A stretch of 53,141 bases of DNA from Clostridia bacterium. GTDB lineage: Bacteria; Bacillota; Clostridia; Oscillospirales; Acutalibacteraceae. The stretch is from the NCBI GenBank assembly GCA_017410195.1, contig JAFQRF010000040.1, forward strand, positions 1 to 53,141. Reading direction: 5' to 3'. Each line of letters begins with the position of its first letter. The first letter of the stretch is position 1. A program made the position numbers and the translations under genes. Positions 1-53,141 of this stretch are shown in pieces. The notes beneath the pieces are model-generated. The model made no database searches, had not been told where the DNA came from, and saw nothing but the letters and a program-made list of their open reading frames with translations.

Positions 1-1068
1 TATAATTTTTCAGCGGGTCCTTCAATGCTCCCCGAAAGCGTGCTTAACAGAGCGGCGGCAGAAATGCTCGATTATAAGGGCAGCGGTCAGTCTGTTCTTG
101 AAATGAGCCACCGTTCAAAGGTTTATGAAGAAATCATCTTCGGCGCACGCGACCTTTTCAAAGAGGTTATGAATATTCCCGATAACTATAAGGTTATCTT
201 CTGCCAGGGCGGTGCTTCAACTCAGTTTGCGGCTATCCCCCTCAACTTCCTTAACGGAAGCGGCAAGGCTGACTACGTACTCTCGGGTCAGTTCTCAACA
301 AAGGCATACAAAGAAGCATGCAAATACGGCGATATCAAGGTTGTCGGCTCGTCAAAGGAGCAGAATTTCTCCTGCATTCCCGAGCTTGACAAGGCAAACT
401 TCACTCCCGATGCAGACTATTTCTATATCTGCCAGAACAACACCATTTACGGCACACGCTTTGCAGAGCTTCCCGATACAGGCAATGTTCCTCTCGTAGC
501 AGACGTTTCATCCTGCTTCCTTTCAGAACCCATGGATGTTTCAAAGTACGGCGTTATGTATGGCGGCGCACAGAAAAACGTAGCTCCCGCAGGTCTGACC
601 GTTGTTATCGTGCGTGAGGACCTTCTCGGCAACGCAAGGGATTACACTCCCACAATGCTCGACTATAAGACCCTCGCAGACAACGACTCAATGTATAACA
701 CACCGCCTTGCTATTCAATTTATATGTGCAAGCTTGTTCTTGAGTGGATAAAGACTCTCGGCGGTCTTGAAGCAATGAAGCTTCACAACGAAAAGAAATG
801 CTCAATTCTCTATGATTTTATCGACAACAGCAAGATGTTCAACAACCCCGTCAAGAAGAGCGACCGTTCACTTATGAACGTAACATTCGTTACCGAGAGC
901 GACGAACTCAATGCAAAGTTTGTCAAGGAAGCAACAGAAGCAGGCTTTGTTAACCTCAAGGGTCACCGCTCAGTCGGCGGCATGAGAGCTTCAATCTATA
1001 ACGCAATGCCCATCGAAGGCGTTGAAAAGCTTGTTGACTTCATGGCAGAGTTCGAGAAGAAGAACTGA
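1..1068 (+). CDS. serC: Phosphoserine aminotransferase, 5' end cut by window edge
   Basis: SerC makes 3-phosphoserine from 3-phosphohydroxypyruvate and glutamate (PLP-dependent, cytosolic), the second step of serine synthesis. The frame is open from base 1 and reads YNFSAGPSMLPESVL, the hallmark SerC N-terminus, so only the first few codons are missing; the ATG at base 25 is an internal Met. The PLP-binding Lys sits in AQKNVAPAGLT, and the C-terminus carries the typical GHRSVGGMRASIYNA block. Length (about 355 residues) is normal for the family. serA follows after 75 bp that hold a REP-like hairpin, so the two genes probably form one transcript. The family call is secure. Confidence 0.96.
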   Translation, partial: YNFSAGPSMLPESVLNRAAAEMLDYKGSGQSVLEMSHRSKVYEEIIFGARDLFKEVMNIPDNYKVIFCQGGASTQFAAIPLNFLNGSGKADYVLSGQFSTKAYKEACKYGDIKVVGSSKEQNFSCIPELDKANFTPDADYFYICQNNTIYGTRFAELPDTGNVPLVADVSSCFLSEPMDVSKYGVMYGGAQKNVAPAGLTVVIVREDLLGNARDYTPTMLDYKTLADNDSMYNTPPCYSIYMCKLVLEWIKTLGGLEAMKLHNEKKCSILYDFIDNSKMFNNPVKKSDRSLMNVTFVTESDELNAKFVKEATEAGFVNLKGHRSVGGMRASIYNAMPIEGVEKLVDFMAEFEKKN

Positions 1069-1090
1069 TTTCATATTTTGAAACAAAAAT

Positions 1091-1116
1091 GTAGGGCGGG
1101 ATGCCCACATCCCGCC
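1091..1116 (+). repeat. REP-like element, GTAG + 9-bp hairpin (stem type A)
   Basis: GTAG is followed by GGCGGGATG, a CCCA loop and CATCCCGCC, a perfect 9-bp stem. It lies between serC and serA. The same stem recurs at 49423-49448 and, with one mismatch, at 52441-52466. The GTAG head directly 5' of a palindrome is the known signature of REP elements recognised by RAYT transposases, and one such gene lies at 16379. Confidence 0.85.
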
Positions 1117-1143
1117 GTTATTTTTTCGAAAGGACAGATTTCA

Positions 1144-2271
1144 ATGTTCAACATTTTATTATTAAACAAAATTTCAAAGAACGGTCTCGACCGTCTTGAT
1201 GCAACAAAATTCGCTTGTGCAGATGCTGTCGAAAATCCCGATGCGATTCTCGTGCGCTCCGCTTCGATGCACGAAATGGAGCTTTCGGAGAGCACTCTCG
1301 CAATCGCAAGAGCAGGCGCAGGCGTCAATAATATTCCCATCCCTGCCTGCAGCGACAAGGGCGTTGTTGTTTTCAACACTCCCGGCGCAAACGCAAATGC
1401 GGTTAAGGAGCTTGTTATCTGCTCACTTTTCCTTGCTTCAAGAAAGGTTGCCGCTTCTCTCGACTGGTGCAAGACACTTAAGGGCGAGGGTGAAAACGTC
1501 GGCAAGCTCGTTGAAAAAGGCAAGAGCAACTTCGCAGGTCCCGAAATCCTCGGCAAGACTCTCGGCATCGTCGGTCTCGGTGCAATCGGTGCACTTGTTG
1601 CAGAAAGCGCAAAGGCACTTGGTATGACCGTTATCGCTTATGACCCCTTCGCAGCAGGCAAGACCGATATCAAGCTTGTCGAGCTTGACGAAATTTTTGC
1701 AAACAGCGACTATATCACACTTCACGCACCCCTCAACGACAGCACAAGAGGAATGATTAACGCAGAAACCATCGCAAAGATGAAGGATGGCGTCAGAATT
1801 CTCAACTTCGCAAGAGGCGAGCTTGTTGCGTCAAAGGATATCATTGATGCTCTTGCAAGCGGTAAGGCAGGCGCTTATGTTACCGACTTCCCGACTGATG
1901 AACAGCTCGGTGCAGAGGGCGTAACAGCTATTCCCCATCTCGGCGCATCAACTCCCGAGAGCGAGGAAAACTGCGCAATGATGGCGGCAGACGAGGTTTC
2001 CGCTTATCTTCTCAGGGGCGAAATCAAGAATTCCGTCAACCTTCCCAACACCTGCCTTGCAGAGAGCTATGCGGTACGCACCTGCTTTATCCACAAGGAA
2101 AACGCAGATGATTTTGCAATCAAGGCAGAAGCTGCGGCAAGGGCAGCGGGCGCAAGCGTAACTTCAATCTTCACCGCTAACAAAAAGGATATGGGTTACA
2201 CCGTAATCGATACCGACAAGGTATTTGATGCAAGCGGCGTTGAAGGCGCAATCAGAGTAAGAACAATATAA
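1144..2271 (+). CDS. serA: D-3-phosphoglycerate dehydrogenase (375 aa)
   Basis: Oxidises 3-phosphoglycerate to 3-phosphohydroxypyruvate with NAD, the entry step of serine synthesis. The Rossmann motif is GIVGLGAIGAL, the substrate/catalytic Arg lies in NFARGEL, and the catalytic His in PHLGASTPESE. The C-terminal 70 residues look like a short ACT-type regulatory domain (serine feedback site), as in the short SerA class. The start is the ATG at 1144 (MFNILLLNKI), preceded by AAAGGA at good spacing. The in-frame ATG at 1078 is rejected because that extension only translates the REP hairpin. The Glu usual in the catalytic triad appears as Asp in the YVTDFP segment, a variant I associate with this short class. 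Confidence 0.95.
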   Translation: MFNILLLNKISKNGLDRLDATKFACADAVENPDAILVRSASMHEMELSESTLAIARAGAGVNNIPIPACSDKGVVVFNTPGANANAVKELVICSLFLASRKVAASLDWCKTLKGEGENVGKLVEKGKSNFAGPEILGKTLGIVGLGAIGALVAESAKALGMTVIAYDPFAAGKTDIKLVELDEIFANSDYITLHAPLNDSTRGMINAETIAKMKDGVRILNFARGELVASKDIIDALASGKAGAYVTDFPTDEQLGAEGVTAIPHLGASTPESEENCAMMAADEVSAYLLRGEIKNSVNLPNTCLAESYAVRTCFIHKENADDFAIKAEAAARAAGASVTSIFTANKKDMGYTVIDTDKVFDASGVEGAIRVRTI

Positions 2272-2479
2272 AGGACTGTCTCACTAAGCGAAGAACAAAA
2301 GAAACGAGATAAAGAGAGATGAATTGAATCGGAAAATAAGTTGTCCGTAATCAGTTTATTTGTGCTATAAAATAAAAATATTTTTTATGTTTCTTTTTAG
2401 CCGTTTTTCCGAACTCGACGTATACACATACGCCTGTCGTTCGGAGAAAACGGCTTCTTCATCTTATTGAGACAGCCCT
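2272..2479. mobile_element. MITE-like 208-bp element with terminal inverted repeats
   Basis: The ends are inverted repeats: AGGACTGTCTCACTAAG at 2272-2288 and the complement of AGGGCTGTCTCAATAAG at 2463-2479 (15 of 17 match), extending to about 25 bp with a 1-nt indel. Near the right end (about 2401-2455) is a long imperfect hairpin with arms GCCGTTTT/AAAACGGC, CCGAAC/GTTCGG and CGTAT/ATACG. No coding capacity is seen and there is no clear target duplication. CTGTCTCA-type ends resemble those of several insertion sequences, but no transposase is present. The hairpin could also act as a terminator for serA. Confidence 0.55.
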
Positions 2480-2497
2480 GACTTTACAGGAGATATT

Positions 2498-3106
2498 ATG
2501 GATAAATTCAGCTTCATAAAAGATGAAAAACTGCAGAAGCAGATAAAATTCGCGCTCGTTATTGACGAAATGAAGAATATTTTCCGCCGAAACCTCATTA
2601 TTGACGGGTCAAGGCGTGAAAACGATGCCGAGCATTCTTGGAATCTTGCGATGCTTGCAATGCTGTTTGAGGAGTACAGCACAGAAAAGGTGAATATCGA
2701 AAGAGTGCTGAAAATTGCACTTGTTCACGACCTTGTTGAAGTCTACGCAGGTGACACATTTGCATATGATGCAAAAGGGAATGAGGATAAGCTTCAGCGA
2801 GAAATCGAGTCGGCGAATAAACTTTTCGGCATTCTCGACCCCGTGCAGGGAGCAGAAATCCGCGCACTGTGGGATGAATTTGAGGCAAAAGAAACTCCCG
2901 AGTCAAAGTATGCCAACGCAATCGACCGTATCCAGCCTCTTATCAATAACTACATGACAAACGGTCACACATGGAAAGAGGGCGATGTCCATGCGCCGCA
3001 GATCTTGAAGCGCATGGATATCATCAGGACAACAACTCCCGCACTCTGGCCGATAGTCGAGGGAATAATCGCCACCTCAATCGAAATCGGAATATTGAAG
3101 AAGTAA
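2498..3106 (+). CDS. HD-domain hydrolase (YfbR/5'-nucleotidase-like)
   Basis: A 202-residue cytosolic metal-dependent phosphohydrolase of the HD superfamily. Metal ligands are visible: His46 in DAEHSWN, His77-Asp78 in ALVHDLVE and a later Asp in NAIDRIQ. VEVYAGDTFAYD continues the family pattern. Relatives include YfbR-type deoxynucleoside 5'-monophosphatases; the exact substrate here is unknown. The start is supported by CAGGAG 6-7 nt upstream. It stands alone between a MITE-like element and a convergent terminator, so the context gives no pathway. Confidence 0.85.
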   Translation: MDKFSFIKDEKLQKQIKFALVIDEMKNIFRRNLIIDGSRRENDAEHSWNLAMLAMLFEEYSTEKVNIERVLKIALVHDLVEVYAGDTFAYDAKGNEDKLQREIESANKLFGILDPVQGAEIRALWDEFEAKETPESKYANAIDRIQPLINNYMTNGHTWKEGDVHAPQILKRMDIIRTTTPALWPIVEGIIATSIEIGILKK

Positions 3107-3120
3107 AAGTATAACATAAT

Positions 3121-3162
3121 AAGCGGTTTGCAAAGGACAGAACCTCTGCAAACCGCTTTATA
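3121..3162. terminator. Bidirectional terminator between convergent genes
   Basis: Arms AAGCGGTTTGCA (3121-3132) and TGCAAACCGCTT (3147-3158) form a 12-bp stem, with TTAT following. It separates the HD gene from the leftward-reading 3192 gene. Confidence 0.8.
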
Positions 3163-3191
3163 TATTGGTTATTATTTTGCTGTTAATAACT

Positions 3192-5675
3192 TTAATATCC
3201 TACCGAAATTTTATATCTTCCGACGTAGCCTGTTGAGCTGTCAGCATAGGTATTGATTCCTTCAAAACTTCCGTCGGTTGAACAGGTATTGCCTGCAACG
3301 AGAAGCTCTCGGTTATCGTCGGAATACGCAAGGCAGAGAGCGGAATCATCGTCAAAGCCTGCCTGAGAAAGGACTTCGATTCCCGTACCGTTGACGTCAA
3401 GGAAATATATAAAACCGTCTGTGCCGCCCTTGTTTCCGATTGAGGCAAACTCGCGGTTCGCCGAGGTTGTGTAACCCGTTACGGCATAGCCGCCGTCGGC
3501 AGCAACAATATCTGTTATATAATCATCATAGAAGCCGGAAACGATTTTGTACCACTGTCTTTCGCCGTTTTTATTAAAACGGAAAACAAGCGCATCCGTG
3601 TCGCCGCAATTATGAATTCCTTTGAGTGTACCGTCGGGCGATACTGCCGAAGTCAGGGTATAATTTCCCGCAACAACGCATCCGCCTTTGCCGTCGGCAG
3701 CGATTGAGTCGAATTCATCGGAGCCTGAGGTTGCAAGCACCTGATACCATTGAAAATCGCCTGCATAGTCAAATTTCATAATAACTGTATCGGCGTAGCT
3801 GCCGAAAAGTCCTTCAAAGGATGAAAACAGACCGTCAGTTGTGGTTGTTATGCAGGCAAGGAAGATGTTGCCGTCACTGTCAACGTCGATGCCGCCGATA
3901 TGGCTGCTTTTTGTTCCGTTAAAATAATGCTTCCAAAGGACTTCGTTATTGCTGTTAAAGTTGATAACAATTGAACTCATTCCGGGAACTCCGAGAAACG
4001 CACCGTCGGTCGAGGTTGTTTTACCGCCGACTGCATAGCCGTCGTGAGTTGCACTTACGCAGTAGAAGAAGTCATTGCCCGAGCCGGCATGGAAGTTTTT
4101 TGACAGCTCGGTTCCTTTTGATGAAAGGGTAATAATCACAGCATCGTTATCGATTTTTTCTTCATAAGGAGAAGGTGTATATGAACCGACGGTAACGATG
4201 TTTCCGTTGCTTAGAACGGCAATGTCATAAAGCGAAACGGAGAATCTTGAATCACCGTAAAGCTTTACCCATTCAACAGTACCCGCTCTTGAGAACTTTG
4301 CAACAAATGAGAAAGGAATATTCCAATTGAGAGACTCGTCGCAGAGACCTTCAAAATCGCCATCGACCGATGCTGTTGTGCCGCAGGCAACGTAGCCGCC
4401 CTCTGGAAGCGCATCCATACCGCGGACGACTGTCCCGATATTGCCCGAACTTCCGCCGAAAATTGCAAGTGCAATTTCACTTGCGGCGTTGAGATAAGGA
4501 CCGCCATCGGTGGTCGGTGCTTTGGTTGTTGAAGCGGTTGTCTTTTTGGTGGTTGAAGGCTTGGTTGTTGTCGGTCTTGCAGTTGTGGGGGCTGCAGTTG
4601 TCGGTGCTGCTGTGGTGGGTTGTGAGGTTGTGGTAGGAGCAGCAGAAGTTTTTATGGTGATATCAGCCTCTTCGTTGCCCTGCGCATGAACGCCATTTTC
4701 TTTATATCTTACATAAACAGTATACTCGGTTTCGGGTGAAAGCTTTTCGAATTGGGTTTTATCGCTCCAGTTATAAAGATATCCGTGTTGATTACTGTAA
4801 AGACGGTACTCGCATCTTTCGTCGTATTCCACAGAGATTGAATTGTGAGTTACGGCTTGGAGTACGGGTTTTTCGGGAATAACGGGGTCATACACCGTAA
4901 CAACAATGGGCTTCGAGCTTTCATCAACGCCGTCAACCGTTCCGCAGGCAGTGATTGAATATGTTGTGCCGGGAACAACCTCAACAAAGCCTTGCATACC
5001 GTTACCCATATCCACATATTGTGCTTCAGGTTCTATCGCAAGAGTTATTTCACATCCGTCAACGACGGGAGGTACAACAAGAATGCTGTAAAGCTCATCA
5101 TAGACAAGAACCGTCGGTTGAGGAATGACATATGTTTTTTCGGGTTCGGTAGTCGGAGGTTCCGTTGTTGTCGGCGTCTGAGTTGTCGGTGTTTCGGTAG
5201 TCTGAATTTCGGTTGTTGTTTCCGTGGTTGGCGCTTCGGTGGCAGGCGCCTGAGTTGTAGCGGGATTTACTATAACCGGCGGACCGAAGGTCGGACCCGG
5301 AACTGTCGGCAATGCGGTTGTCGGAGCTTTTGTTGTTGTCGGAGCGGCAGACTGAGGTTGAGATGTCGGTTGTGCCGATGTCGATTGCATCTCCGTTGCC
5401 GTTGTTTTCTCCTGCTCGGTTGTCGAAGCAGCCGTTGATGACTGGGTCGGTGCGACCGTAGCAGACGGTTCGGGCAGATAATCCGTTGTTGTTTCCTTAT
5501 CCTCAACCGTTGTCGGTTCTTCCGTTACGGTTGTTGTGTAGCAGGAATGCGGCTTGGTTTCGATAATATCGCCGAAACCGAGAAAATTGCCGATACCGTT
5601 AACAATGATTGCAAAGATAAGGATAAGCATGCTTATGAGCTTGATAAAAAAGTTGCAGTCGCATGTTAACCACAT
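3192..5675 (-). CDS. Secreted/anchored Thr-rich protein with FnIII-like pair and beta-propeller (827 aa)
   Basis: Large cell-surface protein of unknown role. An N-terminal hydrophobic segment (about residues 6-28) should export or anchor it. Then come a Thr/Pro-rich low-complexity stalk (about 35-185), two FnIII-like domains (about 190-350), a second Thr/Pro/Lys stalk (TTAAPTTARPTTTKP) and, to the C-terminus, five to seven propeller-type repeats with the recurring theme DGGYxxxGxTxSxDGxF. The propeller is clearly related to that of the 34506 lipoprotein, and the FnIII-like pair to the 8645 protein (shared YxLY...YNW.D...FEKL). Start Met at 5675 has AAAGGGGG at ideal spacing; the upstream in-frame ATG at 5696 lies before this site. 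No enzymatic motif is seen; adhesion or glycan binding is a guess. Confidence 0.85.
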   Translation of the reverse strand: MWLTCDCNFFIKLISMLILIFAIIVNGIGNFLGFGDIIETKPHSCYTTTVTEEPTTVEDKETTTDYLPEPSATVAPTQSSTAASTTEQEKTTATEMQSTSAQPTSQPQSAAPTTTKAPTTALPTVPGPTFGPPVIVNPATTQAPATEAPTTETTTEIQTTETPTTQTPTTTEPPTTEPEKTYVIPQPTVLVYDELYSILVVPPVVDGCEITLAIEPEAQYVDMGNGMQGFVEVVPGTTYSITACGTVDGVDESSKPIVVTVYDPVIPEKPVLQAVTHNSISVEYDERCEYRLYSNQHGYLYNWSDKTQFEKLSPETEYTVYVRYKENGVHAQGNEEADITIKTSAAPTTTSQPTTAAPTTAAPTTARPTTTKPSTTKKTTASTTKAPTTDGGPYLNAASEIALAIFGGSSGNIGTVVRGMDALPEGGYVACGTTASVDGDFEGLCDESLNWNIPFSFVAKFSRAGTVEWVKLYGDSRFSVSLYDIAVLSNGNIVTVGSYTPSPYEEKIDNDAVIITLSSKGTELSKNFHAGSGNDFFYCVSATHDGYAVGGKTTSTDGAFLGVPGMSSIVINFNSNNEVLWKHYFNGTKSSHIGGIDVDSDGNIFLACITTTTDGLFSSFEGLFGSYADTVIMKFDYAGDFQWYQVLATSGSDEFDSIAADGKGGCVVAGNYTLTSAVSPDGTLKGIHNCGDTDALVFRFNKNGERQWYKIVSGFYDDYITDIVAADGGYAVTGYTTSANREFASIGNKGGTDGFIYFLDVNGTGIEVLSQAGFDDDSALCLAYSDDNRELLVAGNTCSTDGSFEGINTYADSSTGYVGRYKISVGY

Positions 5676-5713
5676 AAAATGTCCCCCTTTGCGCAACGCG
5701 CATATATTAATAC

Positions 5714-5742
5714 ACTATACATATTATCATAAAATGCACCAA
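5714..5742 (-). promoter_or_regulatory. Sigma-A promoter for the 3192-5675 gene
   Basis: Reading leftward: TTGGTG (5742-5737), 17-bp spacer, TATAGT (5719-5714). It is followed by a small GCGC/GCGC hairpin just before the ribosome binding site. Confidence 0.6.
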
Positions 5743-5744
5743 AA

Positions 5745-5774
5745 ATCAATAGCCGGCGGGATGACCCACCGGCT
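5745..5774 (-). terminator. Terminator of the oxidoreductase operon
   Basis: Leftward AGCCGGTGGG, TCAT loop, CCCGCCGGCT, then ATTGATTTTT. It lies 12 bp past the stop of the Gfo/Idh gene. Confidence 0.75.
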
Positions 5775-5786
5775 GTAAAATTATGT

Positions 5787-6929
5787 TCAGATTTCGGGGA
5801 TTTCGATTTCGATTTCTCTGCCAAGCTCTGCCGAACGTGAGATACCGTCGATGATAGCCTGGTTGTAGAGAATCTGGCTGCAGGGAACGGGTGCTTCTCC
5901 GTCTTCCTTAACAGCATCAACAAATGAACGAATCTTGATATCGAAGCAGTCAACATCATTCTTCTTCATGGGAATATATGTTTCAATCTGCTCGCCTGCG
6001 ATTTCGTGGTAGATAACGAGCGGACCGCCGATGCTGCCGTTCCAGCATTCGGTTGAGGGGATTCTTACCGAACCCTTTGTACCCATGATGATTGTATCAC
6101 CCGGGGTATCAAGGTTCATTGCCCATGCGATTCTGAAGTCGAGGATAATGCCGCCTTCGAGACGGATAAAGCCTGCAGCAAAGTCATCAACGCCGAATAC
6201 ATCGTGATGCTCATAATCGGGACTCTTGCCGAAGAAGTCGGACTTATAGCCCGAAACGGTGAGAGGCTTGGGATAGCCGATTGAGTTGAGAACCATATCG
6301 AGTGAATAGCAGCCGATATCGCCGAGTGCGCCGATTCCTGCTGTTTCTTTTTCGATGAACGATGTGCCGAAGGGAGTGGGAATACCTCTTCTTCTGCCGC
6401 CGCCTGTCTGGATGTAGTAAATCTTTCCGAGTTCGCCTGACTGAACAACTCTTTTGAGCATCTTCATGTTTTCGTCAAAACGGGGCTGGAAGCCGATTGA
6501 AAGAACTGCATTGCTTGCTTTCTCTGCTTTGCAGATTGCAACAGCTTCTTCAAGAGTAACGCACATGGGCTTTTCGAGAAGAACGCTTACGTTATGCTCG
6601 AGAGCATAGATGGTACATTCAGCATGAGTTGCGTTATAGGTACAAACGCTGACTGCATCGCAGATGCCTGCATCAATAAGCTCTTTATGGCTGGGGAAGA
6701 ATTTAACATCACCCTCAACGCCGTATCTTTCGCAGAATGCTTCTGCCTTGCCGGGAACAAGATCTGCAGCGGCAACAATTTCAACATCGGGGCATTTCTG
6801 ATATGCCTTGACGTGTGCTTCTGCAATCCAGCCGGTGCCGATGATACCGACCTTGATTTTTTTGCTCATATCTCTGACTTTTTCGTCAGCGGGAGCTTCT
6901 TTGAACTTATCAAGAATATTTTCTGACAT
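5787..6929 (-). CDS. Gfo/Idh/MocA family NAD(P)-dependent oxidoreductase (380 aa)
   Basis: Sugar or sugar-derivative oxidoreductase. The Rossmann motif is GIIGTGWIAEAH after a 25-residue N-terminal extension, and the EKP motif is in VLLEKPMC. The catalytic region reads GALGDIGCYSLD: the Asp is kept, but the usual His position is Tyr, as in the glucose-fructose oxidoreductase branch. The start at 6929 (MSENILDKF) has GAGG at good spacing; the longer in-frame start at 7007 would translate a repeat element. It is the second gene of an operon with the 7075 TIM-barrel gene, separated by that MITE-like repeat. Substrate cannot be read from sequence; a pyranoside or inositol-like compound is likely. 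Confidence 0.9.
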   Translation of the reverse strand: MSENILDKFKEAPADEKVRDMSKKIKVGIIGTGWIAEAHVKAYQKCPDVEIVAAADLVPGKAEAFCERYGVEGDVKFFPSHKELIDAGICDAVSVCTYNATHAECTIYALEHNVSVLLEKPMCVTLEEAVAICKAEKASNAVLSIGFQPRFDENMKMLKRVVQSGELGKIYYIQTGGGRRRGIPTPFGTSFIEKETAGIGALGDIGCYSLDMVLNSIGYPKPLTVSGYKSDFFGKSPDYEHHDVFGVDDFAAGFIRLEGGIILDFRIAWAMNLDTPGDTIIMGTKGSVRIPSTECWNGSIGGPLVIYHEIAGEQIETYIPMKKNDVDCFDIKIRSFVDAVKEDGEAPVPCSQILYNQAIIDGISRSAELGREIEIEIPEI

Positions 6930-6952
6930 GATAATTACCTCGCTTAAAATTA

Positions 6953-7071
6953 TTAATGAAGAATTAAAAATGAACAATGAATAATGTCGGGCGGGCGTTG
7001 CCCGCACCCAATTATAAATCGGTCATAGGCAGAGCCTATCCTTAATTTTTCATTTTTCACTTTTCATTCAA
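6953..7071. repeat. MITE-like repeat, copy A (about 119 bp)
   Basis: AT-rich imperfect terminal inverted repeats (TTAATTTTTCATTTTTCAC at right, a related AATGA-rich left end) enclose a core with the hairpin ATAGGC-AGA-GCCTAT and a GC-rich hairpin GCGGGC-GTT-GCCCGC. It is homologous, in opposite orientation, to 15254-15370. It fills the gap between the two genes of this operon. Confidence 0.75.
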
Positions 7072-7074
7072 AAT

Positions 7075-7902
7075 TTACCAATTAAGAGTTTTAAGGTATT
7101 CTCTGCTGAGTTTTACGGAATTAAGCGGAGTGTCGCCCTTTGCGGGTGAATCCTGCTCAACAACGACCCATTCTGCACCTGCATTTTCGCAAGCAGCAAG
7201 GATTGCGGGCATATCCTGAACACCGTGACCGACAGGCATGAATGAGAATGAGTCCTCTTCTTCTTCCTGCTCAACTTCGTCGTCAATGCCGATGAGATCA
7301 TAGAGCTTACCGAGCTTGTCGCCGCTCTTCTTGAAATCCTTGAGGTGAACAACAGGTGAACGTCCGCTGTATTTTTCAACATATTCGGCAGGATTTACGC
7401 CTGCAACATTTACCCAGCAGGTATCGATTTCCGTTTTGAGAAGATCATCGGAAACGCTTGAATAAAGTACATCGAGAGCATATTCGCCGTCGATTGTAAC
7501 GAATTCGAAATCATGATTGTGATAGAGAAGCTGAAGTCCGAGTGACTTTGCTGCTTCGCCGATTTTGCGGATTCCCTCAACAGTTGCGGGAAAACCGTCC
7601 GTTCCGGGTCTGCATTCCTCAGTAAGATAAGGGACAACAACGTATTTACAGCCGATTTTTGCATAATCCGAAAGAACCGATTCGGGATTTTCGAGCATAT
7701 CGTAATAAGGAACATGAGCGGAGATGGGAACAATACCGATTTCCTCACAAAATGCCTTTATTTTTTCGGGGTCTTCGCCGAAAAGTCCTGCAAACTCAAC
7801 GCCGTCATATCCGAGGTCTTTCATCTGCTGAATTGTGCCGTAAAAATCCTTTTCCATTTCGTCACGAACGGAATAGAGCTGGACAGCCACGGGAAGTTTC
7901 AT
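7075..7902 (-). CDS. Sugar phosphate isomerase/epimerase-like TIM barrel (275 aa)
   Basis: Member of the AP-endonuclease-2/xylose-isomerase-like TIM-barrel family (IolE/IolI/YcjR relatives). Motifs at strand ends supply metal ligands: YHNHDFEF, EIDTCWV, VVHLKDF and WVVVEQD. A very acidic insert (EVEQEEEEDS) lies in the loop before the last ligand block. First gene of a two-gene operon with the 5787 oxidoreductase; a repeat element starts 3 bp past its stop. Pairs of this type isomerise or epimerise oxidised sugars, or cleave 3-keto-glycosides. AGGAGTG at about 6 nt supports the start. The substrate is unknown. Confidence 0.9.
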   Translation of the reverse strand: MKLPVAVQLYSVRDEMEKDFYGTIQQMKDLGYDGVEFAGLFGEDPEKIKAFCEEIGIVPISAHVPYYDMLENPESVLSDYAKIGCKYVVVPYLTEECRPGTDGFPATVEGIRKIGEAAKSLGLQLLYHNHDFEFVTIDGEYALDVLYSSVSDDLLKTEIDTCWVNVAGVNPAEYVEKYSGRSPVVHLKDFKKSGDKLGKLYDLIGIDDEVEQEEEEDSFSFMPVGHGVQDMPAILAACENAGAEWVVVEQDSPAKGDTPLNSVKLSREYLKTLNW

Positions 7903-7938
7903 TTGAAATTCACTCCTATGTATTTTATTACGCTATAT

Positions 7939-7967
7939 ATAGTAGCACAAGTAAAAACTTAATACAA
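7939..7967 (-). promoter_or_regulatory. Sigma-A promoter of the 7902-5787 operon
   Basis: Leftward TTGTAT (7967-7962), 17-bp spacer, TACTAT (7944-7939), about 37 bp before the start codon. Confidence 0.6.
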
Positions 7968-7990
7968 GTGGGAATATAAAATATTTATGA

Positions 7991-8437
7991 TTATTTTTCG
8001 TCAAGATATTTTTGTGCAATTTCAGCCGCGCATTTAACAAGCTCCGAGCAGGGACGTTTTTTATAGTATTCTTTTGTTCTGTCTTCGGGAACGGGAGAAG
8101 AATTCTTTTCTTCAAGTCCGAGAAGCTCACGGCAGATAATCGAACCGTTTTCCTCTCTGAAATCGCCAGCTGCTTTCTGAATAAGTGCATAAAGGGCAGC
8201 TTTTTTCTCTTTGTCATTGGGGTCGGCTGCGGCAAATTCATTTGAAAGCACCATTGTCATGCCGCTGACCGCACCGCAAACCTCACGCAGTCTGCCGAAT
8301 CCGCCGCCGAAGCCTGCGGAAAGACGCACTGCTTCCTCTTTTGTCAGGTTTGTTTTATCAAGAAAGGCGCAGAAAACCGCCTGACAGCAGTTGCAGCCGC
8401 CCTCGAAAAGTTCTTTTGCGTGTTCGGGTCTGTTCAT
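7991..8437 (-). CDS. C_GCAxxG_C_C family redox-cysteine protein (148 aa)
   Basis: Small cytosolic protein of the C-GCAxxG-C-C family (putative redox-active). Visible are the N-terminal GGCNCCQAVFCAF cluster, GFGGGFGRLREVCGAVSG and a C-terminal CRELL plus RPCSELVKCAAEIA. The spacing of Cys residues suggests a metal or redox centre, but the biochemical role of the family is not established. AAGGAGTCC precedes the ATG. It has its own promoter upstream and no partner gene in the same transcript. Confidence 0.85.
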   Translation of the reverse strand: MNRPEHAKELFEGGCNCCQAVFCAFLDKTNLTKEEAVRLSAGFGGGFGRLREVCGAVSGMTMVLSNEFAAADPNDKEKKAALYALIQKAAGDFREENGSIICRELLGLEEKNSSPVPEDRTKEYYKKRPCSELVKCAAEIAQKYLDEK

Positions 8438-8475
8438 GGTAGGACTCCTTTTTGATTGTATGTTTAATATATTAT

Positions 8476-8503
8476 AGTATAATCAATGAATGGAAAAAGT
8501 CAA
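8476..8503 (-). promoter_or_regulatory. Sigma-A promoter for the C_GCAxxG_C_C gene
   Basis: Leftward TTGACT (8503-8498), 16-bp spacer, TATACT (8481-8476). Confidence 0.65.
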
Positions 8504-8561
8504 ACAAAATCATTTTAATCGATTATTTTTTCAAAATTAATAAAATATTAAAAATTACCTA

Positions 8562-8590
8562 TTCCATTTTTCGGGATGATGTGTTATAAT
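8562..8590 (+). promoter_or_regulatory. Probable promoter for the 8645 gene
   Basis: A perfect -10 TATAAT at 8585-8590 with a weak -35 TTCCAT 17 bp upstream. The leader that follows can form a CCCC/GGGG hairpin (about 8602-8620). Confidence 0.5.
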
Positions 8591-8644
8591 CCGATTATAC
8601 ATCCCCTGAATTTTTGGGGAAAATATAAAACGGAGGATAAAATA

Positions 8645-10036
8645 ATGACAAAAACAATCTCAGTAACAAAAAGAATGCTTGCAATGCTTCTTGCCGTTCT
8701 CATGATGTTTTCGGGAATGGCAGTTTCGGCAAGTGCAGGCGCAGCAACACCGAGCGATCCTGCTCCCGTTCCCACATCTGTTCCCGCTCCCACATTGACC
8801 AAGAGCGATGCAGACAAAACAATCACCGTTAAGCTCCCCGAGGTTGAAGGTTATGACGTTAAAATCCTTGTTGAGCCTTCGGCAAGCTATGTTGACCTCA
8901 ACAACGGCAATTGGCTTTATGTTAACCTTACTCCCGGCCAGAAGTACACCTTTAAGGCTTACATAATCAAGCCTAACAACGAGCCTCTTTATTCACCCGA
9001 AAAGGCGGAAACAATTAAGGACAAGCACACCACTCCTTCGGCACCCGTTGCAACAAAGGTTACTTCAACAACCATCACCGCAGCTAAGGTAACAGACTGC
9101 CAGTATAAGCTTGTAAGAGTAAGTGACCAGAAGGTTATATATAACTGGGGCGATACAGTCGTATTCGAAAAGCTTGCAGCAAATACCGCTTATCTCCTTT
9201 CAATCAGAAAGAAGGCTACTTCAACAAAATATGCAAGTGACCCCGTAAGCATCACTGTCAAGACTCTCAAGGCAGGCGATGCAAAAGCAGTCGGCAAGCC
9301 CGTTCTTGTTGACAAAACCAATACAACAATAATTGTTAAGTGCGCTGAAGGCGATGAAGACAAGAACATTGAATTCTCGATCGACAAGGGCAAAACCTGG
9401 CAGCATTCGGGCGAATTCAAGAACCTTAAGCCCAACACAATTTACGGCGTAATCGCAAGAAGAACATATGATTCCGCTCTTCAGGATCCCAACCCCTCAA
9501 GTGCAATTCTTGAAATCAGAACAAACTCAAAAGAGCGTTTCTCTGCATCTCTCACAAAGTGCAAATTCACTCTTGCTGAAGGCAGAGTTTACGCAAACGA
9601 GTTTATCGAGGTAACCGTTACCGGTGACGGTCCCGCAGATCTTTACCTTGCAGAATACGGCGATACAAGATACATTCCTTATTCTGTAAAGATTGACGAC
9701 AATGAATTTGAACTCGAGAACGGCAAGGGCGAAATTGTCCCCGGCAGCAATAATGCAAACAAGGAAATCCAGGCTACCGTTGTTTATACCGTAGAAAGAT
9801 ACGTCGGCGGCGGCGAATGGAGAGAAATGGGTACAATCGAATCCAAGCAGACAATCGAGGTCGGTCCCAACAAGAATATCTTCACCGTTATCGGCGAGTT
9901 CTTTGTTTCGGTATTTAACGTTTTGTTTGACACAATTCCCGATCTCATTCTCAGCACCGGCGGATTGTGGGAAAAGGGTCTTGCCCTTCTCTTCGGTATG
10001 TTCAGTGACCTCGGCGGCGGAACATCAACAAAATAA
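8645..10036 (+). CDS. Secreted FnIII-like domain protein (463 aa)
   Basis: Exported protein of unknown role. A Sec signal peptide covers about residues 1-32, with MLAVLMMFSGMAVSASAGAA before the likely cleavage site. A Pro/Thr linker and three FnIII-like domains follow (about 50-120, 125-205, 210-295; motifs NWLYVNLTPG and YNWGDTVVFEKL). A separate beta-rich region spans about 300-415, and the C-terminus is a hydrophobic, amphipathic stretch (about 420-455) ending in GGGTSTK. The first two domains are paralogous to those of the 3192-5675 protein. Start chosen at 8645 because CGGAGG stands just upstream; an in-frame ATG at 8576 lacks a site. Surface attachment through the C-terminal tail is a guess. 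Confidence 0.85.
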   Translation: MTKTISVTKRMLAMLLAVLMMFSGMAVSASAGAATPSDPAPVPTSVPAPTLTKSDADKTITVKLPEVEGYDVKILVEPSASYVDLNNGNWLYVNLTPGQKYTFKAYIIKPNNEPLYSPEKAETIKDKHTTPSAPVATKVTSTTITAAKVTDCQYKLVRVSDQKVIYNWGDTVVFEKLAANTAYLLSIRKKATSTKYASDPVSITVKTLKAGDAKAVGKPVLVDKTNTTIIVKCAEGDEDKNIEFSIDKGKTWQHSGEFKNLKPNTIYGVIARRTYDSALQDPNPSSAILEIRTNSKERFSASLTKCKFTLAEGRVYANEFIEVTVTGDGPADLYLAEYGDTRYIPYSVKIDDNEFELENGKGEIVPGSNNANKEIQATVVYTVERYVGGGEWREMGTIESKQTIEVGPNKNIFTVIGEFFVSVFNVLFDTIPDLILSTGGLWEKGLALLFGMFSDLGGGTSTK

Positions 10037-10075
10037 CCGTTAAACCGGAAAAGTATCTTAAATATCAAAACAGTA

Positions 10076-10112
10076 AAACGGCTTGTATGGTATTAACCTG
10101 CGCAAGCCGTTT
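10076..10112. terminator. Bidirectional terminator between convergent genes
   Basis: Arms AAACGGCTTG (10076-10085) and CAAGCCGTTT (10103-10112), between the 8645 gene and the leftward transporter gene. Confidence 0.75.
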
Positions 10113-10131
10113 CTATGTTAAAAATATGAAA

Positions 10132-10980
10132 TCAGAACATCATAAGAACTGTTGATACAAACGCAATTGCAGTTGAAATCAGAGTTTTCGGTGACGGCTT
10201 TTCTTTTCTGATAAGGCTGATTATCGTTGAAAAAACCATAACACCGCCGGTTGTTATCGGGAACTGAACCGAAGCGGGGAGAGAAACAAGTGCGATAAGG
10301 CAGAAAAGATTGCCGATTCCGTTGCAGAATGCATGACCTGCAACGCTGCCGAGAGATTTAAGCGAAATTTTTGCGATTTTTTTGTTTTTGATAAGCTGAT
10401 ACGCAAGGCAAATTACGAAAACGCATATGTTCACGGTTGCCATAAAGCTTTTGCTGTCAACGGCGAGAGCGGAATTTGACTGATGTATTTTCGAAAGCAC
10501 GCCGACCATGCCGTTAAGCACGAACACGCCGAAATAATATTTGAGATTATTGCCTTTTGTTGTACTTTTTTCAAAGCTGAGTGAGGTTGCAACGCCGATA
10601 AGTATAATACAGAAAATTTTGAAGATATTCAGCTTTTCGTTGCAGAAAATAACTCCGTAAGCAAGCGGAAGAAGCATTCCGCCGAGCATTGCATAAATGG
10701 AAAAAACCGAAAGATTCGCCGTCGCAAAGGATTTTAAGCTTGCGTAGTTGTAGCCGAGAACAACAACGGCATAAATTGCGGCAACAAGCACGGAAAACCA
10801 AGTGAATTCAAGCTTGAATCCGCTGAGAATCAGCATAATCAGAAAGCTGATTCCGTGAGTATATCCCGCAAAAATGACGGTTGAATCATCGCCGTCACCG
10901 TTGAACTTGCGGAACTGTTGGTTGAATAAAAACTGCATTGCAAACAAAAGCGCTGCAGTTGTGAGAAGTACATACATCAT
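10132..10980 (-). CDS. DMT-superfamily (EamA-like) membrane transporter (282 aa)
   Basis: Integral membrane protein with about ten hydrophobic segments along its whole length (for example LLTTAALLFAMQFLF, VLVAAIYAVVVLGYNYA, VMVFSTIISLI, LISTAIAFVSTVLMM). Length and topology fit the drug/metabolite transporter superfamily, and a Pro near ASVQFPITTGGVMVF matches the family's second repeat. Two adjacent Met codons are possible starts; AAGGAG lies about 10 nt upstream. It reads alone, convergent with the 8645 gene. Substrate unknown. Confidence 0.8.
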   Translation of the reverse strand: MMYVLLTTAALLFAMQFLFNQQFRKFNGDGDDSTVIFAGYTHGISFLIMLILSGFKLEFTWFSVLVAAIYAVVVLGYNYASLKSFATANLSVFSIYAMLGGMLLPLAYGVIFCNEKLNIFKIFCIILIGVATSLSFEKSTTKGNNLKYYFGVFVLNGMVGVLSKIHQSNSALAVDSKSFMATVNICVFVICLAYQLIKNKKIAKISLKSLGSVAGHAFCNGIGNLFCLIALVSLPASVQFPITTGGVMVFSTIISLIRKEKPSPKTLISTAIAFVSTVLMMF

Positions 10981-11028
10981 ATCGATATTTCTCCTTGTTT
11001 ATGGTCTGGAGGTCATAATATAAATCAC

Positions 11029-11129
11029 GTGCCGCAAGGCACATATCGCACCGTCAGGTATATCGCACACAAAAGTGTATATCGCAATCCGTGAGGATTT
11101 ATATCACTGTGTTGCGTGTCAGCAACACA
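11029..11129. repeat. Tandem array of five mini-hairpins separated by ATATCGC
   Basis: Stems with different sequences alternate with a constant 7-8-nt spacer. The hairpins are GTGCC-gcaa-GGCAC (11029-11042), ACC-gtca-GGT (11050-11059), ACAC-aaaa-GTGT (11067-11078), AATCC-gtga-GGATT (11086-11099) and TGTGTTGC-gtgtca-GCAACACA (11108-11129). The spacers are ATATCGC three times, then TATATCAC. The last unit supplies the final codons and stop of the leftward rlmD-like gene. Confidence 0.85.
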
Positions 11130-12277
11130 ACACACTCTATATGATTCGTATGAGGAAACATATCCACGGGGCAGATTTTTCTGACCTTGTATCCTTTGTG
11201 AGTGAGCATATTGAGGTCACGGGCGAGAGTTTCCGGATTACAGGAAATATATACAACTCTTTCCGGAGCGGCAACCGCAAGCGAATCAATGAATTTTTTA
11301 CTGCTTCCCGAACGGGGCGGGTCCATAAAAACAACATCAAACTTCTCGCCGTTTTCGGCAAGTTCCTGCATAAAATCGCCCGCATCGGCGCAGTAAAAAC
11401 GTGCATTTTCCATGCCGTTGCGCTTGCAGTTCGAGATTGCATCCTTGACAGCATCGCGGTTGAGTTCAACGCCGATAACCTTGCCCGCTGTTTTTGCGGC
11501 AACAAGACCGATTGTTCCGATTCCGCAGTATGCGTCGAGAACGCTCGTGCTTTTATCAAGCTGAGCAAGCTCCATCGCTTTGCCGTAGAGCTTTTCCGTC
11601 TGCACGGGGTTAATCTGATAAAATGATTTTGGAGAAATTCTGAAAACACAGCCGCAGAGGGTATCTTCAATATAACCGTTGCCGTAAAGCACTTCTTCTT
11701 TTTCACCGAGAACAAGATTTGTGTCCTTCGGGTTGATATTGAGCACAACCGTTGTGATTTCGGGGTGCTTTTCAAGAAGCGCGGCAGTAAATTTCTTTTT
11801 CATCGGAAAATATCCGCTCGCGCCGACAAGCACAACCATAACCTCGCCGCTTGAAAATCCTCTTTTGACCAGCACGTGGCGGAGAAAACCCGTGCCTCTG
11901 TCTTCATCATAAGTCCATATTTTGAACTTAGGGAGCATTTCACGGATATCAACAATGATTTCATCGGCGGTAACATCCTCTGTCATGCAGCTGTCAACCG
12001 AAACTATTCTGTGACTGCCGGACTGATAAACGCCCGATATGATTTTTCCGCTTTTTGTTCTGCCGAATGCCGCCTGGACCTTGTTTCGGTAGTGATACGG
12101 ATTTTCCATGCCGATAATTTTTTCGACCTTGCCGAATTTCTTAAGAAGAATTTCGCATCTCGCCTGCTTCCATTTAAGCTGACGGTCATAAGTCATATTC
12201 TGAAGCTGGCATCCGCCGCATTTTTTTGCAAGCGGACACGCATCGGGGTTTGTTTTTATATTGGAAGTGTGTGACAT
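11099..12277 (-). CDS. rlmD: 23S rRNA (uracil-5-)-methyltransferase, RumA/RlmD family (392 aa)
   Basis: SAM-dependent m5U methyltransferase of 23S rRNA (RumA/RlmD/RlmCD family). N-terminal Cys residues in CPLAKKCGGCQLQN fit the 4Fe-4S cluster. The SAM motif is VLDAYCGIGTIGL, and FMDPPRSG plus VVYISCNPETLARDL carry the catalytic Cys and base region. No full TRAM domain is seen ahead of the cluster. Its ribosome binding site GAGG lies inside the last codons of cysK, with a 2-bp gap, so it is co-transcribed and probably translationally coupled. The last residues (TRNTVI) are encoded by the hairpin repeat that ends the gene. RlmC-like or dual RlmCD specificity cannot be told apart here. Confidence 0.92.
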   Translation of the reverse strand: MSHTSNIKTNPDACPLAKKCGGCQLQNMTYDRQLKWKQARCEILLKKFGKVEKIIGMENPYHYRNKVQAAFGRTKSGKIISGVYQSGSHRIVSVDSCMTEDVTADEIIVDIREMLPKFKIWTYDEDRGTGFLRHVLVKRGFSSGEVMVVLVGASGYFPMKKKFTAALLEKHPEITTVVLNINPKDTNLVLGEKEEVLYGNGYIEDTLCGCVFRISPKSFYQINPVQTEKLYGKAMELAQLDKSTSVLDAYCGIGTIGLVAAKTAGKVIGVELNRDAVKDAISNCKRNGMENARFYCADAGDFMQELAENGEKFDVVFMDPPRSGSSKKFIDSLAVAAPERVVYISCNPETLARDLNMLTHKGYKVRKICPVDMFPHTNHIECVVLLTRNTVI

Positions 12278-12279
12278 AA

Positions 12280-13212
12280 TTATTTTTCCTCAAACATAGG
12301 TGTTGAAAGATATCTTTCTCCGCCGTCGGGGAGAAGAACAACAATTTTTTTGCCTTCGTTTTCGGGGCATAAAGCAACTTTTGTTGCCGCATGAAGCGCC
12401 GCACCCGAAGAGATTCCGATAAGAATGCCTTCTGTTTTTACCGTCAGTCTTGCAGCTTCATAGGCTTCTTCGGTTGTGACGGTGATTATTTCATCATAGA
12501 TTTTTGTGTCAAGTATCGACGGGACAAAGCCTGCACCGATACCCTGCAAGCCGTGCGCACCTGCTCTGCCTTCGGAAAGGAAGGGCGAATCCGCAGGCTC
12601 AACGGCGATGATTTTTACGTCGGGATTTTTTTCTTTGAGGTATCTGCCGACACCTGTTACAGTTCCGCCCGTACCGACTCCCGCAACAAAAATGTCAACC
12701 TCACCGTCGGTATCATCCCATATTTCGGGACCGGTTGTTTTATAGTGTGCATCGGAATTTGACGGATTGTCAAACTGAGCAGGGATAAAGCTTCCTTCAA
12801 TCTCTTTTGCAAGCTCGTTTGCCTTTTCAATTGCACCTGCCATACCCTTCGCGCCGTCGGTCAGCACAAGCTCTGCACCGTAGGCGGCAAGAAGCTTTCT
12901 GCGCTCAATGCTCATCGTTTCGGGCATTGTGATGATGACCTTAAGACCCATCTGCGCCGCAACCGAAGCAATGCCGATGCCCGTGTTTCCGCTTGTAGGC
13001 TCAATTATAACCGAATCCTTTGTTATTTTTCCGCTTTCCATGGCAGAGCGGAGCATTTCGTATCCGACTCTGTCTTTTGCGCTGCCGGCAGGGTTGAGAT
13101 ATTCCGCTTTTACAAGAATTTCGGCGTAAGCTTCCGTGCTTTTTGCGTAGGAAGAAAAACGTATGAGCGGAGTGTTGCCGATAACCTCGGCGGCATTATT
13201 ATAAATTTTCAA
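12280..13212 (-). CDS. cysK: Cysteine synthase A (O-acetylserine sulfhydrylase)
   Basis: Makes cysteine from O-acetylserine and sulfide (PLP-dependent). The PLP Lys is in NPAGSAKDRV, the substrate loop is PTSGNTGIG, the phosphate-binding Gly loop is GVGTGGTVTG, and GISSGAA completes the site. Length about 310 residues is normal. Start: a TTG at 13212 stands 7 nt behind a near-perfect GAGGTGAT; the alternative GTG at 13221 overlaps that site and is less likely. First gene of a two-gene operon with rlmD. Serine from serA/serC in this window would feed this pathway through serine acetyltransferase, which is not present here. Confidence 0.95.
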   Translation of the reverse strand: MKIYNNAAEVIGNTPLIRFSSYAKSTEAYAEILVKAEYLNPAGSAKDRVGYEMLRSAMESGKITKDSVIIEPTSGNTGIGIASVAAQMGLKVIITMPETMSIERRKLLAAYGAELVLTDGAKGMAGAIEKANELAKEIEGSFIPAQFDNPSNSDAHYKTTGPEIWDDTDGEVDIFVAGVGTGGTVTGVGRYLKEKNPDVKIIAVEPADSPFLSEGRAGAHGLQGIGAGFVPSILDTKIYDEIITVTTEEAYEAARLTVKTEGILIGISSGAALHAATKVALCPENEGKKIVVLLPDGGERYLSTPMFEEK

Positions 13213-13301
13213 AGTAATCACCTCAGTCTATAAAAGTATATCAACACAGTTAAATTCCGTCAAGAGAAGTATATAAAAATTTTTGGTAAAATTGAACAAT
13301 T

Positions 13302-13386
13302 TTTACCCTTTAAAATTTACATTCGATAAAAATATTTTTCCTTGAAATAGTTAAATAAAACAGTATAATGAAGTTAAAAGGGTAAA
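13302..13386 (+). promoter_or_regulatory. Promoter of the 13421 operon flanked by inverted TTTACCCTTT sites
   Basis: TTGAAA (13342-13347), 16-bp spacer, TATAAT (13364-13369). The 10-mer TTTACCCTTT at 13302-13311 is repeated exactly inverted at 13377-13386 (AAAGGGTAAA), so the promoter is bracketed by two half sites. A looping or cooperative operator is possible; no regulator gene is adjacent. Confidence 0.6.
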
Positions 13387-13420
13387 TGTAACCTAATCTG
13401 TTTTTAAGGAGATTTTTAAC

Positions 13421-14512
13421 ATGGCAGAAAAAGTAAAGATTGGTATAATCGGATGCGGCGGCATCGCAAACGGAAAGCACCTTCGTGCAATTTCGAGCAT
13501 TGACTTCCTTGAACCCGTTGCATTCTGCGATATTATTGAAGAAAGAGCTATCGAAACCGCAAAGAAATACGGCGGTGAGGATGCAAAAATTTATACGGAT
13601 TATAAAGAGCTTCTCAAGAATGAAGAAATCGTTGCGGTTCATGTATGTACTCCCAACAAGTCCCACAGCTTCATTACCATCGATGCTCTCGAAGCAGGCA
13701 AGCATGTTCTCTGCGAAAAGCCCATGGCAAAAACCTACGCAGAAGCAAAGGCTATGTATGAAGCATCGGTAAGAACAGGCAAGGTTCTTTCAATCGGCTA
13801 TCAGTCACGCTGGAGAGGCGATTCGCTCTATCTTAAGGAATGCTGCGAAAACGACGAATTCGGCGAAATCTACTACGCAAGAGCTCTTGCGCTCCGCAGA
13901 AGAGCTGTTCCCACCTGGGGCGTATTCCTCAACGAAGAAGAGCAGGGCGGCGGTCCGCTTATCGATATCGGTACTCACGCACTCGACCTTACCCTCTGGA
14001 TGATGAACAACTACAAGCCCAAGATGGTTGTCGGCACAACCTTCAAAAAGCTCGGCGACCAGAAGAGAACAGCCAACGCATGGGGCGACTGGGATCCCGA
14101 AAAGTATACCGTTGAAGATTCCGCTTTCGGTTTTGTTGTTATGGAAAACGGCGCAACCATAAGCGTTGAATCCGCATGGGCGCTCAATATCGCTGATCCC
14201 TGCGAAGCTTCAACTCTTATCGCAGGCGTCAAGGGCGGCGCAGATATGCTCGGCGATGACCTTCGCATCAACTACGTAAAGAACGGCAGACAGGTTATCG
14301 AAACTCCCAACTTTGACGCAGGCGGCGTTGCATTCTATGAGGGTGCAAGCGACAGACCCGAAGAACTCGAATGCCGTGCATTCTATGATGCTGTTCTCAA
14401 CGGTGCAGAGCTTCGCACAAAGCCCGAGCAGGCTATGGTAGTCACTCAGATTCTCGAAGCTATCTATGAATCCGCAAAAACAGGCAAGCCCGTATATATC
14501 AACAACGACTAA
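13421..14512 (+). CDS. Gfo/Idh/MocA family oxidoreductase (363 aa)
   Basis: NAD(P)-dependent sugar-type oxidoreductase. The Rossmann motif is GIIGCGGIANGKH, the EKP motif is in VLCEKPMAK, and the catalytic block GGGPLIDIGTHALDLTLWMM keeps both Asp and His, unlike the 5787 paralogue. TAAGGAG precedes the ATG. First gene of the 13421-18005 operon, followed after 12 bp by an isomerase-like TIM-barrel gene. Substrate unknown; inositol, glycoside or uronate derivatives are typical for the family. Confidence 0.92.
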   Translation: MAEKVKIGIIGCGGIANGKHLRAISSIDFLEPVAFCDIIEERAIETAKKYGGEDAKIYTDYKELLKNEEIVAVHVCTPNKSHSFITIDALEAGKHVLCEKPMAKTYAEAKAMYEASVRTGKVLSIGYQSRWRGDSLYLKECCENDEFGEIYYARALALRRRAVPTWGVFLNEEEQGGGPLIDIGTHALDLTLWMMNNYKPKMVVGTTFKKLGDQKRTANAWGDWDPEKYTVEDSAFGFVVMENGATISVESAWALNIADPCEASTLIAGVKGGADMLGDDLRINYVKNGRQVIETPNFDAGGVAFYEGASDRPEELECRAFYDAVLNGAELRTKPEQAMVVTQILEAIYESAKTGKPVYINND

Positions 14513-14524
14513 GGTGAAAATATA

Positions 14525-15250
14525 ATGAAAATTGCAGTTCAGGTCTATTCGGTAAGAGACCATATAAACGATACCGAAACTCTCCTCAAGGCTCTTGAGG
14601 AAATAAAAAAAATCGGATATGACGGCGTTGAATTCGCAGGATATTTCAACACCGATGCCGCAACAATCAAGGCAAAGCTTGACGAAGTCGGTCTCGTTGC
14701 AGTCGGCTCACATATGGGTCTTGACGATTTCAAGGAAGATAAGCTTGCCGAAACAATCGAATTTGCAAACACTCTCGGCCTGAAGGCTGTCGGAGTAGGC
14801 GGCGCACCTCATTCAACAATGGAAGAGGCTGTCAATACCGGTGACGTACTCGGTGCGGCTGAGAAGTATGCCATGGAAAAATACGGCATGAAGGTTTATT
14901 ATCATAACCATTGTGAGGAGTTTGTTGCTCTTGAAAACGGCCTTTATCCCATTGACGTTATCGGAGACAGATGCTCGCTCGAAATCGATACATACTGGAG
15001 CTTCCACGCAGGTCAGGATAACTATAAGCTTCTGACCGAAAAGAAGGATAATATTGTTCTTCTTCATGTCAAGGACGGCGTCGACGGTAAGCCCAAGGCT
15101 CTCGGCGAGGGCAACAATGACCTTGCAACAGTTGTCAAGGCTGCCAAGGATATCGGCATGGAGTGGCTTATTGTTGAAAACGATGACCCCGTACCTACCG
15201 GATTTGAGGATATCGCAAGAAGCATCAAATATATTAAAGGCATAATCTGA
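14525..15250 (+). CDS. Sugar phosphate isomerase/epimerase-like TIM barrel (241 aa)
   Basis: Compact xylose-isomerase-like TIM barrel closely resembling the 7075 protein: both begin with QVYSVRD or QLYSVRD, then share GYDGVEFAG, YYHNHCEEF or LYHNHDFEF, the EIDT block, LHVKD or HLKD, and VEND or VEQD. These supply the divalent metal ligands. The ribosome binding site (AAGGTG) is modest and overlaps the end of the upstream oxidoreductase context. It is the second gene of the operon; a MITE-like repeat begins 3 bp after its stop, the same arrangement as in the 7902-5787 operon. Confidence 0.9.
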   Translation: MKIAVQVYSVRDHINDTETLLKALEEIKKIGYDGVEFAGYFNTDAATIKAKLDEVGLVAVGSHMGLDDFKEDKLAETIEFANTLGLKAVGVGGAPHSTMEEAVNTGDVLGAAEKYAMEKYGMKVYYHNHCEEFVALENGLYPIDVIGDRCSLEIDTYWSFHAGQDNYKLLTEKKDNIVLLHVKDGVDGKPKALGEGNNDLATVVKAAKDIGMEWLIVENDDPVPTGFEDIARSIKYIKGII

Positions 15251-15253
15251 ATC

Positions 15254-15370
15254 AATGAATAATGAATAGTGAAAAATGAATAATTAAGGATAGGCTCCGC
15301 CTATGACCGATTTTATATTGGCGGCGCAGCCCCTTAATTTTTCATTCTTCATTTTTAATTTTTCATTTTA
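15254..15370. repeat. MITE-like repeat, copy B (about 117 bp)
   Basis: AATGAATAATGAATAG-type left end and a matching inverted AT-rich right end flank the core hairpin ATAGGC-TCC-GCCTAT and the segment TATGACCGATTT. It is homologous to copy A at 6953-7071, inverted. TAAGGAG for the next gene starts at its right edge, so the element sits inside the operon without breaking it. Confidence 0.75.
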
Positions 15371-15384
15371 TAAGGAGAAAAACC

Positions 15385-16350
15385 ATGAAACTCGGAGTAT
15401 TCACAACCTTACTTTCAAACCTCTCGCTTGAAGAGGCGCTCAAATATTTCAAGTCACTCGGCATCGAGATGGTCGAAATCGGCTGCGGCGGCTACCCCGG
15501 AAATGCTCATGCAAATCCCGAGGAGCTTCTCAACGACGACGCAAAGTTTGAAGAATTCAAGGCTCTTATCAAGAAATATGATGTTGAAATCAGCGCACTT
15601 TCATGCCACGGTAACCCCGTGCATCCCAACAAAGAAATTGCCGCGGATTATGACAAAACAATCAGAAACACAATTCTTCTTGCTGAAAAGCTCGGTCTTC
15701 ATCAGATCAATACTTTCTCGGGCTGCCCCGGTGACTGCGAAACAGCAAAGTATCCCAACTGGGTAACCTGCCCATGGCCCAATGATTTCGGCGAAATCCT
15801 TGAGTGGCAGTGGAACGAAGTTCTTATTCCCTACTGGAAAGATCTTGTTGAATTTGCAAAGGCTCACGGCGTTAACAAAATCGCTCTCGAGCTTCACCCC
15901 GGATTCTGCGTTTATAACACCGAATCTCTCCTTCGTCTCCGCGAGGCGGTAGGTCCCGAAATCGGTGCAAACTTTGACCCGAGCCACCTTATCTGGCAGG
16001 GTATGGACCCCGTTGCCTGCATCCGCAAGCTCGGCGATGCAATCTTCCATTTCCACGCAAAGGACACAAAGATTGATAAGTATAACACCGCTGTCAACGG
16101 CGTGCTTGACAATAAGCCCTACGGCGATGAAATCAACCGTTCGTGGATATTCCGTACAATCGGCTACGGCAACGACAATGCATACTGGAAAGAAATTATC
16201 TCAAATCTCCGTATGGTCGGTTATGACTATGCTATCAGCATTGAACACGAAGACTCACTTATGAGCCAGAATGAAGGTCTTTCAAAGGCAGTTTCATTCC
16301 TCAAAAATATAATTCTCACCGAATCCACAGGCGAAATGTGGTGGGTATGA
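15385..16350 (+). CDS. Sugar phosphate isomerase/epimerase family TIM barrel (321 aa)
   Basis: Longer TIM-barrel isomerase-like protein. Metal ligands lie in IALELHPGF, NFDPSHLIW, HFHAKDTK and ISIEHEDS, and the N-terminal CHGNPVHP loop is typical of the branch that accepts larger substrates. TAAGGAG and good spacing support the ATG at 15385. Third gene of the operon; a RAYT gene follows 28 bp after its stop. Probable roles are isomerisation or epimerisation of a keto-sugar, or cleavage of an oxidised glycoside made by the neighbouring oxidoreductases. The specific reaction is not known. Confidence 0.9.
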   Translation: MKLGVFTTLLSNLSLEEALKYFKSLGIEMVEIGCGGYPGNAHANPEELLNDDAKFEEFKALIKKYDVEISALSCHGNPVHPNKEIAADYDKTIRNTILLAEKLGLHQINTFSGCPGDCETAKYPNWVTCPWPNDFGEILEWQWNEVLIPYWKDLVEFAKAHGVNKIALELHPGFCVYNTESLLRLREAVGPEIGANFDPSHLIWQGMDPVACIRKLGDAIFHFHAKDTKIDKYNTAVNGVLDNKPYGDEINRSWIFRTIGYGNDNAYWKEIISNLRMVGYDYAISIEHEDSLMSQNEGLSKAVSFLKNIILTESTGEMWWV

Positions 16351-16378
16351 GTTTTGCGGAGCAAAACAGTGAAATGAT

Positions 16379-16915
16379 ATGAATACGGTTTCTGATGTTT
16401 TACCCAAGAGAAAGCTTCACAGACTCAAAAGCTGGGATTACAGCAGCAATGGATACTATTTTATAACGATATGCACTAAGGATAAAAAGAATTTGCTTGC
16501 TAATGTAGGGAACGCCGTCCCCGGCGTTCCGCCGGAGCTTACGCCAATCGGCAAGGCGATTGAAAGAGCCTGGAACAGAATCAATGATGTTGACTCTAAT
16601 TTTAAGACAGATTTTTTTCGGATAATGCCAAATCATATTCACGGTATAATTATAATTGAAAATCAAGAAGCTGATGTTTCTGATGCGGAACGCCGGGGAC
16701 GGCGTTCCCTACCGGATATTGTTCGAGGATTTAAGTCGGCTACAACCCGTGAATACAATAAACTTGTTCCGGAAAAAGACAGAAACAAGCTTTGGCAATC
16801 GTCTTTTTATGATGAGATTATTAAAAACGAGCAAATGCTTTTTGAGGCGAGAAAATACATAGAGTTTAACCACTTGAAACATTATAACGGGATATTGTTT
16901 AAGGGGCACGAATAA
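16379..16915 (+). CDS. REP-associated tyrosine transposase (RAYT, Y1/HUH family), 178 aa
   Basis: Single-stranded-DNA transposase-like nuclease related to IS200/IS605 TnpA. Motifs are NGYYFITICTKDKKNLL, the HUH pair in MPNHIHGIIIIE (His86, His88), a catalytic Tyr most likely Tyr126 in FKSATTREYNKL, and the C-terminal LWQSSFYDEIIKNEQ...YIEFNH block typical of RAYTs. All expected motifs are present, so it looks intact. Two identical inverted copies of a GTAG-headed 26-nt palindrome lie in frame in its coding sequence (residues about 43-51 and 103-112). Both fall in loops that vary between RAYTs. It sits inside a sugar operon, 28 bp after one gene and 19 bp before the next, without breaking it. 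RAYTs are thought to act on REP elements rather than to move themselves. Confidence 0.93.
   Translation: MNTVSDVLPKRKLHRLKSWDYSSNGYYFITICTKDKKNLLANVGNAVPGVPPELTPIGKAIERAWNRINDVDSNFKTDFFRIMPNHIHGIIIIENQEADVSDAERRGRRSLPDIVRGFKSATTREYNKLVPEKDRNKLWQSSFYDEIIKNEQMLFEARKYIEFNHLKHYNGILFKGHE
16505..16530 (+). repeat. REP-like element inside the RAYT gene, copy 1 (stem type B)
   Basis: GTAG, GGAACGCCG, TCCC loop, CGGCGTTCC: same geometry (4+9+4+9) as the intergenic elements but with another stem. It is translated as VGNAVPGV within the transposase. Confidence 0.9.
16687..16712 (-). repeat. REP-like element inside the RAYT gene, copy 2, inverted
   Basis: Exact reverse complement of copy 1 over all 26 nt, 156 bp downstream. 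It is translated as part of ERRGRRSLP. The two copies face each other, as in a BIME (paired REPs). Confidence 0.9.
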
Positions 16916-16934
16916 TTTTGAAAGAAGCGATACC

Positions 16935-18005
16935 ATGATCAACAATAAAATCGGCTGTGCCGTTATCGGTTACGGCGGAATGGGCGGATGGCATGCCCGC
17001 AAAATCAAGGAAGAAATGGGCGAATATGCCGAAGTTGTCGGCATTTTCGACATAAATCCCGAAAGAAAAAAGGTTGCCGATGAAAAAGGTTTTCATTTCT
17101 TTTCTTCAAGAGAGGAGCTTCTCTCCGACGAAAGAATCGACCTTGTAACAATCGCAACGCCCAACGACGTTCACAAAGAAATCGCAATTGATGCAATGCG
17201 TCACGGCAAAAACGTCATCAGCGAAAAGCCTGTCACCCTTTGCAGTGCCGACCTTGAAGAAATGATTGCCTGCGCAAACGAAACGGGCAAGCTTTTCACC
17301 GTTCATCAGAACAGACGCTGGGACGAGGATTATCTTACAATGAAGAAAATTCTTGACGAGAACACTCTCGGCAATGTTTTCAGAATCGAATCCCGTGTTC
17401 AGGGTTCAAGAGGCGTTCCCGGTGATTGGCGCAATCAGCCTCAGCACGGCGGCGGAATGGTTTTCGACTGGGGAATCCACCTTCTTGACCAGGCTCTTAT
17501 GATGACTCTGCCCCGAAAGCTTAAAACAGTTTATGCGGAGCTTACCAATGTCACCAACGAAAACTGCGATGACGGTTTCCGTACAACGCTTATTTTCGAT
17601 GACGGACTTTCGTTCTACGTTGAAGTCACAACAAGCAACTTCATCGAGCTTCCGCTCTGGTATATGCTCGGCGAAAACGGCTCTGCGGTTATCACCGACT
17701 GGGACTGCAACGGCAAAATCGTTATGGTTTCAGACTGGGAAAACAGAGATGCCGTTCCCATCGTTGCGGGTGCCGGCATAACCAAAACCATGGCACCCAG
17801 AACCGATGACACGATTCAGACATATCCCTTACCCGTTCAGAAGGCAAATTGGGGAGAATACTATAAAAATATTTTCGCTTATCTCAGAGGAGAAGCGGAC
17901 ATCATCGTCACTCACGACCAGCAGCGCAGACTCATGCGCCTTGTCGAAGCGATTTTTGAATCAGGCAAAACAAATAAGGTTGTTGAGTTTGAGGATATAA
18001 TTTAA
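16935..18005 (+). CDS. Gfo/Idh/MocA family oxidoreductase (356 aa)
   Basis: Third sugar-type oxidoreductase of the window. The Rossmann motif is AVIGYGGMGGWHA, the EKP motif is in NVISEKPVTL, and the catalytic block GGGMVFDWGIHLLDQALMM keeps Asp and His. The C-terminal half is the usual beta-sheet substrate domain. GAAAG about 10 nt upstream is a modest ribosome binding site. Last gene of the operon; a strong terminator starts 13 bp after the stop. It is not a close copy of the 13421 enzyme, so the two probably act on different intermediates. Confidence 0.92.
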   Translation: MINNKIGCAVIGYGGMGGWHARKIKEEMGEYAEVVGIFDINPERKKVADEKGFHFFSSREELLSDERIDLVTIATPNDVHKEIAIDAMRHGKNVISEKPVTLCSADLEEMIACANETGKLFTVHQNRRWDEDYLTMKKILDENTLGNVFRIESRVQGSRGVPGDWRNQPQHGGGMVFDWGIHLLDQALMMTLPRKLKTVYAELTNVTNENCDDGFRTTLIFDDGLSFYVEVTTSNFIELPLWYMLGENGSAVITDWDCNGKIVMVSDWENRDAVPIVAGAGITKTMAPRTDDTIQTYPLPVQKANWGEYYKNIFAYLRGEADIIVTHDQQRRLMRLVEAIFESGKTNKVVEFEDII

Positions 18006-18017
18006 CTTTTCTCTAAC

Positions 18018-18051
18018 AAATCTCCGTTACAATCAGTAACGGAGATTTTTT
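18018..18051 (+). terminator. Intrinsic terminator of the 13421-18005 operon
   Basis: AAATCTCCGTTAC (18018-18030), AATCA loop, GTAACGGAGATTT (18036-18048) and a T run. Confidence 0.92.
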
Positions 18052-18053
18052 GC

Positions 18054-18081
18054 TTGCAAATCCCGTAATATATGATAGAAT
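18054..18081 (+). promoter_or_regulatory. Sigma-A promoter of the uxaC operon
   Basis: TTGCAA (18054-18059), 16-bp spacer, TAGAAT (18076-18081), directly after the terminator. Confidence 0.6.
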
Positions 18082-18115
18082 TATAATGTAATATTGTATC
18101 CGGGAGGAACGGCAA

Positions 18116-19516
18116 ATGATAAAAGAATTTATGGGCAAGGATTTTTTGCTTGACAGTGAACCTGCGGTAAAAATGTTTGAGGCAGCGGATAAGATGCCGA
18201 TTTTTGACTGGCACTGCCATCTTTCACCCAAGGAGATTTATGAAAACAAACAGCCCGAGGATATTGCATGGCTCTGGCTTGCGGGCGACCACTATAAATG
18301 GCGTGCGATGCGTTCGTGCGGCGTTGACGAAAAATATATAACGGGGGATGCAAGCGGATATGAAAAGTTCAGGGCATTTGCAGAAATCATGCCCAATCTC
18401 ATCGGCAACCCCATGTATCATTGGTGCCACCTTGAGCTGAGAAGATATTTCGGAATCAACGACATTCTTAACGCGGAGAATGCCGACAGCATATGGGAAA
18501 GAGCGAACGCCGCAATTGAAGCGGGCGGATTTACTCCGAGAGAGCTTATTGAAAAATCCAACGTTTCGCATCTTTGCACAACCGATGACCCTGCAGACAG
18601 TCTTGAATATCACAAGCTTATTGCAGCAACCGATTTCAAGTGCAAGGTTCTTCCTGCATTCAGACCCGACAAGGCACTGAGCATCGACCTTCCCTCGTGG
18701 AGACCCTGGCTTTCCGATATGGAAAAGGCAGTCGGCAGAGAAATCGGCGGTTTTGTCGAACTTTGCAAGGCTCTTGAAGAAAGAATTGAGTTCTTTGCAT
18801 CAATGGGATGCCGTGCGAGTGACCATGCATTCTCATATGTACCTTATGAAGAAGCAACCGCAGAAGAGCTTGAAGAAATCTTTGTAAAGGTCAAAAACGG
18901 CGGAGAAGCAAGCGTTGTTGAAACCGATAAATTCAAGACCGCACTTCTCGGTTTTCTTGCCGCCGAATATGCAAAGCGTGATTGGGGAATGGAGCTTCAC
19001 ATCGGTCCCATGAGAAACAACAATACTCTTATGTTCAAGAAAATCGGACCCGATGCGGGCTTTGATTCGATAGATGACAGAGAAATCGCAGGCAAGCTTT
19101 CGAGATTCCTCGACAGCCTTGCGGTCAAGGAACAGCTTCCCAGAACGGTTCTTTTCACTCTCAATCCAAAGGATAATTATGTTCTCGGAACTATGCTTGG
19201 CAACTTCCAGAGCAGCGAAGCGGAAAGCAAGATTCAGTTCGGCTCGGCTTGGTGGTTCAATGATAATATCGACGGTATGAGGGAGCAGATGAAGGCGCTC
19301 GCAAATCTCGGCGCAATCGGCAAATTCGTCGGAATGGTAACGGATTCCCGTTCGTTCCTTTCGTATCCCAGACATGAATATTTTCGCAGAATTATGTGCG
19401 GTCTTCTCGGCGATATGGTTGCCGGCGGTCTTTATCCTTATGACGAAAAGGCGATATGCAAAATCGCAGAGGATATTTCCTATAACAACGCCATTAAATA
19501 TTTTGGTATAAAATAA
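18116..19516 (+). CDS. uxaC: Glucuronate isomerase (466 aa)
   Basis: Converts D-glucuronate to D-fructuronate (or galacturonate to tagaturonate), the first step of hexuronate breakdown; amidohydrolase-fold TIM barrel, cytosolic. The N-terminal metal-binding FDWHCHLSPKEI, the HWCHLELRRYFGI block, LHIGPMRNNN and the C-terminal MVTDSRSFLSYPRHEYFRR are all typical, and the length matches UxaC. CGGGAGG precedes the ATG. It is followed after 14 bp by glpK. No uxaB, uxuA or kdgK is seen in the window, so the rest of the pathway is elsewhere. Confidence 0.96.
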   Translation: MIKEFMGKDFLLDSEPAVKMFEAADKMPIFDWHCHLSPKEIYENKQPEDIAWLWLAGDHYKWRAMRSCGVDEKYITGDASGYEKFRAFAEIMPNLIGNPMYHWCHLELRRYFGINDILNAENADSIWERANAAIEAGGFTPRELIEKSNVSHLCTTDDPADSLEYHKLIAATDFKCKVLPAFRPDKALSIDLPSWRPWLSDMEKAVGREIGGFVELCKALEERIEFFASMGCRASDHAFSYVPYEEATAEELEEIFVKVKNGGEASVVETDKFKTALLGFLAAEYAKRDWGMELHIGPMRNNNTLMFKKIGPDAGFDSIDDREIAGKLSRFLDSLAVKEQLPRTVLFTLNPKDNYVLGTMLGNFQSSEAESKIQFGSAWWFNDNIDGMREQMKALANLGAIGKFVGMVTDSRSFLSYPRHEYFRRIMCGLLGDMVAGGLYPYDEKAICKIAEDISYNNAIKYFGIK

Positions 19517-19530
19517 AAGGAGGATACATC

Positions 19531-21033
19531 ATGGCAAAATATGTTCTTGCATTAGACCAGGGTACAACCAGTTCCAGAGCGATTATTTTCGATAAAAAAG
19601 GCAACATCGTCAGCAAGGCACAGAACGAATTTGAGCAGATTTATCCTCAGGCAGGTTGGGTTGAGCATGACCCTCTTGCCATTCTGTACAGTCAGTTTCA
19701 AGCGGTTTCGTCATGCCTTATCGGCGGCGGAATAAGCACCTCGGATATCGCAGGCATCGGCATAACCAACCAGAGAGAAACAACGATTCTCTGGGACAGA
19801 CAGACGGGAAAGCCCGTCTATAATGCAATTGTATGGCAATGCCGCAGAACGGCAGAACTTTGCGAGGAACTCAAGGCGCAGGGTCTTGAGGAATACATAA
19901 AAGACAAAACCGGTCTTCTTATTGATGCATATTTTTCGGGAACAAAAATAAAGTGGATTCTTGATAACGTTCCCGAGGCAAGAAAGCTTGCCGATGAGGG
20001 CAGACTTCTTTTCGGTACGGTTGAAACATGGATAATATGGAATCTTACCGGCGGCAGTGTTCATGTTACCGACTATTCAAATGCTTCAAGAACGATGCTT
20101 TTTGACGTTGACAATCTCTGCTGGGATAAGTTCCTTTGCGAAAAGCTCGGAATTCCCATGTCGATTCTTCCCGAACCCGTTACTTCAAGCAAGGTTTACG
20201 GCAGGGTTTCAAAGGGTATTCTCGGTCTTGAAGCTCTTGAAGGAATCCCCATCTGCGGCGCAATCGGCGACCAGCCTGCTGCACTTTTCGGTCAGGGCTG
20301 CTTCGAACCCGGTCAGGCAAAGAATACCTACGGCACGGGCTGTTTCCTGCTTATGAATACGGGTGAAACAAGAGTAAAATCAAAGAATAATCTTCTTACG
20401 GGGGTTGCATGGGGTATCGGCGACAAGGTTGAGTATGCCATAGAAGGCTCGGCTTTCAATGCAGGCTCTGTTATCAAATGGCTCCGCGATGAGCTTCATA
20501 TGATTGATACCGCAAAGAGATGCGACGAGCTTGCCGTAAGCGTTCCCGATGCAAACGGAATTTATTTTGTTCCCGCATTTACGGGTCTCGGCGCACCCTA
20601 TTGGGATATGTATGCAAGGGGTACAATGGTAGGCATAACGAGAGGTGTCAACAGAGCGCATATTGCACGAAGCGTGCTTGAAGCGATTACATATCAGATG
20701 ACCGATTTGCTCGAAGCGATGAAATCCGACTCCGGCATTGATTTCACCGAACTCAGAGTTGACGGCGGTGCAAGTGTCAGCGATATCATGCTCCAGATTC
20801 AGGCGGATATGATAAGATGCAGCGTCAACAGACCAAAGAATGTTGAAACAACCGCTCTCGGTGCTGCATATCTTGCCGGTCTTGCCGTCGGGCTTTGGGA
20901 GAGCATGGATGAAATTCAGCATAACCGTGTTGTTGAAAAGGTGTTCACTCCCGAAATGAGCAAGGAAAAGCGTGACGAGCTTTATGCAGGTTGGAAAAAG
21001 GCTGTTGAATGCTCAAAGGGATGGGCGAAGTGA
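19531..21033 (+). CDS. glpK: Glycerol kinase (500 aa)
   Basis: Phosphorylates glycerol to sn-glycerol 3-phosphate with ATP (FGGY/actin-like ATPase fold). Full-length and canonical: LALDQGTTSSRAIIFD at the N-terminus, GITNQRETTILWDR, IVWQCRRTAELC, GDQPAALFGQ, NTYGTGCFLLMNTG, FVPAFTGLGAPYWD and RVDGGASVSDIMLQIQAD. AAAGGAGG precedes the ATG. Second gene of the uxaC operon. I cannot tell whether the regulatory His used for PTS control in other Firmicutes enzymes is present. Confidence 0.97.
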   Translation: MAKYVLALDQGTTSSRAIIFDKKGNIVSKAQNEFEQIYPQAGWVEHDPLAILYSQFQAVSSCLIGGGISTSDIAGIGITNQRETTILWDRQTGKPVYNAIVWQCRRTAELCEELKAQGLEEYIKDKTGLLIDAYFSGTKIKWILDNVPEARKLADEGRLLFGTVETWIIWNLTGGSVHVTDYSNASRTMLFDVDNLCWDKFLCEKLGIPMSILPEPVTSSKVYGRVSKGILGLEALEGIPICGAIGDQPAALFGQGCFEPGQAKNTYGTGCFLLMNTGETRVKSKNNLLTGVAWGIGDKVEYAIEGSAFNAGSVIKWLRDELHMIDTAKRCDELAVSVPDANGIYFVPAFTGLGAPYWDMYARGTMVGITRGVNRAHIARSVLEAITYQMTDLLEAMKSDSGIDFTELRVDGGASVSDIMLQIQADMIRCSVNRPKNVETTALGAAYLAGLAVGLWESMDEIQHNRVVEKVFTPEMSKEKRDELYAGWKKAVECSKGWAK

Positions 21034-21092
21034 AGAATTAAGGAATGGCAGGATACACACATTCCGCCTTTATTTTAAACGGAGATGAAAAA

Positions 21093-22262
21093 ATGGACTA
21101 TTTAAAGGAGTCGCTCAGACTCCACTATGAATGGAAGGGCAAGCTTGAAACAAAAGCAAGGGCAAGCGCAGGCAGCAAGCAGGATTTGTCACTTGCATAC
21201 ACACCGGGTGTTGCCGCGCCGTGTCTTGAAATTCAGAAAGATATAAACAAAAGCTATGAACTCACAAGAAGATGGAATACCGTTGCAGTTATCACCGACG
21301 GTACAGCTGTTCTTGGGCTGGGTGATATCGGACCCGAGGCAGGTATGCCCGTAATGGAGGGAAAGTGCCTTCTTTTCAAGTCCTTTGCGGATATTGATGC
21401 AATTCCTCTTTGCATCCGTTCAAAGGATACCGATGAAATTGTCAATGCCGTTTCACTCTTTGCAGGCAGCTTCGGAGGCATTAATCTTGAGGATATTGCG
21501 GCACCCAGATGCTTTGAAATTGAAAGAAAGCTCAAGGAAAGGTGTGATATTCCAGTATTTCACGATGACCAGCACGGCACGGCGGTCGTTGTTCTTGCGG
21601 CGGTGCTTAATGCGCTTCGCTGCGTCGGCAAAAAGCTTGAGGACTGCACGGTTGCAATGAGCGGTGCAGGTTCGGCAGGCTCTGCGATTGCAAGGCTTCT
21701 CAATGCTTGCGGCGCAGGCAACATAATAATGAGCGACAGGCAGGGAATTATCTGCAAGGGTCAGGAGCTTACGCCCGCTTTTGCCGAGCTTGCGGAATTT
21801 ACCAATAAAAACAGAATTACCGGCACTCTTGCCGATGCGATGAAGGGTGCGGATGTTTTTGTCGGCGTTTCTGCAGGCGGAATAGTCAGCAAAGAGATGG
21901 TTGCCTCTATGGCGAAAAATGCCGTTGTTATGGCAATGGCAAATCCTACCCCCGAAATCATGCCCGATGAAGCTCTTGCGGCAGGCGCTGCGGTGGTCGG
22001 CACAGGCAGAAGCGATTATCCCAATCAGATTAATAATGTTCTTGCATTTCCCGGAATTTTCAGGGGTGCGCTCGACGTGAGAGCATCTGATATCAACGAG
22101 GAAATGAAGCTTGCAGCGGCTCATGCGATAGCAAATCTCGTTTCGGAAGAGAAACTGTGCGCTGAATATATTCTTCCTGAAGCATTCGACGAAAGAGTCG
22201 GTCCTGCGGTTGCCGCAGCGGTTGCAGAAGCGGCTCGCAGTTGTGGAATTGCACGAATTTAA
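21093..22262 (+). CDS. NAD(P)-dependent malic enzyme (malate to pyruvate), 389 aa
   Basis: Oxidative decarboxylation of malate to pyruvate and CO2; short bacterial class without the phosphotransacetylase-like domain of MaeB. Landmarks are SLAYTPGVAAPC (catalytic Tyr), MPVMEGKCLLFKSFADIDA (catalytic Lys), FHDDQHGTAVV (metal ligands) and SGAGSAGSAIARLL (nucleotide fold). Start chosen at 21093 (MDYLKESLRLHYEWKGK), with GGAGATG upstream; the in-frame ATG at 21045 would add 16 unconserved residues. Third gene of the uxaC-glpK operon. Cofactor choice (NAD or NADP) is not certain. Confidence 0.93.
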   Translation: MDYLKESLRLHYEWKGKLETKARASAGSKQDLSLAYTPGVAAPCLEIQKDINKSYELTRRWNTVAVITDGTAVLGLGDIGPEAGMPVMEGKCLLFKSFADIDAIPLCIRSKDTDEIVNAVSLFAGSFGGINLEDIAAPRCFEIERKLKERCDIPVFHDDQHGTAVVVLAAVLNALRCVGKKLEDCTVAMSGAGSAGSAIARLLNACGAGNIIMSDRQGIICKGQELTPAFAELAEFTNKNRITGTLADAMKGADVFVGVSAGGIVSKEMVASMAKNAVVMAMANPTPEIMPDEALAAGAAVVGTGRSDYPNQINNVLAFPGIFRGALDVRASDINEEMKLAAAHAIANLVSEEKLCAEYILPEAFDERVGPAVAAAVAEAARSCGIARI

Positions 22263-22326
22263 CACGGAATGTTTAGCAACTATTCACAAAAAGTTAAAAT
22301 GTTTTTTTAAATTTTCCAACATACTA

Positions 22327-22355
22327 TTGCTTTATTTTAATAGATGTGGCATAAT
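22327..22355 (+). promoter_or_regulatory. Promoter and structured leader of the 22447 gene
   Basis: TTGCTT (22327-22332), 17-bp spacer, CATAAT (22350-22355). The leader of about 85 nt can fold into GAATGC/GCATTC (22375-22392) and GGGG/CCCC (22402-22413) hairpins before AAAGGAGG. Confidence 0.55.
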
Positions 22356-22446
22356 TGCTATGCATATTGGAGCAGAATGCGTTTCGGCATTCTCTCTTGT
22401 TGGGGATTACCCCGGACTTTAGAATTTATTTAAAGGAGGAAAATCT

Positions 22447-25400
22447 ATGTCCACAATGAAAAAGGTTATCAGCCTTATGCTTTGTGTCGCAATGCTTATC
22501 GGCACATTTGCAATCGTTGGTAACATCGCACCCGTGGCTTCGGCAGAAGAGCTTTCAGGCGCTCCTCTGGCGGGCACAAACATCGACACATACGAATCAC
22601 TTGTTGCTCAGTACGGCACAAAGGCAGACGAAAACGGCGTTACAGACGGTTTCATCTATGTCGGTGCTGAAGTTATTGAAAGCAACGGTAAAATCACAGA
22701 CGGTTATGTTAAACCCGGTGATGTTCTTACTGTAAGGCTTTATGTCAAGAGTAACATGTATACCGGTGACGGTAACACATTCCTTGTTTTTGACAACGAT
22801 TTCTTTGATGTCAAGCTTCCTGCAGGCGAAACAACAGCTATTGATGCAAACGGCTATACTTCGAACTGCCCTGACGGTATCAAAAATATTAACCACCCCA
22901 TGATTAAGCAGAATGCTTCGACACATACAATTACAAGTATTACAATGTCAAATGCAAATAACTTAATTAAAAAGCAGTGTGGTTTCAGCGAAAAATATCT
23001 CAGCGAGCACGACCTTATTAAGAGTAGTATAGTATACAGCATTGACGGCGCACAGAAGCCTTATACCATGACCTCAGACGAATGGCTTTTCAGCTATGAG
23101 GTTAAAGTTAAGGAAGGTCTTAAAGACGGTGACCAGGGTCTTATCGATTCACCCAAAACACTTTGGCAGGCTAACAAATTGGATACCGGTAAGCACGATG
23201 CAAAAAAAGAAGGTAATTTCTCCGTAAGACATATTACTGAAACCGGAATAGAAAAAATAGACCAGATGACAGGTGCTGCTTGTAAGATGTCAACTCAGAT
23301 GGATAACGGTGTTCTTGATCATTTCATCCTTGATGTGACTCATACACTTACCATCGGCGAAGGTGAAGCTACAACATACACTGCAAAGTTCTATGCAGAA
23401 GATGAGGAAACAGTAATAAGCACCAAAGACACTTATGAAGTTGGTCAGAAGGCTGAATTCCCCGAATCTGTTGAAAATCAGATCGGTTGGGCAATCGTTA
23501 GGGAAGGTTCATCTGCTCCCGGTACAATTCTTTATCCCGCTGAAGACGGAACTTATGATTATACAATGAAGGAAGCAGATGTTGATTTCCTTCGTATTCT
23601 TTCAACAAAAAAGTACCCCGTTAAGATTTCGCTCGGCGCACAGCTTTTCGGCAGTGAATATGATGTAAAGGTTGATGAAACCAAACTTGAAGGCACAGGA
23701 ATTGAATTCCTTAAGGATGAAATGGCATTCCGTATCATGCTTCCCATCGGCGGATCATTTGACCTTGCTTCTATCCCCGAAGGTGCAGTTGTTAAAGACG
23801 GTAACGAAATTACCGGTTGGGACACAACAACTGTTGCTGCTCCCTCAACTCTCGAAGGCACCGTTCTTACTCTTAATGCGGTTAACGGCGCAATGGGAAC
23901 CGATATTACTGTATCTTCAAAGGCTATTTGGGCAACTGCAGAATACACAGTTAACTTCTACCTCAATAAGGAAGCAGTTGAAGGTGAACCCCTTAAGACT
24001 TTGACAGGTGTTAAATATAACGACACAGTTGGCTTTGGTAAATACACCGATGAAACAGGCAAGACATATACTATTGACGGTCTTGTTACAGACAAGAAGT
24101 TTGCAGGCTGGTATAATGCTGCAAACGACGAACTTATTGCTTCGGCTGATAATATCAGATATACTTACAGCGATGACCTCAACCTCTATGCCTATTGGTC
24201 AGACTATAAGAACTCCGCAACATTCATGGTCAGAGACTATGAAAACGGCAAGTGGGTAGAATACGACTACTTCCCTGACCGCGCAGAAGGTGAATCAGCC
24301 AAGATTTCGGAAAGCGATGTTGAGAAGACCATCGCGGGAGCTTGTGCAGACGAAAGCATCTCATTCAAGAACCTCTACACAACAGATCCCGATAAGATTA
24401 CAGACGGTAACTACAAGGATTATCAGGTAGCAGGTATTCTTCAGCTTGCTCCCGGCGTTTACGGCACTTCCGAAATTACATACAGCGGCAATCAGGTATA
24501 TTACATCGCAACAACCAAGAGCTATGAAGTAACCTGGAAGGCTCCTGCATATGACGAAGCAACAAACTCATTTGACGAATCAAAAGCAACTGTTATTTCT
24601 ACTGATAAGGTTACAACTGCAGTTTACGCTGGCAACGGCGATCCCTACGCAGCAGTTTCCAAGCCTCAGAATGCAGCAGCTCCCGTTGGCTATGAGCTTG
24701 CAAGCTGGAAGAATGCAGCAACAGGCGAAGCTGTAGAACTCAACGCAAACGGCGCATATGCAGTAAGCGATGAAAATGTAACTCTTATCGCTACTTATGC
24801 TCTTGTTAATTATCCCATCGCATTCAACCTCAGAAACAGCGCAACATCCGATATCGTTATGCTCGACGGTACAGTTACTCTCGGCGGCAGCATCGAAATC
24901 AAGGATGCTAAGTTCACTCTTAAGGGTGAGGCTTCGGCTCTTCCCGAAATCGGTCTTGAAAACGACAAGCAGCCCGCAGGCGGATATACTCTTCCCGATG
25001 GCTATAAGTTTGCAGGCTGGACTTTCGGTATCGATGCAAATGCAGAAGCAATAACATTCCCCGTTAAGCTTACAGCTGATATCATCAGAAAGAACTTTGC
25101 TAACGGAGCTATCCAGATTAACGCTTCATGGGAAGCTCAGGAATATACTCTTACCTTCTATATCCTCAATGCAGAAGGAAATGAAGAACTGTTCAATACC
25201 TACAAGGTTAAGGCCGGCGCAGACCTCAGCGCTTATAAGACCACATCAGCAGAAGTTGTTGCTGCTATTAACGCAAAGGCTCCCGCAGGCAAGACCTTCA
25301 GCCAGATTTGGATCAACAAGGAAACAAATACAACCGATACAATGACCAAGATGCCCGCTAAGGATGTCAACTATGTAGCATCTTACGGTACATCAACAAT

Positions 25401-26061
25401 CAGCGTTTACGTTGACTATGACTTCCTTGCAGATAAGGATCTCAACCAGACAATGCAGCTCTTCAAGGCAGTTCCTCTCCTCTACGGCGCAGACGTTGCT
25501 GTGGTTAAGGAAGAAGAGCCCTATTACAACCGTTCATACGAAACAGTTGTTAAGCGTACAATTATTCCCGAAACATCCAAACCCGCATCACCTTCAGAAG
25601 TTATCGGCTGGAACATCTATCACGTTGCTCCCGGCGCAGATCCCTTCACAGCAGAGTGGAAGCCCGGCTACAATGACGAGGGAACAACAATCGCAACAAC
25701 AACCATTATCTTCCAGCCCATCTGGCTCGCTCATAAGGATATGCTCTTCAGAGTATATGACACAGATGGCAACCTTGCACATGCACTCGGCAAGAACCTT
25801 AAGACATATTTCTGGAATGCAGGTGCAATTGTTGACAGCGCAAAGGATACAGCTATCAACAGAAATACTGATCTCTACATTGCATACATCCTCACAATGA
25901 GCATCGAAAACTGGAACTGGAGCGAGTTCTTCAACATTGAAATGTGGCAGAGTCTCACCCTCCGTTTCGATCCGTTCCCGATTCCCAGATCATGGCTTAC
26001 ATGGGAAGGCTTCAAGGGTCTCCTCGAAGCAATCGGCAACGCTCTCGGCAGTCTCCTTTAA
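22447..26061 (+). CDS. Large secreted protein with cohesin-like and InlB-type repeats (1204 aa)
   Basis: Very large exported protein. A Sec signal peptide (about 1-34, ending near APVASAEE) is followed by a region that resembles a cohesin/carbohydrate-module fold (about 60-260; DVLTVRLYVKSNM, FLVFDNDFFDV). Then come at least six beta-grasp repeats of the Listeria-Bacteroides (InlB B-repeat, Flg_new) type, with themes AxYTVNFY, KFAGWYNA, LYAYWS, YKFAGWTF and ASWEAQEYTLTFY. The last 45 residues are Trp-rich and hydrophobic (WNWSEFFNIEMWQ...WLTWEGFKGLLEAIG). No LPXTG motif. Likely a surface adhesin or scaffold, but the ligand is unknown. It has its own promoter and a strong terminator, so it is a single-gene unit. 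Confidence 0.85.
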   Translation: MSTMKKVISLMLCVAMLIGTFAIVGNIAPVASAEELSGAPLAGTNIDTYESLVAQYGTKADENGVTDGFIYVGAEVIESNGKITDGYVKPGDVLTVRLYVKSNMYTGDGNTFLVFDNDFFDVKLPAGETTAIDANGYTSNCPDGIKNINHPMIKQNASTHTITSITMSNANNLIKKQCGFSEKYLSEHDLIKSSIVYSIDGAQKPYTMTSDEWLFSYEVKVKEGLKDGDQGLIDSPKTLWQANKLDTGKHDAKKEGNFSVRHITETGIEKIDQMTGAACKMSTQMDNGVLDHFILDVTHTLTIGEGEATTYTAKFYAEDEETVISTKDTYEVGQKAEFPESVENQIGWAIVREGSSAPGTILYPAEDGTYDYTMKEADVDFLRILSTKKYPVKISLGAQLFGSEYDVKVDETKLEGTGIEFLKDEMAFRIMLPIGGSFDLASIPEGAVVKDGNEITGWDTTTVAAPSTLEGTVLTLNAVNGAMGTDITVSSKAIWATAEYTVNFYLNKEAVEGEPLKTLTGVKYNDTVGFGKYTDETGKTYTIDGLVTDKKFAGWYNAANDELIASADNIRYTYSDDLNLYAYWSDYKNSATFMVRDYENGKWVEYDYFPDRAEGESAKISESDVEKTIAGACADESISFKNLYTTDPDKITDGNYKDYQVAGILQLAPGVYGTSEITYSGNQVYYIATTKSYEVTWKAPAYDEATNSFDESKATVISTDKVTTAVYAGNGDPYAAVSKPQNAAAPVGYELASWKNAATGEAVELNANGAYAVSDENVTLIATYALVNYPIAFNLRNSATSDIVMLDGTVTLGGSIEIKDAKFTLKGEASALPEIGLENDKQPAGGYTLPDGYKFAGWTFGIDANAEAITFPVKLTADIIRKNFANGAIQINASWEAQEYTLTFYILNAEGNEELFNTYKVKAGADLSAYKTTSAEVVAAINAKAPAGKTFSQIWINKETNTTDTMTKMPAKDVNYVASYGTSTISVYVDYDFLADKDLNQTMQLFKAVPLLYGADVAVVKEEEPYYNRSYETVVKRTIIPETSKPASPSEVIGWNIYHVAPGADPFTAEWKPGYNDEGTTIATTTIIFQPIWLAHKDMLFRVYDTDGNLAHALGKNLKTYFWNAGAIVDSAKDTAINRNTDLYIAYILTMSIENWNWSEFFNIEMWQSLTLRFDPFPIPRSWLTWEGFKGLLEAIGNALGSLL

Positions 26062-26090
26062 TCGGAAGATAAACCGAAAATAAATTTTTC

Positions 26091-26122
26091 AGCCCCCGTG
26101 CATTTATGCATGGGGGCTTTTG
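26091..26122 (+). terminator. Intrinsic terminator after the 22447 gene
   Basis: AGCCCCCGTGCAT paired with ATGCATGGGGGCT (one internal mismatch), TT loop, then TTTTG. Confidence 0.9.
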
Positions 26123-26167
26123 CTGTTTATGAGGCTTAATGCAATTTAAAATAACAGGAAATTTTGG

Positions 26168-26196
26168 TTGTAAAAATTCTTATATTGTTTTATAAT
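26168..26196 (+). promoter_or_regulatory. Sigma-A promoter of the MFS operon
   Basis: TTGTAA (26168-26173), 17-bp spacer, perfect TATAAT (26191-26196), about 30 bp before the start codon. Confidence 0.75.
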
Positions 26197-26229
26197 AATT
26201 TTATAAATTTTTGTTAAGGAAAGATATGT

Positions 26230-27624
26230 ATGAAAACAACCGAAAAAATCTTAAAGAGCGAAAATCGGGAGATTGAAAGATTGAAAAAAATGCAGAGCCG
26301 CAGTTCGGGCAGCAAATATTTTTTGGTTCTGCTCGTTCTAATTGCAATTGTCAATATTCTTGATGAGGTAACAAGTAATCTGACCGTTACGGTGCAGTCC
26401 TCGTTTGTGACGGAATTTTTTGTAAATAATCCGTTTATGGGTAAGTATTATACCTACGAAGACGGGCTGGCTTTTCATTCCGGCATCGGCGTTTTTACTT
26501 ATGTTCTGGGTTTGTTTACTCCGTTTTATAAGGCTCTTGCCGATAAATGGGGAAGAAAACCGCTTTTTGTGCTTTCAACACTCGGAATGGCGCTCGGACT
26601 TTTGGTTATCCACCTGTCGTCGAGCTACATAATGTTCCTTGTCGGCTTTGCAATCATCAGCTTTTTTATGGGCCACGACATTCAGATTATATATATTCTC
26701 GAAGAAGCTCCCGATAGGCACCGCGCAAAAATTTACAGCTTCCTCAAAAGCTTTGGAATTCTCGGAGTTATCCTTATTCCAACGCTCCGCGACATGCTGA
26801 TGGGCAACGATGCAACAAAGTGGCGTGAAATTTTCCTCGTTCCTGCACTTATCGGTTTTGCAGCGGTAATTCTTGTTATGCTTTTTGCGAAGGATACTAA
26901 GGTTTTCATCAACGAAAGAATAGAATATCTTTCGCGTCCGTATGAGGAGAGGCAAGCGGAGAAGATTTTCAAAAAGCAGCAGAAGCAGGCTCAGAGAAAC
27001 CAGTCGGGTGTTTTCAACGGCGTAAAATATATTTTCGCAAATCCCGATACAAAAATGCTGATTATTTCACACATCATTTTTGATGCGGCAATGCCTGCAA
27101 TCGCACTTTATTTTGAATCCTCGATGCACCGCGCAGGGATGAGTACAAGCGAAATAACCAAGGCTCTTTTTATGGTACCCGTAATTTATGCTTTAATAAC
27201 CTTCCTTTCGGGATTTATCGCCGATAAGGCAGGAAGAAAAACAACGGTTACCCTCTTTTCCTTAACATGCGTAACGGGTTATATTCTTTTTGTTGCGGGA
27301 ATTCTCAGCGGTTGGAATCCGTACCTTGTCGGCTCGTTCGCCGGGCTTTACCAGGGTTCATACTGGATTGGCAGAGACTACATGAATGTTATGATGACCG
27401 AAAAGGTACCGACGGATATCCGTGCATCGGTTGTCGGCGCAGAGGGACTACTGGTTATCATCGGCCTTGTTGTCGGATATGCAAGCATAATAGTCGGTAT
27501 GATGATTATGCCTATCTGGTGGGCTTGTCTTGCAATCTCAATCCCTGCAGTCGGCGTTGCCGCCGTTATGTTTACCCTTAAAGTCAAAGAAACCAAGGGT
27601 GCAAACCTTGATGAAATAGAATAA
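26230..27624 (+). CDS. MFS transporter (464 aa)
   Basis: Major facilitator with about 12 membrane segments. A 35-residue charged N-terminal tail is followed by YFLVLLVLIAIVNILDEV (TM1). The MFS loop-2 signature appears as ALADKWGRKPLFV and again in the second half as FIADKAGRKTTVT. A long charged central loop (YEERQAEKIFKKQQKQAQRNQ) separates the halves. It is co-transcribed with a phosphodiesterase-like gene 18 bp downstream. Substrate unknown; sugar or sugar-phosphate ester uptake would fit the neighbourhood. Confidence 0.9.
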   Translation: MKTTEKILKSENREIERLKKMQSRSSGSKYFLVLLVLIAIVNILDEVTSNLTVTVQSSFVTEFFVNNPFMGKYYTYEDGLAFHSGIGVFTYVLGLFTPFYKALADKWGRKPLFVLSTLGMALGLLVIHLSSSYIMFLVGFAIISFFMGHDIQIIYILEEAPDRHRAKIYSFLKSFGILGVILIPTLRDMLMGNDATKWREIFLVPALIGFAAVILVMLFAKDTKVFINERIEYLSRPYEERQAEKIFKKQQKQAQRNQSGVFNGVKYIFANPDTKMLIISHIIFDAAMPAIALYFESSMHRAGMSTSEITKALFMVPVIYALITFLSGFIADKAGRKTTVTLFSLTCVTGYILFVAGILSGWNPYLVGSFAGLYQGSYWIGRDYMNVMMTEKVPTDIRASVVGAEGLLVIIGLVVGYASIIVGMMIMPIWWACLAISIPAVGVAAVMFTLKVKETKGANLDEIE

Positions 27625-27642
27625 GGAAGGGAGATGCTTCAA

Positions 27643-28407
27643 GTGAAAACTATTTTGATTTTACCCGACGGAATGAGACCTGACTCTTTGGCAAATATTG
27701 AAAAAGCGCAAAAAATAATGAAACAGTCGTCATATACTCTCGATGCACAGACAGTATATCCTTCCGTTACTCTGCCATGCCATATTTCGCTTTTTCACAG
27801 CGTGACTCCCGAAAGGCACGGCACGACTACCAACACCTATATGCCTCAGGTCAGACCCGTCAACGGTCTTTGTGAGGTGCTAAAGCAGGCGGGTAAGAAG
27901 TGTGCGATTTTCTATAACTGGGAGGAAATCCGTGATGTTTCCCGTCCGGATTCAATTGCTCATTCGTGTTTTTACGCAGGCAGAAGAATCGGCTATAAGC
28001 AGGCGGGCGAGGAGCTTACCGATGCCGCAATCAAATATCTTAAAAAATATGATACCGATTTTACCTTCATCTATTTCGGCTATCCCGATATGCAGGGTCA
28101 CAACTTCGGCTGGATGACTGATGAATATACGGAAGCTGTTCAGAGCAGCTGGGATAACATCGAAAAGCTGATGAATGAGCTTGGAGATGAATATACATAT
28201 ATTATTACTGCCGACCACGGAGGGCATGACAGAACCCACGGCACGGATATGCCTGAGGATATGCTGATTCCCGTGATTATTAAAGGCAATAATTTTGAAA
28301 AGGGCAAGAACCTCGGAAAAATCAATATTATGGATATTGCGCCGACTGTTGCAACGCTTCTCGGCGTTCGGCCCGATGAGGAATGGGAAGGCAAAAGCCT
28401 TATATAA
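27643..28407 (+). CDS. Alkaline phosphatase superfamily / type I phosphodiesterase-nucleotide pyrophosphatase (254 aa)
   Basis: Small AlkP-fold metal hydrolase. The two-zinc site is visible: ILPDGMRPDS (Asp), the nucleophile Thr in YPSVTLPCH, YPDMQGHNFGW (Asp, His), ITADHGGHDRTHG (Asp-His, His). Likely hydrolyses a phosphodiester or phosphomonoester; no signal peptide, so it acts in the cytosol. Start: GTG at 27643, with GGAG 9 nt upstream; the in-frame ATG at 27634 abuts that GGAG and is less likely. Second gene of the MFS operon, so it may process the imported compound. Phosphonoacetate hydrolase-like or nucleotide pyrophosphatase activity cannot be decided. Confidence 0.87.
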   Translation: MKTILILPDGMRPDSLANIEKAQKIMKQSSYTLDAQTVYPSVTLPCHISLFHSVTPERHGTTTNTYMPQVRPVNGLCEVLKQAGKKCAIFYNWEEIRDVSRPDSIAHSCFYAGRRIGYKQAGEELTDAAIKYLKKYDTDFTFIYFGYPDMQGHNFGWMTDEYTEAVQSSWDNIEKLMNELGDEYTYIITADHGGHDRTHGTDMPEDMLIPVIIKGNNFEKGKNLGKINIMDIAPTVATLLGVRPDEEWEGKSLI

Positions 28408-28410
28408 CAA

Positions 28411-28440
28411 AACAACCTCTGCAAAACGCAGAGGTTGTTG
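28411..28440. terminator. Bidirectional terminator between convergent genes
   Basis: CAACCTCTGC (28413-28422), AAAAC loop, GCAGAGGTTG (28428-28437); A-rich left and TTG-rich right flanks serve both directions. Confidence 0.88.
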
Positions 28441-28454
28441 TCATATACAGATCT

Positions 28455-30854
28455 TTATTTATGCATACCGAGAATTTCTTCAATCGGTTCTCTGAAATCC
28501 TTTGAAACGTTGGGCAGGGATTTGCCGTTTTTGAGGAACTTTGTGAAGAGCATGCCCTTGCGGTCGGTTGACATCTGGAATTTTGAGATGAGCTTTGTAA
28601 GTTCTTCGGTTTTGTCGGCATTGGTGAGATAGGAGCAGTTTCCTGCGATAATCTCAACCGTTGCGGAGTTGCTTGCAGTAACAACAACTTCGAGCGTTTT
28701 GCCCTTGATGATTTGGGCATCTGCACTCTTGCCGTCAATGCTGACGGTGACAACCGCATCGGTAATATCTTTGAGCTTTATGATGTATGTTCTCTTTTCG
28801 GGAGCAACGGAGCTGTCGCCCTCGGATTTCTTTATTGTGAAATTAACCTTGTTTCCGCTTTCGGCAACGGTGAAATCTGTTTTGAGATATTCGCCGTTCT
28901 GATATGAGAGGGTTTCACCGTCGTCTTCATAAAGAGTGAAGGTATTGTTGCCTCTGTAAACGAGAAGCTCAAGCTTTTCGGGGTTTGAGCAGTCGTTCGT
29001 TCTGTCGTTGGTGTCCATCGGGATAATTGCGCCCTCTTTTGCGAGAACGGGGATGGTTTCAATGTCTCTGAACATCTTGACAAAGCGGTTGCCTTCGTAA
29101 ATTCTGCCCGTGAAAATATCGGTATATCTTCCTTCGGGAATCCAGACATTCACGCCGGCAAGGTTTGTTTTTGCGGATGTATGCTCGGTTATCGGAGCAA
29201 CGATAAGCTCTGTGCCGAAGAAGAATTCGTTTCTGCATTCGTATGCGCTCTTATCTTCGGGATAAGCGTAGTACATCGGCTCGCAAATTGCTCTGCACTC
29301 GGTGTGAGTGCGGTAATTCATTGTGTAAATATAGGGGAGGAGCTTGTGGCGGAGTCGGAGAGCATCCGTTGCGATTCTTTGGACGGGACCGCTGAATTTC
29401 CACGGCTCTTTGCCTGCAAATTCGTTGTTGGTTGAGTGCAGACGCATAACGGGGCTGAATACTCCGAGCTGCACCCAGCGCAGATAAAGCTCATCATCTC
29501 TCTTACCCATGCAGTGACCGCCGATATCGTGGCTCCACCAGGGGTAGGCAACGTTTGAGGCGGTTGCGGTGAATCCCGGTTGGAAGTCGAGGCTTTTCCA
29601 CGTCTGTGTGGTGTCGCCGCTGAAGCCGAGGGGATATCTTTGGCTGCCCGCACCGCAGAAACGGGAAAGAATAAGCGGTCTGTGATTATCCTTTGCGTTG
29701 TCAAGGAAATGATAGTGGTTGAGCGCCCAGAGGGGGTCAAGACCGGGGGTTTTCGTATTCTTGCCCTGCTGCCAGTCAATCCACCAGAAGTCAACTCCTG
29801 CGTTTTCAAGCGGATGATGGAGGATGTCAAAATAATTCTCGGTGAATTTTTTATCGGTTATGTCAAATGCAACGGGTTTCTTTTCCTTCGGATTCTGACC
29901 CATTGCCTTGCACATATCCTCATACTGGTCCTCAAACCAGCGTACACCCATTGACGGATGAATGTTGAAGGTGACGTGATAATTGTCGTCCTTGAGCTTT
30001 TTGATAAAGCCGTAGGGGTCGGGGAAAAGCTCGGTGTTAAAGCTGTAACCCGTCCAGCCGACTGACCATACGTCATAGACATATTCCATGAAATTCAGAT
30101 GCTTTGATACCTTATGGGCATCCTTGCCGAATTTCTCTTTGATTTTAACCCAATGCCAATCCATGTCAACCGTTGCAACGGTGATGGGGATTTCCTCTTT
30201 CTTGAATTTATCCATGAGGCTAAGGTATTCAGCCTGTGAATAATCCTTGTATCTGCTCCACCAGTTGGAGAGAGCGTATCTCGGAATGAGAGGAACTTTG
30301 CCCGTGAGCTTATATAAATCGGTTGTTGCGCCGATATAGTCGTTGCCGTAGGCAAAATAATATTCGTCTTTTCCCTTGTTATCCTTGGGAAGAATCGAGC
30401 CGTCGGGCTTGATGGCGAGGGTTTTGCTGTCGTCAAGCACGGCAACGCCGTTCTTTGAGCAAACACCATCGGTAAGCTTTATGATACCTGCGGTGATATC
30501 GAGTGTTCTGCAGGTACCCTTGAGGTTGCCCGATTTATAGTTTTTGACGGTCCTTCCGTCCTTGAGTTTAATGCGGAGCATTTTATTTGACTTGAATGAA
30601 TAAACAAAGGTTGCGCCCGAGGTTTTGATTTCAACAATACCGTCAGACTCTTTTGTTTCAAACTCCGCTTTGCAGAAGTCGCGGAACCATACGCTCTGGG
30701 TAGGCTCATCGCAGAATTTTCCTTCGCTCTGCACCTCAACACGCAGAAGGCAGGGCGTAATAACGGTAAGTCTTGTTTTGCCTTTTGTTATTGTTTGCTT
30801 TTTATCCGCAACGGGAGAGCAGTCAATCTTAAATCTTTTTGAAAAGTTATCCAT
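28455..30854 (-). CDS. Glycoside hydrolase family 31 (alpha-glucosidase/alpha-xylosidase type), 799 aa
   Basis: Retaining alpha-glycosidase. An N-terminal beta-sandwich (1-190) precedes the (beta/alpha)8 catalytic domain, with the nucleophile Asp in VDFWWIDWQQG and the acid/base Asp in GFSGDTTQTW; RFCGAGSQRYPLG and WWSHDIGGH also match GH31. A C-terminal DUF5110-like domain follows (LYEDDGETLSYQNGEY). No signal peptide, so the substrate must be an imported oligosaccharide. AAGGGGG gives a strong ribosome binding site, and a consensus promoter lies 31-59 bp upstream. It diverges from a DUF2804 gene. The WWIDW nucleophile context differs from classic starch enzymes; linkage specificity is unknown. 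Confidence 0.94.
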   Translation of the reverse strand: MDNFSKRFKIDCSPVADKKQTITKGKTRLTVITPCLLRVEVQSEGKFCDEPTQSVWFRDFCKAEFETKESDGIVEIKTSGATFVYSFKSNKMLRIKLKDGRTVKNYKSGNLKGTCRTLDITAGIIKLTDGVCSKNGVAVLDDSKTLAIKPDGSILPKDNKGKDEYYFAYGNDYIGATTDLYKLTGKVPLIPRYALSNWWSRYKDYSQAEYLSLMDKFKKEEIPITVATVDMDWHWVKIKEKFGKDAHKVSKHLNFMEYVYDVWSVGWTGYSFNTELFPDPYGFIKKLKDDNYHVTFNIHPSMGVRWFEDQYEDMCKAMGQNPKEKKPVAFDITDKKFTENYFDILHHPLENAGVDFWWIDWQQGKNTKTPGLDPLWALNHYHFLDNAKDNHRPLILSRFCGAGSQRYPLGFSGDTTQTWKSLDFQPGFTATASNVAYPWWSHDIGGHCMGKRDDELYLRWVQLGVFSPVMRLHSTNNEFAGKEPWKFSGPVQRIATDALRLRHKLLPYIYTMNYRTHTECRAICEPMYYAYPEDKSAYECRNEFFFGTELIVAPITEHTSAKTNLAGVNVWIPEGRYTDIFTGRIYEGNRFVKMFRDIETIPVLAKEGAIIPMDTNDRTNDCSNPEKLELLVYRGNNTFTLYEDDGETLSYQNGEYLKTDFTVAESGNKVNFTIKKSEGDSSVAPEKRTYIIKLKDITDAVVTVSIDGKSADAQIIKGKTLEVVVTASNSATVEIIAGNCSYLTNADKTEELTKLISKFQMSTDRKGMLFTKFLKNGKSLPNVSKDFREPIEEILGMHK

Positions 30855-30884
30855 AATATACCCCCTTGATTTTATTACATATTA

Positions 30885-30913
30885 ATTATATATTTTTGGG
30901 GGAGCAATGTCAA
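30885..30913 (-). promoter_or_regulatory. Perfect consensus sigma-A promoter for the GH31 gene
   Basis: Leftward TTGACA (30913-30908), 17-bp spacer, TATAAT (30890-30885). Confidence 0.9.
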
Positions 30914-30975
30914 TAAACTGTTGCGGGTCATATGCCGATTAAGTCTGAAGAATTCAAACTTTTATGCAATCGCTG

Positions 30976-31004
30976 TTTACAAATCGGTATTTTTATATTA
31001 TAAT
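30976..31004 (+). promoter_or_regulatory. Sigma-A promoter for the DUF2804 gene
   Basis: TTTACA (30976-30981), 17-bp spacer, TATAAT (30999-31004). Confidence 0.85.
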
Positions 31005-31038
31005 TACTAATAGACAATTTTGTATGGAGGGAAGTAAA

Positions 31039-32130
31039 ATGACAACCGAAAGAACCTATGTTCCGTTTAATCAATGGAAAGAAAAATCCAAACAAACCGA
31101 ATACACGGAACCTACTCCGCTTCTTGCACCCGACGGAACTCTTCTTGCCAAGGGCTGGGCAAGGCGCAATGTTTTTGAATATAACAGAGATTATGTCAAA
31201 TCCGGCATTATGAGCCGCAAGGAATGGGATTTTTATCAGGTATGCAACGGCAAGTATATGGTTCAGGTTAACTTTGCCAACATTCATATCGGCGGCTTTG
31301 TCGGTGCAAAGATTGTTGACATCGAAAAGGGCGAGGTTATTGTTGATACCATTCAGTATTTCCTCGGCACCAACAAGCATGTTCCCCCTGCAAAGGGCGA
31401 CGTTCCCAACAGATATAAGGATAAGGTCGGCAAGGCTGAATTCGATTTTGATACAAAAGAAACTTCAAGAAGACTGTGGTACAAGGTTGACCATAAAGGA
31501 ATTCCCGTTGAATGCGACTTCACAATGGATATCATGCCCGGTCAGGAAAACATAACAACCGTTCTTCCCTTTGACGAGAGCGACAAAAAGTATTTTATGA
31601 CAACCAAGCAGATGTGCATGCCCTGCGAAGGAACCTTCAAGGTTGGCGGCGATACATATGTTTTTTCAAAGGCGGACACCTTCTGCTGCCTTGACTGGGG
31701 CAGAACGAATACTGTTCATAAAATGGTATGGTATTGGGGCTGCGGCTCATCATATGTAACCGGTCCCGACGGCAACCAGCATCTTTTCGGATTTGAAATC
31801 ACATGGGCGATCGGCAATGAATCAAACGCAACGGAAACCTGCCTTTTCTATGACGGAAAAGCGCATAAAATCGGCGCTGTTGATGTTGAAACCTTCCCGA
31901 AGCCCGATAAATATATGGAGCCGTGGAAAATAATCTCCGAGGACGGCAGATTCAATCTCACGATGAAGCCCTTCTTTGATTATCATACCGACCTTGACAT
32001 GAAAATCGGCAGAATGAATACCCACCAGGTTCACGGACTGTGGAGCGGCGACGTTACTCTTGACGACGGAACAAAACTTGAAATTAAAGATATGTATGCC
32101 TTCTGTGAGTATGTTGAAAACAGATGGTAA
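31039..32130 (+). CDS. DUF2804 family protein (363 aa)
   Basis: Cytosolic beta-rich protein of the DUF2804 family, which has no established function. Recognisable stretches are LLAPDGTLLAKGWARRN, the KEWDFYQVCNGKYMVQV core and ADTFCCLDWGRTNTVHKMVWYWGCGSS. Start at 31039 is set by TGGAGGG; an upstream in-frame ATG (30964) lies in the promoter. It diverges from the GH31 glycosidase with separate strong promoters, and a bidirectional terminator closes the gene. The context hints at carbohydrate metabolism, but that is inference only. Confidence 0.85.
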   Translation: MTTERTYVPFNQWKEKSKQTEYTEPTPLLAPDGTLLAKGWARRNVFEYNRDYVKSGIMSRKEWDFYQVCNGKYMVQVNFANIHIGGFVGAKIVDIEKGEVIVDTIQYFLGTNKHVPPAKGDVPNRYKDKVGKAEFDFDTKETSRRLWYKVDHKGIPVECDFTMDIMPGQENITTVLPFDESDKKYFMTTKQMCMPCEGTFKVGGDTYVFSKADTFCCLDWGRTNTVHKMVWYWGCGSSYVTGPDGNQHLFGFEITWAIGNESNATETCLFYDGKAHKIGAVDVETFPKPDKYMEPWKIISEDGRFNLTMKPFFDYHTDLDMKIGRMNTHQVHGLWSGDVTLDDGTKLEIKDMYAFCEYVENRW

Positions 32131-32136
32131 AATTTA

Positions 32137-32167
32137 TTAAGGGGCTGTTTTTACAGCCCCTTAATTT
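32137..32167. terminator. Bidirectional terminator
   Basis: Perfect 12-bp stem TTAAGGGGCTGT / ACAGCCCCTTAA with a TTTT loop (32137-32164). The remaining gap up to 32270 holds nothing else I can support. Confidence 0.88.
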
Positions 32168-32270
32168 GCTATGAATATACAAGTGTTAATTTAATAATAA
32201 AATTTGCTGCGTTGGCTTCATCCGGCGAGGAAGCGGTACGTAGGACTAAGGATTGAATTCGGGAAGTTTT

Positions 32271-33116
32271 TTAACTTGTCCTCTTCCAGTGAAAAAGATA
32301 TTGCTGGGCGATGCCGCGGGTGCCGCTTATGCATTCGGGCAGTCCGTCGGGATAATCCTCGGCAAGAATGCGCTTGACCCACACGTCAATCGGGAAAGCA
32401 TCCACCTTGCCGCAGCCGTAAAGAAGCGTACATTGCGCAACCTTTTCGCCGACACCTTTAATTTTTATCAGCTCATCTCTGCCCTCGTCTATACTTGTTT
32501 CGGGCAGAAGAATTTTTTCAAAATCAATTTCGCCGTTTGCAACTTTTTGTGCGGCATCAATTATATATTTTGCTCGGAAGCCCGCCCTTATCGGTGCAAG
32601 ACCCTCAATTCCTGCCGCTGCAACTCTTTCCGGGGTCGGAAATGAATAGTCGTCATCGCCGAGATGCTCGCCCAACAGACGGCAAAGGCGGTCAACGATG
32701 CCTTTAATTCGGGGGATATTATTATTCTGGGATATAATAAATGAACAGAGTGCCTCCCACGGCTCCTGACGGAGAAGTCGGATTCCGTAGCATTCGGTGA
32801 CGGCTTTTGAAAGCTGTTCATCATTTTTAAATCTTTCGCAGAGAGCATTGTAATCACGGTCAAGGTCGAAATATGGAACCCAGATTTTTTCGAATTCTTC
32901 CTCAGTTACTCCGATGAACTCAACGCCGTTTTCCGTTTCACGCAGGGTAAGCGGTCTTGAGAAAGCAACTCCGTGCCAATCGCCGTTTTCGGTCTGCGAC
33001 CAGCGGAAAGCCTGACCGCAGTCGAGTGTCAGTCCGACATTGAAGCAAGGGATGTTTATTACGATGTTTTCACCGTTTTTTACGAAATTTTTTTCGGCAA
33101 TCATAGAATTCTCCAA
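32271..33116 (-). CDS. ogg: 8-oxoguanine DNA glycosylase (OGG1-like), 281 aa
   Basis: Base-excision repair glycosylase/lyase that removes 8-oxoguanine. An N-terminal OGG domain (LTLDCGQAFRWSQ) is followed by the HhH-GPD fold: the hairpin LIKIKGVGEKVAQCTLLYG contains the catalytic Lys, and the Asp lies in DAFPIDVWVKRIL. SFIISQNNNIPRIKGIVDRL is also typical of bacterial OGGs. It lies 580 bp from an endonuclease III gene in the same orientation, so two oxidative-damage glycosylases are near neighbours, split by the 33434 gene on the other strand. Confidence 0.92.
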   Translation of the reverse strand: MENSMIAEKNFVKNGENIVINIPCFNVGLTLDCGQAFRWSQTENGDWHGVAFSRPLTLRETENGVEFIGVTEEEFEKIWVPYFDLDRDYNALCERFKNDEQLSKAVTECYGIRLLRQEPWEALCSFIISQNNNIPRIKGIVDRLCRLLGEHLGDDDYSFPTPERVAAAGIEGLAPIRAGFRAKYIIDAAQKVANGEIDFEKILLPETSIDEGRDELIKIKGVGEKVAQCTLLYGCGKVDAFPIDVWVKRILAEDYPDGLPECISGTRGIAQQYLFHWKRTS

Positions 33117-33229
33117 ACTGTAATATTATGATTTTTAAAGCGGAAATATTGCCATAATTTCATCGACAAATTCCAACATTTTGTAAAGAATGTACAACCT
33201 TTTGTATATTCTAAAAGTGAAAAATAAAG

Positions 33230-33305
33230 TTTTCCACGCAGTAAAACCCATGTTTTGAGCGGTTTTTAACCCGAGTTATACACCTTTTCCACACAGTTAT
33301 CCACT
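33230..33305 (+). other. Cluster of four same-direction DnaA-box-like 9-mers
   Basis: TTTTCCACG (33230-33238), TTATACACC (33276-33284), TTTTCCACA (33285-33293) and TTATCCACT (33297-33305) match the DnaA box TTATNCACA at 7, 8, 8 and 8 of 9 positions, all in one orientation. The 110 bp to the left are AT-rich. This is the main content of the 33117-33433 gap. No dnaA or dnaN is nearby. Confidence 0.45.
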
Positions 33306-33433
33306 TTTTTGGCTGAAAAGTCCGTTATACTGATTGTATATTTCACACAACAATTAATATGATTCTGAAAGGAATAAACAAGCATTTCCATGCCAAAAAT
33401 AACAGAGAAATCAAGAAAAAGGGGTATTCGGAA

Positions 33434-33706
33434 TTGATTAAAGGAGTCAACAGACAGGTTGTGGAAATAACGCAGACCCAGTGCGAATATTTTGAGAGGG
33501 TTCTGTTTTTTATAAAGCCGGAATATTCCGCCGTCAGCGAGGGTGATCTTAAAGAAAGAGCGACGATTATTGCTCAGAGCGCGGGAATGCCGCCTGCCGC
33601 AAGGCTGAAGAAAAACAGGGTGAAGCTTGCGCTGAGCATGAGTGCAGCCGCATGTGCAGGTGCGGTTGTGAGCGGAACGGTTTTTCTTGTAACGTCATTT
33701 CTTTAA
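33434..33706 (+). CDS. Small conserved-looking protein with C-terminal membrane segment (90 aa)
   Basis: Not recognised with confidence. The soluble N-terminal part (LIKGVNRQVVEITQ, YFERVLFFIKPEYSAVSEGDL) is followed by a basic stretch and a single C-terminal hydrophobic helix (LALSMSAAACAGAVVSGTVFLV), so it is probably tail-anchored. I prefer a TTG start at 33434, preceded by AAGGGG at 9 nt; the in-frame ATG at 33359 has no ribosome binding site and would add 25 Lys/Asn-rich residues. Its 3' end overlaps that of the convergent endonuclease III gene by 12 bp. Function unknown. Confidence 0.65.
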   Translation: MIKGVNRQVVEITQTQCEYFERVLFFIKPEYSAVSEGDLKERATIIAQSAGMPPAARLKKNRVKLALSMSAAACAGAVVSGTVFLVTSFL

Positions 33707-34327
33707 AGAGTATCTGCAGAATGAATTCATAACACATTCGTTGCATTTCGGTCTGCCCGAAATGCAGGTATCTCTGCCGTGGAGAACGCAGCGGTGGCAG
33801 AAATCATTGCTTTCCTCGGGAGGAAGAAGCTCACGAAGTTTCATTTCCACTTTATACGGGTCTTTTGTTGACACAAGCCCGAGAAGGTTGGAAATTCTTA
33901 TTAAGTGTGTATCGGCAACAACGGCAGGCTTGCCGTAAACATCGCCCATGATGAGGTTTGCGGTTTTTCTGCCTACTCCCGGCAGACTCGTCAAATCGTC
34001 AATGTTGTCGGGTACGTTTCCGCCGAAATCCGATATCATTTTTTTGCTCATTTCAACGATATCCTTAGCCTTTGCCCTGAAAAATCCGCAGGAATGAATG
34101 ATTTCTTCAACATCCGCAACATCAGCTGAGGCGAAATCTTCAACGGTTTTATATTTTTCAAAAAGAGCGGGAGTAACCAGATTAACCCTTGCATCTGTGC
34201 ATTGCGCCGAAAGTCGGGTCGCAATAATCAGCTGCAGGGGATTTTCCGCGTTCAGCGAGCAAAGACTGTCGGGATATTTATTTTTCAGCGCATCAACGGC
34301 ACGCAGAGCGATTTCTTTTTCGGTCAT
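33695..34327 (-). CDS. nth: Endonuclease III (210 aa)
   Basis: DNA glycosylase/AP lyase for oxidised pyrimidines. The HhH motif LTSLPGVGRKTANLI carries the catalytic Lys, VVADTHLIRI the catalytic Asp, and the C-terminal CISGRPKCNECVMNSFC follows the Cys pattern of the 4Fe-4S cluster. Length is normal. Its stop overlaps the convergent 33434 gene. Together with the nearby OGG gene it forms a small base-excision repair neighbourhood. Confidence 0.97.
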   Translation of the reverse strand: MTEKEIALRAVDALKNKYPDSLCSLNAENPLQLIIATRLSAQCTDARVNLVTPALFEKYKTVEDFASADVADVEEIIHSCGFFRAKAKDIVEMSKKMISDFGGNVPDNIDDLTSLPGVGRKTANLIMGDVYGKPAVVADTHLIRISNLLGLVSTKDPYKVEMKLRELLPPEESNDFCHRCVLHGRDTCISGRPKCNECVMNSFCRYSLKK

Positions 34328-34446
34328 AATGTCAGCTCCTCAAAACGGATTTACAGCTTCAATTATACAATATAATAAAAGGATTTTAAAGACACTTTTT
34401 AAATTAAATATGAATTTTTGGCACTTACAAATAAAAACAGTTGATT

Positions 34447-34474
34447 TTGAAACAGGTTTATGATAACATATACT
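34447..34474 (+). promoter_or_regulatory. Sigma-A promoter of the propeller lipoprotein
   Basis: TTGAAA (34447-34452), 16-bp spacer, TATACT (34469-34474), about 31 bp before the start codon. Confidence 0.65.
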
Positions 34475-34505
34475 TACTTATTAAATAAAATAGGAGGATT
34501 ACCCC

Positions 34506-36620
34506 ATGAAAAAGAAATTCACAGGCAGTCTGTGTGTGCTGATGTGTGCTGTGCTTGTTCTTTCGATGTTTGCAGCTTGCAGCATCAAGGATAAGAACGG
34601 TGATATCACGGTTCCCTCAACACTTACCCCCGATGATACATGGACTCCCGGTGTAGATACTGACTATGTTTATGAATCGATAACAATCAGCAAGGTTGAG
34701 CTTGTTGACCTTGTTAAGGAAGCACTTGGCGACGAAATCAGCGATGACTGGAACGGCGATCTAAATACTCTTACTCCCGAACAGCTTGAAAAGGTTGAGG
34801 AGCATGCCGCAAACGAAGGTCTTAAAGTTGAAACTGACAGCAGCGGCAATACAGTCATTAAGAAGAATGAAATTGTTACGACTGAAGCTTCTCAGGACGA
34901 AATTAATCAGCTCATGACAAAGGCTTCCGTTAAGGATCCGAGCAACATTTCCGATGAAGAATATGAAAGACTTTCTCAGGTTGCTCAGAGCGAAGGTCTT
35001 ATCATTGCAACAAGACCTCCCGCTACAAACAACAATTCGGACAACGAGCCTGATGAAGAAAAAACAACCAAGCGCAACGATATTGTTATCGTAAAGCCGG
35101 TTACAACCATTAAGGCAGTAAATACTACAAAGGCTCCCGCGGCAACTCAGAACAACGTTAAAACAACGAAGGCTCAGACCACAAAGGTTACTCCTGTCCT
35201 CACAACAAAGCCGGTTCCCAGAACAACAACCGTTTATAAGCCTGTTCCCATTCCCGGAACGGTTGCTCCCATGGCTCCCATAACAACCGGTATACCCGCT
35301 TCAACAAGAGATTGGACCGTAACTTTCAAGAAGGCAAGCAACGAAGTTTTTGTTGACAATGCGGCAACAAAAGATGGCGGCGTTGTTGCAGTCGGTATTA
35401 CATATGCAAGCGTGTCGGATACCATTGATGACGGCGGCGTTGCATCGGCGCTTATTGCTAAATACAACAAGAACGGAAAGCTCGAATGGAGCAAGATTAT
35501 CGGCAGCACGGCAACAACTCAGTTTGAATCCGTTGCGGTTCTTTCTGACGGTTCAATTGCTGCGGCAGGCTTTACAATCGCAAGCGACCTTGAAGGTGCA
35601 GGCGAATATAAGTGTCCCGGAACAACAGAGGGCATTGTTGCAAGATTCAATTCAAAGGGCGAGCTTCTCGGCAACATAAAGATTTACGGCGGCAGCTCTG
35701 ATGATATGATTTATGCAATTACTGCATCACCTGACGGCGGATATTTCATAGGCGGCAAGTCGGAATCCGTTGACGGTGACATGGACGGACTCAACACTCC
35801 CAATGCCCGTAAGTGTTTTGTTTACAAGTGCAATGCGGACGGTTCAATTGCATGGCGTTCGGTTCTCAATTCAACAAAGGGTCTTGCGGTTCACGATATC
35901 GCAGTCAACAATGCAGGCTGCGTTTATGCAGCGGTAGAATGCGTAGGCGTTGCTTATTACGGCGACAAGATGATTGTTGACTCTGACCAGAGCGTTTCAA
36001 AGAGCACCATTGTTCTCAAGCTCACTTCAACAGGTAATCTTGAATGGTCCAAAACAATCTACGGCACCGGCATGACCGCTCTTCACGCAATTGAAATCTC
36101 AACAGACGGCGGCTGTGTTGTTGCAGGTCAGTATACCTCAGGTAAAAAAGGTAACACAACAGGTACTTTTGCCGGCATTCATAACGGCGGCGATCCCGGA
36201 ACATCGGACGGTATGCTTGTAAAGCTCAATCCCAACGGTGAAAACGGTGAAGGTGTTATCGGCTGGACTTGTCCTCTCAGAGGCTTCGAAAGAGAAATGA
36301 TTACCGGCATTGTAAAGATTGACGGCGGTTTTGCAGTTTCGGGTTACACGAACTCAACCAACAGAGATTTCGACATGATGCCCGGTACAGGCGATTACGA
36401 TGCATTTGTTTACATCATAACAGACCTTGCTGCAACCAGAGATATTTATATCTTCAACGGTTCGGATGCAGATAACGCAAGAGCAGTCTGCACAAACGGA
36501 AACTCAATCTTTGTTGCAGGTTCAACAAATTCGGGCGATGCTGCTTTTGCTGAATGCGATGCAAAGGGTACAAGTGATTCGGCAGTCGGATTTGTAGGAT
36601 GTCTCACTTTTAACGATTAA
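34506..36620 (+). CDS. Lipoprotein with Thr-rich stalk and beta-propeller (704 aa)
   Basis: Lipid-anchored surface protein. The signal peptide ends in a lipobox LSMFAACS with the acylated Cys at about residue 26. Two related acidic helical segments follow (TPEQLEKVEEHAANEGLKVET and ISDEEYERLSQVAQSEGLII), each about 25 residues. A Thr/Lys/Pro-rich stalk (about 165-265) leads into a C-terminal propeller of about 430 residues with repeats of the DGGYFIGGKSESVDGDMDG type. The propeller is paralogous to that of the 3192-5675 protein. GGAGG precedes the ATG. A sensory, binding or glycan-related role is possible, but no catalytic motif is seen. Confidence 0.87.
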   Translation: MKKKFTGSLCVLMCAVLVLSMFAACSIKDKNGDITVPSTLTPDDTWTPGVDTDYVYESITISKVELVDLVKEALGDEISDDWNGDLNTLTPEQLEKVEEHAANEGLKVETDSSGNTVIKKNEIVTTEASQDEINQLMTKASVKDPSNISDEEYERLSQVAQSEGLIIATRPPATNNNSDNEPDEEKTTKRNDIVIVKPVTTIKAVNTTKAPAATQNNVKTTKAQTTKVTPVLTTKPVPRTTTVYKPVPIPGTVAPMAPITTGIPASTRDWTVTFKKASNEVFVDNAATKDGGVVAVGITYASVSDTIDDGGVASALIAKYNKNGKLEWSKIIGSTATTQFESVAVLSDGSIAAAGFTIASDLEGAGEYKCPGTTEGIVARFNSKGELLGNIKIYGGSSDDMIYAITASPDGGYFIGGKSESVDGDMDGLNTPNARKCFVYKCNADGSIAWRSVLNSTKGLAVHDIAVNNAGCVYAAVECVGVAYYGDKMIVDSDQSVSKSTIVLKLTSTGNLEWSKTIYGTGMTALHAIEISTDGGCVVAGQYTSGKKGNTTGTFAGIHNGGDPGTSDGMLVKLNPNGENGEGVIGWTCPLRGFEREMITGIVKIDGGFAVSGYTNSTNRDFDMMPGTGDYDAFVYIITDLAATRDIYIFNGSDADNARAVCTNGNSIFVAGSTNSGDAAFAECDAKGTSDSAVGFVGCLTFND

Positions 36621-36640
36621 TATAATATTCAATAATAAGT

Positions 36641-36670
36641 ATCCCCCGGTACACTGAGTGACCGGGGGAT
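36641..36670. terminator. Bidirectional terminator between convergent genes
   Basis: Perfect 10-bp stem ATCCCCCGGT (36641-36650) / ACCGGGGGAT (36661-36670), 10-nt loop. Confidence 0.85.
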
Positions 36671-36684
36671 ATCTGCATTTAAGC

Positions 36685-39600
36685 TTATTCGGTTCTGAGA
36701 GCAACAACGGGGTCTTTTCTTGAAGCGATTTTTGCGGGGATAAGACCTGAGATGAACGTAAGTGTCATGCTGATAATAACAAGTGCAATTGCTCCGTTTG
36801 TGGGAAGCTGTGCAATGTTGGGAAGCTTTGTGAAATGCTCGATGAGGGCGTTGATGGGAATTATCATCAGCAATGTTGAGCCGATGCCTATTGCGCCCGA
36901 AACAAAGCCGACAATGAGCGTTTCTGCGTTGAATACTCTCGAAATATCTCTCTTTGATGCGCCGATAGCTCTGAGAATACCGATTTCCTTCGTTCTTTCA
37001 AGAACAGAAATATAGGTGATAATGCCAATCATAATCGATGAAACAACGAGTGAAATTGCAACAAATGCGATAAGAACATATGAGATGATGTTGATTATCG
37101 TTGTTACGGAAGAAAGAAGGAGTCCGATATAATCGGTGTATTTGATTGCGCTGTCAGCGTTGCCTGCCTCTTCCTTTGAAGTGTTATATTTTTCAATTTC
37201 ATCGGAAATAAGGTCTTTTGACTCGAAATCGATGGGATAAATATAGATTGACTGGGGTGTGTTGAGGTCTGCAACTCCGAGAAGCGCAAGAGCCTCTTCA
37301 TAGCTTGCTGCAAGCGGCTCAGGCTCCGGCTCAGGTTCGGGTTCCGGCTCGGGAACAACCTCTGCAGGAACATCTGAGGGATTTTCTTCTCCGCCTTCGG
37401 CAGGTTTTTCGGGAGAGGGGTCTTCGCCGCTGTCACCGCCCTCGGGAGGAGTAGCGGGACCGTATTCACCGCTCATGATTGCCGAAAGCATCTTGAGCTT
37501 GGTGGTCTTATCCATCATCTGGAGGAAGGATAATGCCTGGCTGCCGCTTACCTGACCCATTCCCTCAATTTCCTGACCTGCAAGCATTTCGTCAAGATAG
37601 CCGACAAGCTCATTCCTTTCGCTGATTGAAAGCATGGGCTTGAGCATAAGCTCAACGGTACGCTTCATTTTTTCAGCTTCTTCACCGCTGTAGGTGCTGT
37701 CAATCGAAGCGTAAATTTCTTCTTCCGAAACCTCGGGGAACTGGCTGAAATCGGGCATACCCGTTGCTGTTGCCATCGGCTTGGCTGTGGGCTTGTTTTC
37801 ATCCGTAAGCTTCATTGAGCTTGCCTTAGGTGTATCCGAAATAGGAGTAAACTCAGATGTATTTATCTGCGGGTCAAGCGAAACGTCCGAAGCCGCAGGG
37901 GTTGTCGAAGGATTACTGTTGACGGGAACTCTGTCCTCTTTGTTGAAGGCGATGCCCGTAAATACATCGGTTTTAGGGTCTGCCTTCTGCTGCTTTACGA
38001 TTTCACATTCGTTAGTTGCGTTGATGATGTGTTCGGTGAGTGCAGTTGTGTAGCCGATTGCACCCGTTGCGGTGACCATAAGGGAATCATCCGCAGGTCT
38101 TACAATACCGACAACCTTGATTTCCTCACCGTTTTCAACAAGGCTCTTTACATATGCCTCGTCACCGCGCATGTCATCCCAAGTTTTTGTTTCTTCGTTA
38201 TAGCTGAAATAATCGGGTTCGAGAACGATTTTGAAGGTCTTGCTGAGGATTTCATCATATTCGATTTCAAAGGTCTTTGCCTGAATTTCTTCGCCGTTCT
38301 GCATGGACATGAATGCCTGCATCATCTCTTCCTGAGTTGTCAGACCGAGACCTTGAATGGCGATATCGCTGATTTCGTTGTTTTTGTCGATGATGAGAAC
38401 AACTTCGTTATATGCTGTCGGCCAGCTTCCCTTGACAAGCTCATACTGGTCATTGAGAAGCATCTGATTGTCAATAAGCTCCTGCCATGAGTTCATATAT
38501 TTTTCCATGCTTGCCATCATGGAGGTATCAATCTGCATTCCGCCGGTATTGATACTGCCCATCATTGATTCCATAATCGAAATCATGGGACTGGGATATA
38601 CCTGATTGATTCCGTTTGCAACATCGGAAGCAAAGATATTGAGCTTTCCGCCGTAGGTATACTGAATGCTGCTTGCATGGTCGTCTATCGTGCATGCTTC
38701 GCTTTCAAGATATTCCTTGAAGGATTTGAGGTCATTCTGCCAGATTTCGGAGGAGAAGGACTCCATCATGCTCGAAGCCATGGAGTTGGAATAAACCTTG
38801 TCACGTCCGTGCGTTATTTCTCCCGAAACCGTTGCACTCATGCTGCCCATCATGGCATTCATATCCATTGCCGTTTTCTCAATCATAACGGGATATGAGG
38901 TTAATGTTTCCTGCTGAACGGAATCAATATATGCCTGGAAACCGCTTGAAAGTGCAAGGATAAGAGCGATGCCGATAATGCCGATGCTTCCTGCAAAAGA
39001 GGTCAGGAATGTACGCATCTTTTTTGTCATAAGATTATTAAGAGAGAGCGAAAGCGCCGTAAAGAAGGACATTGAAGGCTTCTTATGCTTTTTCGCTTCT
39101 TTCTTTTCTGTTTTCTTTTCCGCTCTTGATTTCTGCTGCTTTTCAACATCCTCTGTTGTGTAAGGATTGGTGTCGTCAACAATGTTGCCGTCAACAAGGC
39201 GGATGATTCTTGTTGAATATTCATCGGCAAGCTCGGGATTATGCGTAACCATAACAACGAGCTTTTCTTTGGAAATCTCCTTGAGCAGTTCCATTATCTG
39301 AACGCTGGTTTCCGAGTCAAGCGCACCCGTCGGTTCGTCGGCAAGAAGAATTTCAGGATTGTTAACGAGAGCTCTCGCAATCGCAACTCTCTGCATCTGA
39401 CCGCCCGACATCTGGTTGGGTTTCTTGTTGAGCTGGTCACCCAGACCGACCTTTTCAAGAGCATCTTTTGCTCTCTGTTTTCTTTCGCTCTTTGAAACAC
39501 CCGAAAGAGTGAGCGCAAGCTCAACGTTTGAAAGAACGCTTTGGTGCGGAATCAGATTATAGTTCTGGAAAACAAAGCCGACGGAGTGGTTACGGTAGCC

Positions 39601-39834
39601 ATCCCAATCGCCGTCCTTGAAATCCTTTGTGGACTTACCTTCGATAATAAGGTCGCCCGATGTATACTGGTCAAGACCGCCGATAATGTTGAGCAGAGTA
39701 GTTTTACCGCAGCCCGAATGACCGAGAATTGAAACAAATTCGTTCCGGCGGAATTCAATGTTTATACCCTTGAGGGCAACAACCTTTGTATCCCCCGTAG
39801 GGTATTCTTTGACGATATTTTTCAGTTTCAGCAT
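36685..39834 (-). CDS. MacB/FtsX-type ABC transporter, ATPase and permease fused (1049 aa)
   Basis: The N-terminal ATPase (1-230) has Walker A GHSGCGKTTLLN, signature MSGGQMQRVAIARAL and Walker B ILLADEPTGALD, and is of the MacB/LolD class. A charged Lys-rich linker leads to TM1 (FLTSFAGSIGIIGIALILAL). A very large extracytoplasmic region of about 570 residues follows, with Met-rich segments and a Glu-Pro run (EPEPEPEPEPEP) before the three C-terminal FtsX-type membrane segments. Such transporters export peptides, lipids or antibiotics, or act mechanically on envelope targets. Start Met at 39834 follows AGAGG; the in-frame ATG at 39852 is upstream of that site. It diverges from a TetR gene with palindromes between them, so repression by that regulator is likely. 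Confidence 0.92.
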   Translation of the reverse strand: MLKLKNIVKEYPTGDTKVVALKGINIEFRRNEFVSILGHSGCGKTTLLNIIGGLDQYTSGDLIIEGKSTKDFKDGDWDGYRNHSVGFVFQNYNLIPHQSVLSNVELALTLSGVSKSERKQRAKDALEKVGLGDQLNKKPNQMSGGQMQRVAIARALVNNPEILLADEPTGALDSETSVQIMELLKEISKEKLVVMVTHNPELADEYSTRIIRLVDGNIVDDTNPYTTEDVEKQQKSRAEKKTEKKEAKKHKKPSMSFFTALSLSLNNLMTKKMRTFLTSFAGSIGIIGIALILALSSGFQAYIDSVQQETLTSYPVMIEKTAMDMNAMMGSMSATVSGEITHGRDKVYSNSMASSMMESFSSEIWQNDLKSFKEYLESEACTIDDHASSIQYTYGGKLNIFASDVANGINQVYPSPMISIMESMMGSINTGGMQIDTSMMASMEKYMNSWQELIDNQMLLNDQYELVKGSWPTAYNEVVLIIDKNNEISDIAIQGLGLTTQEEMMQAFMSMQNGEEIQAKTFEIEYDEILSKTFKIVLEPDYFSYNEETKTWDDMRGDEAYVKSLVENGEEIKVVGIVRPADDSLMVTATGAIGYTTALTEHIINATNECEIVKQQKADPKTDVFTGIAFNKEDRVPVNSNPSTTPAASDVSLDPQINTSEFTPISDTPKASSMKLTDENKPTAKPMATATGMPDFSQFPEVSEEEIYASIDSTYSGEEAEKMKRTVELMLKPMLSISERNELVGYLDEMLAGQEIEGMGQVSGSQALSFLQMMDKTTKLKMLSAIMSGEYGPATPPEGGDSGEDPSPEKPAEGGEENPSDVPAEVVPEPEPEPEPEPEPLAASYEEALALLGVADLNTPQSIYIYPIDFESKDLISDEIEKYNTSKEEAGNADSAIKYTDYIGLLLSSVTTIINIISYVLIAFVAISLVVSSIMIGIITYISVLERTKEIGILRAIGASKRDISRVFNAETLIVGFVSGAIGIGSTLLMIIPINALIEHFTKLPNIAQLPTNGAIALVIISMTLTFISGLIPAKIASRKDPVVALRTE

Positions 39835-39865
39835 AAAAATACCTCTTGACAAAGCAAATTTTCGG

Positions 39866-39969
39866 TGTTACACTTGTAACAGTAACGATTGTAACATTAG
39901 TTTATGAATAAATCATCAACAAATAACATTTTATAAGCAGTATGTTACAAAATTGGTTAAAGTGTAACA
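39866..39969. promoter_or_regulatory. Likely TetR operators (TGTTAC...GTAACA palindromes)
   Basis: Site 1 is TGTTACACTTGTAACA (39866-39881), a perfect 6-bp-arm palindrome next to the transporter start, followed by further GTAAC half sites up to 39896. Site 2 has TGTTACA at 39943-39949 and TGTAACA at 39963-39969, just before the TetR gene. Confidence 0.75.
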
Positions 39970-39981
39970 AAGAGGTTAGCG

Positions 39982-40536
39982 ATGGAAAAAGTTAATGAGG
40001 TTAATGTTCTGACCAAGGAGTGTATTGTCACCGCTTTGCTCAGACTTATGGAAACAAACAGCTATCCGAGCATATCGATAACGGATATTACCAACCTTGC
40101 AGGGGTTTCGCGAATGGCGTATTACCGCAACTATAAAAGCAAGGATGATATTCTGATAAACCATCTTACCGACCGTGAAAAGCAGCTTTTAAAGGAGCTT
40201 CACGGCGAAAGCGCAAACGACCTGCGCGGAATGATGATGATAGTTTCCGGATTTTTTCAGGAAAATGCAGACGTTATCAAAGCTGTTTATGATGCGGGTC
40301 TCGGTCACAAGCTGACCGATATGCTCGGTGAAAGAATTTTTAATTATTTCCCCGTTGCGATTGAAGAAAGAGCGGGTAAATATGCCGTTCCTTTTTATGT
40401 CGGTGCGGTTCTTGCTGTGTTCAAACGCTGGTTTGACAATGGGATGGTTGAATCGGTAGAGGAAATTTCGGATATTCTTTGCAGGCTTATCAATGTTGAA
40501 GCGGCAATTAATTTCCTTGTTTTCCCGAAGGTATAA
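39982..40536 (+). CDS. TetR/AcrR family regulator (184 aa)
   Basis: One-component DNA-binding repressor. The N-terminal HTH reads ISITDITNLAGVSRMAYYRNYKSKDDIL (about residues 32-60), and the C-terminal all-helical half resembles the TetR_C 'dhaS-like' type (AVPFYVGAVLAVFKRWFDNGM). It is divergent from the MacB-like transporter with paired TGTTAC/GTAACA palindromes between, so it probably represses both its own gene and the transporter until a ligand, perhaps the exported compound, binds. AGAGG precedes the ATG. Confidence 0.9.
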   Translation: MEKVNEVNVLTKECIVTALLRLMETNSYPSISITDITNLAGVSRMAYYRNYKSKDDILINHLTDREKQLLKELHGESANDLRGMMMIVSGFFQENADVIKAVYDAGLGHKLTDMLGERIFNYFPVAIEERAGKYAVPFYVGAVLAVFKRWFDNGMVESVEEISDILCRLINVEAAINFLVFPKV

Positions 40537-40544
40537 TAAAAATT

Positions 40545-40580
40545 AACGAAGTTCGGAAGATTTTCCGAACTTCGTTGTTT
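40545..40580. terminator. Bidirectional terminator between convergent genes
   Basis: Perfect 14-bp stem AACGAAGTTCGGAA (40545-40558) / TTCCGAACTTCGTT (40563-40576), GATT loop, then TTTT. Confidence 0.93.
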
Positions 40581-40590
40581 TATTTAACGT

Positions 40591-42411
40591 TTAATACCAC
40601 AGAAAGCCGAGGAGGAAAATTCTTATCATCCTTTGCCACCATTCGTATTCTACTGTTATTTCGTATGTAACCTTTTTACCGCAGTTGACGAATACAATAA
40701 CATCGGTTTTGCCTACTTTATGTGCTTTGATTGTTCCGTCGCCTTCGTATGTTACGATATCCTCTTTTGCAACATAGCAGGATTTGAAATCAGACCTTTT
40801 TGCGGCGGGGAGTTCAAGACTGCCTTTGTATCTGACTGTTTTCGTAACGGTTATATCAATTGTCTTAGATGCCGTTTCGCTTGTGAGCATACCTTCTTCA
40901 ACTGCAATTGCCTTGATAATATCAACCCCGGTAACATCTATCGGTTCGGTATACAAGGCGGATTTTCCGACAACGGGGTCCGTGTTGTTGGTAGTGTAGT
41001 AAATTTTTGCGTTAGGAGAGGATGTGATAACTGCTTTTTCAGGATTGGATTTTTCATTTTTTATCAGTTCAATTTTTGGTTTCTCTGTTATTTGTAACAT
41101 TGCTTCAAGTATGTTCATAAAATTGACAATTCCTGCACCATAGTTTTCTGCATCCCAACCCTCAGGGACATATGCGGTGGATTTTATGATTTCTTCGATT
41201 TTTTCAACGGATATTTCTGAATTAAAACTTCTTATTATTGCTACAGCAGATGATACTAATGCTGCAGCGGCAGATGTACCCCCGGTATAGCAAAAACCGC
41301 CATTCAAATCTGTAGTCCAAATGGAGGCATTATCACCCGGTGCGCTTATGTCAACTACAGAACCGTAGTTTGAGCCTTGTGTCTCAGAATCAATCCAGGG
41401 TTTAAGATTTGAATCTACTGATGATACTGTTATAGCAGATGAATAAGATGCTGGGAAATAGTAATTTGCGTTTGAATTATAATTACCTGAACTGACAACA
41501 ACAGTAATGTTGTTGTCTATAGCATTTTTAATCTCGTCTTTAAGAGAAGAAAAATTGGTTAAACTTGTTAAACTAAGATTGATCACATCAGCTCCATCTT
41601 CAACTGCGCACTTTACTTCATTAGCAAGTGTGGTTTTTAATCCATAATCATTACCTGCGAGTTTGTAATAAAAATAGTTATATGATTTAATTTTTACATT
41701 TGAAGGAGTATTTCTTACTATCAAACCACACATTCGTGTGCCATGCCAATACTTGACAGCTTCAGGGCTTGGCGCATTGTCACTTGGTCGATTACCCGTA
41801 AGTATTCTTGATTCATCTGTAAAATAAGAGTGGGATTCTTCAATCCCAGTATCAATAAGAGCAACGATTACCGGGTTAAGTGATACTTGATTGTTCTTCA
41901 GTTCCGATATACATGCGTCTGCTTCTATTCTTTCACTTGCCCAATTGGTTTGCATTTTTTTAACATCATCGCTAATATTTTCAACAACATAATTATTTGT
42001 TGTGATATTGTCACCTGAAATGATTTCATCATATTCAACATACCTAACATAATCCTGACCTAAATAATATTCATATGCATTGTTACAATTATCAACAGAG
42101 TCGTACTGTAAAATATGCCAGTTATTGTAACCTTCAAGTTTATCAACAGCACCACAATAATTTTCTAATTCATTATTGGTGTTTGTTGATACAATTAACC
42201 TGTTTAACTGTATATTATCTATTAAATTTCCAACTTCATCATTTGGAATTGGATCTGAAAAAGCATATTGAAAATTGCTTTCTGAAAAAGTTTTAAGCAT
42301 TTCAGAATACTCTTTGGCAGAAACTTCACTTGATTCTGAAAATGCTATAGGTGAAAAAGCTTCGATAATTATAACCAACACTGTAACTATTGAAAGAACT
42401 TTTTTAGACAT
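40591..42411 (-). CDS. Secreted S8 (subtilisin-like) serine peptidase (606 aa)
   Basis: Exported protease. A signal peptide (about 1-30) and a propeptide-like region precede the catalytic domain (about 170-440). Catalytic residues: Asp in VALIDTGIEESH, His in YWHGTRMCGL, Ser in YTGGTSAAAALVS. After it come a chitobiase/FnIII-type domain (KIYYTTNNTDPVVGKSALYTEPI) and a small Ig-like domain, ending in the aromatic-hydrophobic tail WWQRMIRIFLLGFLWY. There is no LPXTG. The 5' part (roughly 41100-42411) is clearly more AT-rich (25-27% GC in sampled stretches) than the 3' part (about 45%), so the protease and the tail may have different histories. TTGGAG precedes the ATG. Confidence 0.92.
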   Translation of the reverse strand: MSKKVLSIVTVLVIIIEAFSPIAFSESSEVSAKEYSEMLKTFSESNFQYAFSDPIPNDEVGNLIDNIQLNRLIVSTNTNNELENYCGAVDKLEGYNNWHILQYDSVDNCNNAYEYYLGQDYVRYVEYDEIISGDNITTNNYVVENISDDVKKMQTNWASERIEADACISELKNNQVSLNPVIVALIDTGIEESHSYFTDESRILTGNRPSDNAPSPEAVKYWHGTRMCGLIVRNTPSNVKIKSYNYFYYKLAGNDYGLKTTLANEVKCAVEDGADVINLSLTSLTNFSSLKDEIKNAIDNNITVVVSSGNYNSNANYYFPASYSSAITVSSVDSNLKPWIDSETQGSNYGSVVDISAPGDNASIWTTDLNGGFCYTGGTSAAAALVSSAVAIIRSFNSEISVEKIEEIIKSTAYVPEGWDAENYGAGIVNFMNILEAMLQITEKPKIELIKNEKSNPEKAVITSSPNAKIYYTTNNTDPVVGKSALYTEPIDVTGVDIIKAIAVEEGMLTSETASKTIDITVTKTVRYKGSLELPAAKRSDFKSCYVAKEDIVTYEGDGTIKAHKVGKTDVIVFVNCGKKVTYEITVEYEWWQRMIRIFLLGFLWY

Positions 42412-42478
42412 TGTTTTTCTCCAATCTTAATTAGTTGAGTTGGATAATTATGACTGGATATTATTGTAAATTTTAGAA

Positions 42479-44026
42479 TCAGCAACCTAACATTACAAAA
42501 ATTCTGACAATAAAATCGACGATAGTTTTTATCACATTCATAAGCCATGCAAGAACGCCGATATCATCGGGTTCGGTTGAAGGCTCAGTTGAGGGTTCTG
42601 TTTCTGTAATCGGCTGAGTGGTTGAAGGTACTGTGGGCTTAATCTCTGTTATGGGCTGGGTTGTTACCGTTGAAGGCACTGTTACGGGATTTGTAACAGG
42701 CTCAGTCGGTTTTGCGGTTGTAACAACCTCTGATGTTGTGGGTTCTGTTACAGGTTCGGTTGTTGCTGTTGTCGGCTCGTCTGTTGAGGGTTCGGAAGAT
42801 TCCTCTTCTTCGCATTCCCATTTAAACACGGGATAACCTTTATTTTCATCCATTGCCCAGATGCTGTTAAAATCAAAGCCCTCAAACGAGCTTTGAACTG
42901 CAAACTCATCGGCAGAAAGTGCTTTTACATTTATCGATATTGCGGGAACAACATCTCCATATGCTTTGTCGATGATATCAAGATAATAGCAATTTTTTAC
43001 AGCTGCATAATCGCTGATGGCGGCTTCTTCTGAACAAGGCTCAAATATGAGTTCTGCTTCTCCGATAATTCCACCTGCACCCGCGAAAGTAAATTCATCA
43101 ACAGCATCTTTAACTTCCGCTTTAACTTCGCCTATGTTATGACAATTGCTGATATCACTGAACTGATACCAATGTCCTATTATACCGCCGGCAAAAGCAT
43201 ATACAGCTCCTGTTGCACTTACATCACCTGCATTATAGCAGTTGTTGATTTCTCCGTCTGAATTACCGCAAATACCGCCTGAAATTGTGTAGAAATATTC
43301 ACTGCTTCCGCTTTTTCCTGTTGCAGATATATTTCCGTAATTTGAGCATTCCGAAATTGCTCCGCCCGATAATCCGACTATTCCGCCGACAAAATAATTG
43401 AGTCCGTATACTTTGTAGTTGCAAGTTCCGTTGACGGTAATATCCGCATTGTTTTGACACTTATATATTCCGCAGGATTTTTCTTCACTGTCAGATTCAG
43501 TTGACAGATATCCTGTTATTCCGCCGACCCATACTCCGGAATTTGTGGAAGCATTTATTACGCCTTTTGTCACACAACGGGAAATGACGGAATTATATGC
43601 TTCACCGCAAATCAAACCGGCTCTTATCCCGTTTTCGTTTGCAACATTAATATTACCTTCTATATCAACATCCTCTATCTTTGAATCAGTTACAGTTCCG
43701 AATAAACCTGCAGACGGATTGCTGCCATTGATTTCCGATATACTGAGATTGCTGACAGAATAAGAATTACCGTCAAACTCACCCGTAAAGGGTGCCTCGT
43801 ATGAACCGATCGGAGCCCAGTTTTCGTAGGATGAAAGGTCAATGTTATTCATGAGTATGTATTTACCTGAAAGATTGTTGCGGATGTTGTCAAGGTCTTT
43901 GGCGGTGTAGATACCGATATAACCGTCGGGTACGGCTGTGACGGGTTCATCCTCTGCCGCAAGTGCAACTGATAGCACTCCAAAGCAAAGAACAAAGGTC
44001 AAAATGATTGCTAAAAACTTTTTCAT
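42479..44026 (-). CDS. Secreted GLUG-like repeat protein with Thr-rich stalk (515 aa)
   Basis: Exported surface protein. A signal peptide (1-24, ending near SVALAAE) is followed by a repeat domain with the opening IYTAKDLDNIRNNLSGKYIL and FTGEFDGNSYSVSNL, then several GLUG-like units (GGIVGLSGGAISECSNYG, GGICGNSDGEINNCYNAG, GGIIGHWYQFSDISNCHNIG). Such units form beta-solenoids seen in adhesins and IgA-peptidase-associated proteins. A Thr/Pro/Glu stalk (about 405-480) and a C-terminal hydrophobic tail (WLMNVIKTIVDFIVRIFVMLGC) follow. AGGAGG precedes the ATG. It lies upstream of the subtilase in the same direction, with 67 bp between. The ligand is unknown. Confidence 0.87.
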   Translation of the reverse strand: MKKFLAIILTFVLCFGVLSVALAAEDEPVTAVPDGYIGIYTAKDLDNIRNNLSGKYILMNNIDLSSYENWAPIGSYEAPFTGEFDGNSYSVSNLSISEINGSNPSAGLFGTVTDSKIEDVDIEGNINVANENGIRAGLICGEAYNSVISRCVTKGVINASTNSGVWVGGITGYLSTESDSEEKSCGIYKCQNNADITVNGTCNYKVYGLNYFVGGIVGLSGGAISECSNYGNISATGKSGSSEYFYTISGGICGNSDGEINNCYNAGDVSATGAVYAFAGGIIGHWYQFSDISNCHNIGEVKAEVKDAVDEFTFAGAGGIIGEAELIFEPCSEEAAISDYAAVKNCYYLDIIDKAYGDVVPAISINVKALSADEFAVQSSFEGFDFNSIWAMDENKGYPVFKWECEEEESSEPSTDEPTTATTEPVTEPTTSEVVTTAKPTEPVTNPVTVPSTVTTQPITEIKPTVPSTTQPITETEPSTEPSTEPDDIGVLAWLMNVIKTIVDFIVRIFVMLGC

Positions 44027-44221
44027 GGGAACTCCTCCTATTTTTAATTTTTATGAGCCATAATTTCCCAACTCATATATATATGACGAAAAATCGCAAA
44101 TATTACGCAAAAAATTGAAAAGTTCACAATTTGTTTACATTTCGGGTGCGTAAAAGCTGTATTTCGGACATGATAAATTGCTGTTTTCAAAAGCACAGAA
44201 TAAAAACTAACGGCAGAACAC

Positions 44222-44252
44222 AAAAAGGAGGCTGTTTTTGACAGCCCCTAAA
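44222..44252 (-). terminator. Terminator of the Nudix operon
   Basis: Leftward GGGGCTGT, CAAAA loop, ACAGCCTCC and TTTTTG. The rest of the 44027-44221 gap is AT-rich with no gene that I can support. Confidence 0.8.
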
Positions 44253-44262
44253 ATGATTTTGA

Positions 44263-44730
44263 TTACTTATATACCAATACATCCGGTTCATTTTCGCACC
44301 ATAAGCCATATGCCTCTGAATATTCACCGTTCATAAACATCGGCAGATAGTTTGCGAAATTTGATGAAAGATTTTGTGCTTTCAGTTCCTCGGGGTCAAT
44401 CCAGAAAACCCTGCCTTCATCGGTTGCATCAAGAAGCTTACCGCTGAAATCGCTTGTCTTATAAAGAAAAACGATGTATCTGTCCTTGCGGATTTTATGT
44501 GACCAGTGAATAACTCCGCAGGTCTGCAGATTGAGTATGTTAAGCCCCGTTTCTTCTTTGATTTCACGGACTGCGGAATCAACGAAGCTTTCGCCGGGTT
44601 CAACGTGACCGCCGGGGAAAGAAAGCCCCGTCCAGCTTTTGAGTTTTTCCTGAACGAGTACTTTTCCCGTTGTTTTATCCTCAATCATAACCATATTGGT
44701 CAGTTCAATTCTTGATTTTTCGCTTCTCAT
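44263..44730 (-). CDS. Nudix hydrolase, MutT/8-oxo-dGTPase-like (155 aa)
   Basis: Hydrolyses a nucleoside diphosphate linked to another moiety. The full Nudix box GGHVEPGESFVDSAVREIKEETGL is intact (GX5EX7REUXEEXGU). The N-terminal RIELTNMVMIEDKTTGKVLVQ and WTGLSFPGG fit the 8-oxo-dGTP diphosphatase branch, but the substrate is not certain. Its ATG comes one base after the TAA of the 44732 gene with no clear ribosome binding site, so translation is probably coupled. Third gene of a leftward operon behind two membrane or secreted proteins. Confidence 0.92.
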   Translation of the reverse strand: MRSEKSRIELTNMVMIEDKTTGKVLVQEKLKSWTGLSFPGGHVEPGESFVDSAVREIKEETGLNILNLQTCGVIHWSHKIRKDRYIVFLYKTSDFSGKLLDATDEGRVFWIDPEELKAQNLSSNFANYLPMFMNGEYSEAYGLWCENEPDVLVYK

Positions 44731-44731
44731 A

Positions 44732-45820
44732 TTATTTATGGTTTATTGTCTGCCAGACGAAGCCGACATCGGCGCCGACCTGAACAAAGGTATCGGGTGC
44801 ATTATTGTCAAGCTTTGAAACTCTTGTAAAGCCGTTTGCCTCAAAGGCTTCGCAGAATGCGTTCGCCATTTCAACATCCTTGAATGTAATGTGATGAACA
44901 AGACGGAATTCCTCGAGTGTTTTTCGAAGGCTGCCGTTGGGGAAGCCGACAACAAAGCCCGTACACCACCAGTATTTTTCATAGTCACGGTTAAAGACGG
45001 CTCTGTAGTTACCGTCGGAATATTCGTCCCACATGAACGCCATTTCCATGTTGAGCCAGTCTTCCTTATCGGCGCAGACATAGTGTGAGCCGCTGCTGCC
45101 TATGGGGCGTGTGTAAACACCAACCTCGCCGCCGACAAATACCATGCCGTACTGACCCTTCCACATCTGAATCATCCACTCTTTGTTGTCATAAACAAAG
45201 GTGGTTCTTACCGTATCGTAATACATAACGGTAAGGGGCGCAAAGTTATCGTAAACCTCGTTGAATCCGAAGTCTTTCTGCCAGCAGTCCTTGTCATCGG
45301 TATAATAGAAATTTCCGTCGCCGTCATAGCGGTAGGATGCCAGATTGACACTTTCGTAATCAATTTTTGACTCGGGCGGAATATATTTGGGAGCTTGGGG
45401 CAGAGTGAAAACCTCTTTGAACGCCGTGTTGACAATAACGGTTGCAACCTGGGTTGCTTTTTCGGTCAAAGTGGTTGTTTCGCTCTGCGGAGCGGTTGTT
45501 TCAACTGCTGAGGTTGACTGTGTTTCGGTATGCAGAGCCGTTGAAGGTGCTGTTTGCGACTGAAGCTGAGTGAAAAGCTTGGTTGAAGGAATCTGAGATG
45601 AAAAATACGGATTTTCCGTTGAAAAATCGGGAACGGAAGGATAATTTCCGTCGAGATAAACGGGATATGTTGCCTGAGTTCCCTGAACAAGAGAATCCGA
45701 CGGGTCAGACGCAACGGGCATCTTGTTGCTGTTATTCATTCTTATTGCAAGTACCGCAACTATGCATACCATAGCCGCCGCAACGCCTGCAACGGCAATT
45801 GTCGCTGCTTTGTTTTTCAT
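44732..45820 (-). CDS. Membrane-anchored protein with Thr-rich stalk (362 aa)
   Basis: Unrecognised. One N-terminal membrane anchor (about 7-27, TIAVAGVAAAMVCIVAVLAI) is followed by a Ser/Thr/Gln-rich stalk (about 35-135) and a C-terminal extracytoplasmic domain of about 220 residues rich in aromatic residues (SYRYDGDGNFYYTDDKDCWQ, MWKGQYGMVFVGGEVGVYTR). The domain has the look of a small globular lipocalin-like or DUF-type fold, but I cannot name it. GAGGAG supports the ATG. The middle gene of a three-gene operon: 12 bp after the 45833 gene and 1 bp before the Nudix gene. Confidence 0.8.
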   Translation of the reverse strand: MKNKAATIAVAGVAAAMVCIVAVLAIRMNNSNKMPVASDPSDSLVQGTQATYPVYLDGNYPSVPDFSTENPYFSSQIPSTKLFTQLQSQTAPSTALHTETQSTSAVETTAPQSETTTLTEKATQVATVIVNTAFKEVFTLPQAPKYIPPESKIDYESVNLASYRYDGDGNFYYTDDKDCWQKDFGFNEVYDNFAPLTVMYYDTVRTTFVYDNKEWMIQMWKGQYGMVFVGGEVGVYTRPIGSSGSHYVCADKEDWLNMEMAFMWDEYSDGNYRAVFNRDYEKYWWCTGFVVGFPNGSLRKTLEEFRLVHHITFKDVEMANAFCEAFEANGFTRVSKLDNNAPDTFVQVGADVGFVWQTINHK

Positions 45821-45832
45821 ATTTATCTCCTC

Positions 45833-46672
45833 TTACATATCATATTCACGCACAAATGCGTTGATGAACAAAGGTCCCATATCCATGGCGACAAGTACGG
45901 TTTTGTTATGCTTTGTCAAAAAAGTCATGCCCTCGCCCTCGCTGCCTGATGTGAGGTTGCGGTCAAGTATTTTTTCAACCTCGCCGCTGTCAGGGTTTAT
46001 TGCATAAATTGCCTGGGTATCATCATTTGTTGCAGCATAAAGAGTGCCGCCGAAAAATTCCGCGCCCTGAATTGCGTATGGCGATTCTTCAAGAGCGACC
46101 TCTTTGACAAAGCTCATTTCGTTTGCCGTGTCGTAAACAAGAAGCTTTGTCGGGTTTTTCGAATGATCGGTGCAGTAGAGATAACCGTTATCGGGATTGA
46201 CACACACCCACGGAAGACCTCGTGTTATCGTTTCCGCATCAAGAATATAATAGTCAACAAGCTCGAGGCTTTCGGCATCGTAAATGCCGACTATCGGATA
46301 GTCCCAGACCTTGCTGTCCTCAAGACCGGCATAAATATATCCGTTGTAATAACTGAGTCCGCCGATGTGAGCAATGCCGAGGTCTTTCAGCTCATCGGGA
46401 ATGGCAAAATAATTTGCGTTGATGAGTGTTTTTGCATCGTCCTCGGTGCGGATAAGTGTTGTTTTTGATGAAAAATAGAGTGTTTCGCCGTCAGACGTTA
46501 TGCCCTGCGAATGAAAATATGCGCCGATGCCGACGATATTTGTCTTTTCTTCATCGGTACGCATGCCTGCGGAAATGACATCGATTCCGTTGGTCAGAGC
46601 CGTAAACGGAAGAAGAAAAACCGCAAAAATCAGCGAAAGCACCTTGTTGATAAAAAGCTGTAAAGCTGTCAT
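45833..46672 (-). CDS. Exported or membrane-anchored beta-propeller-like protein (279 aa)
   Basis: The N-terminal hydrophobic segment (about 4-27) is a signal peptide or anchor. The rest reads as a YncE/NHL-type propeller: repeats ITSDGETLYFSSK, LSYYNGYIYAGLED, VNPDNGYLYCTDH, GAEFFGGTLYAATND, INPDSGEVEKI. The start is Met at 46672, with GAGGTGGG at good spacing; the in-frame ATG at 46693 lies upstream of it. First gene of the operon, with a near-consensus promoter 32-60 bp upstream. Ligand and role unknown. Confidence 0.8.
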   Translation of the reverse strand: MTALQLFINKVLSLIFAVFLLPFTALTNGIDVISAGMRTDEEKTNIVGIGAYFHSQGITSDGETLYFSSKTTLIRTEDDAKTLINANYFAIPDELKDLGIAHIGGLSYYNGYIYAGLEDSKVWDYPIVGIYDAESLELVDYYILDAETITRGLPWVCVNPDNGYLYCTDHSKNPTKLLVYDTANEMSFVKEVALEESPYAIQGAEFFGGTLYAATNDDTQAIYAINPDSGEVEKILDRNLTSGSEGEGMTFLTKHNKTVLVAMDMGPLFINAFVREYDM

Positions 46673-46703
46673 CTTTCCCACCTCAATAAGCAATATTTAA
46701 TTC

Positions 46704-46732
46704 ATTATAGCAAAAGAGAATTTTTAAGTCAA
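46704..46732 (-). promoter_or_regulatory. Sigma-A promoter of the 46672-44263 operon
   Basis: Leftward TTGACT (46732-46727), 17-bp spacer, TATAAT (46709-46704). Confidence 0.85.
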
Positions 46733-46769
46733 TGAAATAAATGTTAACAAAAAGAATGTTTTGCGCTGA

Positions 46770-46798
46770 TTGACAATATAATAAAAAACGAGTAAAAT
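46770..46798 (+). promoter_or_regulatory. Sigma-A promoter of the phosphoglucomutase gene
   Basis: TTGACA (46770-46775), 17-bp spacer, TAAAAT (46793-46798). Confidence 0.8.
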
Positions 46799-46829
46799 AT
46801 AGAATGGAGTAAAATAAGGAGAATCGGTT

Positions 46830-48539
46830 ATGAATGATGTTAACAAGCTCTATAAGCTGTGGGTTGAAAAAACGGCGGATGATGCGCAAATCAATTCCGA
46901 GCTTCTTGCGATAGACGGAAACGAAGAAGAAATTCTTGACCGTTTTTACAGAAATCTTGAATTCGGTACGGCAGGTCTGAGAGGTGTCCTCGGTGCCGGC
47001 ACAAACAGAATGAATACTTATACCATTTGTCAGGCAACGCAGGGTCTTGCGGATTATCTCAACAGCAGGATTGAAAATCCGAGCGTTGCAATCGGTTATG
47101 ATTCAAGAATAAATTCCGATATTTTCGCAAGGCAATGCGCCGAGGTGCTTGCTGCAAACGGGGTTAAGGCCTATATTTTTCCGACTCTTATGCCGACTCC
47201 GATGCTTTCGTACGCTGTCAGACGTCTTAAATGCAGCAGCGGAATAGTTATCACCGCAAGTCATAATCCTTCAAAATATAACGGCTACAAATGCTATGAC
47301 CCGTCGGGATATCAGATGACCGATGAAGCGGCGCTTGCGACCTACGGCTTCATTCAGAAGGTTGACATGTTTGAGGATATCAAGCGTATACCGTTTGATG
47401 GCGCGATGAAAAAGGGGCTTATAGAATATATTTCCGATGAAATTGTTGAAGAATTCTATGAACTCGTTATGCAAAGACCGATTAACCCTGATACCCGTGA
47501 TTTGAAAATAATCTATACTCCGCTCAACGGCACGGGAAATATTCCCGTCAGAACAATTCTCGAAAGAGCGGGGTTTAAAAACGTAAGGGTTGTCAAAGAT
47601 CAGGAGATGCCCGACGGTACTTTCCCGACCTGCCCTTATCCGAATCCCGAAATCAGGCAGGTTTTTGAGTGCGCACTCGAAATGACCAAGGAAGAAAAAG
47701 CGGATTTGCTTCTTGCAACCGACCCCGACTGCGACCGTGTGGGAATCGCCGTTCTGACGGGTGATGAATATGTTCTTCTTTCGGGTAACGATGTGGGTGT
47801 TCTTCTTGCGGAATACATGCTTTCGTCAAGAAAAGAGAGGGAAACGCTTCCTGAAAATTCTCTTATGACAAAATCGTTTGTATCAACTCCGCTTATCAAC
47901 AGAGTTGCCGCAAAATACGGATGCAGAGTTGTTGATGTGCTTACGGGATTTAAATATGTCGGCGAATTTATTTCAAATCTCGAAAAAACAGGTGATGAAA
48001 ACCGCTTTATCATGGGATTTGAGGAGGCTTACGGCTATCTTATCGGAACTCATGTCAGGGATAAGGATGCAGTTTCAGCATCGCTGATGGTCTGCGAAAT
48101 GGCGGCATATTATAAAAGCAAGGGTAAAACGCTTGTTGATGTTCTCGATGATATTTATGCCGAGTTCGGATTTTACGTTGACCGACTTTACAACTTCGTT
48201 TTTGAAGGTGCAAGCGGCATGGTAAAAATGGCGGAAATTATGACCGAAACGAGAAATAATCCTCCGAAAGAGCTTGCAGGATTAAAGGTGCTTGAGGTTT
48301 ACGATTTTGATAAAGGCACGATTGCCGACACCGTAACGGGCGAAGAAAGAGAAATCGGACTGTCGAAGTCAAATATTCTTGCCTACACTTTGCCTGACGG
48401 TAATTTTGCGATAGTAAGACCCTCGGGAACGGAGCCGAAAATCAAGGTTTATATCACGGGCTGTGACAAAACAAAGGAAGGCGCAGAGAAGCTTGCCGAA
48501 AATCTCGGCGAAGCGATGAAAGCTCTGCTGAAAATATGA
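46830..48539 (+). CDS. pgcA: Phosphoglucomutase/phosphomannomutase (569 aa)
   Basis: Interconverts hexose 1- and 6-phosphates, linking glycogen or nucleotide-sugar metabolism with glycolysis. The alpha-D-phosphohexomutase landmarks are all present: active Ser in VITASHNPSKYNG, Mg site ATDPDCDRVG, sugar-binding GFEEAYGYLIG and phosphate-binding RPSGTEPKIKVYI. N-terminal FGTAGLRGVLGAG is typical of the long PgcA-like class, and the length fits. AAGGAG precedes the ATG. A small membrane protein gene follows after 10 bp, probably in the same transcript. Confidence 0.95.
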   Translation: MNDVNKLYKLWVEKTADDAQINSELLAIDGNEEEILDRFYRNLEFGTAGLRGVLGAGTNRMNTYTICQATQGLADYLNSRIENPSVAIGYDSRINSDIFARQCAEVLAANGVKAYIFPTLMPTPMLSYAVRRLKCSSGIVITASHNPSKYNGYKCYDPSGYQMTDEAALATYGFIQKVDMFEDIKRIPFDGAMKKGLIEYISDEIVEEFYELVMQRPINPDTRDLKIIYTPLNGTGNIPVRTILERAGFKNVRVVKDQEMPDGTFPTCPYPNPEIRQVFECALEMTKEEKADLLLATDPDCDRVGIAVLTGDEYVLLSGNDVGVLLAEYMLSSRKERETLPENSLMTKSFVSTPLINRVAAKYGCRVVDVLTGFKYVGEFISNLEKTGDENRFIMGFEEAYGYLIGTHVRDKDAVSASLMVCEMAAYYKSKGKTLVDVLDDIYAEFGFYVDRLYNFVFEGASGMVKMAEIMTETRNNPPKELAGLKVLEVYDFDKGTIADTVTGEEREIGLSKSNILAYTLPDGNFAIVRPSGTEPKIKVYITGCDKTKEGAEKLAENLGEAMKALLKI

Positions 48540-48549
48540 GGTGAATTTT

Positions 48550-48774
48550 ATGAAAAAGAATAATCTTGTAGTCAGAATAGTTGCAATAATTCTTTGCGCG
48601 ATAATGATTCTCGGCGTTGCGACGGCAGCTTTCAGTGCATTTGCAGCATCGACTGATTCGGTTGCTGCGCCCGATACGGGCAGTCAGCCGATGGTATGGG
48701 TTATCGTTGCGGTTGTTGCAGCAGTTGCGGTTATCGCAGGGTGCCTGATAATTCCGAAGGTGAATAAGAAATAA
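48550..48774 (+). CDS. Small secreted or membrane protein (74 aa)
   Basis: Unrecognised. A signal-peptide-like N-terminus (VRIVAIILCAIMILGVATAAFSAFAAS) is followed by a 15-residue polar stretch (TDSVAAPDTGSQP) and a second hydrophobic helix with a basic end (VWVIVAVVAAVAVIAGCLIIPKVNKK). It looks like a mini surface protein with an N-out, C-in anchor. GAGGTG sets the start at 48550. A GTG at 48541 is in frame but lies within the ribosome binding site. Confidence 0.7.
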   Translation: MKKNNLVVRIVAIILCAIMILGVATAAFSAFAASTDSVAAPDTGSQPMVWVIVAVVAAVAVIAGCLIIPKVNKK

Positions 48775-48776
48775 AA

Positions 48777-48814
48777 AGAAATGAGTCAACACAATTTGTG
48801 CTGACTCATTTTAA
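48777..48814. terminator. Bidirectional terminator between convergent genes
   Basis: AAATGAGTCA (48779-48788) pairs with TGACTCATTT (48802-48811), with an inner CACA/TGTG extension; A-rich left, T-rich right. The right arm overlaps the end of the XRE gene. Confidence 0.85.
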
Positions 48815-49011
48815 TCTTTTATATATACTATGATTTCATCAACCTTACAGTCGAGAATACCGCAAAGGTCGTTGAGCGTTACCGTGCTGATTGGTTTGTT
48901 GTGTTTCAGACGGTCAAGCAGACTGCGGCTGATGTTATATTCTTTGATAAGTTTATAGGTTGTAATGCCTTTTTCCTTAAGTGTAATGTAAAACGGCTCA
49001 TATGAAATCAT
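48811..49011 (-). CDS. XRE-type helix-turn-helix regulator (66 aa)
   Basis: Minimal Cro/CI-family DNA-binding protein, one HTH domain (FYITLKEKGITTYKLIKEY, SRSLLDRLKHNKPISTVTLNDLCGILDCKVDEIIVYIKD), similar to YozG-type regulators. The start is the ATG at 49011, with GGTGAT upstream; GTG at 49020 is part of that site. It diverges from a zinc-ribbon gene across a 102-bp region in which both -35 boxes coincide on a palindrome, so it probably controls both. Local AT content is higher than that of neighbouring housekeeping genes, which suggests an acquired module. Confidence 0.85.
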   Translation of the reverse strand: MISYEPFYITLKEKGITTYKLIKEYNISRSLLDRLKHNKPISTVTLNDLCGILDCKVDEIIVYIKD

Positions 49012-49027
49012 TTTTATCACCGTTTAA

Positions 49028-49078
49028 ATTGTATTTTATGCTCTGTTGATTGACAATTGTCGATAAAACGAGTATAAT
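49028..49078. promoter_or_regulatory. Face-to-face promoters sharing one palindromic -35 region
   Basis: Rightward: TTGACA (49050-49055), 17 bp, TATAAT (49073-49078), a perfect consensus. Leftward: TTGTCA (49056-49051), 17 bp, TACAAT (49033-49028). Both -35 boxes lie on the palindrome GACAATTGTC (49052-49061). The leftward leader would be only about 10 nt. Confidence 0.75.
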
Positions 49079-49112
49079 CGTTTCAAAGCAAAATATACAT
49101 TTGGTGATAAAT

Positions 49113-49250
49113 ATGAGTGATTTATGCGATTTTTGCAAAAAAGAGAAAGATGAAGTGTTTCATAAAGAAATAATAAACTTTAGTGGAGAAACAGTTGATG
49201 TTTTTCTGTGTTTGGATTGTTACAATAAAAAACAGATTATATTGATTTAA
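49113..49250 (+). CDS. Zinc-ribbon protein, probably the 5' part of a frameshifted gene (45 aa as read)
   Basis: As read, the product is 45 residues: MSDLCDFCKKEKDEV and VFLCLDCYNKKQIILI. The two CxxC pairs should bind one zinc ion. GGTGAT sets the start at 49113, and a perfect consensus promoter lies 35 bp upstream. After the second CxxC the frame runs into six A residues (49227-49232) and stops soon after, while another frame stays open for a further 57 codons. A -1 shift there would give a 97-residue protein. This may be a mutation, a sequencing error or programmed slippage. Confidence 0.7.
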   Translation: MSDLCDFCKKEKDEVFHKEIINFSGETVDVFLCLDCYNKKQIILI

Positions 49251-49405
49251 TAAAATTATACGAAAAAAATAAGGAAGATTTGAACACCAGACTGCTTTAC
49301 AGTGAGGTGAAAAGAATATCGGATAAGCTTTCAAAGATTATAAGCTTGCTCGACAATTCGGATTTACGGGCTTTCAAAGAATGCCCCTACGGAAGGTTTG
49401 GCTGA
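49229..49405 (+). pseudogene. Downstream frame of the frameshifted zinc-ribbon gene
   Basis: The open frame has no ribosome binding site or start of its own and begins right after a TAA at 49226. It encodes DYIDLIKLYEKNKEDL, YSEVKRISDKLSKII and FKECPYGRFG: a charged helical, coiled-coil-like stretch with a final Cys. It fits as the missing C-terminus of the 49113 gene. Confidence 0.65.
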
Positions 49406-49422
49406 TTTTTTACGATTTTATA

Positions 49423-49448
49423 GGCGGGATGAAGGCATCCCGCCCTAC
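49423..49448 (-). repeat. REP-like element, stem type A, inverted
   Basis: Read leftward: GTAG, GGCGGGATG, CCTT loop, CATCCCGCC. Stem identical to 1091-1116, with a different loop. Confidence 0.87.
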
Positions 49449-49493
49449 ACATTAAAAAATCTTTTATTTATTCCTTTATTATCTAAATTATCT

Positions 49494-49525
49494 AAAACGG
49501 GACATTGCCGCAGCAATGTCCCGTT
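49494..49525 (-). terminator. Terminator of the transketolase operon
   Basis: Perfect 13-bp stem AACGGGACATTGC (49496-49508) / GCAATGTCCCGTT (49513-49525), then TTTT leftward; 7 bp past the last stop codon. Confidence 0.93.
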
Positions 49526-49531
49526 ATCTGT

Positions 49532-50338
49532 TTATCTTGCGTAGTCGCCGACCATCATCATGTAGTTACCGATTTCTGCACCGAATTCGGGTGCGCCGTC
49601 CATGATAAGCTTGCCGGTCTTTGTAAATTCGAGCATATCTGCGGTACCCATAAGGATGCCGAGTGCGCTGTCGAGGCTGTCGAATCTCATGGTGAAGAAG
49701 GGGAGCGCGCGCTTGTAAACGCCTCTGCCTGCCTTTGACTTACCTGCCTTGATGCGGATGTAAGCCGAGATTTCGGGGTAACCATTAACTGCCCATGCAT
49801 AAACTCTGTCTGGACTCTTGAGAGTCCAGCTGTGGATTTCTTCGTGACCCTGCTTGTTGAGTGTGCTGATACCGCTTGAAAGCAGGTAGAAATAGCACTT
49901 AACAAGGAGCTTCTTTGCTTCTTCATCCTCGGGAGCTTCGGTAGCCGTGAGGAGAGATGACATCTTGAGAAGTGTCATCATGAAAGCAAGGAAAACTGCG
50001 GGTTTCTTTGCAACGCCCTTCATTGCGGGAAGGGTAGCAGGTCCGATTTTTCCTTTGAAGAATGCGTTCATTGTTTCAATATTCTTGAACTCAAGCTCAA
50101 TGTCAGCGTTGGTTGCAACTTTGTTTGCATGGCAGAGCCATTCGCCGCTGTTAACAACAAAATGTGTTGAGAACTTGCCGTCGGGTGAATCGGCATCTTT
50201 TGCGCTGACCTGGATAACTGCGTGAGCATGCTCGAATTTCTTTGCAAGCTTGGGGTCATCCATTGCAATTGTCTTGATAAGAGGAAGAACGGCACAAAGG
50301 AAAATTTTATTGGTCAAATAGTCTTCTCTTGAAGGCAT
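49532..50338 (-). CDS. SCP2-like sterol/lipid-transfer-domain protein (268 aa)
   Basis: Cytosolic protein. The first half contains an SCP2-like module (DGKFSTHFVVNSGEWLCHA, ADIELEFKNIETMNAFFKGK, GPATLPAMKG); the second half (about 165-268) looks like a related repeat, with FDSLDSALGILMGTADMLEFTKTGKLIMDGAPEF. SCP2 domains bind hydrophobic ligands; the ligand here is unknown. The start is Met at 50338, with AAAGGA 9 nt upstream; the ATG at 50347 abuts that site. Last gene of the leftward aminotransferase-transketolase operon, behind a gap filled by an 83-bp tandem duplication. Confidence 0.65.
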   Translation of the reverse strand: MPSREDYLTNKIFLCAVLPLIKTIAMDDPKLAKKFEHAHAVIQVSAKDADSPDGKFSTHFVVNSGEWLCHANKVATNADIELEFKNIETMNAFFKGKIGPATLPAMKGVAKKPAVFLAFMMTLLKMSSLLTATEAPEDEEAKKLLVKCYFYLLSSGISTLNKQGHEEIHSWTLKSPDRVYAWAVNGYPEISAYIRIKAGKSKAGRGVYKRALPFFTMRFDSLDSALGILMGTADMLEFTKTGKLIMDGAPEFGAEIGNYMMMVGDYAR

Positions 50339-50355
50339 ATCAATCATTCCTTTCT

Positions 50356-50524
50356 TACAGATTTGAGATTATTTTCGCTTTCGCAGAGGGGAAAGTGTAT
50401 CTTTTATACACGGCTCAAGGAAAAGGGAAAAACTCAATTACAGATTTGAGATTATTTTCGCTTTCGCAGTGAGGGAAGTGTATCTTTTATACACGACCGA
50501 ACGAGAAAGTGAAAAGAACTCAAA
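50356..50524. repeat. 83-bp tandem duplication
   Basis: Two head-to-tail copies begin at 50356 and 50439. The first 32 nt are identical (TTACAGATTTGAGATTATTT and following), and the hairpin GTGTAT-CTTTT-ATACAC is conserved in both; the rest has drifted. It fills the gap between tktC and the SCP2-like gene. Confidence 0.85.
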
Positions 50525-51535
50525 TTATGCTTCGTCGTCCCAGTCGTCATCGAGTTCAAAGTCTTTACCCATAACTTCACGAACAGCGGCAATGATACCG
50601 TTCTGGTCGATGCCGAGAGTCGACATAATGTCTTCGTGGAGACCGATGGGAGCGAACTTGTCGGGGATACCGAGCTGCTTGAATGCACAACCCTTACCTG
50701 CTTCAACGATAACTTCAGCAACAGCTGAGCCGAGACCGCCGAGGATGTTGTGGTCTTCTGCGGTGATGATGCGGCGGGTATCCATAACAGCCTTGATGAT
50801 TGCTTCTTTATCGATAGGCTTGATGGTGTGCATATTGAGAACTCTTACCTTAAGACCGTCGTTGACCTCAAGGAACTTTGCTGCCTGGTATGCCTGGAAT
50901 ACGCATGAACCGCAAGCGATGATTGTGATATCCGAGCCTTCGTTGATTGTTACAGCCTTACCGACTTCGAAGCCGTAGTCGCTTGTTTCGTAAAGAACGC
51001 GGTCAAAGCCTCTGTTGATACGGATGTAGTAGGGTCCGAAATTGTCGTATGCAGCGTGAACCGCATTGTATGTTTCAAGACCGTCAGCAGGGCAGATAAC
51101 GGTGAGGTTGGGGATTGAACGAGCAACTGCCATATCGCAGATAGCGTGGTGAGTTGAACCCGCCTGACCGAAGGATGTGCCTGCGTGGGTAGCGATGATT
51201 TTTGCGTTAACGTTCTGATAGCAGATGTCGGTGTGAAGCTGGTCAGCACTTCTGAGAGAAGCGAAAACCGAGAAGGTTGAAAGGAAAGGAACAAGTCCTG
51301 CTCTTGCCATACCTGCAGCCATACCGAACATATTCTGCTCAGCAATACCTACGTTGAAATATCTGTCGGGGAATTTTTCACCGAACATACCGATTTTTGT
51401 TGATTTGCCAAGGTCAGCTGTGAGAGCAACAACCTCAGGATGCTTTTCGCCGAGCTCACAGAGAGCCTTACCGTAAATTTCAGCCGTTGAGAAAGCGGTT
51501 GATTCGGTAGCGGTATAAGTCAGTCCTCCTGCCAT
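50525..51535 (-). CDS. Transketolase, C-terminal subunit (336 aa)
   Basis: Pyrimidine-binding plus C-terminal half of a split transketolase: TADLGKSTKIG, NVGIAEQNMFGMAAGMA (with the conserved Glu that activates TPP), THAGTSFGQAGSTHHA and the C-terminal domain from about 200. It acts as a heteromer with the N-terminal subunit encoded 2 bp upstream. GGAGGG within the end of that gene is its ribosome binding site. Transfers C2 keto units in the pentose phosphate pathway, or serves a specialised sugar route in this operon. Confidence 0.95.
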   Translation of the reverse strand: MAGGLTYTATESTAFSTAEIYGKALCELGEKHPEVVALTADLGKSTKIGMFGEKFPDRYFNVGIAEQNMFGMAAGMARAGLVPFLSTFSVFASLRSADQLHTDICYQNVNAKIIATHAGTSFGQAGSTHHAICDMAVARSIPNLTVICPADGLETYNAVHAAYDNFGPYYIRINRGFDRVLYETSDYGFEVGKAVTINEGSDITIIACGSCVFQAYQAAKFLEVNDGLKVRVLNMHTIKPIDKEAIIKAVMDTRRIITAEDHNILGGLGSAVAEVIVEAGKGCAFKQLGIPDKFAPIGLHEDIMSTLGIDQNGIIAAVREVMGKDFELDDDWDDEA

Positions 51536-51537
51536 AA

Positions 51538-52407
51538 TCAGATGCCCTCCTTTTCTGCACGTGCAACGCGTGCTGCATAGTACTTTTCAAGGCTTGCCTT
51601 TGCAAGCTCATATTTTTCTTCGTTAAGTGCGCCGTAATGCCACTTGTAGTCGCCTTCCATATAATCAACGCCTGCACCCTTGATTGTGTCAGCGATAATC
51701 ATAACGGGTTTCTCTTTGATTGCAAGAGCTGCATCGATAGCCTCTGAAAGAGCGTTCATGTTGTGACCGTCAACCTCGATAACCTCGAAGCCGAATGAAC
51801 GCCACTTGTCTGCAAGAGGTTCAAGCTTCATAACTTCTTCTGTGGGGCCGTCGATCATGCACTTGTTTCTGTCAACAAAAGCGATGAGGTTGTCTGCCTT
51901 GAAGTGAGCAGCAGCCATACCTGCTTCCCAGTTTGAGCCTTCGTCGCATTCGCCGTCGCCGAGGATACAGTATGTCATATAATCCTTGCCGAGTACCTTT
52001 GCTGCAAGAGCGGTACCGAGAGCGATTGAAAGACCGTGGCCGAGTGAGCCTGTTGAAGCGTCGATACCCTTAACCTTGTTTGAGTCAAGGTGGATACCCA
52101 TTGTTGAGTTGCTCAGGTTGAATGTCTTGAGCTTTTCTTTGTCGTCAAAGCCGATGTGGCAGACAAGGCTTGCAAGAGCAACGCCTGCGTGACCCTTACT
52201 GAGAATGAAACGGTCTCTGTCTTCCCACTGGGGATTTGCAACGTCGTACTTCATGTACTTGTAATAAAGAATGGTGAGCATATCCATAACGCTCATGCCG
52301 CCGCCGATGTGAGCGCTTCCTGCCCAATAGGTGGTGTCAAGGCAAAGCTTACGAAGCTCATTTGCCTGATTTTCAAGCTCGAGCCATTCTTGCTTGGTTA
52401 ATGCCAT
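51538..52407 (-). CDS. Transketolase, N-terminal subunit (289 aa)
   Basis: TPP-binding half of a split transketolase: DTTYWAGSAHIGGGMSVMD, ILSKGHAGVAL, GSLGHGLSIALG and the TPP/Mg motif GDGECDEGSNWEA...FVDRNK. Length and order match split transketolases of Clostridia and archaea. AAGGAGG precedes the ATG. Between it and the upstream aminotransferase lies a REP-like element. Split transketolases in clusters with aminotransferases are often specialised enzymes rather than the housekeeping one, but this is inference. Confidence 0.96.
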   Translation of the reverse strand: MALTKQEWLELENQANELRKLCLDTTYWAGSAHIGGGMSVMDMLTILYYKYMKYDVANPQWEDRDRFILSKGHAGVALASLVCHIGFDDKEKLKTFNLSNSTMGIHLDSNKVKGIDASTGSLGHGLSIALGTALAAKVLGKDYMTYCILGDGECDEGSNWEAGMAAAHFKADNLIAFVDRNKCMIDGPTEEVMKLEPLADKWRSFGFEVIEVDGHNMNALSEAIDAALAIKEKPVMIIADTIKGAGVDYMEGDYKWHYGALNEEKYELAKASLEKYYAARVARAEKEGI

Positions 52408-52440
52408 GGTGAATTCCTCCTTAATGATTGTAAATTTAAT

Positions 52441-52466
52441 GACGGGATGAGGGCATCCCGCCCTAC
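52441..52466 (-). repeat. REP-like element, stem type A with one mismatch
   Basis: Read leftward: GTAG, GGCGGGATG, CCCT loop, CATCCCGTC. It lies between the aminotransferase stop and the tktN ribosome binding site. Confidence 0.85.
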
Positions 52467-52482
52467 AATTTCAAAATTTTTA

Positions 52483-53141
52483 TCAGCCGAGTTCGGGGTG
52501 ATTCTTGCGTACAGCCTTGAATGCATCTTCAGCAACTTCGATTGTGTGCTTGATGTCTTCGTCGGAAAGTGATGCGTTGATGAAGTGGTTGTGGTGGTTG
52601 GTCATGTAAACGCCTCTCTTGACAACCTCTGCAATCCATTCCTGATGAAGCATGAGTGAATCGTCATCCTTGAGCATCAGATAGAAGAGTGCGGGTTCGC
52701 CCGAAACGTTGAGGTTGAAGCCGTTGTTGGCAGCTGCAGCCTTAAGACCGTCGCAGAGCATTGTACCCTTTTCGAGGCAGAATTTGGGAAGGTCGATTTC
52801 CTTCATCTTGTTGATACAAGCGATAGCTGCCGCAAAAGGAACGGCGCTCATCCAATAGCTGCCTGTATATGAAAGACCGCTGATTGAGCTCTTGAGCCAA
52901 TCCTTACCGCAAAGAGCCGAAACATTCCAGCCGTTTGCGAGTGCTTTACAGAAGCAGATAAGGTCAGCTTCGAAGCCGTAGTGATGGTCAGAGCCTGCAA
53001 GGTCAAGTCTGAAGCCGCAGCGAACGTCGTCCACGATAAGAACGATGCCCTTGTCGGTGCAGAGCTTGCGAACCTTCTGCCAGTAGCCTTCGGCAGGAAG
53101 AACGTTATCAACAAAGTTGCCGTGCATATAGGGAGTTGAGA
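52483..53141 (-). CDS. Class III aminotransferase (GSA-aminomutase-like), 5' end cut by window edge
   Basis: C-terminal 219 residues of a PLP enzyme; the frame stays open to the last base (STPYMHGNF), so the Met at 53127 is internal. VLIVDDVRCGFR supplies the Asp that contacts the PLP ring, and LICFCKALANGWNVSALCG contains the PLP Lys. It resembles glutamate-1-semialdehyde aminomutase and sugar or amino-acid aminotransferases of fold type I. It leads into a split transketolase, so a keto- or amino-sugar pathway is plausible. Substrate unknown. Confidence 0.9.
   Translation of the reverse strand, partial: STPYMHGNFVDNVLPAEGYWQKVRKLCTDKGIVLIVDDVRCGFRLDLAGSDHHYGFEADLICFCKALANGWNVSALCGKDWLKSSISGLSYTGSYWMSAVPFAAAIACINKMKEIDLPKFCLEKGTMLCDGLKAAAANNGFNLNVSGEPALFYLMLKDDDSLMLHQEWIAEVVKRGVYMTNHHNHFINASLSDEDIKHTIEVAEDAFKAVRKNHPELG

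Follow-up and report, generated by a model that had tools for sequence, protein, structure and literature searches.

In the passages of Nunvar et al. 2010 (PMC2817692) drawn on here, rayt genes, which encode REP-associated tyrosine transposases (RAYTs), are flanked by two inverted, coevolving REPs, an arrangement termed the REPtron, and the portion of PMC8266576 used here reports that E. coli TnpAREP recognises the single-stranded REP and not its inverse, with GTAG involved in cleavage. Quentin et al. 2018 (PMC6006769), in their passages on RAYT subclass 2.4, describe REPs lying in frame within the genes, generally between HuH and Y, and call internal REPs unique to this subclass; a pair, its matching and a strand rule are not stated in those passages. 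The RAYT gene described here resembles subclass 2.4, as characterised there, in encoding a HUH-Y1 enzyme with a signature near Y---NP and in carrying long GTAG REPs in frame, and departs from it in that its REPs form a matched inverted pair, one member of which precedes the HUH motif at a fixed site, and replace the flanking REPs. Its likeness to the REPtron of the Nunvar excerpts lies in the two cognate inverted REPs, whose palindromicity and inverted arrangement survive change (PMC2817692), and the difference lies in the pair, or one member of it, being within the coding sequence. Palindromes in frame within genes are also found among intragenic REPs and Rickettsia palindromic elements (PMC3733652, as excerpted), which occur in various host genes, whereas here they sit in the gene of their own enzyme, at fixed sites and matched. 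Internal in-frame REPs and flanking REP pairs are thus already published, while a rule joining the two was not found in print in the portions of the literature searched, nor was any statement there of a matched pair with its first copy before the HUH motif, of inside/outside complementarity, or of in-gene four-arm co-variation.

The window, by which we mean the whole analysed stretch of 53,141 nt, is one contig (C33) of a clostridial genome of 2.36 Mb in 88 contigs. Its RAYT gene (Table 1) encodes a protein that matched Pfam Y1_Tnp (PF01797) above the cutoff (E 1.8e-6) and NCBIfam REP_Tyr_transpos (NF047646) at 60.9 bits (E 1.2e-16), below the higher curated cutoff of 80; a profile of 45 relatives (alignment A2) matched PDB 4er8, the E. 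coli TnpArep, at E 5.7e-11. Residues Y160 and N164 are invariant across the 45 sequences of this alignment, and the class 2 signature Y---NP reads Y---NH in the window protein, keeping Y---N with P replaced by H, while NP is present in all three of its paralogues. The protein carries the Y1 transposase domain with a HUH motif and a single tyrosine that defines a RAYT / TnpAREP, and the initial call of a RAYT with HIH and a tyrosine is borne out by the Y1_Tnp match, the HIH, the invariant Y160 and the 4er8 profile match. PHROGs returned no match.

Table 1. Positions of the RAYT gene, its motifs and its internal REPs in the window.
Feature	Positions	Strand	Basis
Gap between the preceding TIM-barrel gene and the RAYT gene, 28 nt	16351..16378	+	
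RAYT (REP-associated tyrosine transposase) gene, 178 aa	16379..16915	+	ORF, PF01797, NF047646, 4er8 profile match
Internal REP '>' (F), GTAG foot 16505-16508 on coding strand, 9-bp stem, loop TCCC	16505..16532	+	
HUH motif (HIH, residues 86-88), flanked by the two REPs	16634..16642	+	sequence
Internal REP '<' (R), exact inverted copy of F, GTAG foot 16709-16712 on template strand	16685..16712	-	
Candidate catalytic tyrosine Y160 (YIEFN)	16856..16858	+	A2 invariance; PMC6006769 signature

The inverted REP pair inside this gene is confirmed. The two identical inverted elements with GTAG, a 9-bp stem and TCCC loop reported by the first-pass annotation are exact at their positions, and the identity extends to 28 nt, F being the reverse complement of R over that length. 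Structurally, both hairpins fold as single-stranded DNA at -12 kcal/mol (z -4.0 and -3.6). The F element occupies codons 43-52 (VGNAVPGVPP, phase 0) and the R element codons 103-112, on opposite sides of the HIH in the protein, and the earlier statement that both are translated in frame at variable sites also holds, with the second falling in a gap of 4er8 in the profile alignment. The foot of the window stem, GGAACG, has two G-C and then A-T pairs, as against the three G-C pairs canonical for subclass 2.4. Since the pair is identical down to the loop, recent copying within the window gene is possible. No REP hairpin lies within 200 nt outside the gene, so the flanking arrangement of a REPtron is absent and the pair is internal; no further match to the element at up to 3 mismatches was found elsewhere in the window, nor any in 100 shuffles. 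Rfam gave no family at gathering score across 15800-17500, and scans of 16200-17100 recovered 3 promoter-like sites (2.1 in shuffles) and 1 terminator-like site (0.9 in shuffles).

Within its own genome, 11 places match the window stem family with at most 2 mismatches, and 9 of these lie beyond the window gene, so that occurrence elsewhere in the genome, which the first-pass annotation had made a test of its reading, is seen. Close inverted pairs of this family were present in 3 of 7 loci inspected (L009, L011, L015). Dispersed cognate GTAG REPs, as expected of a RAYT / TnpAREP, are therefore present in this genome. Four RAYTs are found at E up to 0.001, the other three being 43-47% identical to the window protein; the many near-identical gene copies of an IS200/IS605 insertion sequence are not seen among these four, the closest being 47% identical. 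A matched inverted pair recurs at the same two protein sites in three of the four paralogues, with three different stems: GGAACGCCG in the window, the GGCGGGGGC type in C42 and GGCGGGATG in C21. The fourth paralogue, C40 (stem GGGACGGC), has the first copy only, and a '<' copy lies 14 nt upstream of its gene. Each of these stem types is dispersed as well: C21 at 24 places, its own two included, leaving 22 others (up to 2 mismatches); C40 at 16 places, its own one included, leaving 15 others (up to 2 mismatches), with the exact stem at 3 places only, 2 beyond its own, and the remainder mostly a GGGACGAC variant; and C42 at 5 places, its own two included, leaving 3 others (up to 3 mismatches), one of them just downstream of the C42 gene.

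Three REPs of the stem family of the C21 RAYT (GGCGGGATG...CATCCCGCC) lie in the window itself, at 1095-1116, 49423-49444 and 52441-52462 (the last with one mismatch), all more than 10 kb from the C21 RAYT gene. When L041 and L070 were set beside the window gene, L041, a RAYT of a different branch, was seen to have REP stems nearly identical to those of the window (GGAACGCYG), a likeness that suggests shared or convergent specificity.

The arrangement was surveyed in two sets of loci, which are best-scoring matches and no random sample, with gene starts approximated by script and gene counts inflated by relatedness (four near-duplicate pairs per set). The discovery set comprised 133 loci (4 paralogues, 29 relatives, 80 named genome contigs and 20 fetched), from which four without a recognised HUH ORF (L053, L058, L090, L100) were left out. 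A strict in-gene REP hairpin was found in 111 of the remaining 129, compared with a mean of 1.85 and a maximum of 5 in codon-shuffled genes (20 shuffles). Twenty-five of the 129, in which the F copy lies only after the HUH motif, were set aside; these comprise 16 genes with one double-foot palindrome, none of them from records labelled clostridial, 6 with a separate '>' '<' pair (among them L071, better called double-foot) and 3 with only '>'. The 104 genes analysed divide into 53 with both copies inside, 32 with one and 19 with none. For the hold-out set, 394 genomes were searched order-wide and the top-scoring matches gave 110 loci, reduced to 105 by excluding 4 loci from discovery genomes and 1 without an ORF, and here 72 genes have both copies inside, 17 one and 16 none. 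Altogether, with the 25 set apart, 125 of 209 genes have one REP some 40 codons ahead of the HUH motif and another, inverted, beyond it; as L193 of the hold-out is identical to L134 of the discovery set, these are 208 distinct genes, 124 of them both-internal. The strict finder overlooked both internal copies in six genes (L046, L209, L213, L226, L230, L262). In clostridial-type genes the start of F mostly precedes that of MPNHxH by 37-43 codons and is nearly always in phase 0 (76 of 79 hold-out genes), and R mostly lies 11-26 codons after MPNHxH; F in phase 2 would put TAG in frame as a stop.

The two copies within a gene match each other. In the matching set (49 of the 53 discovery pairs, after removal of proteins at least 85% identical), F-R identity was 0.954 within a gene and 0.611 between genes (0 of 10000 permutations), and in the hold-out the stems gave 0.930 against 0.518 between genes (72 genes; 0 of 10000), or 0.929 against 0.519 without the duplicate gene (71 genes). 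With unequal-length pairs excluded from the stem/loop and arm counts, F and R differ at 10 of 809 stem positions and at 35 of 177 loop positions. Plain copying would bring the loop too, but the loops differ, which argues that the stem itself is held. Among 51 disjoint closest pairs of genes, 32 F-arm differences were counted, of which 30 are compensated within the hairpin, 25 are common to R, and 23 are reflected in all four arms. Intermediates with one entire hairpin altered (L112, L222) and unmatched pairs (L080, L091) also occur. The suggestion that the elements are traces of REP insertion that built new peptide loops fits partly, except that they are not mere traces, as they stay paired and change together.

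Evolutionarily, the stems follow the enzyme. Gene pairs share the same stem (at least 0.95) in 89% of 18 pairs at a core identity of at least 0.8, in 38% of 92 pairs at 0.6-0.8, in 4% of 1893 pairs at 0.45-0.6 and in 0.00 (rounded) below that, and in an enzyme tree built without the REP peptides the stems run with the clades, although 39 of its 101 inner branches are open. For the 125 genes the correlation between F and R stems is r=0.90; for stem against enzyme core it is 0.38 (0 of 2000 permutations). Were selection acting on the REP-encoded peptides as functional loops, with the DNA match a by-product, the open frame of both elements in the genes counted would be accounted for; yet the two copies encode unrelated peptides from opposite strands while their DNA stems match, the F-R stem correlation exceeds that of the encoded peptides (Fpep-Rpep 0.63, 125 genes), and relatives carry quite different peptides there, so that we regard this explanation as highly improbable.

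A second alternative is passive accumulation, in which REPs often insert within or beside the gene encoding their enzyme, the loops tolerate them, and either replacement or quasi-palindrome repair homogenises the copies, with no function involved. It agrees with the large number of dispersed REPs, with internal loops that vary like those of dispersed copies, and with the further own-type copy found nearby in 27 of the 125 both-internal genes. It does not predict the site and phase shared by most genes, and the stems that match though loops differ are not what plain copying would yield.

In the discovery set a cognate copy lies within 200 nt outside the gene in only 8 of 53 both-internal genes, leaving 45 of 53 without one, against 25 of 32 one-internal genes (Fisher 8e-9). 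In 23 of these 25 genes the missing orientation is among the outside copies, the exceptions being L029 and L062: genes with F only have a '<' outside and genes with R only a '>', either upstream or downstream. The strand prediction was fixed before the hold-out test. There the strict comparison found outside copies in 6 of 17 one-internal genes and in 10 of 68, a difference short of significance (p 0.079; leaving out the duplicate makes it 0.082 and changes nothing else). The missing orientation was present in 5 of the 6; in one of the 6, L227, the apparent outside copy is the F copy of a gene that a stop has interrupted. Once this strict result was in, a relaxed scan allowing up to 6 mismatches of 23-26 was devised, and it located the missing orientation inside the gene or no more than 200 nt away in 17 of 17 hold-out genes and in 30 of the 32 from the discovery set, 47 of 49 in all; in 12 of the 17 hold-out genes the missing copy lies within the ORF span, decayed, displaced or before a stop. 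The same orientation also reached that level in 4 of 17 hold-out and 17 of 32 discovery genes, partly because the elements are palindromic. Of the two orientations, the missing one matched better in 42 genes, less well in 4 (L029, L062, L260, L265) and equally well in 3. Foreign stems reached the relaxed level in 0 of 980 trials. Of individual cases, in L029 and L062 the only copy outside the gene has the same orientation, L062 having its missing copy inside with one mismatch; L103 is without a second copy (12 mismatches) and L140 has just a weak one (8 mismatches). Among the 35 genes without strict internal copies, a scan run without chance control placed a matching '>' '<' pair in the gene or nearby in 20 (one of them, L092, a G-run artefact) and none in 15.

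Such a rule would be expected were every locus required to offer a GTAG hairpin on both strands, its position being free and the reading frame one of the places allowed, and the supply of the missing strand in nearly all one-internal genes is not predicted by passive accumulation, which we consider unlikely. The rule also bears on autoregulation, the proposal that expression is damped by binding of the enzyme to GUAG hairpins in the mRNA that encodes it, or by a long mRNA duplex between the inverted copies. The coding strand does hold strong hairpins (with the folding energy given above, as DNA), and F and R form long complementary arms. Nevertheless, GUAG would appear in the mRNA only from '>' copies, yet '<' copies are also kept, and a reader of mRNA that sees one orientation only is thereby made less likely; outside copies, downstream ones too, occur where an inside copy is missing; the loops differ as counted above; and, as the element is itself a palindrome, two same-strand copies would pair nearly as well, so that a duplex cannot alone explain the strand rule. 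We thus hold autoregulation to be quite improbable. The first-pass interpretation accordingly stands in part: a RAYT gene with REP-type elements, in frame and at variable sites, is upheld, whereas its statement that known REPs lie outside the gene is at odds with the in-frame REPs within subclass 2.4 genes in the passages of PMC6006769, and its feedback through mRNA is not favoured, since what is conserved is a GTAG foot on each strand.

As for the history of the window locus, the RAYT gene lies within a series of sugar-catabolism genes on the same strand (xylose-isomerase-like TIM barrels, Gfo/Idh/MocA oxidoreductases, glucuronate isomerase and FGGY kinase). In 13 of 19 same-genus loci with the TIM-barrel gene (L331-L349) the oxidoreductase comes next, with its GYGGMG motif 59-230 nt past the TIM stop and no RAYT between; among the other six, the oxidoreductase was not found in five and the TIM end not found in one. 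Its absence at this position (compared over 16351-16934 of the window) in 13 of 19 loci indicates that the window RAYT is no fixed part of the operon, and that its gain or loss was recent and took place without flanking REPs. Nearest among the relatives found is L026 (50% identity, same genus), whose gene is preceded by a '>' '<' pair of the window's REP family, 46 and 10 nt upstream; with that pair outside and the window's inside, both placements occur within one small clade, from which we draw no direction. L026 also lacks internal elements and encodes different peptides at these sites, so that the comparison with a close homologue proposed at the outset leaves the original observation in place.

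In four of the same-genus loci (L334, L337, L340, L343) the spacer after the TIM-barrel gene, the place taken by the RAYT gene in the window, contains a tandem array of differing short palindromes separated by a near-constant GTGATAT, with a possible remnant in the gap before the window RAYT gene (16351-16378); an exact two-unit copy of this array was not found in the window genome.

REPINs, as described in the parts of PMC8049555 used, likewise join one '>' and one '<' REP with sometimes dimorphic ends, but have a short spacer, whereas here the spacer is the HUH-coding part and there is no sign of movement. Swapping of the HUH module via the REP pair was considered and rejected, as segments N, M and C gave no discordant pairs across 125 genes, a comparison of weak power on short segments. 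Genome G165 contains four dispersed '>' '<' REP pairs (L313, L315, L321, L326; 145-231 nt) whose '>' is GGCGCGACG and whose '<' is GGCGTGACG in 4 of 4, as if left and right ends were distinct; counter to that, both sides are of the CGCGACG type in two '<' '>' neighbours (C171, C186). A mobile spacer was likewise discarded there, the four '>' '<' pairs inspected enclosing intergenic DNA and other repeats and no RAYT fragments.

The anatomy, the matched pair, the four-arm co-variation, the stems following the enzyme tree, the dispersed copies and the inside/outside complementarity, by which both strands bear a GTAG foot in most loci, are direct observations. The reading that we favour, with fair confidence, is an internalised REPtron, in which the flanking REP pair has moved into the reading frame and retains the same DNA-level role, with a GTAG foot on each strand. 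RAYT genes normally lie between two inverted REPs; in this clostridial branch both REPs are inside the coding frame, the first within the variable stretch that precedes the HUH motif and the second, inverted, immediately past the HUH strand. By analogy with the E. coli and other TnpAREP enzymes covered in the excerpts of PMC8266576, the enzyme may bind and cut its own hairpins as single-stranded DNA, and the pair may serve as its cognate substrate or may seed further dispersed REPs. With a foot on both strands, a usable hairpin would become single-stranded no matter which strand templates lagging-strand synthesis, internal placement may be kept because enzyme and substrate would then be inseparable on transfer, and stems are probably replaced one hairpin at a time as specificity drifts.

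We put forward more tentatively, as a possibility to which we lean less, a law for this enzyme branch: that each RAYT locus needs a cognate GTAG hairpin per strand, for which the clostridial reading frame is the carrier. The double-foot palindrome of the 16 set-aside genes would satisfy such a law with a single element. If the law is true, each gene spells its own enzyme's DNA target, hundreds of enzyme-target pairs would be readable from coding sequences, and transferred genes would always carry their substrate. The pair touches on the questions of how REPs spread and of what use RAYTs are to their hosts, and it offers an unusually clean example of four-way compensation within protein-coding DNA. 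Models of REP mobility have to accommodate the strand rule, under which a foot per strand is kept while position is free, and, if the target is written in each enzyme gene, specificity would be decodable at scale and orphan RAYTs could be matched to REP families.
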